Of a stretch of 43,393 nucleotides of DNA, positions 1 to 43,393 are shown one piece after another. Below the pieces are notes generated by a model that was not told the DNA's origin, did no database searches, and worked only from the letters and a program-made list of their open reading frames with translations. The stretch spans positions 1 to 43,393 of the forward strand of contig CAJOFY010000026.1 of assembly GCA_905233945.1 (NCBI GenBank), written 5' to 3'. This DNA comes from an uncultured bacterium (GTDB lineage: Bacteria; UBP6; UBA1177). The number at the start of each line of letters is the position of its first letter. Positions within the stretch are counted from its first letter, which is position 1. The translations under genes were made by a program, and so were the position numbers.

Positions 1-1020
1 GGCAAGATTTCCGTCTGCGCTTTGAAATCTCCTGCGGAAAAGTACAAAGGCGGTGCGTTGCAGTTTGATTTCGCATTTGCAATAATCCTGCTTCTCATCT
101 TCATTATCGGTGGTTTTGTTTTCAATATGATTGTTGAGACTCCGCCTATCGAAGTCGATATCTTCGAGCTTGACAACAGATTTGCAAAACTGATTGTTGA
201 GACGAAAGAAGAAGAGATAAAGGTTGAAGAGATTGAAGAAGAAAAGAAAGTCAAACTCGAAAAACCGAAAGAAGGTCTTGTCGAAGCTACTTCCCAGAGA
301 AAATCTCTCGGAGAAGAAGGTAGAGTCGGTGATAAGAAGAGCCGCGTAGCAAACGCTCAGGGTTCTGCAAGAAGAGGTCTTGACGCGAAAGTTGCTCAGA
401 GTTCCGGTATTATGGGTGCTCTTTCTTCCGGTGCTGCAAGTTTTGACCGAGTATTCGGCGGCGGCGGTCTTGGTGCCGGCATGGAAAAGACACTTGGTTC
501 GGTAACCGGTCTTGCTGGTGTTGACCAGTTCGGTTCTGGCGGTCTCGGAACAAGAGGTTTCGGTACTGGCGGCGGTGGTAACGCTCTCGGAATCGGCGGC
601 CTTGGAACAAGAGGACGTGGCGGCGGCGGTGCCGGTGGCAAATACGGTATGGCAGCAGGTCAGATCGGAAGAAAAGGCCGTTCGGATATTTCTGCAGGCG
701 GCGGTCAGGCAGTTATCATGGGTGCTCTTGACAGATCTGTCATTGATGCATACATCAGAAGAAACCTTGCGAAGATCAGATGGTGCTATGAGAAGGAACT
801 TAACAAGGATCCGAAACTTTTCGGAAGAATTGTTATCAACTTCATCATTTCGGCAACGGGTGCTGTCAGCAGTTCGAAAGTCCAGAGAACAACAATGGGC
901 AATGCGACAGTTGAAAGCTGTGTTGCAGATCAGATCAAAAAGATTCGTTTCCCTGCTCCCAAAGGCGGCGGTATCGTTATTGTAAACTATCCGTTCGTAT
1001 TTAAGAACTCAGAAAGCTAA
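1..1020 (+). CDS. AgmX/PglI-type TonB-like envelope protein, 5'-truncated by window edge
   Basis: The frame is open from base 1, so the TTG at 22 is probably internal and the true start lies before the window. What remains is one transmembrane helix (roughly residues 20-45 of the visible 339), a charged Lys/Glu-rich periplasmic stretch, a long Gly-rich linker coded by about 400-680, and a C-terminal domain of about 95 residues with WCYEKEL and ESCVADQI, a conserved Cys pair, ending in NYPFVFKN. This is the AgmX/PglI C-terminal domain found in myxobacterial motility proteins, which resembles the TonB C-terminus and probably links an inner-membrane motor to outer-membrane partners. The juxtamembrane motif NRFAKLI recurs in the paralogue at 12877. 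By analogy with that paralogue the missing part is an FHA-like cytoplasmic domain. The outer-membrane barrel follows 10 bases downstream. Confidence 0.85.
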   Translation, partial: GKISVCALKSPAEKYKGGALQFDFAFAIILLLIFIIGGFVFNMIVETPPIEVDIFELDNRFAKLIVETKEEEIKVEEIEEEKKVKLEKPKEGLVEATSQRKSLGEEGRVGDKKSRVANAQGSARRGLDAKVAQSSGIMGALSSGAASFDRVFGGGGLGAGMEKTLGSVTGLAGVDQFGSGGLGTRGFGTGGGGNALGIGGLGTRGRGGGGAGGKYGMAAGQIGRKGRSDISAGGGQAVIMGALDRSVIDAYIRRNLAKIRWCYEKELNKDPKLFGRIVINFIISATGAVSSSKVQRTTMGNATVESCVADQIKKIRFPAPKGGGIVIVNYPFVFKNSES

Positions 1021-1030
1021 GGAGAGAAAC

Positions 1031-1684
1031 ATGAAAAAGTTGTTTGTGTTGCTTATGGCACTTTTGGTCAGTTTTTCGCTCTTGGCTGAGTCCGAAGAAG
1101 CTATGGGTGATGTTTCCGGTAATGATCTGGATCCGATTCTCAGAGGATTGCATCTCCAGTTCTCCGGCGGTATCCTTGCTTATGTCGGCAAGGCAGGCGG
1201 AGACAATGCCGGAAGCCCTATCGGTTCGACTTTGAGGCTTAATTTCGGATATGACATTCCTATTCAGGATAAAGTTAATATCGGAATCGCACTTTCCGTA
1301 GGTATGCTTCAGTTCAATGTCAAGGAAAACGATGCTGATCTTGACCAGAATCACAAGGATTCGCCTTGGAAAGAAGATTACAGCCCGCTCGCTGTAGGTC
1401 TTGATCTTGATGTTACCTGGATGATTGATCCGAGATGGGAATTCGGCGTTCTCGTGAACTTCGATTACTACGCTTTGGCAAAAACTTATAAATCAGGTAA
1501 AGATGCGCTGGATAACAACGCGACCAACAACGGTAATATCGCTGTCGGCGGCGGCTTGATTTTCGAGCGTTACACATTTGCCCGTCATTTTTCGGTTGGC
1601 GCTTCCGTTGAGTTCAACTATGTTGTTGATTTTGACGGCATGAACATTATTGTTACTCCTTTCATGAAGTACACATTCTTCTAA
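1031..1684 (+). CDS. Outer-membrane beta-barrel protein (CglE/GltH-like role possible)
   Basis: A 217-residue exported protein. It starts at an ATG with GGAG six bases upstream and has a clear signal peptide (MKKLFVLLMALLVSFSLLA). The rest is alternating amphipathic strands rich in Gly and aromatics (for example LHLQFSGGILAYVG, LRLNFGYDI, VEFNYVV) and ends in KYTFF with a terminal Phe, the usual signature of a beta-barrel targeted to the outer membrane. Its position directly after an AgmX-type TonB-like protein suggests it is the outer-membrane partner of that protein. In M. xanthus a TonB-like protein (GltG) is followed by a barrel (GltH), and small barrels such as CglE also act in A-motility. 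Sequence-level homology to either is not established here. Confidence 0.72.
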   Translation: MKKLFVLLMALLVSFSLLAESEEAMGDVSGNDLDPILRGLHLQFSGGILAYVGKAGGDNAGSPIGSTLRLNFGYDIPIQDKVNIGIALSVGMLQFNVKENDADLDQNHKDSPWKEDYSPLAVGLDLDVTWMIDPRWEFGVLVNFDYYALAKTYKSGKDALDNNATNNGNIAVGGGLIFERYTFARHFSVGASVEFNYVVDFDGMNIIVTPFMKYTFF

Positions 1685-1689
1685 TCGCG

Positions 1690-2490
1690 GTGTTTTCTTT
1701 CAACAAAAATCCTGTAGGTATCTTTGACAGCGGCGTCGGCGGTCTCACTGTTTTTGCCGAGGTTAAAAAAGCTTTGCCTAATGAAAGTGTTTTTTATTTG
1801 GGTGATACGGCGAGGGTTCCTTACGGCAGCAAATCGGTGGATGTTGTGCGGCAATATTCGCTTACAAATGTAAATCTCTTGATGACTCTTGGTGTAAAGG
1901 CAGTTGTTGTTGCGTGCAATACTGCTTCGGCAGCGGCTATTTCCTTCCTGCATGAACGTTTCACGAATCTGAAGATAATAGGTGTTATCGATCCGGTTGT
2001 GGAATATTTGCTGACGAGGCCTGAACTTAGAAGAATCGCCATAATCGGCACCAACACTACGGTTGCTTCAGGTGCTTACCAGCAGGCTTTGCTGCGCGGC
2101 AATAAAAATCTGGATATTATGGCTAAAGCGTGTCCGCTTTTTGTTCATCTGGTTGAAGAAGGACTTTTCAAAGGGGAAATCACAGAAAAGGCAATTGATA
2201 TGTATCTTTCCCCGATGAAAAAAAATCCGCCGGATGCCCTTGTGCTGGGCTGCACTCACTATCCGATGCTGAGGGACGTTATCTCTGATTATTTTGATGG
2301 CAGAGTCGAGATACTTGACACAGCTTTTTATACTGCTAAAAAGCTGGCGGATATTTTGGCGGATGACGGAATGCTTAATTCCGGCAACGCTGAAGATGAC
2401 AGGTTCTTTGTTACAGATGATCCGAATTCTTTTCGGGCTACTGCGGAAATGTTTTTGAAACACAAGGTTGACAATGTGTTTCATATTTAA
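1690..2490 (+). CDS. murI: Glutamate racemase
   Basis: Interconverts L- and D-glutamate in the cytoplasm to supply D-Glu for peptidoglycan. All family hallmarks are present in 266 residues: IFDSGVGG (residues 11-18), YLGDTARVPYGSKS, the first catalytic Cys in ACNTAS (Cys76) and the second in LGCTHYPM (Cys188 with His190). Length is normal for MurI. The start is a GTG five bases after the upstream stop, with no clear Shine-Dalgarno sequence, so translation is probably coupled to the barrel gene. It is a housekeeping gene inside an otherwise envelope-machine cluster. Confidence 0.97.
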   Translation: MFSFNKNPVGIFDSGVGGLTVFAEVKKALPNESVFYLGDTARVPYGSKSVDVVRQYSLTNVNLLMTLGVKAVVVACNTASAAAISFLHERFTNLKIIGVIDPVVEYLLTRPELRRIAIIGTNTTVASGAYQQALLRGNKNLDIMAKACPLFVHLVEEGLFKGEITEKAIDMYLSPMKKNPPDALVLGCTHYPMLRDVISDYFDGRVEILDTAFYTAKKLADILADDGMLNSGNAEDDRFFVTDDPNSFRATAEMFLKHKVDNVFHI

Positions 2491-2509
2491 TTTTGCTTTT
2501 TGATAAAGT

Positions 2510-2537
2510 TTGCCTTTTTTTAAATATTGCTTATTAT
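2510..2537 (+). promoter_or_regulatory. Candidate sigma70-type promoter
   Basis: TTGCCT (2510-2515), a 16-bp spacer and TATTAT (2532-2537) lie in the only sizeable non-coding gap between murI and the TPR gene run. It would drive the coiled-coil protein and the TPR genes. The match is fair, not strong. Confidence 0.4.
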
Positions 2538-2567
2538 CGGCAGTTGGATTTTTTTGCGGAGTTTGAA

Positions 2568-2594
2568 ATGAAAGTTTTTTTGATGATTGTATAG
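2568..2594 (+). other. Eight-codon leader ORF, remnant of the original gene start
   Basis: ATG at 2568 has a good Shine-Dalgarno GGAG six bases upstream (2558-2561) and reads MKVFLMIV before a TAG at 2592-2594. If one copy of the 20-bp tandem repeat is removed, the same ATG reads through into the downstream protein and gives a proper signal peptide (MKVFLMIVSFMFFSFLGA). It is therefore most simply the true start of the 2600-3391 gene, cut off by the duplication. A translated leader with downstream restart is the alternative. Confidence 0.7.
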
Positions 2595-2612
2595 TTTTTT
2601 TGATGATTGTAT
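2573..2612 (+). repeat. Perfect 20-bp tandem duplication inside a signal-peptide region
   Basis: AGTTTTTTTGATGATTGTAT occurs at 2573-2592 and again at 2593-2612 without mismatch. Because 20 is not a multiple of three it shifts the frame and introduces a TAG, separating the well-placed Shine-Dalgarno/ATG at 2568 from the coding body. It could be an assembly artefact or a recent slippage event able to revert. Confidence 0.9.
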
Positions 2613-3391
2613 CTTTTATGTTTTTTTCTTTTTTAGGAGCAGAGGAGGCTCAGGCTCCGGCTCAGGAACAAACCAATCAGGCTGTTGCCGGTGAGAATGC
2701 CGCTGAACAGGCTCCTGAAGCACAGACCTCGGCTGAAACAGCTGCAGCACCGGCTGAAAAACCGGCAGAGGAAGTTAAGGAAGCTCCGGTTGAGGAGCCG
2801 AAACCCGCAGAGTTTAAGGAACCGGCGAAAACTTCATCAGGCAAAGCTGAGGACGAGCAGGGTTACAACCTTAAACTCAGAGCACTCGAAGAAAAAATCG
2901 ATTCCCTGAAGGATAAGATTTTCAAGTCCAAACAGAGACTTGCCATTTTGCAGGAAACTGTTCTCGGCGGTACTGTCGGCGGTTCGACTGTAACAATAAT
3001 CCACAAAAATGATGTGGGCTCACTTTTCAGACTGGTTTCGGCGGTTTACTATTTTGACGACAAACCGGTTTTCAAGAAGGTCGATCTTCCGGAAGAGCTT
3101 GAGGAAAACGAGATTCAGGTTTATGACACCGCGGTTGTTCCAGGTCCTCACCGCATTTCGGTTTATTATGTTTTTACCGGAAAAGGCTACGGTTTCTTCT
3201 CGTATTTGAAGGATTATTCGGTAAAAATCACGGCTGATCACTCTTTCACGCTTGAAGAGGGTGATATTGCCGAAGTCGAGGTTGCCGCTGTTGATAAAGG
3301 AAATATGCACAGCTTGGAAAACAGAATCGGAGTTTCGTTCGCGGTCAATAAAAACACATTTGAAAACAGGGATTCAGCTCAAGAGGAGTAG
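2600..3391 (+). CDS. Secreted coiled-coil/beta-domain protein next to TPR scaffolds
   Basis: A 263-residue periplasmic protein as it stands, read from TTG 2600 or ATG 2603. The true start is probably ATG 2568, disrupted by the tandem duplication. After the signal segment come an Ala/Pro/Glu-rich linker (about residues 15-85), a short coiled coil (about 90-124, LEEKIDSLKDKIFKSKQRL) and a compact beta-rich domain with LRALEEK-to-YSVKITADHS character. From memory, myxobacteria have a similar protein beside TPR genes, sometimes misnamed dihydrolipoamide acetyltransferase because of the Ala/Pro linker. There is no lipoyl-attachment or catalytic acyltransferase motif here. The next TPR gene begins three bases after its stop. 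The function is unknown; a structural part of the envelope complex is likely. Confidence 0.75.
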   Translation: MMIVSFMFFSFLGAEEAQAPAQEQTNQAVAGENAAEQAPEAQTSAETAAAPAEKPAEEVKEAPVEEPKPAEFKEPAKTSSGKAEDEQGYNLKLRALEEKIDSLKDKIFKSKQRLAILQETVLGGTVGGSTVTIIHKNDVGSLFRLVSAVYYFDDKPVFKKVDLPEELEENEIQVYDTAVVPGPHRISVYYVFTGKGYGFFSYLKDYSVKITADHSFTLEEGDIAEVEVAAVDKGNMHSLENRIGVSFAVNKNTFENRDSAQEE

Positions 3392-3393
3392 TT

Positions 3394-5646
3394 ATGATTA
3401 AAGAGCTTAAAGTTCTTTTTTTGCTGTTGCTCTGTTTTCCTGCCGTTGCGGCGGCTGATCCGCAGAACGGTTCCGCGGAAGGGCCGGACACTCTCGAAAG
3501 TGTCAGCACGTCATTGAAAGATGTGGAACGCGAATACGAGAACAACTTAAAAAGATATCTTTCGCTTAATATTTCCGATGCGGACTACAGACTGCCCCCT
3601 TCCGAGAAAATGAAAAAAGGCGATTTTTTCTTTGAAAAGGGCGATTATGCGACATCTGCCGGTATTTTTTATTCGGTGACACTGTCGGTTTCCGATGGCG
3701 ACCCGGTGAAGTCGGAAGCTCTTTACAAGCTGGCCGAATCGCTGTTCAGGCAGCAGAATTATGTGTCGGCGATGCGTTATTATGAGAATGTGGCTTCATC
3801 TTCCGACCGCACTTACAAGGTCAAGGCGATCAAAAGGCTTGTATTCATAAGCTATTCTCTGGGCGACTATGCCGCGGCGGAAAAGTACTACGACCAGTTT
3901 GTTAAAGGCGGAAACGATGCCGCTGCAGATTCGGAACTTCTTTATTATGCCGCGAAATCGCTTTTCTTCGGCGGAAAGACCGAAGCAGCAGCTGAACTTT
4001 TTTCCTCGGTGAAGAAAGATGCGGAATATTATCCGCAGGCACGTTATTTTCTCGGTGTAATGGCTCTTCGCGACAAAAAACTTGACGAAGCGAGGGCTTA
4101 TTATGAGGAAATCACGGCACTTCCCGATGATACAGGATACCACAGTTTCGGGAAAATCCGCGAACTTGCGGAGCTTGCCGTTGCAAGAATAGCTTTTGAA
4201 AATGGTGACAACGATACGGCCTCCGAGCATTATGTTCCTGTCGCGTTCGATTCACTTTCGTTCCCGCAGGCTTACTACGAGCTGAGCTGGACTTATATCA
4301 AACGCGATCAGTTTGACGATGCGATAGACACGCTGCGTCTTGTGCAGAATGTGGCGCCTCATTCGCAGATCGCGACTCAGGCCGAGATTCTCGAGGGAAC
4401 GCTTCTTGTCAAAATGGGTCGTTTCGGAGAAGCGCTTGTGCTTTTTGATTCGATAGTCACGAAATACAGCAAATATCAGGAAGAGCTTTTTTCGATTGAC
4501 GGAAAGGCTTTTCTGGCCAGCGGAAGAGCGGGAAAGGTTTCCGATTTCCTTCTTCCGTATTCGCCGGCGGTTCAGCTGATACTGAAAGACAGCAGAAAAT
4601 TTACCGAAACGGTTGAGCTGAACGACAGCATCATAGCTTTGGAAGAAGAGTTGAAAAGAATTGACGAACTTGAGAAGAAAATTTCCGTCATCGTTGCCAA
4701 CAGAAACGCAGCGGCTCTTTTCCCGCCTCTCAAAGCGGCAGCCGAAGCGGTTCTCGCGCTGAGAAACAGGGTCGCGGTTCTTAGAAACTCGGCTGTCATG
4801 ACGCGTAACGGAGCGGTTCTTTCCGAAACGCAGCGCGGAGAGTTCGAAAAACTCGATTCAGACAAACGTGACCTTCTTGAAATAGAGGAGACTTCTTCGA
4901 TTGCGCCTGAGCGGATCCGCGAACGTGCGGAGGAATACGGCAACAAAGTCGTAAAACTTGACGAGAAAATGCACAGGGTTTCTATGGAACTCAACGATCT
5001 AGAAAAAAGGCTCGACAGTGTGATCACTTCTTATTCAGAGGAGAAAAAAGTTTCAAAAGAGAACGAAAAAGAGGTTCTTGACAGAATCGGTCAGGAACGC
5101 GAGAGATTCAACGGGCTTGTAGCCGAAAGCGACTCATGTCAGGCTGAAATCGACGATGAAAAATACGGGCTCGTTTTCGGCGGAACCCTGATTGAGGCCG
5201 AGAACGCGATAAGGGATTCTTTTAACGGCATAGTCTTGCAGCAGCACGGTATTCTTGGCGGCTCGGATGTCGCTTCCGTTCTGCGGGAAGCCGACAGAAT
5301 CGACGCTAAACTGGCCGATTTCTATGAAAGACTGAACGATTCGATGAAAGCTGTCATCGCCGGAGTCCGCACTTCCTATGAGCAGGAAAGAGGCACTATC
5401 GACGGTTATAAAAGCGAACTTCTGAGAGCAAAACGCGAGGTCGAGGAGATGGCTATACTGGCGATTTATTCCAATATGAACACCGCCCGCAATATTTTCG
5501 CAGACCTTGTGCTTCAGGGTGATTTGGGACTTATTGACGTTGCTTGGGAAAAGAAGGAGGAGTCTTCTTCCGAAATCATGCGGCTTAAAACTCAGAAAGC
5601 CAAAGAAATACAGCAACTTCACTTTAATTTAGACGGTGAACAATGA
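3394..5646 (+). CDS. Periplasmic TPR protein with C-terminal coiled coil
   Basis: 750 residues with a signal peptide (IKELKVLFLLLLCFPAVAAA) and an AAGAGGAG ribosome site just upstream of the ATG. About residues 60-400 are tandem TPR-like helix pairs (for example FFEKGDYATSAGIFY, LAESLFRQQNYVSAMRYY). About residues 400-700 are long charged heptad helices, so this is a scaffold with a coiled-coil tail and not an enzyme. Its stop overlaps the next gene's start by four bases (ATGA at 5643-5646), giving tight translational coupling with the following TPR gene. It is likely one of the periplasmic scaffold subunits of the motor complex encoded downstream. Confidence 0.83.
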   Translation: MIKELKVLFLLLLCFPAVAAADPQNGSAEGPDTLESVSTSLKDVEREYENNLKRYLSLNISDADYRLPPSEKMKKGDFFFEKGDYATSAGIFYSVTLSVSDGDPVKSEALYKLAESLFRQQNYVSAMRYYENVASSSDRTYKVKAIKRLVFISYSLGDYAAAEKYYDQFVKGGNDAAADSELLYYAAKSLFFGGKTEAAAELFSSVKKDAEYYPQARYFLGVMALRDKKLDEARAYYEEITALPDDTGYHSFGKIRELAELAVARIAFENGDNDTASEHYVPVAFDSLSFPQAYYELSWTYIKRDQFDDAIDTLRLVQNVAPHSQIATQAEILEGTLLVKMGRFGEALVLFDSIVTKYSKYQEELFSIDGKAFLASGRAGKVSDFLLPYSPAVQLILKDSRKFTETVELNDSIIALEEELKRIDELEKKISVIVANRNAAALFPPLKAAAEAVLALRNRVAVLRNSAVMTRNGAVLSETQRGEFEKLDSDKRDLLEIEETSSIAPERIRERAEEYGNKVVKLDEKMHRVSMELNDLEKRLDSVITSYSEEKKVSKENEKEVLDRIGQERERFNGLVAESDSCQAEIDDEKYGLVFGGTLIEAENAIRDSFNGIVLQQHGILGGSDVASVLREADRIDAKLADFYERLNDSMKAVIAGVRTSYEQERGTIDGYKSELLRAKREVEEMAILAIYSNMNTARNIFADLVLQGDLGLIDVAWEKKEESSSEIMRLKTQKAKEIQQLHFNLDGEQ

Positions 5647-6281
5647 GATATTTTCTGATTTTTCTATTTGTGTCGTTCGCGGCTCTGCCTGTTTTCGCGG
5701 ATGAAGGAAAGGCCGAAACGCGGAACGCCGAGGCGGAAAAGCCGGTCGCTTCTCCCGATGACGTGATTGTAGACAGCGATTTGTTCAACAGCGAGGCTTT
5801 CGCGAGGGAAGTAATCCGTTTTGAAGGGCGTGTAAAGGATTACCAAAAAGAGCTCAATCAGCTTGTTATGAGGGAAGTCGCCGAAAAAAGAAAATTCATC
5901 GATTCAAAATACTCTGGTCTGATTGACGAGCAGGAACTCATGGAACTCCGCGCCAGACAGGATGCCATAATTCTGTTTGAGGAATTTGTCAGAAAGTATC
6001 CTGACAATCCGAAATATACTCCGAACGCGATGTACAGGCTCGCCGAGCTTTATTACGAAAGATCGATGATTGTCTACAACGAGAAAACCGCGGGATATGA
6101 GGAGGAGATCGAAAAATTTGACAGAGGCGAAATTTCGGTTGAGCCGGAACTTCCCGAAATCGATTTTTCCGATTCAATCAGGCTTTATACCGAAATGATG
6201 CGCCGTTTTCCCGATTTTATCTGCTCGGTTACTGCTATTCCGAGTCAGGGCAGGGCGACAAGGCGGTTCAGGTCTGGCTGA
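5643..6281 (+). CDS. Large TPR scaffold, N-terminal fragment (frameshifted)
   Basis: This is the first part of a TPR protein that continues in another frame from about 6221. It has a signal peptide (RYFLIFLFVSFAALPVFA) and helical TPR-like sequence up to RRFPDF. After that the frame reads non-homologous ICSVTAIPSQG and stops at 6281. The shift is explained by loss of one T in the run at 6215-6218 (GATTTTAT): one extra T would read PDFYLLGYCYSES straight into the next fragment. The joined product would be about 1105 residues, comparable to the large TPR protein AgmU/GltD of M. xanthus, though that match is only by type and size. Confidence 0.82.
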   Translation: MRYFLIFLFVSFAALPVFADEGKAETRNAEAEKPVASPDDVIVDSDLFNSEAFAREVIRFEGRVKDYQKELNQLVMREVAEKRKFIDSKYSGLIDEQELMELRARQDAIILFEEFVRKYPDNPKYTPNAMYRLAELYYERSMIVYNEKTAGYEEEIEKFDRGEISVEPELPEIDFSDSIRLYTEMMRRFPDFICSVTAIPSQGRATRRFRSG

Positions 6282-8959
6282 CACAGCTTGAAAAAGGGCT
6301 TGCCGGTGAGAATTATGTCGAACTCCGCCTCCGTCTTGGAGACTACTATTTCTCGGAAAACGACCTCAAAAAGGCCGAAATGCACTATCTTGAGGGCAAA
6401 AAATTCCCGGACAGCAACTTTTACGACCAGATACTCTACAAACTGGCGTGGACATACTACAGACAGATCCGTCTTGAGGATGCAGTCAAGACTTTTACGC
6501 AGCTTCTTTTCTATTCCGACGACATGAAAGCCCGCGGCATTGACAAAGGGCAGAACCTGAGGAAAGAGGCGATCCAGTATATCGCTATCAGCTTTGCCGA
6601 CGATGATTGGGGCAGTGCCGACAAGGCGATAAAATACTTCTCGGGAATCAAGGCTGAATCGTTCGAAATCGACGTTTTCGAGCAGCTTGGAGGATACTTC
6701 GATGAAAACAACAAATACGCGGAAGCCGAAAAGGTTTACCGTTACATAATCGGGCGTTATCCTTACTATGAAAATACGCCGATGCTTCACAATTCGCTTA
6801 TTCAGCTCTGCAACAAGGCGCGTGAGTTCGACAAGGCTGCCGCCGAAACCGAGATTTTTGCGGCGAAATACAACTCTTCGAGCGAATGGGCGCGCATCAA
6901 CCGCGGAAACCCGGCTGCAGTCCGTGCCGCTGCCGAGCTTGCAAAGATTGCGCTTCTTGACACTGCGGTTTTCCATCACAAACAGGCTCAGGTGCTTAAA
7001 GAAAACGGCGATAAGGACGGAGCTGCCGCGGAATACCGAAAGGCTGCCGATTTCTATGCGGCATATCTCAAGGATTTCCCGTATACTTCGGAAACTTACG
7101 ACATAACCTACAGTTTGGCCGACGCTTTGTTCTATGCCGGCGACATCAAGTCTGCGGTTGTATTCTACGAGCGTGTCAGAGACGACAAGAATCAGGATAA
7201 ATACAGAGACGATGCGGCGTTCCAGGTGTTTTTCTGCTACAACAGCATCTGGGAAAATTCCGACGAAAAGAATATTCCGGCAGCGGAAAAAGTCGGGAAA
7301 CCGCTCAGCGAGCTTGAGCAGAAACTTGTTTTTTCGAGCGACGCCTACCTTAAACTTGCGAAAGAGGTCGAGGACAAGCCGGTTGTCGCATACAACGTAG
7401 CGAGAATCTACTACGACCACGATCTTTACAGCGATGCCGAACCGCGCTATCTCCGGATCATAAGCGAATTTCCGGAGACTCAGCCGGCTGTCATGGCATC
7501 GAAAGACATAATCGCATATTACACGGCTAAGAAAGACTGGGTCAACGTTGCAAAATGGTCGAAAGTCTTTGCGGAAAGATTCGCGTCGAAGGCAAAAGCC
7601 GACAAAAAATCGAAAGACGAGTTTGCGACTTACCGTGCCGGCGCTCTTTTCAAGCATGCTCAGCAGCTTGAGGAGGAGGGCAAGCATGTCGAGGCTGCCG
7701 AGGAATATCTGAGAATGGTTGAGGAGAATCCGGGCAACAAAGATGCGGACAAGGCTATGTACAACGCGGCTGTCAACTATTCGAGAGCGACGATGTTTGA
7801 ATCGGCACTGCGTCTGCACGAAAGAATTTACACCGAATATCCGAATTCGGAACTTGCACCGCAGTCGCTCTACCTGGTTGCATACAACGCAGAGATGAGC
7901 TACGACCACGAAAAGGCGGTCAATGCTTACAAACAGCTTTACGACAAATATCCGAACTACAAGGAGAAATCGAACGCTGTCTTCAACGCGGCATTCCTTC
8001 TTGAAAAACTTCAGAAATACAAAGACGCTGCGAGATACTACAGGCTTTACTACACCGAGGAGAAGTCCAAACCCGAAGGCAAGGAAGCTCTTTACGATGT
8101 CGGCAGGATGTATCAGAAGGCTGAGGACTGGAAAGAGGCTATCAAAAATTACGAAAGCTTCATTTCTACTTTCGAAAATGATCTTTCCGTAACTCATCTT
8201 GTGGCGAGAGCACGTTACCAGATTGCGAAAATATACGAGGAAAAGCTGAACAACAAGAAGATGGCGAAGGCTTCCTACGAGAAGATTCTTTCCTACATTG
8301 CTGCAAAGAAGGTTACGACGGACGAGTCGATGCTTTATGCCGCAGAGGCGAAGTTCAAACTTCTCGAGGACGATTTTGACGCTTATCTGAAGATAAAGAT
8401 TCTCGGCAAGAACGACAAGCAGCTCGAGGAAAACCTCAAGAAAAAACTCGCAGCAATGAAGGCTCTCGAAGGAAAATACAATGAAGTTCTGAAATTCCAG
8501 GTCTACGAGTGGATGATGGCCGGAATGTACCGCATAGGTTTCCTTTACCAGAGTTTCTCCGATGCTCTGTTCGACGCTGAGCCGCCGGCAGGACTCAGCG
8601 AGGAAGAGGAAGAAATTTACGCCGACATGCTCAAACAGCAGGCAGAACCTATCGAAGAACAGGCTGTAACCTACTATTCAAAGGCTTTGGAAAAAGCCCG
8701 CGAGCTCAAGGTTTTCAACAAGTGGACGCAGCTTATAACCGAAAAACTCGCGGTTATGCGCCCGGCGGAATACAAAGTCGGCAAAACACCGATATTTGCC
8801 GAGGAAAATGCGGTCGATTCGGGTTTCGCACCGGTTGTCTCGCTTGATAAGGCTGAAAAGAAAGTTTACAAAAAGGCTGGACTCGGAGCTGCCGCAGAAG
8901 GAACTTCAGAGCAGAAGAATGAAACGCCTAAAGAGGTGAATGATGAAAAAGCTGAATAA
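6221..8959 (+). CDS. Large TPR scaffold, C-terminal fragment (frameshifted)
   Basis: This is the main body of the split TPR protein, about 912 residues. Good TPR-like sequence already starts at LLGYCYSESGQGDKAVQVW, well before the first in-frame ATG at 6380, which shows that the ATG is not a true start. At least a dozen helix pairs follow (YNVARIYYDHDLYSDAEPRY, LYLVAYNAEMSYDHEKAVNAY, ALYDVGRMYQKAEDWKEAIKNY), then a Lys/Glu-rich tail. No catalytic motif is visible. It overlaps the start of the TPR lipoprotein gene by about 20 bases. The long open frame on the opposite strand (6245-8197) is a codon-usage shadow. Confidence 0.85.
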   Translation: MLGYCYSESGQGDKAVQVWLTQLEKGLAGENYVELRLRLGDYYFSENDLKKAEMHYLEGKKFPDSNFYDQILYKLAWTYYRQIRLEDAVKTFTQLLFYSDDMKARGIDKGQNLRKEAIQYIAISFADDDWGSADKAIKYFSGIKAESFEIDVFEQLGGYFDENNKYAEAEKVYRYIIGRYPYYENTPMLHNSLIQLCNKAREFDKAAAETEIFAAKYNSSSEWARINRGNPAAVRAAAELAKIALLDTAVFHHKQAQVLKENGDKDGAAAEYRKAADFYAAYLKDFPYTSETYDITYSLADALFYAGDIKSAVVFYERVRDDKNQDKYRDDAAFQVFFCYNSIWENSDEKNIPAAEKVGKPLSELEQKLVFSSDAYLKLAKEVEDKPVVAYNVARIYYDHDLYSDAEPRYLRIISEFPETQPAVMASKDIIAYYTAKKDWVNVAKWSKVFAERFASKAKADKKSKDEFATYRAGALFKHAQQLEEEGKHVEAAEEYLRMVEENPGNKDADKAMYNAAVNYSRATMFESALRLHERIYTEYPNSELAPQSLYLVAYNAEMSYDHEKAVNAYKQLYDKYPNYKEKSNAVFNAAFLLEKLQKYKDAARYYRLYYTEEKSKPEGKEALYDVGRMYQKAEDWKEAIKNYESFISTFENDLSVTHLVARARYQIAKIYEEKLNNKKMAKASYEKILSYIAAKKVTTDESMLYAAEAKFKLLEDDFDAYLKIKILGKNDKQLEENLKKKLAAMKALEGKYNEVLKFQVYEWMMAGMYRIGFLYQSFSDALFDAEPPAGLSEEEEEIYADMLKQQAEPIEEQAVTYYSKALEKARELKVFNKWTQLITEKLAVMRPAEYKVGKTPIFAEENAVDSGFAPVVSLDKAEKKVYKKAGLGAAAEGTSEQKNETPKEVNDEKAE

Positions 8960-10598
8960 AATTTTCATATTACTGGCACTTTTCTCTTTTGTTTCATGCG
9001 GAACGGCTTCCACGGCTTCTTCTTCTGATTCGGAAAAGCCTGAAGGAAGTTCCGGAAAAGTTCAGAACGAGGAGACTGGAACGGCATCCGAAAGCGCAGG
9101 GGCAAAGCAGGCGGCTTTGTCAGAAGGTGCGGCTGAAAGTGCTGCAGCAGCTGAATCAGCGCAGCAACAAGACCCGAATTACGAAGGCGGCAAATATGTC
9201 GGACCGGCTGCGGCTGATTTCGACGAAGGACTTCGTGCATACTCGGACGGCGGCTGTGAAAAGGCGGTCAAATTCTGGCAGTCGGCTTTCGGAAAGGATC
9301 AGAAAAACGCTGCAATTGCTTTTAATGTGGCAGTATGTTTCGAGCGCATGAAAAACCGTGACGAGGCGGCTGCGTGGTATGAAAAGGCTTATCTTGCCGA
9401 CAACGCGTTCACAAAACCGCTTTACAATCTGGCTCTGCTTTATATGCCGAACCAGATTAAGGAAAAGGAGCAGTCGCTCATTCAGCTTGCCGATAAAAAT
9501 GCTGATGTGGTCGAGAAATACAACTTCATCGCATGGCTCAATCTCCAGCTTGGACGCTCGGAAGAGGCTGAAAAGTACGCAAAGATGGTTCTGAAGGAGG
9601 ACGAACAGAATTCTGATGCTGTCATTTCGCTTGCGACTTCATATTTTAACAAAAAGATGTACGAACTTGCCGAATCGGCTCTCGAAACGGCTGAAAAGTG
9701 GGATCCGGACAATTTCAGACTTCAGAGGCTTTACGGTTTTCTGCTTTATAAAACAGGCGATTCAAAAGGAGCGACAACTCACCTTATGAAATCGGTGAAG
9801 GTCAATCCTGATCAGCCGGAAGTAAGGAATATTCTTGCTGTTCTGGCGATGAAAATCGAGGATTACTCGACGGCGAAGGAGCAGCTTGAAGCGGCTTTGA
9901 AAATCAAGGATGATTTCTGGACGGCAAAGCTGAATCTGGCTCTGGCTTACAAAGGTCTTGAAGATTACAAAAATGCCGCGGTTCTGCTTGACGAGCTCGA
10001 GGCCCGCAGTGATCTGACGGTTTCCCTGAGAGAGAGCGTAATTTTCAATAAGGCTCTTCTTCATCTCGATGCAGATGTCGCAGGCGACAAAAATCCTGCC
10101 CGTTTCGATACTGCGGTTAAATATTTTAATGAATATCTGAAGATGATTGCGAAAAGCAAGAACTTCAAGGAGCAGAAGGCGCTGGTTGACGGCTACATAA
10201 AAGAAGCGAACACAGAAAAGAAGAAACTTGAGTTCGCGCTTGCTGCAAAGGCAAAGGCCGAGAAACGGAAACAGGCGCAGGAAGCCGAGGCGAAGCTCTT
10301 CCAGCAGAACAAGGAAGCGGCGTTCAAAAAGGCTGAAGAGACAAACACTGCGGAAGCCTGGAGCAAGTATCTCGAGGAATTTCCGGTTGTAGACGGCAAC
10401 GATTCGCTCAGTCTTGCTGCGAAAGCGAAACTCGACGAGTTGACAAAACCTAAGGAAGAACCTGCAGGACAGAGTGCGGAACAGCCGGTTGAGAAAACTC
10501 CGGAGCAGCCTGCCGCGCAGTCCGAGGAAAACAATACACAACAGAAACCATCTGATACGATCGGCGGCAACGAAGGCAATACTGATGCAAAACAATAA
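8940..10598 (+). CDS. TPR-repeat lipoprotein
   Basis: 552 residues starting at ATG 8940 or the adjacent ATG 8943, preceded by AAGAGGTG. The N-terminus is a lipoprotein signal (KIFILLALFSFVSCG) with the lipobox Cys at about residue 20, followed by a disordered Ser/Ala/Glu linker to about 75. Several TPRs follow (about 80-380, for example NAAIAFNVAVCFERMKNRDEAAAWYEKAYL), then an Ala/Lys/Glu helix and a Pro/Glu/Gln-rich tail. A TPR lipoprotein beside TolQ/TolR-like genes recalls AglT and the GltE-class proteins of M. xanthus motility. The neighbours support a shared complex; a one-to-one assignment is not possible from sequence alone. Confidence 0.82.
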   Translation: MMKKLNKIFILLALFSFVSCGTASTASSSDSEKPEGSSGKVQNEETGTASESAGAKQAALSEGAAESAAAAESAQQQDPNYEGGKYVGPAAADFDEGLRAYSDGGCEKAVKFWQSAFGKDQKNAAIAFNVAVCFERMKNRDEAAAWYEKAYLADNAFTKPLYNLALLYMPNQIKEKEQSLIQLADKNADVVEKYNFIAWLNLQLGRSEEAEKYAKMVLKEDEQNSDAVISLATSYFNKKMYELAESALETAEKWDPDNFRLQRLYGFLLYKTGDSKGATTHLMKSVKVNPDQPEVRNILAVLAMKIEDYSTAKEQLEAALKIKDDFWTAKLNLALAYKGLEDYKNAAVLLDELEARSDLTVSLRESVIFNKALLHLDADVAGDKNPARFDTAVKYFNEYLKMIAKSKNFKEQKALVDGYIKEANTEKKKLEFALAAKAKAEKRKQAQEAEAKLFQQNKEAAFKKAEETNTAEAWSKYLEEFPVVDGNDSLSLAAKAKLDELTKPKEEPAGQSAEQPVEKTPEQPAAQSEENNTQQKPSDTIGGNEGNTDAKQ

Positions 10599-10668
10599 AA
10601 AATGATGACTGAAAATCTTAATAAAAAAGATTGGTTGCAAGTTTTTTGCGGTGCTTTTGCCAAAAAAT

Positions 10669-10697
10669 TTGCTTTAAAAAATTTGTTTGTATATATT
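10669..10697 (+). promoter_or_regulatory. Likely sigma70-type promoter of the TolQ/TolR motor operon
   Basis: TTGCTT (10669-10674), a 17-bp spacer and TATATT (10692-10697) sit in an A/T-rich gap (10599-10733) between the TPR lipoprotein gene and the 72-residue exported protein. The position is right for separate expression of the motor genes. The first 44 codons of a longer open frame from 10602 run through it and are not believed to be coding. Confidence 0.55.
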
Positions 10698-10733
10698 CGC
10701 GGCAACTTTGTTCTTGTAAAGGGTAAATTTGTG

Positions 10734-10952
10734 ATGCTTTTTGTTTTTGCGCTTATTGCTTCATTACTTTTTTCGTTTAATGTTGAAGCGAAAACCATTG
10801 TTATAGAAGAGATTCAGATTGAAGGAACCATACAGAAACCCGAAGTTATGACGTTTTTGTCAAGGGCAAAGTTCTCGTACCGTTCTTTGGATCTGGATGT
10901 AAGTTTTTTGGAAGAGGTGGAGAAAGCCGTCGGTGTAGACGATGCTTTCTAG
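10734..10952 (+). CDS. Small exported protein preceding the TolQ-like gene
   Basis: 72 residues from ATG 10734 (a GTG sits directly before it), with AAAGGG about ten bases upstream. A signal peptide (LFVFALIASLLFSFNVEA) is followed by a mature part of only about 50 residues: TIVIEEIQIEGTIQKPEV then a helix ending VGVDDAF. A longer upstream reading from 10602 would bury the signal peptide and is rejected. The mature part resembles a short conserved protein I recall near TolQ/TolR-like genes in myxobacteria (IEGxIQKP pattern), but the function is unknown. It ends 33 bases before the TolQ-like start, so it is probably co-transcribed and may be an accessory subunit of the motor. Confidence 0.68.
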   Translation: MLFVFALIASLLFSFNVEAKTIVIEEIQIEGTIQKPEVMTFLSRAKFSYRSLDLDVSFLEEVEKAVGVDDAF

Positions 10953-10985
10953 TATATTATTTTCATTTTTTTAGGAGGATCTACT

Positions 10986-11627
10986 ATGATTACTTGGTTT
11001 GCTGAGTTTTATCGTTCAGGTGGAACGTTCATGCACTTCATCGCTGTTTGCGGTCTTTACGTTCTCGGTGTTGCAATTTACAAATGCATTTTCCTGCTTG
11101 TAAAATTCAACACAAACGGCGCAAATTTGATGAAACAGATTCAGAAACTTGTTATGGCAAACAATGTTGACAAAGCTATCAAACTTTGCGACGCAGCAGG
11201 CGATGCAGCACTTGCAAAAGTTATGAAAGCTGGTCTTTCCAGAGCTAACAGAGGCGAGCTTGAAATCCAGAACGCAATGGAAGAAGCTTCTCTTGAAGTT
11301 ACACCGAAAATTTCGAAACTCCTTCCCAGCATGTTCGCTATTTCGAGTACAGCTACCATGTTCGGACTTCTTGGAACGATTTTCGGACTTATCGATGCAT
11401 TCGACGCAGTTGCTCACGCTGCTCCTGAGCAGAAATCGGCAATGCTTGCAAGCGGTATCGCTATCGCGATGAACACCACTGGCTGGGGTCTTATGATCGC
11501 TATTCCTGGAACGATCATTCACCTTGTTCTTAATGGTCTTGCAGGAAAAATACTCAACGACCTTGATCTTTACTCTGTAAAACTTTCCAACCTGCTTGTT
11601 AACAGAGAAAAAGGAACGGCTGAATAG
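10986..11627 (+). CDS. MotA/TolQ/ExbB proton-channel protein (AglR-like)
   Basis: 213 residues with a strong AGGAGG site upstream. Three transmembrane helices are visible: about 15-38, 112-137 and 155-183. The family signature spans helices 2 and 3 (SSTATMFGLLGTIFGLIDAF and SGIAIAMNTTGWGLMIAIP), as in TolQ, ExbB and MotA. These proteins form the proton-driven stator pentamer in the inner membrane with TolR/ExbD partners. Immediate linkage to two ExbD genes and then a TonB-like protein mirrors the aglR-aglQ-aglS gliding motor of M. xanthus. TolQ of a Tol-Pal system is the alternative, but no TolA, TolB or Pal is nearby. Confidence 0.93.
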   Translation: MITWFAEFYRSGGTFMHFIAVCGLYVLGVAIYKCIFLLVKFNTNGANLMKQIQKLVMANNVDKAIKLCDAAGDAALAKVMKAGLSRANRGELEIQNAMEEASLEVTPKISKLLPSMFAISSTATMFGLLGTIFGLIDAFDAVAHAAPEQKSAMLASGIAIAMNTTGWGLMIAIPGTIIHLVLNGLAGKILNDLDLYSVKLSNLLVNREKGTAE

Positions 11628-11659
11628 TAGTAAACAGACACGATTTGGAGGAATAAAAA

Positions 11660-11893
11660 ATGGGTAAGAGACGTTCAGAAGGATCCACTCAGGATCTCGA
11701 CATGACGGCTGCAATGAACCTCATTCTTATTCTTATACCGTTGTTGTTGACCTCAATGGAGTCTGTAAAAATAGCCGTTGTCAACGTTGCTACACCGCAG
11801 ATCGGTCCTTCTTCCGAGGCAAATCCGCCGGCAGACAGACCGGATGATAAACCTCTTAAACTGACAGTTGCTTGTAAGAGATCAGGTTATTGA
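11660..11893 (+). CDS. ExbD/TolR-like protein 1, N-terminal fragment (frameshifted)
   Basis: Begins at ATG 11660 after GGAGG. It carries the single transmembrane helix of an ExbD/TolR protein (MNLILILIPLLL, about residues 19-32) and the start of the periplasmic domain (PLKLTVA), then runs off frame to a TGA at 11891-11893. The rest continues in the +1 frame. An extra T in GCTTGTA near 11872 would explain it: without it, LTVA continues as VRDQVIENKDDP. At the membrane position where TolR/ExbD proteins carry the proton-binding Asp, this copy has Asn20, while its neighbour has Asp55. Confidence 0.85.
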   Translation: MGKRRSEGSTQDLDMTAAMNLILILIPLLLTSMESVKIAVVNVATPQIGPSSEANPPADRPDDKPLKLTVACKRSGY

Positions 11894-12182
11894 AAACAAA
11901 GACGATCCGTTGGGTCCGACAATTCTTAAAATTGACGGACAAGAAGAAGATGCGGCAGGCAATATGGTCGACGCGAAAGTTTATGATATTGATAAACTTG
12001 TTGAGATCATTTCGGATTTGAAAGATGAAAATCCGGCCGAAGAAAACATTATCATCACCGCAGAACCAAACACTAAGTACAAGTACATTATGAAGATAAT
12101 GGACGCTACCCGCGAGAAAAAGGAAGGCGAAAAGAAGAAAACTCTTTTCCCGAACGTTGTACTTAGCGCAGGTATAGCATAA
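11874..12182 (+). CDS. ExbD/TolR-like protein 1, C-terminal fragment (frameshifted)
   Basis: This is the periplasmic domain of the first ExbD/TolR-like protein, from about VRDQVIENKDDPLGP to the TAA at 12182. It has the late-ExbD pattern DIDKLVEIISDLK and ENIIITAEPNTKYKYIMKIMDATRE (strand, then helix) seen in this family. No credible ribosome site precedes the in-frame TTG at 11868, so it is not a separate gene. Joined to the upstream fragment it gives a protein of about 173 residues, normal for ExbD. The next gene begins ten bases after the stop. Confidence 0.82.
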   Translation, partial: VRDQVIENKDDPLGPTILKIDGQEEDAAGNMVDAKVYDIDKLVEIISDLKDENPAEENIIITAEPNTKYKYIMKIMDATREKKEGEKKKTLFPNVVLSAGIA

Positions 12183-12192
12183 GGAGGGTATT

Positions 12193-12798
12193 ATGGGAGA
12201 AGAAAACAGACCCGTTATGGCTGTAAAAAAAGCAAACGAAACTTATGAATACCTTCCAGAAAATTATGAAGAAGAAATCCTGATGAGCAGGAGAAAATCT
12301 AAAACAGGAAGAGAAAGCGCCGGTGGTCAGAAATTAAACATCAACTCGTTGATGGATATTCTTACAATCATGCTCGTTTTCCTGCTTAAGAGTTATGCGA
12401 CAGATCCTATCAATATTACTCCCGGACCGGACTTGGACATCCCTAAGTCAACTTCATTGTTGCAGCCTGCAGCAACTGTTACAATTACGGTTGCCAAGTC
12501 TTCAATCGTTGTTGATAACGAGCCTGTTTCGGTTGTAAAAGACGGTAAAGTTGAAGCTTCACAGAAACGCGGCGGCGAAGACGCTTATTTCATCATTCCG
12601 TTGAATAAGGCGCTTGTCGAGGCTGTTGAAAAGAAAAGAAGACTTGAAGCTATCAACCCGACCGTTAAGTTTGACGGTGTCGCTACAATCGTTATGGATA
12701 AGGAAACTCCGTATCGTTTGTTGACAGAAGTTATGTATACAGCTGGTCAGGCGGAATTCTCGAACTTTAAGTTCGCTACGATTTCTGCTGCCGGTTAG
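12193..12798 (+). CDS. ExbD/TolR-like protein 2
   Basis: 201 residues with AGGAGGG just before the ATG. After a 45-residue cytoplasmic stretch comes LNINSLMDILTIMLVFLLKSY, with the conserved proton-carrying Asp at residue 55 in the single membrane helix. The periplasmic domain follows, with VTITVAKSSIVVDNEPV and a closing VMYTAGQAEFSNFKFATISAA, the standard ExbD/TolR fold. It should pair with the TolQ-like pentamer and the first ExbD-like protein. A strong terminator follows directly, so the motor transcript ends here. Confidence 0.92.
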   Translation: MGEENRPVMAVKKANETYEYLPENYEEEILMSRRKSKTGRESAGGQKLNINSLMDILTIMLVFLLKSYATDPINITPGPDLDIPKSTSLLQPAATVTITVAKSSIVVDNEPVSVVKDGKVEASQKRGGEDAYFIIPLNKALVEAVEKKRRLEAINPTVKFDGVATIVMDKETPYRLLTEVMYTAGQAEFSNFKFATISAAG

Positions 12799-12808
12799 TA
12801 TTGTTTAT

Positions 12809-12844
12809 GTGGCCGGCATTAAGTTGCCGGTCACTTGTTTTTTT
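12809..12844 (+). terminator. Strong rho-independent terminator after the motor operon
   Basis: A 10-bp stem GTGGCCGGCA / TGCCGGTCAC (12809-12818 and 12825-12834, one G-U pair) closes a six-base loop and is followed by TTGTTTTTTT. It separates the TolQ/TolR genes from the second AgmX-type gene. Confidence 0.9.
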
Positions 12845-12876
12845 GAAAGATTATTATTGCATTTTATGAGGTTGTT

Positions 12877-14280
12877 ATGCCCCAGGGAATATCAGAAAAG
12901 GTATTAAGGGTCGGCGTTATACAAAATGGAAGAATACTTGATGAGCAGGTGTTCAGAAAAGCTGAGACTGTTTTTATAGGTGATTCTGAAAAAGCGCATT
13001 TTGTTGTGCCTTCATCTTTTTTGTCCGGCAAGTTCCCGATGTTTTATTGCAGGTCAGGACACTATGAGCTTGTTCTCACCGAAAAGATGTCCGGTAAGAT
13101 TTTTGTGAAAGGTGAAGCCAAGGATGTTGAAGATTTAATCAAAAGCGGCACTTTGAAAAGACGCGGCGATGATTATGTTCTCTCCATTTCCGAGGACTAT
13201 CACGGTAAAATTCTTATCGGGAATGCAATAGTACTGTTTCAATTTGTAGTTCCTTCGCCGAAACCTCCGAAATTGAGACTGCCCAAGTCGATCAAAGGGT
13301 CATGGACGCAGTATGTCGACTGGCCTTTTGTTTCGATAGAACTGGTTATTTTGATTTTCGGTTACTTCTTTTTTGCTGTTTATCTTATGAGTGTTCCGAA
13401 GCCGGAACCTACTGAACTTGTTGATGTCCCGAACCGTTTCGCAAAACTTATTGCTCCTGAACTTGATGATGCAAAGGATGAAGTTATAGAGGAAAAGGAG
13501 ATCGAAGATAAGACTCCGAAAGAAGAGAAAGAAGTAGATCCTAATGCTACTGCAACCGCGACAAAAACAGCTAAAAAGGTTGCAGAACAGCCTCAGGAAG
13601 CTGCTCCGAAGAAAGCTGAAAAGCCGAGAGATGCTTCAACAATTCAGCGCGCGGAAGCAGCCCGCCAGGCAGAGATGCAGAAAAAGGTCGCAGGTTTGGG
13701 TCTTTTGAAGATGATCGGTTCGGTCGGTGAGGGCGGAACAGGCGGTGTTATCGCTGATGTTCTCGGTGACGGCGGCAAAGACAGAGATATAGACTCGGCT
13801 CTTTCCGGTGTAAAACAGATCGGTGTTGCTACAAGTTCTTCGCAGCGCAGCAGAAAAGGTGATGCCGGAGCGGTCGAGACTGCCAAAATTGATGATTTGA
13901 AAGTCGAAAAGTCAGAGGGAGCTGTCGCTGTTAAAGGGAGAGCCGAAAAAGCGGTTGTCGGAAAAGCGACAGTAGGCAAGACGGAAGTTGACGGCGAAGT
14001 CGATGCTGCAAGTGTTGCCAAAACTATCAAAGGCAGCAGCGCAGCTGTAAAACGCTGCTATGACAAAGCATTGCTGGCTAATCCGACTTTGAAAGGTAAA
14101 ATTTCAGTTACTATTTTTATAAATGAAAAGGGAAGAGTTCAAAATATCGAAATATCTGAAGACACTCTTAAAGACGCGGAAGTTACGAAATGCATAAAAG
14201 GTGTTATTTCCAGGTTACGTTTTCCGAAGCCCGACGGTGGTGTCGCAAGTGTTACTTTCCCGTTCGTGTTCAGCAATTAA
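12877..14280 (+). CDS. AgmX/PglI-type protein with FHA-like N-terminus and TonB-like C-terminus
   Basis: 467 residues. Residues 8-125 are a beta-rich cytoplasmic domain reminiscent of a degenerate FHA fold (KAETVFIGDSEKAHFVVPSS). A transmembrane helix lies at about 150-172, then a charged Lys/Glu/Ala periplasmic linker, a Gly-containing stretch, and the AgmX/PglI C-terminal domain (about 377-467). That domain has the Cys pair in KRCYDKAL and TKCIKGVI and ends VTFPFVFSN. It shares architecture and the juxtamembrane NRFAKLI motif with the truncated protein at the window start. FHA-TM-TonB is the arrangement described for GltG of M. xanthus, which couples the inner-membrane motor to the outer membrane. 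It lies immediately downstream of the TolQ-TolR-TolR genes. Confidence 0.88.
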   Translation: MPQGISEKVLRVGVIQNGRILDEQVFRKAETVFIGDSEKAHFVVPSSFLSGKFPMFYCRSGHYELVLTEKMSGKIFVKGEAKDVEDLIKSGTLKRRGDDYVLSISEDYHGKILIGNAIVLFQFVVPSPKPPKLRLPKSIKGSWTQYVDWPFVSIELVILIFGYFFFAVYLMSVPKPEPTELVDVPNRFAKLIAPELDDAKDEVIEEKEIEDKTPKEEKEVDPNATATATKTAKKVAEQPQEAAPKKAEKPRDASTIQRAEAARQAEMQKKVAGLGLLKMIGSVGEGGTGGVIADVLGDGGKDRDIDSALSGVKQIGVATSSSQRSRKGDAGAVETAKIDDLKVEKSEGAVAVKGRAEKAVVGKATVGKTEVDGEVDAASVAKTIKGSSAAVKRCYDKALLANPTLKGKISVTIFINEKGRVQNIEISEDTLKDAEVTKCIKGVISRLRFPKPDGGVASVTFPFVFSN

Positions 14281-14310
14281 ATTGTGAGATAGGATAGAAA
14301 GAGGTGTAAA

Positions 14311-14967
14311 ATGTCTTTTTCAAAATTTGTTTTATTTTTTGCTTCATTACTTTTTGCGTCATTGATTTATGCGGAAGGAGATGCTTCTTCCATGCAGGAT
14401 GAAGCTCAGGCTAAAGCAGACAAAATTTCTGATATAGAGGCTGAGTTGAACAAGATCAGTTCTGAGGCTTCCGCGGCAAAAGATCAGAAATGGAAATCGT
14501 GTGTGGCAGGTCACTTGGGAAATGTTAAAGGTCTTGTAGCAGGCGCAGCAGGCATTGCTGCTAAAATCCCGGGATTGATTGCTTCAGGTAAAACTTCTGA
14601 GGCTCAGAGCCAGATGGTTATTTTGAACGGAATGGCTGATTCTGCTGATAAAGCTCTTGCAGCTGCTCAGACTTGTGAAAAATCCGGTGAACAGCAGCAG
14701 GCTAAAAATGAGCAGACTTCTCTTTCAAAAGGCTCGGTTTCAACCGCTATGAGCCTTGGTGTAGGCAGCGATATGCCGTCTGAAATCAACCGCGGTGCGA
14801 TAGAAGGTTCTGATGCATCTGATGCTGCAGGTGTGGACGGCAGTGATGTCCCGCAGACGGCAAATGACGGTTCTTCAAACGAAGGACCGGTCGTTACCGA
14901 GACGCCTGAGGATGCGTCACAGCTTGAACAGGTTCCTGATCAGGAAGATCAGAGCCCGACGATGTAA
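14311..14967 (+). CDS. Secreted helical protein with one Cys pair, linked to polysaccharide export genes
   Basis: 218 residues with AGAGG upstream and a signal peptide (FVLFFASLLFASLIYA). The mature protein has an alpha-helical domain (about residues 25-145) with a single Cys pair (WKSCVAGHL and AAQTCEKSGE) that could form a disulfide, then an acidic Asp/Ser/Pro-rich disordered tail. I do not recognise a named family. From memory, small helical two-Cys proteins occur beside export barrels in myxobacterial polysaccharide loci. It sits 27 bases upstream of such a barrel gene and is likely co-transcribed with it. Confidence 0.7.
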   Translation: MSFSKFVLFFASLLFASLIYAEGDASSMQDEAQAKADKISDIEAELNKISSEASAAKDQKWKSCVAGHLGNVKGLVAGAAGIAAKIPGLIASGKTSEAQSQMVILNGMADSADKALAAAQTCEKSGEQQQAKNEQTSLSKGSVSTAMSLGVGSDMPSEINRGAIEGSDASDAAGVDGSDVPQTANDGSSNEGPVVTETPEDASQLEQVPDQEDQSPTM

Positions 14968-14994
14968 TAACGGTAAGAATTTAGGTAACGAAAG

Positions 14995-16440
14995 ATGACA
15001 ACAAACAGAATATTTTCTTTTTGGGCATGTTTAATTTTGTTCACTCTTCTCCCTTTTTCCGCATTTTCTGAAGATGCACCGGAAAAAGGTTTCAAAATCA
15101 CGAAAGATACGGTTTTGAATGTAGGTATTGCTATCAATCCGGAGTTCGAGTCCAACATAACGAAGGCTTCGGAAGATACGGAAACCACTGAAACCAGAAC
15201 TACGACAGATGAAAGCGGAAAGGCTGCGACTACAACCACAACGCAAAATACTGAAATTATTTCGGATATGATTCTTCACTACAGCCCTTCTCTCCGTATC
15301 AAACTTGATGATGACAAGAAAACTCTCGGTTTTTCGCTTCTTTTTGATTACAACCACTACCTCGGTCTTGAAGACAAGAAGACATCCAAGAAACTTTCAG
15401 AGCTTGATATCAGATCGGATCTTCTAGGTGAGTTCAACAAAGACGGTTTGGTAATTTTTGATTTCAAAAACACTCTTTCGAGATCTTCTACCCCTGACGG
15501 TCAGGAACTTTCAGGAAAGAACAGAAACCTTCTTGATTCTTTTGCTGTCGGCGTAGCTTTCAAGAGCGTTGAGGATGTTCTTTACGGAAAAATCAAACTC
15601 GGTTTTGACATCAATTATCTTGAACAGTCGAAAAACAATGCGGCTTACAAGGATTACAACTATATTTCTCCCTTCCTTGACCTTTTCGGCAGATGGAAAT
15701 TCCTTCCGAAAACAATGGCTTTCGCATCTGTTGCGGTAAGGTATCAGGATTACTACGAATCCAGAATTCGTGATACTTCGAGAGCTGTTCCGATGAACAT
15801 TTTCCTTGGTGTCATGGGACAGATTACTCCTTATCTTTCGTCGAAACTTGCTGCCGGTTATTCGGTCAATATCGGCGACAGTGTTCAGCATGACTACAAT
15901 ATGAATGCTGAATTGATTTTCAAATATCAGGACACAGGTCTTGTTGTCGGATATTTGAAAACTTTACGTCCTTCGGCATATTTCCAGTATAATTCAACTC
16001 ACAAGGCTTACCTGACTTTCAAGCAGAAATTTGCAAAACATTTCCTTGCTTCGATCAACTTCAATTATTCTTATATCATGTACGGCAAGAATGTTGAATT
16101 TAAGGATAGGGATGATTACACCCAGGCTGAAGACGGTTCTTTCCAGAAGGTCGAGGAGCTCGAGGACGGTTCGACGATTACCTATACCGCTTTGATGCCG
16201 AAGGGCAACCGCAGAGATCATCTGATCAACTTCTCTCCGGCACTTTCCTATGCAATTCTTCCGTGGCTCGGTCTCAAGCTCAGCTATAATCTGGAATACA
16301 AAGATACCGATTATGTCAGAACTTCGACCACTAACTACAACAATGCTACCGACGCCGAAAAGAATTATACAAAAACGACGGCTACTCACTATGATTATAT
16401 AGATCACAGAGTAATGCTTTCGATCGTTCTCGATTACTAA
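14995..16440 (+). CDS. Large outer-membrane beta-barrel, candidate Wzp-type polysaccharide porin
   Basis: 481 residues with a signal peptide (FWACLILFTLLPFSAFS), a Thr/Glu-rich N-terminal stretch, then many amphipathic strands (for example ILHYSPSLRIKLDD, LGFSLLFDYNHYLG, LKLSYNLEY) ending in HRVMLSIVLDY with a terminal aromatic. It lies five bases upstream of a short OPX lipoprotein and then a Wzc kinase. Published work on M. xanthus describes Wzp beta-barrels that replace the missing outer-membrane part of short OPX proteins. The same gene pairing is seen here, so a secretion porin for an exopolysaccharide is the best reading. The assignment rests on context and strand pattern. Confidence 0.75.
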   Translation: MTTNRIFSFWACLILFTLLPFSAFSEDAPEKGFKITKDTVLNVGIAINPEFESNITKASEDTETTETRTTTDESGKAATTTTTQNTEIISDMILHYSPSLRIKLDDDKKTLGFSLLFDYNHYLGLEDKKTSKKLSELDIRSDLLGEFNKDGLVIFDFKNTLSRSSTPDGQELSGKNRNLLDSFAVGVAFKSVEDVLYGKIKLGFDINYLEQSKNNAAYKDYNYISPFLDLFGRWKFLPKTMAFASVAVRYQDYYESRIRDTSRAVPMNIFLGVMGQITPYLSSKLAAGYSVNIGDSVQHDYNMNAELIFKYQDTGLVVGYLKTLRPSAYFQYNSTHKAYLTFKQKFAKHFLASINFNYSYIMYGKNVEFKDRDDYTQAEDGSFQKVEELEDGSTITYTALMPKGNRRDHLINFSPALSYAILPWLGLKLSYNLEYKDTDYVRTSTTNYNNATDAEKNYTKTTATHYDYIDHRVMLSIVLDY

Positions 16441-16445
16441 TTCTT

Positions 16446-17087
16446 ATGAATAAAACTCGCCTCTTTTTCCTATTTTTTTTTAGTTTGTCCCTTTTTGTCT
16501 CATGCACGATAAGAGTCGGCGACAGCAGTGCCGACAGGCAGACCGGTTCGCAGACTTCAGCTGTGGAAAATCTCGAGGATGAAGAGGAGGATCACCTTTC
16601 CTATATCGGTGCCGGCGACAAGATAAATATTCAGGTCTATAACGAGAAAGAGTTGTCCGGTGTCTATCAGGTTAGTCCTGAAGGTTACATTATTTTTCCT
16701 TTCATCGGCGAAATAAAGGTTGACGGTCTCAATATTTTTTCTCTTGCAATGAAAATTTCGTCGAAACTTAAGGAAGGTTATCTGAAAGAGCCGAACGTTA
16801 CGGTTTCGGTAGAGGAGTTTGTCAGCAAGAGGATTTTCGTTCTCGGTCAGGTCAAAAAAGCGGGCAGTTTTCCGATCAGAAGGCGTATGAGCGTGATTGA
16901 GGCGATAAGTCTTGCCGGCGGCTTCACCAATCTGGCCGATCTTTCCAATGTCGTCGTTACGAGAAAAGGGGGTGACGGCATGGAAAAAAGGTTTGTTGTT
17001 GACATAAAATCAATAGTAAACGGCGCCAAAGAGAATTTTTATCTCGACGCCGGCGACATAGTTTTTGTCGGAGAGAGATTCTTCTGA
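16446..17087 (+). CDS. Polysaccharide export lipoprotein, short OPX/Wza type
   Basis: 213 residues with a lipoprotein signal (FFFSLSLFVSCT, Cys at about 20). The Poly_export domain is clear (YIGAGDKINIQVYNEKELSG, VSPEGYIIFPFIGEIKV), followed by a SLBB-type domain (KRIFVLGQVKKAGSFPI, SVIEAISLAGGFT, DAGDIVFVGE). It stops there, so the C-terminal amphipathic helix by which E. coli Wza spans the outer membrane is absent. A separate barrel, probably the gene directly upstream, would then be needed. The stop overlaps the Wzc start as TGATG. Confidence 0.93.
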   Translation: MNKTRLFFLFFFSLSLFVSCTIRVGDSSADRQTGSQTSAVENLEDEEEDHLSYIGAGDKINIQVYNEKELSGVYQVSPEGYIIFPFIGEIKVDGLNIFSLAMKISSKLKEGYLKEPNVTVSVEEFVSKRIFVLGQVKKAGSFPIRRRMSVIEAISLAGGFTNLADLSNVVVTRKGGDGMEKRFVVDIKSIVNGAKENFYLDAGDIVFVGERFF

Positions 17088-19273
17088 TGAACGAGCAGGA
17101 ACGCGAAATAGATTTAATGGAAATTCTCGCCTTGCTGAAAAGGCATATTTACCTTTTCATGGCGATAATTCTCATCGTGATGACTTTTACTGTCGCGCAG
17201 ATTTACCGCATGGTGAAGATTTATTCGTCGACTGCGACTATAGAAATCGAGCCGAAGGCAGCGAATGTTCTCGGCGGAAACATGGAAGTTGTCCAGAGCG
17301 GGAGTCAGGGAAGCTATTACACAAACAAGGATTATTACGCGACCCAGTATGAGATAATTCAGAGCCGTGCTGTTGCCCAGAAAGTTCTTGAAATGGTGCC
17401 GGGAGAAAATGTTCTAGAATATCTGGGTTTTGATCTCGAGAAAATAGAGCCTGACAAAATCAAGGATATCGACCCTGTTGCAGTCCTTCTGGCAAAAATC
17501 ACTGTGACGCCGCAGAAAAACAGCAATATTGTCCGTATTTCAGTAGAGGATAAGGAGCCTGAAAAGGCGGCTTTTTTGGCCAATGCGGTGGCTTCGTCAT
17601 ATATCGAATTCAATCTTGAAAAGAAGTATTTCGAGACTAAGGACGCAGCGAGATGGCTTATGGATCAGAGTGTGAGCCTGAAGCAGAATCTTGAAAACTC
17701 CGAAATGATGCTTTTCGAGTTCAAGCAGAGCAACAACGTTCTCGCTACGACTTTCGAGGCAAAGCAGGAACTGCTTTCAAACCGTATAATCAAGCTCACG
17801 AATACTCTGACCGATCAGGAAATAAAGCGCAACGCGCTTACGGCGAAGATAGAGGAATATTCACATCTTGACATTGAGAATCCGGAAGACGGTTTTTTCA
17901 AGGAAATCAGCAAGGAAAACCCGCTTATCGGCGATCTTAAACTGAAATATCTGGAAGTTGTCTCGAAGATAAACGAGTCAGAGCAGGTTTACGGCGAAAA
18001 ACACCCGAAAGTGGTTACTCTGTTTGCAGACAAGGAAAACATCGAAAAGTCGTTTAAAAGCGAGATCTCCGGTGTTATAAGCAGCTACAACATCGAGCTG
18101 AAAATGCTTGACAACGAGATGAAGAAAAACCGGAAAATGCTTGCAGAATCGCAGAAAGAGGCGATCGATCTTAATAAGCTCGATATAAATTACAGCAAAC
18201 TGCGCCGCGAAGTCGAGACGAACAAGAAACTTTACGACATCGTTCTTGAAAGGTCGAAAGAGGCCGATCTCAGCGCGCTGCTCAAGAACAACAACATCCG
18301 CATGATCGACCGCGCTCTGATTTCCAAAATTCCGGTGAAACCGAGAAAGCAGATCATCCTTCTCGCAGGCTTTGCAATCGCGCTTGTTCTGGCATCCCTC
18401 GCTGTTTTTCTTGTGGAATTTTTCGATACGAAATTCAAAAGTTTCAAAGAAGTCGAAGCAATTTCGCAGAAGTCGCTTCTCGGCATTATTCCTAAGTTCC
18501 AGCAGATTGAAACTTCACAGTTTAAGGAGATCGCTTTCGAGGATAAAAGCGGCAAGAACCTTGCCGTCGAGGCTTTCAGGTCTCTCAGAACAAATATTAA
18601 GCTGAGTAACCCGGATTCAAAACTCAAAGTCATGCTTGTTACGAGTTCAGTTCCGCACGAAGGAAAGACGATTGTTTCGTCAAACCTTGCCTCCAGCTAT
18701 TCTGTCGCCGGAAAGAAGGTGCTTCTTATTGATGCCGATATGAGAAAGCCTCGTGTCCACAAGGTTTTCGGTTTGAAGAACGAAAAAGGTCTTTCCACCC
18801 TTATTGTCGGCGAACATTCGATGGATGATGCTATCAACAAGAATGTTTACGAAGGGCTTGATGTTATTACTGCCGGCATTATTCCTCCGAATCCGGCCGA
18901 GCTTCTTGAAAGCGCCCGTTTTGCCGATATTCTGAAGGAATTTTCGGAGATCTACGATGTTGTCATCATTGATACGCCGCCGCTCACGCCGGTAAGTGAC
19001 GCTGCAACGATTGCGCCTCTGACCGACGGAATCATTCTTGCCGTCAATATCAGCAATACGCCGCGTGACATATTCAAATCGGTTATCGTCAACATCTCAA
19101 AACCCGGCATCGCTCTTCTCGGAGTTGTTGTCAACAACATCGATTTCAAGCAGGAAAAGAAATTCAAATCATATTACGGCTATTCGTACTATCATTCGTC
19201 ATACTACAAATCGAACTATTACTACTATACCTCTGAGGAAGATGGAAAAATTAAGAAGAAAAAACGTTCTTGA
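17087..19273 (+). CDS. Wzc-type polysaccharide co-polymerase with BY-kinase domain
   Basis: 728 residues. An N-terminal Wzz domain with first membrane helix (about 20-40) is followed by long coiled-coil periplasmic helices, a GNVR-like segment and a second membrane helix (about 420-445). The cytoplasmic tyrosine kinase has Walker A in SSVPHEGKTIVSSNLA (about 517-532), Walker A' in VLLIDADMRKP (about 543) and Walker B in VVIIDTPPL (about 624). The C-terminus carries a Tyr cluster (YYGYSYYHSSYYKSNYYYY) for autophosphorylation. Such proteins control chain length and export of capsular or exopolysaccharide with the OPX protein. Kinase and co-polymerase are fused in one chain, as in E. coli Wzc. 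No glycosyltransferase, Wzx or Wzy is in the window. Confidence 0.95.
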   Translation: MNEQEREIDLMEILALLKRHIYLFMAIILIVMTFTVAQIYRMVKIYSSTATIEIEPKAANVLGGNMEVVQSGSQGSYYTNKDYYATQYEIIQSRAVAQKVLEMVPGENVLEYLGFDLEKIEPDKIKDIDPVAVLLAKITVTPQKNSNIVRISVEDKEPEKAAFLANAVASSYIEFNLEKKYFETKDAARWLMDQSVSLKQNLENSEMMLFEFKQSNNVLATTFEAKQELLSNRIIKLTNTLTDQEIKRNALTAKIEEYSHLDIENPEDGFFKEISKENPLIGDLKLKYLEVVSKINESEQVYGEKHPKVVTLFADKENIEKSFKSEISGVISSYNIELKMLDNEMKKNRKMLAESQKEAIDLNKLDINYSKLRREVETNKKLYDIVLERSKEADLSALLKNNNIRMIDRALISKIPVKPRKQIILLAGFAIALVLASLAVFLVEFFDTKFKSFKEVEAISQKSLLGIIPKFQQIETSQFKEIAFEDKSGKNLAVEAFRSLRTNIKLSNPDSKLKVMLVTSSVPHEGKTIVSSNLASSYSVAGKKVLLIDADMRKPRVHKVFGLKNEKGLSTLIVGEHSMDDAINKNVYEGLDVITAGIIPPNPAELLESARFADILKEFSEIYDVVIIDTPPLTPVSDAATIAPLTDGIILAVNISNTPRDIFKSVIVNISKPGIALLGVVVNNIDFKQEKKFKSYYGYSYYHSSYYKSNYYYYTSEEDGKIKKKKRS

Positions 19274-19736
19274 AATCGTGCTGCTTTGCGCTGCGTTTTT
19301 CAGCATCCTTTCCACTGGATGCGAGTCTCCCCGTGTCGTGCGGCATCCTGTTTCGAGAGGAGACACCTATTATTACTGGGCGACTTTCTACGGCGATGAA
19401 TACAACGGAAAAACCATGGCTAACGGAGAGGCGTTTTCCAACGATGCCATGACCTGTGCGGCAAAGGGATTTCCGTTCGGAACGGTGCTTGAAGTCCAGT
19501 CACTCGACACCGGAAAAAAAGTCGAGGTCACAGTTACAGACAGGCCGGGGAAAGAACAGCTGGATCTTACGGTAAATGCTTTCAAGGCGATTGATAACGC
19601 TTCAAAAGGCAAAATCAGGGCTAAAGTTAAAGTCGTAGGGCTTGCGGAAAACGCTCCGAAAGCGGCTCCTGCTCCTGCTGCTGCGCCTGAAAAAAGTGCT
19701 GAAGCGAAGCGCGTAAAGAAGAGCCTGAACCTGTAA
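19242..19736 (+). CDS. rlpA: RlpA-like septal lipoprotein, N-terminal fragment (frameshifted before SPOR)
   Basis: Starts at ATG 19242 inside the end of the kinase gene (32-base overlap) after GAGGAA. A lipoprotein signal (VLLCAAFFSILSTGC) leads to an RlpA double-psi beta-barrel domain: YYWATFYGDEYNGKTMANGE, FPFGTVLEV, VTVTDRPGK and LDLTVNAFKAI. RlpA proteins are peptidoglycan-binding lytic transglycosylases acting at septa on denuded glycans. The frame then runs through an Ala/Pro linker and stops at 19736. A SPOR domain continues in another frame just after, so the gene is frameshifted between about 19703 and 19733. The longer reading from 19038 is spurious. Confidence 0.87.
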   Translation: MEKLRRKNVLEIVLLCAAFFSILSTGCESPRVVRHPVSRGDTYYYWATFYGDEYNGKTMANGEAFSNDAMTCAAKGFPFGTVLEVQSLDTGKKVEVTVTDRPGKEQLDLTVNAFKAIDNASKGKIRAKVKVVGLAENAPKAAPAPAAAPEKSAEAKRVKKSLNL

Positions 19737-19972
19737 AGGAAACTCCGAAAGAGGTCAAAAAAGAGGTTTTTTACGCTGTAACTCTTGCAACTTTCGGCAA
19801 TATTGACGCGGCAAAAGAGTTTCAGGGCGAAATAAAGGAAGATACATACATTTTTACACGTGACGGCAAATTCGAGGTCAGATACGGCAGATACGCTTCA
19901 AAAGATGAGGCAAAAGCCGACATCGAGCGTTTTTCCTGGAAGGATACCGAAATAGTTACAATTGAAGAATAG
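19703..19972 (+). CDS. RlpA-like lipoprotein, SPOR-domain fragment (frameshifted)
   Basis: No start codon suits this frame, which is why it is easy to miss. From 19703 it reads EARKEEPEPVKETPKEV, then a SPOR-like domain of about 70 residues: VFYAVTLATFGNIDAAKEF, YIFTRDGKFEVRYGRYAS and EAKADIERF, ending at TAG 19970-19972. SPOR domains bind denuded peptidoglycan at division sites and commonly form the C-terminus of RlpA. One missing base (or two extra) between 19703 and 19733 restores a single RlpA-SPOR protein of about 243 residues. OmpH follows after nine bases with its own AGGAGG, which overlaps the stop. Confidence 0.82.
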   Translation, partial: SEARKEEPEPVKETPKEVKKEVFYAVTLATFGNIDAAKEFQGEIKEDTYIFTRDGKFEVRYGRYASKDEAKADIERFSWKDTEIVTIEE

Positions 19973-19981
19973 GAGGAAATT

Positions 19982-20476
19982 ATGACGAAATTCAGAATTT
20001 TTGCAGCTTTGTTTGTTTTACTCATGATCATGCCGGTTTATGCGGAAAAAATCGCGTTTGTCGATGTCAAGAAAGTCTGGTCTGAGTCCAAGGAAGTCGA
20101 GAAAGAGAGAAAAAAAGTCGAAGCTCTGCTGAAGAAGAGCCAGGACGAGCTCAAGGCAAAAGAAGCCGAGGTCATCAAACTTCAGGAAAAGATCAAAAAA
20201 GAAGCTAAAATGGCGACAGAGGAAGCTCAGGCTATGATGCTTGAGGAGTACCAGAAAAAGGCTCTCGAACTTCAGAAAATGGCGGCTCAGAAAGAGAAAG
20301 AACTTTCAGACAAAGATGCTGCGGCTCAGGAAGAGTTCCTTAACAAAGTACGCAAAATCGTTATGAAGATCGCGCTTCAGAAAGGCTACGACATGGTTGT
20401 TCCGGCTGAGCAGACCCTTTACTACAACGATAAATTCGATATCACCAAGGCTGTTATAGCAGAAATCAACAAGTAA
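19982..20476 (+). CDS. OmpH/Skp-family periplasmic chaperone
   Basis: 164 residues with a strong AGGAGGAAATT before the ATG and a signal peptide (RIFAALFVLLMIMPVYA). The mature N-terminus KIAFVDVKKVW is the typical OmpH/Skp beginning, followed by a long Lys/Glu/Gln coiled coil (about 35-130) and a C-terminal segment resembling GYDMVVPAEQTLYYNDKFDIT, which completes the family fold. Skp trimers hold unfolded outer-membrane barrels in the periplasm. Its place next to several barrel genes is fitting. It is usually linked to bamA or lpxD, neither of which is here. Confidence 0.92.
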   Translation: MTKFRIFAALFVLLMIMPVYAEKIAFVDVKKVWSESKEVEKERKKVEALLKKSQDELKAKEAEVIKLQEKIKKEAKMATEEAQAMMLEEYQKKALELQKMAAQKEKELSDKDAAAQEEFLNKVRKIVMKIALQKGYDMVVPAEQTLYYNDKFDITKAVIAEINK

Positions 20477-20489
20477 CTGGTTTTTCCTC

Positions 20490-20517
20490 TCGCAATTTCA
20501 AAAAAAATCAATATAAT
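20490..20517 (+). promoter_or_regulatory. Possible promoter upstream of the kinase gene
   Basis: A perfect TATAAT lies at 20512-20517 in the gap after ompH; the -35 candidate TCGCAA (20490-20495, 16-bp spacer) is weak. If used, transcription would start just before the palindromic leader. Confidence 0.4.
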
Positions 20518-20530
20518 TCCCAAGAAATTA

Positions 20531-20613
20531 TGTCGGTATTGTCGAAATATCGACTGCCGCTGTCGAAATTTCGACATATCGAAATTCCGGTATATCGACA
20601 GAATTTCAGCGGC
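20531..20613 (+). promoter_or_regulatory. Palindrome cluster in the leader of the kinase operon
   Basis: TGTCG-type half-sites appear in both orientations. TGTCGAAATTTCGACA (20561-20576) is a perfect 16-bp palindrome. TGTCGAAATATCGACT (20540-20555) is a near-copy exactly 21 bp upstream, about two helical turns. A lone TGTCGGTAT (20531) and an inverted ATATCGACA (20592-20600) flank them. In addition GCCGCTG (20556-20562) is complementary to CAGCGGC (20607-20613), so the transcript could fold into one large structure ending seven bases before the Shine-Dalgarno at 20621-20630. It could be an operator array or a structured leader. Confidence 0.6.
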
Positions 20614-20636
20614 AACGATGGAAAGGAGGTTCCCCG

Positions 20637-21611
20637 ATGCTTGAGAGATTTGACAACTATCAGCTGCTTTCAAAGATTGCGACAGGCGGAATGGCGGAGA
20701 TTTTTCTTGCCAAACACGTCAATTCACCGGTCAATTCGATGCCGATTGCCATCAAAAAAGTGCTGAAAAAGTACGGGAACAACCCGACGCTTGTGAAGAT
20801 GTTCCTTGCCGAGGCCAGGATTATCTGCAACATAAGCCATGAAAATATCGTAAAAATTTACGATTTCGGGAAATTCGACGATCAGTATTTCATTGCGATG
20901 GAATATGTTTTCGGCCAGAATCTTGGCGCGATCATTGAAAAACTGAAGGAAAAGGACGGCAAAATGCCGATAAATCTCACTATCGAGATAATTGCAGCGG
21001 TTTTGTGCGGTCTTGACCACGCCCACAATGCTCAGGACCGTAACGGAAACTTCCTTAACATCGTCCATCTCGACATGAATCCGAACAACATTCTGATTTC
21101 CTATGAGGGAAAGATAAAAGTTGTCGATTTCGGTATCGCAAATGCGAATTACACCAGAAAACTGAAGGATGACGCCGGCATTCAGGGAACTTACGCATAC
21201 CTTTCGCCGGAACAGTGCGCGGGTTCGTCCGTTGACAGGCGCAGCGACATTTTTTCGGTAGGAATAATTCTTTACGAGATGCTTACGGGGCAGCCGCTTT
21301 ACAAAAATCTCGACAGCGACATGGCGATTATGAATTCGATTCTCTATGATGAGATCGAGCCGATTGACGAACTTATGCCGGAAATCGACCCGAAACTCGC
21401 CGAAATAGTGATGAAAGCGCTCGAAAAGAACCCGAACAACCGTTATGCTTCGGCTATGGATATGCGTGAGAATCTACAATTCGCTCGAGTTCGACCCGAA
21501 CAGCGAGATGCTCCCGTCGTTTGTGAAAAAGCTCTTCCCGGCTCATTTCATCAAGATGACGAAAATTATCGAACAGGCTCAGACCGAGTATCTGATGGAC
21601 GAACTGTTTAA
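20637..21611 (+). CDS. Ser/Thr protein kinase (PknB type), N-terminal fragment (frameshifted)
   Basis: Starts at ATG 20637 behind a near-perfect GAAAGGAGGT. The kinase domain is complete: Gly loop IATGGMAEIFLAK (14-26), Lys40, Glu59, catalytic loop VHLDMNPNNILI with Asp146 and Asn151, DFG at 164-166, and GTYAYLSPEQ. The HRD Arg is Leu (HLD), so it is a non-RD kinase that may not need activation-loop phosphorylation. After YASAMDMREN the frame goes wrong and stops at 21611. The remaining protein continues in another frame from 21475. Neighbouring genes are NadK, Smr and an Hsp33-like protein. Confidence 0.92.
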   Translation: MLERFDNYQLLSKIATGGMAEIFLAKHVNSPVNSMPIAIKKVLKKYGNNPTLVKMFLAEARIICNISHENIVKIYDFGKFDDQYFIAMEYVFGQNLGAIIEKLKEKDGKMPINLTIEIIAAVLCGLDHAHNAQDRNGNFLNIVHLDMNPNNILISYEGKIKVVDFGIANANYTRKLKDDAGIQGTYAYLSPEQCAGSSVDRRSDIFSVGIILYEMLTGQPLYKNLDSDMAIMNSILYDEIEPIDELMPEIDPKLAEIVMKALEKNPNNRYASAMDMRENLQFARVRPEQRDAPVVCEKALPGSFHQDDENYRTGSDRVSDGRTV

Positions 21612-22023
21612 CAATATCGGCGAGCTGGAAGATATAGACCTTCAGGCTAAAAAACACGCAGAGGAAGCGGCTCAGGCGGAAAAGGAGCGGGAGGAAAAAA
21701 GCGCGCGTAAAAAGGCGGCGATTTCCAAAACAGCCTTTATTTCAGGGATAGCGGCAGCTCTTATTGCAATCGGGCTTATTTTGAAATTCCTCTTCATCGA
21801 TCCCGAGGTCGAGGTCGAGGAAATCACAATTTTTTCGTCGCCCGGCGGTGCACAGATTTTCGTGAACGGCGAGGATACAGGCAAGAAAACTCCGGCGTCG
21901 CTTCAGCTCGAACTCAATAAAAAGTATATCATCGAATTCAGAAAAGACGATATGATCGGCGGTCTTGAATTTACTCCGACTTCCGAAAACCGCCAGATCA
22001 ATATGCAGCTCAAGCAAAGGTAA
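21475..22023 (+). CDS. Ser/Thr protein kinase, C-terminal TM-PEGA fragment (frameshifted)
   Basis: In-frame continuation of the kinase: YNSLEFDPNSEMLPSF, a charged juxtamembrane helix, a transmembrane helix (AFISGIAAALIAIGLILKFLF) and an extracytoplasmic PEGA domain (ITIFSSPGGAQIFVNGEDTG and TPASLQLELNKKYIIEF). PEGA domains are common sensor or surface-binding tails on myxobacterial kinases. The frame changes around AATCTACAAT (21471-21480); one extra base, or two missing ones, would account for it. Joined, the protein is about 460 residues, a normal size for this type. The next gene starts two bases after the stop. Confidence 0.85.
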   Translation, partial: YNSLEFDPNSEMLPSFVKKLFPAHFIKMTKIIEQAQTEYLMDELFNNIGELEDIDLQAKKHAEEAAQAEKEREEKSARKKAAISKTAFISGIAAALIAIGLILKFLFIDPEVEVEEITIFSSPGGAQIFVNGEDTGKKTPASLQLELNKKYIIEFRKDDMIGGLEFTPTSENRQINMQLKQR

Positions 22024-22025
22024 AA

Positions 22026-22745
22026 ATGTCATTCGCAACACTGAAAATCGTGTCGAAAAACGGCGAAACGGCGCGAACCGAGCTCAATTCTGTCGATTTT
22101 ATGGGACTTTACCTCGATTTTTACGTTCAGAATCCGATAGAAGCTGTGCCGAAAGAGTGCTTTCCGAATCTGAAAAAACTGATTTCGTTCGCTGTTTCTT
22201 ACCTTCCTTTCATGCCGCAGGAGTGGAGTTTCGCATGGAATGTCTCGATGCCTCTGCAGAAACGGAGGCTTTTCTGCTGTGTCGATTCGGAAAACGGCAC
22301 TTTTGTCGCGAAAACCCATTCGTGGGAGCCTTCTGCATACGAGAAAAATCCGCGTATGTCGGTGCAGATGGTTTCCGATATTTCGGGAATGGAAAGCGTC
22401 ACGATGGTTGACTGCGCCGAAAATGTTCCTTCCGACATGATTTTGGACGAACTTTTCAGAAGATTTTTCGCCGATCAGTCGCAGGAACACCTTGAATTTT
22501 ACGTGGATGACGAAATTGCAGGTATAAAAAACAATTCCGAATCGCTCGCTTTCGCGGAAGATGCTTCAGAAGAAAACGTGGGCCTCGCTTTCAGATGCGG
22601 CTGCACTAAAGAGAAAATCGCCGGAATTTTCAAACGGATGCCGAAAAAGGATATAGATTTTTTGTTCGAGAACGAGCCCATTCTCAATGTCGAGTGCCCG
22701 AGATGCGGCTTTAAATACGGGATAAAAAAACATGACATTAAATAA
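22026..22745 (+). CDS. Hsp33-like redox/zinc protein, divergent
   Basis: 239 residues from ATG 22026, just after AAAGG. The C-terminal 50 residues match the zinc centre of Hsp33: Cys191-x-Cys193 (FRCGCTKEKI), a helix like the Hsp33 linker (MPKKDIDFLFENEPILNVE), then Cys224-x2-Cys227 (ECPRCGFKYGI). The 30-residue spacing is usual. In Hsp33 these four Cys hold zinc when reduced and form disulfides on oxidation, switching on holdase activity. The N-terminal 180 residues are poorly conserved relative to what I recall of HslO, and shorter. It overlaps nadK by 14 bases, so the two are tightly coupled. Confidence 0.72.
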   Translation: MSFATLKIVSKNGETARTELNSVDFMGLYLDFYVQNPIEAVPKECFPNLKKLISFAVSYLPFMPQEWSFAWNVSMPLQKRRLFCCVDSENGTFVAKTHSWEPSAYEKNPRMSVQMVSDISGMESVTMVDCAENVPSDMILDELFRRFFADQSQEHLEFYVDDEIAGIKNNSESLAFAEDASEENVGLAFRCGCTKEKIAGIFKRMPKKDIDFLFENEPILNVECPRCGFKYGIKKHDIK

Positions 22746-23565
22746 AATTTCAAAAGTTTTCCTTTTTTTCAGAAATGACGGCAGAAAAATCGCCGAACAG
22801 CAGGAAACACGCGCTTTCATCACTGAAAAGAGCAGGGAACTCGGTGTGAAAATTGTAGAAAATATCGATGAAATTGACGGCTCCGATTTCATTGTCACGG
22901 TCGGCGGTGACGGAACGTTTTTGGCAGGTGCATCGATGGCTTTCGAGCGCAATATTCCGATTGCCGGGATCAATGTCGGGCAGCTCGGATTCCTTGCCGA
23001 GATAAATCCTGGCGAAGAAAAAATGATAACGAATCTCCTCAAGGGCGATTTCGATGTCAAACACCGCATGATGATGGATGTCCGACTCCTCAGAAACGGT
23101 GCGGAAACGGCCGCTTTCACCGCTCTCAACGAAGTGACGATAATCCGTGACATAAACGCTTCTCCGATGCTCTGCTTCGGAATCGAATACAACGGCGAGG
23201 AGATGCCTCAGTACAAGTGCGACGGACTTATTGCGGCGACTCCGACAGGTTCAACGGCTTACAACCTTTCGTGCAACGGCCCGATAATCTATCCTGCTGA
23301 TGAGTCTTTCGTCATTAACGCGGTCGCTCCGCACGCTCTCACGCACAGGCCGATAGTGCTTCCGGCATCAGGTTCGATCAAAGTAACTTTAAAGGAATGC
23401 GTTCTCGGATTTTTGACCTGCGACGGCAAAAATTCGGTTCAGGTCTGCGAAAACGATGTCGTCCTTATCCGTAGGAATGGGCGCGATCTGAGCGTCGTCT
23501 CGAATCCCGAGAGAAGTTTCTTCGATATACTTTCAGAAAGGCTCCATCTGGGCAAGAGGTTGTGA
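22732..23565 (+). CDS. nadK: NAD kinase
   Basis: Phosphorylates NAD to NADP with ATP or polyphosphate in the cytoplasm. The diagnostic motifs are all seen in 277 residues: VTVGGDGTFLAGA (GGDGT at 58-62), AGINVGQLGFLAEI, the NE pair in FTALNEVTI, DGLIAATPTGSTAYNLS and GGP-type CNGPIIYP. The length is normal. The start ATG lies inside the end of the Hsp33-like gene, and its stop overlaps the next start as TGATG. Linkage to a redox-controlled chaperone-like protein suggests shared expression in redox homeostasis, which is inference. Confidence 0.97.
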   Translation: MTLNKISKVFLFFRNDGRKIAEQQETRAFITEKSRELGVKIVENIDEIDGSDFIVTVGGDGTFLAGASMAFERNIPIAGINVGQLGFLAEINPGEEKMITNLLKGDFDVKHRMMMDVRLLRNGAETAAFTALNEVTIIRDINASPMLCFGIEYNGEEMPQYKCDGLIAATPTGSTAYNLSCNGPIIYPADESFVINAVAPHALTHRPIVLPASGSIKVTLKECVLGFLTCDGKNSVQVCENDVVLIRRNGRDLSVVSNPERSFFDILSERLHLGKRL

Positions 23566-24035
23566 TGAGTAAAAAATTCCAAAACAATAGTTCAATGAAT
23601 TTTGCCGAACTTTTTTCGGGCAAAACAGAGAAAAAAGAGGGTGAAAAAGAGAGTTTTGCAGACCTTCTTGACGAATACTCAGACATCGATTTCGAAATCC
23701 ACAAACGCGAGAAGGAATCAAGCGCAGAGGAGCAGAAAGAGCTCTTCAGACCGCGCAGTGAGAATGTTCTTCCAGAATTCGAGATAGATCTTCACGGACT
23801 CAATCAGGACGAGGCCGAAAAAGTTGTCGAAACCAATGTCCGCGCCATGAAAAGCGGCAGAATCTACAAAATCAGGATCGTCACCGGCAAAGGACTCCAT
23901 TCCAAAACTTCACCCGTTCTCAGAAACGCAATCGACATCCTGCTGAGGCAGCTCAAAAGGGAAGGGTGCTGCTCAAAAATCGAGTGGGACAAAAAAAGCG
24001 TCGAAGAGTCGGGACAGGTCGATGTGACGGCGTAA
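23565..24035 (+). CDS. Smr-domain protein
   Basis: 156 residues starting at ATG 23565, overlapping nadK's TGA by one base (the GTG at 23562 is an alternative). The first 75 residues are charged and probably disordered. The rest is a stand-alone Smr domain with EIDLHGLNQDEAEKVVE (DLHG motif) and RIVTGKGLHSK (TGxGxHS motif), both needed for nucleic-acid binding or nicking. Such small Smr proteins are widespread and poorly characterised; proposed roles are in DNA or ribosome-associated quality control. It ends eight bases from the convergent alpha-2-macroglobulin gene. Confidence 0.92.
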   Translation: MSKKFQNNSSMNFAELFSGKTEKKEGEKESFADLLDEYSDIDFEIHKREKESSAEEQKELFRPRSENVLPEFEIDLHGLNQDEAEKVVETNVRAMKSGRIYKIRIVTGKGLHSKTSPVLRNAIDILLRQLKREGCCSKIEWDKKSVEESGQVDVTA

Positions 24036-24042
24036 AACTGCG

Positions 24043-27000
24043 CTATTCGCTGATTACGATTTCCTGTGAAAGATCGTTGTAGTTTTCTTCAGGATTGTAG
24101 TAGGGGTGAACTGACGATTCTCCGGTAGCGCCTTTGATCGGATAGTCGGCAAGAAGCTCGAACTGGTAGGTCTGTGTCGTGCCGGCATCGATGTGATCGA
24201 GATAGAGGATGATCTGTCTCGGAGTTGTTTCGTACCTTCTGAGCTGAGTTCCTTGTTCTATAGACTCATCGAGCAGTGCCGGAATAAGTGTAAATCCCGG
24301 TGCGATTCCGATGCTTGCAAGAACCATGTTGACGTTTGCATCGCTGATGTTGCTGATTGAAACGGTCGCTTTGACTGTGTCGTTTACAGACAAACTGGTT
24401 TTGTCGTAGGTCACGTCAATTTTGAGCGGGCCGGCAGATGCTGCGTCGGAACCCGGAACATACCATGTCGCGGTCGCCTGATACAGCATCGATGTGTCGG
24501 AATCGGTTTTTATTTCTATGGTGTTTTCTCCGTATACAAGATGCTCTTTGAAATCAATGAGGCGCAGAACGTCTGAATCGTCAGGCGTTATCTTGATTTC
24601 TACTTCTGGTGAGCCGTTTGCCGAAATTTTCAGTGTGGCGTTTATATCCTGAGACTGCGAGCCGTAGAGCATTTCGATCATGAATTTGAGTGCGCGGATT
24701 GTTCCCTGCGTTGTGGACCAGTTTCCGAAAGAGTCCTTTTGTCTTATAATCCAGTCTAAAATACCCTGCGTGACTGCGAAATAACCGCCTTTGGAGACGA
24801 GAAGCGAACCTATAAGCGCTGTCGTTTCGAGCGTTGCGTTTTCACCTGTGGAGTACGTTTCGGTGCTTTCACTTTGTTTCCAGTAGATTCCGCCTTTTTC
24901 ATCCTCTGTTTTCGCCTCAAGTATTTCCTGAATGAGAGTGTTGAGAGCTGTCGAATTTACGTCGTTTTTAAGAAGCGCAATGGCGACTATCGCTTTTGAA
25001 TAGGTATCGGTTGCCTCCGAAATATGCGATTCAAGGTATTGAACTGCTTTCTGCCGTGCCTGAGTTTCAGTTCCGGTCTCGGCGAAAGCCAATGCGACGT
25101 AAGCCGTTGTTCTGAGAACCGAAGATGTGAAATTGTTGATTGCGCCGTCCATGTATCCGTATTCGGTGACAAAAGAACCGTCAGATTTCTGCTGGGTTGC
25201 CGCCCAAGCCGCAGTTCTCGGGATAAGTGTCGGGTCAATTGTGTGGACTTTGCTCATGTCGTTAAACTCAAGAAGGCCGTAAGCTGTAAGCGTAAGGTGG
25301 GCAGGCGTGCCGCCGAACCATTCAAAGCCGCCACCCTGCACTTCGTAGGTGAGCAGTCTCTGGTAGCCCTGAGTTATGTAATCCCTTGCTTTAAGTTCGA
25401 TTTCGGGCGTCAGCGTACCTGTTGAAATCATATATTGCAGCACAAGAACATTCGGATAGGTTGACGACGAGGTCTGTTCGAAGCAGCCGGTCGGCATCTG
25501 CAGCATCGAATCAAGCCCTTCGACAGCCTGACTCATGATTCCTGGATAGATTTTTACGAAAAGTTCGGCACTGTCGGGGATCGCGTTTCCCGGGATCGTC
25601 AGTTTTACGGTTTTATTGCCGTCGAAAATCGAGCTTTCCGACTTGTCCTCCATGATTCCGTCCGGTTTGACGGTTACGCTGCGTTTGATTGCGTCGGACA
25701 TCTGCGAGCCGTGAGCGAAAATCGTCATGCTGTGTTCGCCGATTTTCAACACTTTTATCGGGAAGTATGCCGGTGTTACCGAATTTGCCGGAACGGTTAC
25801 GTTTATTGCTGATGTTCCCGTCATTTCAAACCAGTCGGCGCTTTCTGCTTCTAAAGTTATGTTCTGCTCGACGTTCAGATAATTGTAAATACCGACAGGA
25901 ACGGAAACTTCGTCGTTCTGCGTCAGATAGACAGGAAAATCTATGTCAATGAAGAAATCCTGAAAAACCCTTATAGCATCAAGCGAACTTCCGATTGCAC
26001 CGTCAATGCTGTTTGCGAGAGCCGTGACGCGCCATGATGTTATCGAATCAGCCATCTGAACTTCGATTTCGGCATTTCCGTTTTCGTCAGTGATAAGCTG
26101 CGGATTGTAGTAGAGGGTTTCGGGAAACCATTCCCTGACTTTCACATTTTTGCCGGTGTTGCCCGTGCCGTCTCCGTAGTCTCCGCCGTCAGAACCTGCT
26201 TCAGCAGTATCGCCTTCATCCCATCCTGCTTCGGCATCTGCCCCCTCATCCCAGTAATCATACTCGTCCTCGCACAGTGTCACGCTTGTTCTGATGTCGT
26301 CTTCGGTTTCAGCTGTTTCATCAGGACCTGCCGAAGTGATTTGGACAACGGTGCTCCAATCCTGCTGAATCTCAGCTTTCATTATGTTGCCCCACGGGTC
26401 GGTATTTTCCGGGTCAGCAAAAATCATTTCAACTTTTTCTTTAACTTTGTCGATTTTTTCGCAATTGTCCCAGTCTATGCCGTCAAGTATTTCTGACGCT
26501 CTTTTCTTGACTGCGGTTTTTGCAGCCGAAAGGTACTGTGATTCATACTGCGAATAGTCTTCCTGCGCGATATCGTGCTGAAGATTCCCTGCATTGTCAG
26601 CAAAAAACGCGCTTGCTCTTTTTTCGGTTTCCTCTTCCTTTTCTTCATCTTCGGAATATGAAACTATATCCTGATAGGTGGTTCCGTAAATTGCGAAACT
26701 TGATTCCATAACCGCGTTTTCGATGCTGAAATAGGTTGCTTCCATTCCGGGAACAAAATCCATGACATGGAAAACAGCTTCGTCAACCATTGCAACACCG
26801 ATAGCAGCGGCTGCCGGTTCGCCCATTGCATCCTTCACCTTAAAACGCGCTTTTGCCGTTTCCCTCGGCTTGTATTCCTCTTTATCGGTCGAAAATTCGA
26901 CTGAAAGCGAGCTTTCCTTTCTTACGTAAACCGCCTTTGAGGAACGGATGATGTTGCCGTCTTTTGTGAGATAGTATGCGAGAAACTCGACAACTCCGTG

Positions 27001-28941
27001 CATTGTTTCATCAAGCGGAAGCGAGATTTTGCCTTTTCCTTCGTTAAGCTCGACCACTTTGGTAAGCCTTATCTGGTCATCTACTACGACATCAAGATAA
27101 ACTCTGTCTGGAAGCATCGAAGGCTGCGGCATATTCGGGTCAAAGCCTGTAAAAACGCTGACTTCGGCATCTTCTCCGGCATAGTAGATCGAAGCGTCGG
27201 TGGAAAGGAAGACGAATTCGTTGTTTTTATCGCTGTTGAAGTGAACGACACTTTTATAAGTTTTGCCTTTGTATATGACTTCGACAGTTGCGACACCGTC
27301 CTGATACAGCATGGTCTTAAATTCTGCAAAGCCGTTTTCCCCGACACTGTGCGTTGTCGATTCGCCAACGATTATCACATCTGCAGAAACGGGATTGCCG
27401 TTAGGATCTGTAAGGATGAGATAGACATCCTGCTCGGTTCCCGGAAGTACTTTGCCGGCAGCGGGAACGAGAGTGACAATGACCGGAGCCTGGGCGACAG
27501 TCAGATATTTTACAATCGACTGCGCATGATCTGCTGTGTCTGTGACGGTGATTTCAAGTTTAGCCTTCGCTTTTCCCTGCTCGAGTTCGCTTCCTGCAAA
27601 ATAGTTGGGAAGTTTGAGGGTAAAAGTGTATTCCCCGTTTTGAGAGAGGACTGCATCTATTGTCTGGAAAGTCGTTTCCGAGACATCGGATGTCTTTGCT
27701 TCAATGTGAACCGCGCCGTTCACAGGTTTTCCGTAAAAATAGTTGGAAACAATCTTTCCTTTCACTATTTCGCCCGGCATATAGAAGCCTTTGTCGGCTG
27801 AAAATTCGATTCCAAACTTAGGAAGGACATACTTTTCAACAGTCAGTGTTTTCTGCGCGGCAGTTTCGCCGTTAATCAGCACAGAAACCTGATAGTTTCC
27901 CAGATTGACGAGGTTTGCAAGTTTGAAATCTGCCGAAAATATGCCGTATTTGCTGGTTTTGCCGGTCGTTTTGAATACTTTGTTGCCTTTCGGATCGGTG
28001 ATTTCCAATGTTACATCAACTTCCGAAAGGGGTTTTTTATCTGAAAGAGCAAGTGAAAGCGAACGGATGTGTATAGTTTGTCCCGGCTGGTAGAGAGGTT
28101 TGTCTGTTGTAAGGAGGGTTTTATTGAAATCTTCAGTCTGCGGAACCAGATCGGCTGAAAGAGTACGCTTTCCGTAAGCGGTTTCTGCGGTTATGACCAT
28201 TTTTACGACTCCTCTTACGGATTCGTCAAGAGAAACCGGGATTTCTGCCATGCCGCCTTTGTCGGTTTTTGTCGATATTTTGCCGACAGTTTCGCCGTTA
28301 CTGATAAATTCGACTTCTATATCTTTTTCCATCAGCGGTGAACCGCCTGCTATCGGATTGCCGGTAAGAGCATCGCTTACGAAAACTCTGAATACTGAAG
28401 TTTCGCCGCCTGTAATCTGCCTGTTTCCAATCATGAAAGTTCTCATCTTAGGCGATATGCGGAACATTGAAACTTTGCCGCCGAGATTGAATTTGTCCCA
28501 TTTTATCGAGTATTTAAGCACAAGATTTGTCAGTTCTTCAATATCTGGCAGATAGTCTTTTCCAAGTTCGATTTCAAGGTTTTCGGTTTTGTCGGTGATG
28601 CTTTCCGTCTGTCTGCGGTCAAGTCCCTCTTCAGAAGTTCCGTCAAGTTTTTCTGCGCTGACAGAGACTTCTGCGTCTATTGCGGCGGTATCCTTTTCGA
28701 GAGCTACAGGAATATTGAGGAAAAATTTCCCTGATTTGAAAAAAATGAAAATCTGGCTCTCGTTGACTTCCAGATTCTCCACTTTGATAATGCGGTCGCC
28801 TTCATCCTCAAAAGGATTCGTGATTCCGCCTTCCAAACCATCTGTAGGATTAAACGGATTCTTCTGCGAAGTAGAATTGCTGCACGAACATGCAAAGGCT
28901 GCGGCAAACATGACGGCAAGCGCCAGAAACCTGATTTTCAT
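24043..28941 (-). CDS. Bacterial alpha-2-macroglobulin lipoprotein
   Basis: 1632 residues from ATG 28941, which has AGGAGGAG upstream on this strand; a longer reading from 28992 lacks support. The signal sequence ends in AFACSC, so it is probably a lipoprotein facing the periplasm. MG domains include TDKPLYQPGQTIHIRSLSL. An acidic, Lys/Arg-containing bait-like region lies about residues 745-830, the ANA-type domain reads ADSITSWRVTALANS, and the thioester motif GCFEQ has Cys at about residue 1153, within an alpha/alpha toroid. These proteins trap proteases covalently to protect the cell. GCFEQ is a variation of the usual GCGEQ. The common partner PBP1C is absent; a secreted protease lies divergently nearby. 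Confidence 0.95.
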   Translation of the reverse strand: MKIRFLALAVMFAAAFACSCSNSTSQKNPFNPTDGLEGGITNPFEDEGDRIIKVENLEVNESQIFIFFKSGKFFLNIPVALEKDTAAIDAEVSVSAEKLDGTSEEGLDRRQTESITDKTENLEIELGKDYLPDIEELTNLVLKYSIKWDKFNLGGKVSMFRISPKMRTFMIGNRQITGGETSVFRVFVSDALTGNPIAGGSPLMEKDIEVEFISNGETVGKISTKTDKGGMAEIPVSLDESVRGVVKMVITAETAYGKRTLSADLVPQTEDFNKTLLTTDKPLYQPGQTIHIRSLSLALSDKKPLSEVDVTLEITDPKGNKVFKTTGKTSKYGIFSADFKLANLVNLGNYQVSVLINGETAAQKTLTVEKYVLPKFGIEFSADKGFYMPGEIVKGKIVSNYFYGKPVNGAVHIEAKTSDVSETTFQTIDAVLSQNGEYTFTLKLPNYFAGSELEQGKAKAKLEITVTDTADHAQSIVKYLTVAQAPVIVTLVPAAGKVLPGTEQDVYLILTDPNGNPVSADVIIVGESTTHSVGENGFAEFKTMLYQDGVATVEVIYKGKTYKSVVHFNSDKNNEFVFLSTDASIYYAGEDAEVSVFTGFDPNMPQPSMLPDRVYLDVVVDDQIRLTKVVELNEGKGKISLPLDETMHGVVEFLAYYLTKDGNIIRSSKAVYVRKESSLSVEFSTDKEEYKPRETAKARFKVKDAMGEPAAAAIGVAMVDEAVFHVMDFVPGMEATYFSIENAVMESSFAIYGTTYQDIVSYSEDEEKEEETEKRASAFFADNAGNLQHDIAQEDYSQYESQYLSAAKTAVKKRASEILDGIDWDNCEKIDKVKEKVEMIFADPENTDPWGNIMKAEIQQDWSTVVQITSAGPDETAETEDDIRTSVTLCEDEYDYWDEGADAEAGWDEGDTAEAGSDGGDYGDGTGNTGKNVKVREWFPETLYYNPQLITDENGNAEIEVQMADSITSWRVTALANSIDGAIGSSLDAIRVFQDFFIDIDFPVYLTQNDEVSVPVGIYNYLNVEQNITLEAESADWFEMTGTSAINVTVPANSVTPAYFPIKVLKIGEHSMTIFAHGSQMSDAIKRSVTVKPDGIMEDKSESSIFDGNKTVKLTIPGNAIPDSAELFVKIYPGIMSQAVEGLDSMLQMPTGCFEQTSSSTYPNVLVLQYMISTGTLTPEIELKARDYITQGYQRLLTYEVQGGGFEWFGGTPAHLTLTAYGLLEFNDMSKVHTIDPTLIPRTAAWAATQQKSDGSFVTEYGYMDGAINNFTSSVLRTTAYVALAFAETGTETQARQKAVQYLESHISEATDTYSKAIVAIALLKNDVNSTALNTLIQEILEAKTEDEKGGIYWKQSESTETYSTGENATLETTALIGSLLVSKGGYFAVTQGILDWIIRQKDSFGNWSTTQGTIRALKFMIEMLYGSQSQDINATLKISANGSPEVEIKITPDDSDVLRLIDFKEHLVYGENTIEIKTDSDTSMLYQATATWYVPGSDAASAGPLKIDVTYDKTSLSVNDTVKATVSISNISDANVNMVLASIGIAPGFTLIPALLDESIEQGTQLRRYETTPRQIILYLDHIDAGTTQTYQFELLADYPIKGATGESSVHPYYNPEENYNDLSQEIVISE

Positions 28942-29108
28942 GGAAAACTCCTCCTGTAAAAGACGATAAAAACTCAAAAAACAAACAGACACTATTTAGT
29001 AACACAAAGTTCCGATTTTTCTGATAAAAAAATGAAAAAAAGTGAAAAAAAATGATTTTTTTGCAGGGCAGAAAAGAGTTCCGGCAGAAATAGAGTGAAA
29101 CAGATTTT

Positions 29109-29176
29109 AAAATGTCAGCGCAAAGCTTAAATGTCAGGTTTCTTCAGCTTGACACTGACTGAATAAAAAATAAACT
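29109..29176 (+). promoter_or_regulatory. Promoter with upstream direct repeat for the lipoprotein-protease pair
   Basis: The 278-bp divergent gap 28942-29219 contains TTGACA (29149-29154), a 16-bp spacer and TAAACT (29171-29176). Upstream, AAATGTCAG is repeated exactly at 29110-29118 and 29129-29137, 19 bp apart, a plausible activator site. The rest of the gap is A-rich with no other clear element. Confidence 0.5.
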
Positions 29177-29219
29177 ATCCTACGATGTTTTTAGATAATC
29201 AGTTTGCAGAGGTTCCAAA

Positions 29220-30770
29220 ATGCAAAAATTTTTGAATTTACTAGCTGTTTTATCAGTTTTGATGTTCGTTTCCTGTTCCTCCTCAAAGTCAGAGAACGAC
29301 TCGGACACAGCGCCAGATTCCGGCATTGCCCCGCAGGATGTTGAGACTGTTGATGATGATTCTGGCTGTCAAGATTTGGATTTTATTGATGATTCTGGTG
29401 AGACGACGAATGCCGATGTAGATGCAGACAACGATTCAGACACACCAGAAACAGTTGAATGTCTCGATCTGCGCTACAACGAAAACACTATCAAAACACC
29501 TTTTCCGTTCAAGGATGCATATGGCAGCCCCACTTTCTGTCGTCCGGGCTGCGACATCCCGACTGAAAATGACCCGCAGTGTATTCGTAACATCTGGGAC
29601 TGGGACAACTGGGACGAGTATCAGGTTTACCTCAAAGCTCAGGAAAAAGATCCGAATCAGCAGAAAGAACGCGAATGTTACCCATGGCCGTGCACGCTGC
29701 CGGATATGCACGCCGATTCTACGCTTGAAACCTTCTCTAGTAAATGTGACAGGTGGTTGACTGTGAATGATTTCAAAGCAAATTCGGGAATAGTCAACAC
29801 ACACGGAATGTTTGATGGTGTCGCAGGAATGGATTTTTCTCACACTGGCAGAATCGTAGAATATGATCCTGAAAAAGATGAATATACAACGGTCGGTCAA
29901 AATAAAACAATGCTGGCTTTTAACGAAAACCGTTATGTTACGCTTATCCATGATTCAGATCCGCCGAACAATGCAAAATTTAAATCGTTTGTAATTTCTG
30001 TTTTTCGCAAAGATGGTAAATATTATTACGAATTTATTTATGACAACAAGAACCATAATTCTTTTTTTTCAAGGCCTGCGCTTGCCAGCAAGAACTGGGT
30101 TTTGATTCATGTAAAAGAAGGGGACAGTAGTTCAGTTACGGAGATAAAATACGCCTCATCCAAAGACTGGGAATGGCACAACCTTGCCGGAATCAACAAC
30201 TATGCTGGGGAAGGCAACATAGTTGGAGACCACCTGACTTTCATCACGAACAACAGGGAGCTTTACTATTGCGATTTAAGGAAATATCCTAAGCACATTG
30301 ATGAATGTTTTAAACTTAACCGTAAGAATGAATCCGGCAATGAAGAGCTTGGACACAGCCCAAGGATAGATTTGGATGATGAATACCGTGTTGTTTACAA
30401 TGTCTATGGAACACCTACATTTGTCGAAGTCGATCTAAAGGACTTGAAAGATCCGAAATATACAGAGTATGCAATAGAAAAAAAACATGAAAACTCCGTT
30501 GATTGGGAAATTGATATGCTGAAAGGCAACAGGATTTCTTACTCGGAAATGATTGAAACACCTGACTGGTTTGGTTGTTTCTATCGTTTTGACAAAGAAA
30601 AGACTTATTGTCCTTCTAATTTTACCTTTTCTGGAGGTAGAGATTTGATGGGTTATAATGTTTTTTGGGGGAAGTGGCATCTCTGGAAAGTAATAAATAG
30701 CATAGTGGCAATCATGCGTGACTGGGAATGTTACTGTCAGGAAACGGGTGTTTGCCCGTTGGAACAATAA
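29220..30770 (+). CDS. Asp-rich surface lipoprotein, unknown function
   Basis: 516 residues with AGAGG seven bases before the ATG. A lipoprotein signal (LLAVLSVLMFVSCSS) is followed by about 75 residues of Asp/Ser/Glu-rich disordered linker. A Cys- and Trp-rich domain comes next (GCDIPTENDPQC, WDWDNWDEYQVY, ERECYPWPC), then a repetitive beta-strand region (EFIYDNKNHNSFF, LTFITNNRELYYCDL, YRVVYNVYGTPTFVEVDL) that may be a beta-propeller, and a closing Cys-x-Cys motif (WECYCQETGVC). No catalytic motif is recognised. The protease gene starts 17 bases after its stop, so the two are probably one transcript. Base composition is more AT-rich than the flanking genes. Confidence 0.75.
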   Translation: MQKFLNLLAVLSVLMFVSCSSSKSENDSDTAPDSGIAPQDVETVDDDSGCQDLDFIDDSGETTNADVDADNDSDTPETVECLDLRYNENTIKTPFPFKDAYGSPTFCRPGCDIPTENDPQCIRNIWDWDNWDEYQVYLKAQEKDPNQQKERECYPWPCTLPDMHADSTLETFSSKCDRWLTVNDFKANSGIVNTHGMFDGVAGMDFSHTGRIVEYDPEKDEYTTVGQNKTMLAFNENRYVTLIHDSDPPNNAKFKSFVISVFRKDGKYYYEFIYDNKNHNSFFSRPALASKNWVLIHVKEGDSSSVTEIKYASSKDWEWHNLAGINNYAGEGNIVGDHLTFITNNRELYYCDLRKYPKHIDECFKLNRKNESGNEELGHSPRIDLDDEYRVVYNVYGTPTFVEVDLKDLKDPKYTEYAIEKKHENSVDWEIDMLKGNRISYSEMIETPDWFGCFYRFDKEKTYCPSNFTFSGGRDLMGYNVFWGKWHLWKVINSIVAIMRDWECYCQETGVCPLEQ

Positions 30771-30787
30771 TTTTATTGAGTTGTGCT

Positions 30788-33700
30788 ATGAAAAAAAATC
30801 TATTCTTTATTTTTATATATGTGTTTTCTTTTTTAATTTATGCAGACACTTGTGTTGCAGGGAGAAATTCATGCAATAACAAAGAAGTCTGTATTTCTGC
30901 CGAAATCATGGGAAAAATCAAAGAACAAAGTAGAAATTTAAAAAAAGTAAGTGTGCCGGATTTATCACAAAAACCAGAGTTGCAAAGAGTCTTTCCGTTT
31001 AAATTGAAAGTAGGAAGCAGTCAGGATGAACTTCAGGATTATAATGTTTATTCTTTGACCGATTATAAGAGTTTGGACGGCGAGAAATATGACATTGTTT
31101 CGAGCATAAAAAGCCAAGGCTCATTTGGAGATTGTACAAGATTTGCAGCTCTTGGAGTATTGGAAATAAAACTCGTGAAAAAATATCCACGACTTTTTCA
31201 GATAGCAAAAAGGCGTACAGAATTAAATGGAGGTGATCCTGGAATAGTTGAAGCCAATCTTTCAGAGGCTTATGCAAAAGAAATAGCAGGATGTCAAAAC
31301 AACCCAATCTCAGTTATGGAAAAGCTTGTTGAGAGAGGTGTTGTTCAAGAAGAACATTATCCATATCGTGATAGATATTTTGGAGATCGCGAATATGTTT
31401 CCAAACGTAATTACAACCGTTATGGATTATTTGAAAATACTAAATGCGAAGATGATGAGGATTTCTATAATTCATATTTATTAGATAAATCGTTGGATTA
31501 TTTCTGGCTTACTGTTTTGCCGGAGAGCGCGGAAACTGTTGAAGGCGAAAATGAAAATACAAAGATTTCAGCAGTTAAAGCCCTGATTAAATCAGGTGAA
31601 CCAGTGATTTTATCCTACCCATATTCATGTACTGAAAAAAAAGAGAAAGAAAATATATCTCATATGGGAAAATTTTCCGGTTTTCAATTTTGGGATACAG
31701 TTAATAATGACGGTAAAGATAAGACAGGACATGCTGTTATTATTGTCGGATACATGGAACCTGATGATGCAAAAAATCCAGAATACTTTATTATAAAGAA
31801 CTCACATGGCGATGATAATATTCTTGATTTATTTCCAATAGACAATTATTTCAAAGAAAAGTGTAAGCCGACATACAATGTTTTTGGTGAAATCTCTGTT
31901 TGTAGAGGAGGCAAATACAATTGTTGGGATGAAGACGCTTTGGGAATGATGGATGAAGACAATGATAAAATTCCGGACATTTTTGACAACAGTGTTCATT
32001 CTGCGACTTATGCTTTTTCTGATTTTTCAAGTGTTTCCTTTAATCCGGCACAGTTTGATGCAGATCACGATGGAATTTCTATGGAAAAAGACCTTTGTTC
32101 TTATATCCCTGACATTGCAAGAGCAGATATGGACATGGACGGTATCGGCGATTATTGCGACGATGACATAGACGGAGACGGAATATTAAATATTGATGAA
32201 GGACTGAGAAACGTATATCTTTACCAGTCAGCGAATAACGGGAACAAATTAAATATAAATGAATATGCCGCGTTGAATCCGTTTATAGACGGAAGAACAG
32301 GAATTGTTCTCAACAAATATTTCATATCACGCGACTATGTTGACGGTAGGATATCCGAATTGCAATCGAAGGTGAATGAGAACTATATTTCTGATATTGA
32401 TTTTTATTTATTACCTTTCAGATATAATATAACATTTACTCCGATATTCCGATTCATCAAAAATGAAAACTATTTTCATAATTGGTACTTAAATTTAGGA
32501 ATTGCAGACAGTGCTGTGTGGGAAAGAGAGTTTAAGTATTCAGATGGGAGTACTGAGTTGCAGACAGGATACGGTTACAAATGGAATGTTCCCGGTTTAT
32601 TCGAGATGTCCAATATACCGTATCAAAAATATGCCTATGATAATTATGGTGAAAATTATCCTGAAAGTTTTTTTAACTGCATGTTGCACTGTAAAAAACT
32701 TGATGATTTTTATTCCGAAAAGAATTTTTTTAGTCAGAGAGACTGTCTGAAAGTGTGTGAAAATGCTTATAAATGCACAGTAGGGCAAGGAATAGACCGA
32801 GACTGTGACGGAATTAGGAATGAGTATGATAATTGTCCTGATGTTGATAATATCATTTCGAAAGATTCTGATAGAGACGGAGTTCCTGATGCCTGTGATA
32901 ACTGTCCTGATGTTCAAAATGCTTTTGAAACCTACAGACTTAACAACGAATTTATTTCAGGCAGTGAAGGTGCTATATCCCTGAAAGCAGGAGAACTTTT
33001 AATCGAACCTTTGATTCAGAATTATCATGCAATGTTTGATTTTCATTATAGAATGCAACCAGACAGTGATCTCGATGGGAAAGGCGATGCGTGCGATTTC
33101 AATAAAACAGGGGATGGTTTTGCAAACTCCAAAATTAAATCTGTGGCAACACCGCTGAAACATAATGGTTTGTTTACAGTCGAGATAAATCCTTCTATGC
33201 AAATTACGCTTGAAATGCATGAAAACAGCGGGCGTGGTTTGAATTTCTGCGATGAATTCGTCGTGCCTGGTATGCCCTTCTACAGAAGGACTGTATGTAG
33301 AGCAGTTGTACATTATTGTGCTATAAACTACGAGCAGATGGTAAATCAAAAACTATGGGGAACGGACGGTTACTGCTCAACTTCGGATAAAGCCGGCGGT
33401 TCGATTTTAGGTCAAAACTTCGGTTATAGCCACGGAAGCGACGATTTTTCGCCTCGTTCCATTGAAAGCTGGAAAAGCCGTATATCTGTTGCCGATTCAT
33501 CAATGTCTTCTAAAAATTCCGATTGGGAAAACAGTTTTACGATGATAAACAATCCCGGGTATGTTCCAAACGACGACCCGATAAGAATGCCTGTCGAACT
33601 CAATTCAAATGTAGATGTAACAACGGTATGGAACTGGCGGAGAGATTGGTATGAAAGAAACTTATGTTATAAAAATTCAAGCTCTTCATTTTGTCAAAAT

Positions 33701-35782
33701 CTTCTTACTGGCGGTGATTATGACGAAGCCAATACAATGTATGTTGCACTTTCTACAAGCATTGTGCCGGTAAAAGGCAGCAATCTGCAGCCCAAAGACA
33801 TTTTTCCTTATACGGAAGACAATGGAGAACTTTTTATTAATAGCAGCTATTTCCCACCGACAAACACAAATAAATTTGCCAGGGCATCAAGATACAACAT
33901 CGAACCGATTGCGTTGAACTACCACTCAGGCGAGATTTCTCTTCCGATTCCGAATCCAACCATATTGCCTGAAATCGACAAACTGCCGGACATCGAGTGG
34001 TGTTCATCGTGCTACTTTGACATGCCGATCCGCTATTTCGGGATAAACGAAATTCTGCCCTATGCTAATGAATATGTTTCCCGGTATCAGATAAAAAAAG
34101 ACAAAGAAAACCGTGTATTGCTGGATTCTCAGAGAATAATTTTTCCGAAGAATCAGATCGCTTTCAGCGAAATTTCTCCAGCTGAAATGATTGGAATAGA
34201 AAGTAACGGAAAAGAATTTTTTCTGACTTTGAACACTTCGGAAAGCGGTGCTGACTGGAACAAAATCGGCAGAATCGAAAACTGGGACTATGAAATCAAT
34301 GAGATTGAAAGCTGGTCCGCAAACTATTTTATTGCAAAGAATGCAAAAGGTGTAAAAAATCTGTATTCAATTGAATTGATTAGCGGAATTCCGCAGAATT
34401 TTGATGAAATCATAGAGGCGGGTGAACTTCCTGAAATGATTTATTCTGTAAACAATCTCGGTGAAGTTGGTTTCGACTATGAACAACCCAGACTTGTTTT
34501 TGCAAACAACAGACTTTATATGTTTGTCTCAAGCAAAACCGGATCGGAAATGCTTTCTTTTAATGGCGAAAATTTTGAACGGATTCAAGGTGTTATGCCT
34601 CCAGAGAGAAATATTTTGAATATAACTGTTTCCGGTAAATATCTGTTTTTGGCAGGCGGAACAGATTTTAATAATGAAAACATGAACGATTTATGGCGGT
34701 TTAATACCGAGATCAACGCCTGGGTGCAAGTTCCGATTACACTACAGGGCAATTTCGGTAAAGTAATAATACAGGAAGTTGATGGAAAAATCGTCGGTTT
34801 CAACCCTGTTATTGATGAAAACACAGCTTTCCCTGTTTTTGAGTTTGAAAACATGGAAGATACCGGGAATATTGAACTCTCATACTCGACAATAAAAATT
34901 GACGACCTTTATTTTGAGCAGAAATTCTGCATTTCCGAAACCGACAATTCAATTTTTCCCGGCATCACCAACTTTTACGGCGGATGCAAAAAAGTTGAGA
35001 ACTACGACTTCGAAGAAATCGCTTTCCCAGACTACAAACTGAGTGTTGCAGGTTATAAAAACAGCCTGTACCTCGGCGGGTTGACTGGAATACGCCGAGT
35101 TGAAATCGGTGAAAACGGCGAAATCACCAAGAAAGAGATGATTTACAGCGGAGAATCAAACAATCTTGCAGTTTCTGGCCGGAATCTTTATGCCGCGAAT
35201 TACAATGAAATTGACATTTTTGGAATCGCTGATGACGGCTCAATTGAAAGAAAATCATCATTAAAAACAAATAACTGCCGAAACATTAGAATTAACGGCA
35301 ACAAACTTTTTGCGGCTGAAAACAAGCGTGTTAGAATCTTTGATTTGAGTGATCCTAAGTCACCTGAACTTATTCAGACAATCAGTCTCAGCGGCAGTGC
35401 CGAAGACTTTGAAATCGCCGACAACATACTCTTTGTTTATGAAAACCTTAACGGACTTTTTATAAGAAAAGGAAAAATTTCAGTTTTTGACATTTCCGAC
35501 CTTGAAAATCCGCAAAAGGTCAAAGATTCCAGTCAGTACTGCAATGATCCTGAAATGCAGAAACGCTTCGACGATGCTCAGCGCCCCATAAACAGCGTTT
35601 ATCTCGGATGTAAAAACGGCACATTCAAAGTGACAGAAACCGGTTTGCAGAAAGTGAACGGCTCAAAGAATTATCTCCGCGAAGGCTATGTCTATGACGG
35701 AATCCTTTATCAGGTTTTCGGCGGAACACTGCACAAATCCAAGGTGGAATCCGAAGAAACTGAAGAAGACGGGTGGATCTGA
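30788..35782 (+). CDS. Secreted papain-like (C1) protease with calcium-repeat and beta-propeller-like regions
   Basis: 1664 residues from ATG 30788, chosen because it begins a signal peptide (KKNLFFIFIYVFSFLIYA); the frame from 30728 puts 20 residues ahead of it. The N-terminal domain has a complete papain triad: SQGSFGDC with Gln110 and Cys116, GHAVIIVGY with His315 and FIIKNSHGD with Asn338. Thrombospondin type-3-like calcium loops follow in two blocks (about 388-470 and 670-780, for example DMDMDGIGDYCDDDIDGDG, DSDRDGVPDACDNCPD). The last third has kelch-like and LVIVD-like repeats (about 1410-1600, ISVFDISDLENPQK). Likely a surface or secreted protease. The upstream lipoprotein may be its partner. 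Confidence 0.87.
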   Translation: MKKNLFFIFIYVFSFLIYADTCVAGRNSCNNKEVCISAEIMGKIKEQSRNLKKVSVPDLSQKPELQRVFPFKLKVGSSQDELQDYNVYSLTDYKSLDGEKYDIVSSIKSQGSFGDCTRFAALGVLEIKLVKKYPRLFQIAKRRTELNGGDPGIVEANLSEAYAKEIAGCQNNPISVMEKLVERGVVQEEHYPYRDRYFGDREYVSKRNYNRYGLFENTKCEDDEDFYNSYLLDKSLDYFWLTVLPESAETVEGENENTKISAVKALIKSGEPVILSYPYSCTEKKEKENISHMGKFSGFQFWDTVNNDGKDKTGHAVIIVGYMEPDDAKNPEYFIIKNSHGDDNILDLFPIDNYFKEKCKPTYNVFGEISVCRGGKYNCWDEDALGMMDEDNDKIPDIFDNSVHSATYAFSDFSSVSFNPAQFDADHDGISMEKDLCSYIPDIARADMDMDGIGDYCDDDIDGDGILNIDEGLRNVYLYQSANNGNKLNINEYAALNPFIDGRTGIVLNKYFISRDYVDGRISELQSKVNENYISDIDFYLLPFRYNITFTPIFRFIKNENYFHNWYLNLGIADSAVWEREFKYSDGSTELQTGYGYKWNVPGLFEMSNIPYQKYAYDNYGENYPESFFNCMLHCKKLDDFYSEKNFFSQRDCLKVCENAYKCTVGQGIDRDCDGIRNEYDNCPDVDNIISKDSDRDGVPDACDNCPDVQNAFETYRLNNEFISGSEGAISLKAGELLIEPLIQNYHAMFDFHYRMQPDSDLDGKGDACDFNKTGDGFANSKIKSVATPLKHNGLFTVEINPSMQITLEMHENSGRGLNFCDEFVVPGMPFYRRTVCRAVVHYCAINYEQMVNQKLWGTDGYCSTSDKAGGSILGQNFGYSHGSDDFSPRSIESWKSRISVADSSMSSKNSDWENSFTMINNPGYVPNDDPIRMPVELNSNVDVTTVWNWRRDWYERNLCYKNSSSSFCQNLLTGGDYDEANTMYVALSTSIVPVKGSNLQPKDIFPYTEDNGELFINSSYFPPTNTNKFARASRYNIEPIALNYHSGEISLPIPNPTILPEIDKLPDIEWCSSCYFDMPIRYFGINEILPYANEYVSRYQIKKDKENRVLLDSQRIIFPKNQIAFSEISPAEMIGIESNGKEFFLTLNTSESGADWNKIGRIENWDYEINEIESWSANYFIAKNAKGVKNLYSIELISGIPQNFDEIIEAGELPEMIYSVNNLGEVGFDYEQPRLVFANNRLYMFVSSKTGSEMLSFNGENFERIQGVMPPERNILNITVSGKYLFLAGGTDFNNENMNDLWRFNTEINAWVQVPITLQGNFGKVIIQEVDGKIVGFNPVIDENTAFPVFEFENMEDTGNIELSYSTIKIDDLYFEQKFCISETDNSIFPGITNFYGGCKKVENYDFEEIAFPDYKLSVAGYKNSLYLGGLTGIRRVEIGENGEITKKEMIYSGESNNLAVSGRNLYAANYNEIDIFGIADDGSIERKSSLKTNNCRNIRINGNKLFAAENKRVRIFDLSDPKSPELIQTISLSGSAEDFEIADNILFVYENLNGLFIRKGKISVFDISDLENPQKVKDSSQYCNDPEMQKRFDDAQRPINSVYLGCKNGTFKVTETGLQKVNGSKNYLREGYVYDGILYQVFGGTLHKSKVESEETEEDGWI

Positions 35783-35810
35783 TTTATGTACGCGAGCCGC
35801 GTGTGTTCTG

Positions 35811-35843
35811 GCAGGGAGATTTTCTCTCTTGCTCTTTTTTTTT
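35811..35843 (+). terminator. Rho-independent terminator after the protease gene
   Basis: The arms GCAGGGAGA (35811-35819) and TCTCTCTTGC (35823-35832) pair over nine base pairs, with one G-U pair and a bulged T, around a TTT loop. They are followed by TCTTTTTTTTT. The stop codon is 28 bases upstream. Confidence 0.75.
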
Positions 35844-35886
35844 ATTGTGTTAATTTCAAAAAAGTGCTTTTTTGAGGGTAGAATTT

Positions 35887-37191
35887 GTGAAAAAACGGCA
35901 TTACAAGTGGTATTCTGCGACTTACAGATTTAACGAAAAGATTGACCGGAAGCTGACAATGACCGGAAAAGTTGTTTTTCTGTGCGCTTTTGCCCTTGTT
36001 TTTTTCGGACTGAATACCCGTGTGAGTATGCTTTTTGTCGTTTTTTCGCTTGCTCTGGCTCTGCTTGCGGCAGATGCGCTCTCACTCATGTTCAAGTCGT
36101 TTGATTTCGAGTTTGAGAGATTTCTTCCTGATTTTGTGTCGAAAGGAAAGCTGGTGAAGTATCCGGTCGTTCTCAGAAGCAGAAATGAAAAAAGCAGTAC
36201 CGAAAATCTTTTTTACGAGGAAGTTCCGGCAAATCCGATGCCGTCTTTTGAGGTTTTTGCCGCAACACAGGAGCCGGGCGAGGAAAAACGGAACTCTTTC
36301 GACAGAAAGATGGGGTATTACCGCTGGAAGTGGCTGATTGACAAAAACTGCGGCGGAAAATATGCCGAATTTGCCGTTGCCGGCAAAAAAAGCGGGGACG
36401 GAATCACTTTTTATGCCGATTTCATGCCGGAAAGGCGCGGAAAAATAAGTTTCGGCGGGGCGTATATTTTCCACAAAGGTGTTTTCGGGCTTTTGAAAAA
36501 AGGAAAAATTATTGATAATCCTGGAAGTTTTTTGGTGCTTCCTGAAATACGCGAATCTTTTGAAATCCCGGCTTCGGAAGGGGCTTTCTCTGCTGAAAAA
36601 AGCGAGAAAGTGCGTGAAACCCAGGAGACAGGAAGCGGTTTCGAGCTTAAATCGGTGCGAGATTTCGTTCCGGGCGATTCCATAAGAACTATCCACTGGA
36701 AATCGAGCGCGAAAAGCGGTCAGCTGCGTACAAAAGAGTTCTACAAAGAAGTTGATTCGGGTTCTGTTTTTTTCATAGACAACTTTTTTGAGGAGCGTTA
36801 CTCGGAAGATTTCGAGAAAATCCTTTCGGCGGCGGCGACAGTGCTGAATTTGATGCAGAAAGAGGAGACTCTTCCGCAGTTTATTTTTGTCGGAAAAGAG
36901 TCTGCCGAACTTCCGGACAGCTCTAAAAAAAGTTTTGCGACAGCTCTTTCGATGCTTGCACTGGCGGAAAACAATGCCGGTGACAAGTTTGAAAACTGCA
37001 TTGAAACACTTTCAACTGCGGCACAGAATGCATCGACGCTCTTCTTTTTTACTTCAAAATATGACAACTCAAGGCGAGACGCGCTTGAAATGCTTGCCGG
37101 AAGCGGAATTTCCGTGAGGATTCTGTATGCGGGGGAAGCTGAAGGCGCATCGGAGCTTGGTGAATACGAAACAAAAATAGATTTTGACTAA
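35887..37191 (+). CDS. DUF58-family membrane protein
   Basis: 434 residues from GTG 35887 with GAGGG eight bases upstream (the TTG at 35872 is less likely). Two adjacent transmembrane helices lie at about 25-65 (VVFLCAFALVFFGL and MLFVVFSLALALLAADAL). A beta-rich domain follows, then the DUF58 signature FELKSVRDFVPGDSIRTIHW with KSSAKSGQLRTKEF, and a C-terminal vWA-like alpha/beta region (SGSVFFIDNFF, STLFFFTSKYD). DUF58 proteins normally act beside a MoxR AAA-ATPase; none is found here. queA begins 16 bases downstream. Confidence 0.9.
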   Translation: MKKRHYKWYSATYRFNEKIDRKLTMTGKVVFLCAFALVFFGLNTRVSMLFVVFSLALALLAADALSLMFKSFDFEFERFLPDFVSKGKLVKYPVVLRSRNEKSSTENLFYEEVPANPMPSFEVFAATQEPGEEKRNSFDRKMGYYRWKWLIDKNCGGKYAEFAVAGKKSGDGITFYADFMPERRGKISFGGAYIFHKGVFGLLKKGKIIDNPGSFLVLPEIRESFEIPASEGAFSAEKSEKVRETQETGSGFELKSVRDFVPGDSIRTIHWKSSAKSGQLRTKEFYKEVDSGSVFFIDNFFEERYSEDFEKILSAAATVLNLMQKEETLPQFIFVGKESAELPDSSKKSFATALSMLALAENNAGDKFENCIETLSTAAQNASTLFFFTSKYDNSRRDALEMLAGSGISVRILYAGEAEGASELGEYETKIDFD

Positions 37192-37207
37192 CTTTTTCAG
37201 GAGCAAC

Positions 37208-38248
37208 ATGAATACCGAAATTTTCAACTACGAACTTCCCGAGGAGCTGATTGCCGACAATCCGTCTGAGCGCGGAACGGGAAAAATGATGGTTCTGAAC
37301 CGCAGAGAAAAGTCGCTGATTCACACTGATTTCAGCTCTATAACTGATTATATCGACGCCAGAACGACGGTCGTTTTCAATTCGACAAAGGTTATTCCGG
37401 CGCGTATTTTCGGGCAGCGTGCAAGCGGAGGCAGAGTCGAGTTCCTGCTTTTGAAAACAGTCGGAAACGGTTTGTGGCAGGTAATGGTGAAGTGCTCGAA
37501 ACACATTGACAAAGGCGAAGTCGTCTTTTTTGAAAACGGTCTTACTGCTGAGCTGGTTTCGAGGTCAGAGCAGTTTGCCGAAGTTAAATTTTCGCTTCAG
37601 GACAATGAACTTTTCAGCTATCTTGACAAATTCGGCGACATTCCGCTTCCTCCGTATATCCTGAAACGGCGCAACGAAAAGCACAGCCGTCCTGAAGACA
37701 AGGAAAAATACCAGACTGTCTATGCCGAAACTCTGGGTTCGGTCGCAGCTCCTACGGCAGGACTTCATTTCAGCCGCGAAATTATTGAAAAAATACGCGA
37801 AAAAACAGGCGGCCATGTCGAAAATGTCGTTCTCGATGTCGGTCTCGGGACTTTTCTTCCGGTAAAAAGCGAAAAAGTCGAGGAGCATACGATGCACAAG
37901 GAACATTTTGTGATTGATGCTGAAACTGCGGCGCGTCTCAATGCCGACAAGGCTGCGGGCAGAAAGATTCTTGCAGTCGGAACGACGACTGTCAGGGCTC
38001 TCGAAAGCGCTGCAACCGCGAAAAACGTGATCGAACCTTGCGACAAAGAGACCGGGATTTTTATTTATCCCGGTTACGAATATAAATTTACCGATATGAT
38101 TCTCACCAATTTTCACCTTCCGTGCAGCACGCTTCTGATGATGATTTCGGCTTTTGCCGGCAGGGAGTTCGTGATGGAAGCCTACAAAGCGGCAGTCGAA
38201 AACAGATACCGTTTTTATTCCTACGGCGACTGCATGCTGATTCTTTGA
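37208..38248 (+). CDS. queA: tRNA preQ1(34) S-adenosylmethionine ribosyltransferase-isomerase
   Basis: Transfers and isomerises the ribosyl group of SAM onto preQ1 at tRNA position 34 to make epoxyqueuosine. 346 residues from ATG 37208 after CAGGAG; the frame reading from 37184 has no ribosome site. Motifs: FNYELPEELIADNPSERG, VIPARIFGQRASGGRVEFLL, VAAPTAGLHFS, LDVGLGTFLPVKSE, VGTTTVRALES and ILTNFHLPCSTLLMMISAFAG. Length is normal. No other queuosine gene (tgt, queG) is in the window. Confidence 0.97.
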   Translation: MNTEIFNYELPEELIADNPSERGTGKMMVLNRREKSLIHTDFSSITDYIDARTTVVFNSTKVIPARIFGQRASGGRVEFLLLKTVGNGLWQVMVKCSKHIDKGEVVFFENGLTAELVSRSEQFAEVKFSLQDNELFSYLDKFGDIPLPPYILKRRNEKHSRPEDKEKYQTVYAETLGSVAAPTAGLHFSREIIEKIREKTGGHVENVVLDVGLGTFLPVKSEKVEEHTMHKEHFVIDAETAARLNADKAAGRKILAVGTTTVRALESAATAKNVIEPCDKETGIFIYPGYEYKFTDMILTNFHLPCSTLLMMISAFAGREFVMEAYKAAVENRYRFYSYGDCMLIL

Positions 38249-38324
38249 ATTTGTTCAAATTGAAGAACATCTGTTTTTTTAAACATCTTTTGTTCCATAA
38301 AAAGTTTTTTGTTTTATTTATTTT

Positions 38325-38355
38325 AAGAAAACCGCGGTTTTTTGTTTATTTTTTG
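38325..38355 (+). terminator. Possible intrinsic terminator after queA
   Basis: AAAACCGCGGTTTT (38328-38341) is a perfect 14-bp palindrome with a CGCG core, followed by a T-rich run to 38354. The stem is short and AT-rich. It could instead be an operator, as it sits directly upstream of the next promoter. Confidence 0.45.
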
Positions 38356-38383
38356 TTGACTTGAGCTGCTCATTTTCTATAAT
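38356..38383 (+). promoter_or_regulatory. Strong sigma70-type promoter of the regulator/HD-GYP operon
   Basis: TTGACT (38356-38361), a 16-bp spacer and a perfect TATAAT (38378-38383) lie 50 bases upstream of the 38434 gene. This is the best promoter match in the window. Confidence 0.75.
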
Positions 38384-38433
38384 CCGCTGTTTTTTTCCGT
38401 TCTTTCCACTAACTATTTTTTAAGGAGGTTATT

Positions 38434-39018
38434 ATGGCTTATTTACCGCTTTCCTACTTGCTCGGTTCAAGGGCAAAAGTGGACATTATCCGAATTCTTG
38501 TCAGCAAACAGAATTACACAGGCAGAAAAATCGCAGTTCTCAGCAGCACAAATCCCAATTCGAACAAAAAAGCGCTTGATTTCCTTACTGATACCGGTCT
38601 TGTTTTGAAAGAACAGATCGGCAACGCCTATCATTACAATCTCAATGACAAACATTTTCTCTATGAACCTATAGTGACTCTTTTCAAGGAAGAAGAGAAG
38701 ACTATCAACAAAATTATGAAGTGCGGCGCGGCTTTTATCGAGGAATTCGCTCCCAAGACGCTTGCAGGATTTGTCACATATCTCAGGAACAATGTCGTTC
38801 TGACAGTTCTTGCACACTCTTTCCCGGAAAAGGATCTTATCGACTATGTTTACGAAAAGACAGGCTTCAAAGTTCTCGTAAAGGTTATCGATACGATTAC
38901 TCTGAACGAAAAATCGGTTTACGACTACGCTGAAAAAGTTTATTTCTGGAACAATTACAAGTCGATAGCAAAAATGCTCGATTCCAGAAATGTTGTCAAG
39001 ACTTTCTTTAACTTCTAA
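38434..39018 (+). CDS. Winged-helix regulatory protein
   Basis: 194 residues with AAGGAGG before the ATG. The N-terminal 75 residues form a winged-helix pattern: helix (SRAKVDIIRILVS), recognition region (GRKIAVLSSTNPNSNKKALDFL), wing (TGLVLKEQIGNAYHYNLN). The remaining 120 residues resemble the arrangement of helix-turn-helix proteins fused to a nucleotidyltransferase-like fold (VVLTVLAHSFPEKDLID and KVLVKVIDTITL), but no GSxxxG/DxD nucleotidyltransferase motif is visible, so it would be inactive. Probably a DNA-binding regulator of the operon it begins, together with the receiver and HD-GYP genes. Confidence 0.72.
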   Translation: MAYLPLSYLLGSRAKVDIIRILVSKQNYTGRKIAVLSSTNPNSNKKALDFLTDTGLVLKEQIGNAYHYNLNDKHFLYEPIVTLFKEEEKTINKIMKCGAAFIEEFAPKTLAGFVTYLRNNVVLTVLAHSFPEKDLIDYVYEKTGFKVLVKVIDTITLNEKSVYDYAEKVYFWNNYKSIAKMLDSRNVVKTFFNF

Positions 39019-39033
39019 GGTCCGGAGGAATCT

Positions 39034-39450
39034 ATGAACAAGAAAAATATAAACGTTCTTATAATTGATGACGAGGAGAGCATTCTTTCCAGTCTTCGCA
39101 GACTTCTCGAAGATAAAGGATACAATGTCATTACCAACAGCAATCCGGCAGCGGCTATCGAATACATGAGAAACAACCTTGTCCACATTGCACTCGTAGA
39201 TATCACAATGCCGAATCTTGACGGTCTTTCGGCTCTCAGCATTATAAAGGATGTAAACGGTCTTACGCAGATCATTATGATGAGTGCGTATGCGACGACA
39301 GACAGAGTTATCGCAGCTCTTGAAAACGGGGCGAACGACTTCCTTCTCAAGCCCTTCAACAATCTTGACCACGTTGTCTCCATTGTTGAGGAGTCTGAGA
39401 AAAAGCTGCTCCGCTGGCAGGGTGTCCTTAAACAGCTTGGAGCTCTTTAA
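39034..39450 (+). CDS. Stand-alone response-regulator receiver
   Basis: 138 residues with CCGGAGG before the ATG. A single CheY-like receiver: acidic pocket Asp12/Asp13, phosphoacceptor Asp56 (ALVDITMP), Ser84 and Lys106 (DFLLKPF), followed by a short C-terminal helix and no output domain. No histidine kinase is nearby. It ends exactly where the HD-GYP gene begins, so it likely controls or delivers a signal to that protein; RpfG-type proteins fuse the same two modules. Confidence 0.93.
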   Translation: MNKKNINVLIIDDEESILSSLRRLLEDKGYNVITNSNPAAAIEYMRNNLVHIALVDITMPNLDGLSALSIIKDVNGLTQIIMMSAYATTDRVIAALENGANDFLLKPFNNLDHVVSIVEESEKKLLRWQGVLKQLGAL

Positions 39451-40725
39451 TTGACTATATATCCGCAGTCAAGACTCACTCTCCTGCCTATTCAGGATAC
39501 AGGATTTCCTTCTTCTTTCGCTGCCGATTTTGTCTCTGAGTTCGTCAAAGCGTGCGAATTCGACAATTCCGGCAGCGAATATTATCACAGCTGGAAAGTC
39601 TGCATTATGGCGTGCCGAATCGGCAGAAAGCTTAATTTTGACCAGAATGCGATGAAGGAACTCTTTTTCTCGTCGCTGCTGCACGACATAGGCGGAGTCA
39701 TGGTCAACGGCCATGTAATCGACCTTCTGACGCAGATCCCCGATGTCTACGGCCAGAAAAGCAGTTTCCGCATTTTTGTCCATCCGCATAGAGGCGAAAC
39801 GATACTCGGCACTTTCCCGACTTTCAGGAACATCAGTGAAATCGTCGGTACGCACCACGAATTTTATGACGGAACCGGTTTTCCTAAAGGTCTGAAAGGC
39901 GACAAAATCCCGCTCTGTTCGAGGATAATCCGTGTTGCAGACGCCGTCGAGATTGCTGCCAGGGTTCATTCGGCGGACAATGCAGATGAAATCATCTCTC
40001 TGCTCGGAATATTTTCCGGAGAAGAATTCGACCCTGAAATTTATGATATTTTTGTCGATCTTGTTAAAAACGAAGCACTTTTCGACGCGGTAAAAAGCAG
40101 TGAGGTCATTGAGGCGAATATGGCCGAGCTCAAAAAAGAGATGCACGACAACTATCTGCTTTCCTCGCCGGACACTCTGAACCGTTTCTTCAAAATGGTT
40201 GCTTCTGTCGCGGACAATCTGACATCATCCGAATACAACCACTCTATGCGCGTGGCTGAGCTTGCTGTCCAGATGGCCTATCTGATGAAACTTGACGAAA
40301 GCGAGATCCTTGCCATCCGCTGGGCGTCGTTCCTGCACGATGTCGGAAAACTTGTCGGCAACCGCGCCGTATACCGCAAAAGAGACAAGCTTACCGAGGA
40401 AGAGTGGCTGACTGTCAAGGCGCATCCGCAGAACAGTTATGACATTCTCAATAAAGTCGCCGGCATGGAAAAAATAGCGTACTACATTCTTTACCACCAT
40501 GAAAATCATGACGGGACCGGCTATCCTGAAGGTCTTAAAGGAGATAAAATCCCGCTTGCATCAAGAATAATGCACGTTGCCGATGCCTACGATGCAATCA
40601 CTTCAAACCGTCCTTATCACAGAAAAAAACAGCAGGAAGAGGCTTTGAGCGAACTGAAAAAGAATGTCGGCAGACAGTTTGACCCGAATATTGTCGAGGT
40701 TTTCTCCAAATTTTTGATTTCTTAA
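39451..40725 (+). CDS. Tandem HD-GYP protein (cyclic-di-nucleotide phosphodiesterase type)
   Basis: 424 residues. TTG 39451 follows the receiver stop directly, with GGAG about nine bases upstream. Two HD-GYP domains are in tandem. The first (about 40-170) has YYHSWKV, LLHDIGG (His78-Asp79) and GTHHEFYDGTGFPKGLKGDKIPLCSRI with GFP in place of GYP. The second (about 255-420) is canonical: YNHSMRV, FLHDVGK near 295, YHHENHDGTGYPEGLKGDK and HVADAYDAITSNRPYH. HD-GYP proteins hydrolyse c-di-GMP or 3',3'-cGAMP. The second copy should be active; the first keeps metal-ligand His and Asp but may be regulatory. Cyclic di-GMP control fits the polysaccharide and motility-type genes elsewhere in the window. 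Confidence 0.93.
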   Translation: MTIYPQSRLTLLPIQDTGFPSSFAADFVSEFVKACEFDNSGSEYYHSWKVCIMACRIGRKLNFDQNAMKELFFSSLLHDIGGVMVNGHVIDLLTQIPDVYGQKSSFRIFVHPHRGETILGTFPTFRNISEIVGTHHEFYDGTGFPKGLKGDKIPLCSRIIRVADAVEIAARVHSADNADEIISLLGIFSGEEFDPEIYDIFVDLVKNEALFDAVKSSEVIEANMAELKKEMHDNYLLSSPDTLNRFFKMVASVADNLTSSEYNHSMRVAELAVQMAYLMKLDESEILAIRWASFLHDVGKLVGNRAVYRKRDKLTEEEWLTVKAHPQNSYDILNKVAGMEKIAYYILYHHENHDGTGYPEGLKGDKIPLASRIMHVADAYDAITSNRPYHRKKQQEEALSELKKNVGRQFDPNIVEVFSKFLIS

Positions 40726-40738
40726 AATTTTCAGCAGT

Positions 40739-41644
40739 TTATTTTTGGCACGAATCAATTTTTACGCCGGCGTTTTTGATTGAATCGGAGTATGTTTTTA
40801 CCCCTTCGGCATAGATTTTGTCGTTGTTGTAGGACTTGAACGCGGCGACGCGTCCTTTTTCGGAATATCCGTGCATTTTCAGGTAGTTTACGACAGAGGC
40901 GATCGCGTCTTCCATTACGAAAAGGTCGATTTTTCCGTCGCCGTTTCCGTCTTTTGCAAACTTCATCGAAGCCGGCATGAACTGCGGAAATCCGATCGCA
41001 CCGGCCCACGAGCCTTTGACTTCAAGCGGATCGAAATTTTTCTCCTTTGCCTGGATCAGAAGCGCCTTGAAGTTGGAAAAAGCGTTTTTTTTCAGCCTTT
41101 CGACACGTTTTCTGCCTGCCGGAAGACTCATCGCGCCTTCTTCGGTTTTTCTATACTCCGCAAGTATAAAAAGACTGTTGTCTGTTTCTTCTCCTAAAAA
41201 ATATTGTTCCGCAAAAACCTTGATTATTTTCTGCTCACCGGTGATCTCTCCCAGTTTGCTTTCCCAGTTGATAATCGAGATTATGTCGCCCGGTTCGACC
41301 TTGGTTTCCGCATACAGTTTGCAGAAGAGCGGCTTGTATTTTTCGAAAAAATCGACTCCTTTTTTCACTGTTTCATCGTTTATCATCTTTGCAAGACGGC
41401 TTTCATGGCTCCCGGCCTGCTTTTTAAGTGTAAGCGGAGAGTAGATGAAATGGATGCTTTTGTCTGTAATTTCGTCGCGGTCAAGCGACTTTTCGACGAT
41501 TTTTCTCAGCTCCTCTCTGGTATAATAGTTTGAAACCGCGTTGAAAAGCTCGTCGAACCTTTTTTCATCGTACTTCTTCGGGATTCCAGCATAAAGGGAA
41601 TCAAAAATGATAAAAAAAATGATAAAAAAGAGTGATTTTTTCAA
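40739..41644 (-). CDS. MltB-like lytic transglycosylase (GH103)
   Basis: 301 residues from TTG 41644 with AAAGGG five bases upstream. Signal peptide (LFFIIFFIIFDSLYA). The catalytic Glu is in IINWESKLG, and the GH103 signatures are SWAGAIGFPQFMPASMKFAKDG and DGNGDGKIDLF, with SVVNYLKMHGY after them. It cleaves peptidoglycan glycan strands with formation of 1,6-anhydro ends. There is no lipobox, so it is probably soluble in the periplasm, unlike E. coli MltB. It is encoded nine bases after the beta-helix protein and is convergent with the HD-GYP gene (13 bases between stops). Confidence 0.9.
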   Translation of the reverse strand: MKKSLFFIIFFIIFDSLYAGIPKKYDEKRFDELFNAVSNYYTREELRKIVEKSLDRDEITDKSIHFIYSPLTLKKQAGSHESRLAKMINDETVKKGVDFFEKYKPLFCKLYAETKVEPGDIISIINWESKLGEITGEQKIIKVFAEQYFLGEETDNSLFILAEYRKTEEGAMSLPAGRKRVERLKKNAFSNFKALLIQAKEKNFDPLEVKGSWAGAIGFPQFMPASMKFAKDGNGDGKIDLFVMEDAIASVVNYLKMHGYSEKGRVAAFKSYNNDKIYAEGVKTYSDSIKNAGVKIDSCQK

Positions 41645-41653
41645 AATGCCCTT

Positions 41654-43345
41654 TTATTTGTAGTAAACTTCGACTCCGTTCGGGAACGGCTGGACGCTGT
41701 AACCTGAAAGATCGGTTATAACTGACGGCTGGCCTGCATTTGACTGCATTGTGCTGCCTGTAATTGTCGGTTTGAACGCAATGTTCTGGTTTCCGTAGTA
41801 GCTGTTCGGATTGAAACTTACATTGTAATTCGTCCCTTTTTCCGAACGTCCGGTGCTGAAACCGAGAACCGTCAGGTCTGTGATGGTTGCCGCACTGTCA
41901 GAGTCGAACGAACCGCCCATACCGCCGCCGCTGATCTGGCATTCAACAACGACTACGCCGCCTGATATAGTGAGTGTTTTGTTGCTGTCTATACCGTCAA
42001 CGTCGCCGCTTCCGGTTTTGATGTAGTGGAATCCTCCGGTAATGGTAACTTCACCTTCACCGTTGCCGCCACCGCCGCCGGGGCCGCCTTGACCGGGTCC
42101 GCCACCGCCGCCGGGACCGCCTTGACCGGGTCCGCCGCCGCCCCAGTCACCAGGACCGCCGGACGAGCCTGAATTGTCGTTTCCGCCGGCTGCGTTCCAG
42201 CCGTCATCTCTGCCGTAAACAGCTGTGACGCCGCCTGAAACCCTGAGATACCACGCTTCGAATCCTTCGTAGGAGTTGGTTACGTTGATTGTTCCGCTCA
42301 TCAGCTGGAATTCGTTATCTGCATGGATACCGTCGTCATCCGAAGCGATTTCGATTTCACCGCCTTTGATATAAATGTTTCCGCCGGAATGTATACCGTC
42401 GTCTTTTGAATTTATCTTGATTGTTCCGCCGCCGATCCAGATGTAGACAAGATTTGTGTTGATATCGGCATAGTTTTCAACCGTATTCGGAACACTCGCT
42501 TTGATTCCTTTCAGTGATGTATCGCCGGTATAGTGCTGGGCACCGCCGCCGCCGCCCCAACCGCCGGAACTGCCGCCGGATGTAGCCGAAATGGTACTGC
42601 CGGTGCTTGTCATAAGATCAAGGATTCCGTTTTTGATTTCGATATAGGAAATCGCGTGGATTGCATCGCCGTTTGTCGCAGTTACAGTGAGAGAACCGCC
42701 TTTTACTTTGATGTAGCCTTTTACGTTCGCATATTTGTTTTCTTCAGTGTCAGCAAGGGTAAGAGCCTCGGTGTTGTCCGATTTGACAGCGTCGCCGCCT
42801 GAAGTTACCGTGATGTTTCCGCCGCGGATAACAACAGAATCCTTGCCGCGGATACCGTCATCTTTAGCGTTTACAATGAGTGTTCCGCCGTCAATGTCAA
42901 GGTCGTCCTTTGATGAGATCCCGTCGTTGTAATTTCCTTTTACAGTTAATGATCCCTCGCCTGCGAGCCTGAGATCGGATTTGCTGTAAAGTGCAGCGTT
43001 CGGCTCAGTGGCACCAGCTTCGGCGAAAGTGTAGTTTGCACCGTCGGTAAGGGAATTCGACGTACCTTTTACCGTGAAAATTCTGACATTTTTTGCGTTC
43101 ATAACTGCAAAAGGAGAGTTTTTCGAATTTGTAACATTCATTCCGTTGAAAACGACATGGACATACTCCGCATCGCTTTCCTTGTCGACATCGACAAGAA
43201 TCTGACCGTCGTTGAGTGTACCGTCGATTTCGTAAACACCGGAAGCCGTTATTGTTGCGGTTGTGCCGGAACTTGTGGCTGTTGCGGTGCAGGCATTTGA
43301 GTAGGCTCTTGAGGCGGTAATGGTTGAGCTTCTGTATAACCTTGT
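41654..43345 (-). CDS. DUF4353-type right-handed beta-helix surface protein, body (frameshifted near its N-terminus)
   Basis: About 563 residues open from 43345, with no start codon before the ATG at 43141; that ATG is internal, because the family's opening pattern ITASGVYEIDGTLNDG lies upstream of it. The chain is a series of short beta-helix rungs (GNYNDGISSKDDLDIDGGTL, DDGIRGKDSVVIRGGN, INSKDDGIHSGGNIYIKGGE), typical of the carbohydrate-binding DUF4353 family. A Gly-rich insert (GGGGAQHY and then the 11-residue repeat near 42080-42145) interrupts it. Probably a surface-exposed adhesin or glycan-binding protein. The N-terminus continues in another frame toward the window edge. Confidence 0.8.
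   Translation of the reverse strand, partial: TRLYRSSTITASRAYSNACTATATSSGTTATITASGVYEIDGTLNDGQILVDVDKESDAEYVHVVFNGMNVTNSKNSPFAVMNAKNVRIFTVKGTSNSLTDGANYTFAEAGATEPNAALYSKSDLRLAGEGSLTVKGNYNDGISSKDDLDIDGGTLIVNAKDDGIRGKDSVVIRGGNITVTSGGDAVKSDNTEALTLADTEENKYANVKGYIKVKGGSLTVTATNGDAIHAISYIEIKNGILDLMTSTGSTISATSGGSSGGWGGGGGAQHYTGDTSLKGIKASVPNTVENYADINTNLVYIWIGGGTIKINSKDDGIHSGGNIYIKGGEIEIASDDDGIHADNEFQLMSGTINVTNSYEGFEAWYLRVSGGVTAVYGRDDGWNAAGGNDNSGSSGGPGDWGGGGPGQGGPGGGGGPGQGGPGGGGGNGEGEVTITGGFHYIKTGSGDVDGIDSNKTLTISGGVVVVECQISGGGMGGSFDSDSAATITDLTVLGFSTGRSEKGTNYNVSFNPNSYYGNQNIAFKPTITGSTMQSNAGQPSVITDLSGYSVQPFPNGVEVYYK
42080..42145 (-). repeat. 33-bp tandem repeat coding GPGQGGPGGGG
   Basis: Two near-identical 33-bp units (42080-42112 and 42113-42145) encode the same 11-residue Gly/Pro/Gln unit inside the beta-helix protein. 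As an in-frame repeat it can vary in copy number without frameshift. Confidence 0.8.
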
Positions 43346-43393
43346 TCAGCTTGTATTTGTGCTTCTTGTTCAAGTTGAGTTTGTTCCATTTCA
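43249..43393 (-). CDS. Beta-helix protein, N-terminal Gln/Pro-rich fragment (partial, frameshifted)
   Basis: Open from the window edge to a TAA at 43249-43251. It reads a Gln/Pro/Glu-rich linker (MEQTQLEQEAQIQAEQGY, EAQPLPPQEPTQMPAPQQ), the sort of low-complexity spacer that joins a lipoprotein signal to a surface domain. The beta-helix domain starts in the -1/+2 frame at the same place. A one-base loss between 43249 and 43345 would join them. The true start is outside the window. An independent small ORF beginning at ATG 43389 is less likely. Confidence 0.55.
   Translation of the reverse strand, partial: EMEQTQLEQEAQIQAEQGYTEAQPLPPQEPTQMPAPQQPQVPAQPQQ

Follow-up and report, generated by a model that had tools for sequence, protein, structure and literature searches.

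We used sequence comparison and structure prediction to examine a 43,393-nucleotide stretch of DNA (the window) from an uncultured bacterium of candidate phylum UBP6, probably genus UBA1177, and conclude that its papain-headed protein P0001 is probably one unit in a modular platform for exported enzymes, displayed at the cell surface and carrying swappable heads. As read from these comparisons, the unit consists of two genes, one encoding a lipoprotein and the other a chassis protein, with unrelated heads exchanged at a thrombospondin type-3 (TSP3) hinge. What seems new is the platform itself, in which unrelated enzyme heads share a scaffold restricted to one lineage and accompanied by a lipoprotein that co-varies with it; the open literature that we searched yielded no description of it.

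A papain-type head on a long chassis

P0001 (1,664 amino acids) is encoded on the forward strand by an ORF with an ATG start at 30788 and a stop at 35782, and has a signal-like beginning (residues 1-19, 30788-30844, as read from the sequence). Its head (residues 90-345, 31055-31822) is predicted to be an ordinary papain relative with peptidase activity, on the evidence of Pfam, alignment, a PDB profile and a structural model. Peptidase_C1 (PF00112) covers residues 98-343 with 27.3 bits against a cut-off of 20.7 (E = 4.6e-6), so that the C1 placement on which an earlier note on this DNA had staked its reading of residues 90-345 was recovered. The note had also called the triad Cys116-His315-Asn338 with Gln110 complete; the numbering is exact, the residues follow papain order (oxyanion Gln, then catalytic Cys, His and Asn) and all four are invariant across eight head sequences from three divergent papain types. 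A profile built from the heads retrieved PDB entries for cathepsins H and L at ~1e-13, and the head as modelled by AlphaFold2 (mean pLDDT 69, weak at model residues 168-218) matched Der p 1 and cathepsins in Foldseek (E = 4.4e-6, probability 1.00), with modest TM scores of 0.36-0.59. The head thus shares with family C1 (papain, cathepsins L, H and K, Der p 1) a profile score above cut-off, the Gln-Cys-His-Asn order and a fold match, but it differs in its weak overall similarity, its large insertions, an NSHG where NSWG is usual, the lack of an Inhibitor_I29 propeptide match in Pfam and its position at the front of a 1,664-residue chassis protein.

Two TSP3 blocks follow the head, the first at residues 397-473 (31976-32206) and the second at residues 666-768 (32783-33091). 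TSP_3 (PF02412) matches four stretches of P0001 (E = 1.2e-10, 41.3 bits against a Pfam cut-off of 25), in agreement with the two blocks of loops described earlier, and calcium stiffening by these loops is plausible from their sequence. The TSP3 region of MtsC, a myxobacterial TSP3 cohesion protein (NF047638), matches residues 388-471, but the 71.1 bits obtained fall far below the equivalog cut-off of 350, and MtsC implies neither a protease nor propellers.

The chassis proper spans residues ~660-1664 and comprises the TSP3 hinge, a middle module of ~345 residues, two propellers and, at the C terminus, an (E/D)DGW tag. The middle module (type a, residues 753-1097, 33044-34078) belongs to no known family: it has no convincing match in Pfam, NCBIfam or the PDB, and as a PDB sequence query it retrieves weak antibody-type matches at most. 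It is followed by a kelch-like beta-propeller assigned from Pfam and the model (residues 1098-1366, 34079-34885) and by a second, LVIVD-like propeller, the type I tail, assigned from tail comparison and the model (residues 1367-1655, 34886-35752). Kelch_1 passes the Pfam cut-off at residues 1280-1316, LVIVD and Beta_propel matches lie under it, and a chassis model (pTM 0.39) structurally matches tandem-propeller proteins; the kelch/LVIVD-like repeats noticed at first reading are thereby borne out. The protein ends in an acidic EEDGWI tag (residues 1653-1664, 35744-35779). EDGW or DDGW before the stop is far more frequent than a reversed-pattern control, and the conserved end may serve in sorting or processing, a guess at its role that forms the weakest step of our scheme; C-terminal ends in other families of the order differ (DSGC, WSGC).

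Interchangeable heads, junctions and tails

The domain order that the earlier note found unfamiliar is more unusual than it had proposed, since papain is only one of the many heads that a chassis restricted to this lineage can carry. The search for the same architecture that it had suggested located full and partial copies of the chassis in relatives, where it carries unrelated heads. Among the 39 chassis ORFs that we read, the C-terminal part is common and the N-terminal heads vary, comprising three types of papain, gingipain-like C25, trypsin, reprolysin M12, M64 and others without a family. Papain type A is found in the window protein, L046, L047, L055 and L058, and type B in L050 and L054; the third papain-like head, in L094, lies below the Pfam cut-off with its four residues aligned. 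C25 heads occur in L072, L073 and L098, two of them with a C25 propeptide, and in L038 by virtue of 66% identity to L072; the C25 head alignment gave no match when searched against the PDB. Trypsin heads were assigned in L061 and L170, reprolysin M12 in L069 and M64 in L090, and HExxH motifs were read in the heads of L057, L063 and L067. A relative of the L057 head (L062:4751-7270) is without HExxH and is therefore possibly inactive. No family was assigned to the heads of the L039 and L044 groups, L060, L066, L099, L161 and L168. A conserved N-terminal head of ~750 residues in L039, L040, L064, L070 and L095 ('SLWGRIAN..FYPGTR..IWNGYGEGYVWVP') has no good match in Pfam or the PDB and is glycosidase-like by eye only.

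The position at which shared sequence begins points to the hinge. Homology between members with different heads starts a median of 82 residues before the middle module, compared with 834 for members with the same head; most alignments of the window protein with different-head members begin at residues 656-692, in or beside the second TSP3 block, which identifies TSP3 as the usual junction. Beyond it, middle modules are of type a or b and tails of type I or II, and a single head class is not bound to one pairing of these: C25 is joined to a+I in L038, to b+II in L072 and, with weaker scores, to b+I in L073; papain A to a+I in the window protein and L046, and to a+II in L047 and L055; and papain B to a+I in L054 and to b+II in L050. 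The similarity of heads does not correlate with that of middle modules (r = -0.03).

Tails are, to judge from DNA identities, partly homogenised within genomes. Seven type I tails of genome G013 are 86-94% identical in DNA and have exact runs of 60-128 bp in common, compared with 83-89% when each is set against its closest counterpart in a different genome, and the within-genome excess of tail identity over all copies has a permutation P of 0.013. A type I tail of G009 and G011 is 97% identical against 84% for queA, and a type II tail of G008 and G009 is 93% identical against 80% for queA, which suggests exchange between species; both gene conversion and horizontal exchange of tails are inferred from such identities. 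In the closest relative by queA (L155:7680-7750, G007:C44), a type I tail is represented behind a lipoprotein gene by just its final 23 codons, a piece that looks like a deletion remnant.

Many of the short copies in relatives are contig ends, which suggests that repeats have broken the assemblies. We considered short C-terminal pieces as silent donor cassettes and dropped the idea because most are contig ends; a few true remnants stay. Some chassis genes are broken by a frameshift or in-frame stop (L047:6613-6700, L049:828, L065:9318), which may reflect assembly error, decay or phase variation.

The adjoining lipoprotein

The regular neighbour of the chassis gene, at 29220-30770 on the forward strand in the window, encodes a 516-residue protein with a lipobox-like start, an acidic linker and no Pfam family. 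Its family is represented in every one of the order's 25 genomes and in none of three genomes from elsewhere in the phylum, and a simple pattern finds the lipobox-like start in 43 of 52 members. A lipoprotein gene adjoins 29 of the 39 chassis genes, upstream in most and downstream in others, and many of the lipoprotein genes overlap or nearly overlap the chassis gene. Among the ten exceptions, five have the contig breaking off at or close to their downstream side, two belong to a single locus (L098) in which a lipoprotein family member follows the split gene, and three have a type II tail but neither a middle module nor a clear lipoprotein neighbour.

In Mantel tests, run without phylogenetic correction, lipoprotein similarity followed that of the middle module (r = 0.80) and first propeller (r = 0.74), and less so the tail (r = 0.32; n = 21-23 from 23 pairs); within the genus (n = 13) the corresponding values were 0.86, 0.87 and 0.59. 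Correlation with the head was r = 0.00 (n = 23) and, within the genus, r = -0.08 (n = 13), on which grounds a head-specific inhibitor was rejected. The head usually sits between the lipoprotein gene and the middle module, so that in the upstream arrangement simple linkage would predict the opposite pattern. On this co-variation, lipoprotein class goes with the middle module and first propeller and not with the head, which argues for a scaffold partner. The pattern speaks for a functional connection of the lipoprotein with the scaffold, although joint descent of the two with no contact at all could also produce it.

The arrangement that we favour is one of docking. The chassis protein would cross the envelope, and its middle module or first propeller would dock on the matched outer-membrane lipoprotein; the TSP3 loops, filled with calcium, would act as a stiff spacer that keeps the head off the surface; and the exposed head would cut an extracellular substrate, here protein, as a papain-type cysteine protease. 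A change of head would then provide a strain-specific set of hydrolases with the anchor unchanged. We put forward more tentatively, as a possibility short of an even chance, that matched lipoprotein-chassis pairs of types a and b are docking ports of a new surface display or export class, with any head spliced at the TSP3 hinge and a C-terminal sorting tag of its own. If docking is real, such pairs would form a class-specific display system, and the head repertoire of a strain could be read from its sequence. Of the earlier reading as a whole, the exported papain-type protease with calcium-type TSP3 loops and propellers stands, and its use as an adhesive protease for prey or host contact found no support; the note had made no connection to the lipoprotein next door, which proves to be the regular partner.

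A secretion or folding helper of the chassis, in place of an anchor, would likewise fit both the co-variation with the scaffold and the overlapping or nearly overlapping genes; we think this unlikely, as the lipoprotein resembles no known secretion partner and has no Pfam match, and here sequence alone cannot separate helping from docking. Tight adjacency to a protease gene might instead indicate an immunity protein or inhibitor that shields the producer from its own enzyme, as in toxin-immunity pairs, but lipoprotein class stays constant when the head family changes and shifts when the middle module changes, and the lipoprotein also adjoins genes with non-papain heads, making this quite improbable. 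That the chassis proteins are polymorphic-toxin-like effectors of bacterial competition, with heads as toxic domains, is highly improbable: variable and constant modules, tail recombination and the tail remnant that follows a lipoprotein gene in the closest relative would suit it, but most heads that can be recognised belong to families of extracellular proteases (among them C25, complete with propeptide), no head-specific immunity gene was seen and the constant part lies at the C terminus, opposite to the usual layout of such toxins.

Two observations count against the platform as proposed: the three type II members noted above that have no clear lipoprotein neighbour, and the solitary copies of the lipoprotein, which are numerous in the genus (the window's genome has 11 matches and one chassis). 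The gene after each of four solitary ones (L275:5724-6737, L276:6545-7573, L281:6575-7615 and L283:7194-8135) has an ORF6N or Bro-N domain, recognised by Pfam at L275 and L281 and by resemblance at L276 and L283, and takes the position otherwise held by the chassis gene. The lipoprotein-protease pair of the window also adjoins an alpha-2-macroglobulin-like lipoprotein on the reverse strand (24043-28992) with a GCFEQ thioester motif. Alpha-2-macroglobulins are a family of broad protease inhibitors; in four relatives that we inspected, none was seen close to a chassis gene, and we rejected this neighbour as a conserved partner.

Known systems and distribution

Three known designs invite comparison. 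Cargo of the type IX secretion system (T9SS; Por_Secre_tail) resembles the chassis family in outline, with many unrelated exported enzymes sharing one constant C-terminal part, but the constant part of the chassis is ~1000 residues long and its gene adjoins that of a lipoprotein. The C-terminal sorting domain TIGR04183 has no match on P0001 and was not found in 15 genomes of the genus, and identity with T9SS cargo was rejected; TIGR04183 cargo domains are frequent in a genome of the same phylum without the chassis (G026). Cellulosomal enzymes join interchangeable catalytic parts to a constant docking part through dockerin and cohesin, an outline that the chassis family shares with its swappable catalytic parts and constant putative docking part. 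No dockerin appears among the Pfam matches of P0001 up to E = 1, and the proposed partner of what would be a docking interaction is a lipoprotein. Polymorphic toxins of the Rhs and CDI types also combine a constant part with swapped activity domains; in the chassis family the variable part is N-terminal and the neighbouring gene does not track it.

The platform is confined to one lineage in the genomes that we searched. The middle module turns up in 19 of the order's 25 genomes and in 0 of 361 others. The window comes from a genome of 2.65 Mb that is 99.7% complete. No relatives of the chassis family were found among viral contigs or PHROGs, and a phage origin was rejected. A pattern scan of assembled genome contigs returned 28 loci, 0 of them from genomes labelled outside UBP6. 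This uncultured lineage, several members of which come from ruminant guts, appears to build extracellular hydrolases by changing heads on one chassis. The related loci lie in metagenome-assembled genomes, one labelled UBP6_UBA1209 and further ones sampled from reindeer, yak, goat and water buffalo, and a rumen survey assigned all its UBP6 genomes to genus UBA1177 (PMC7820578).
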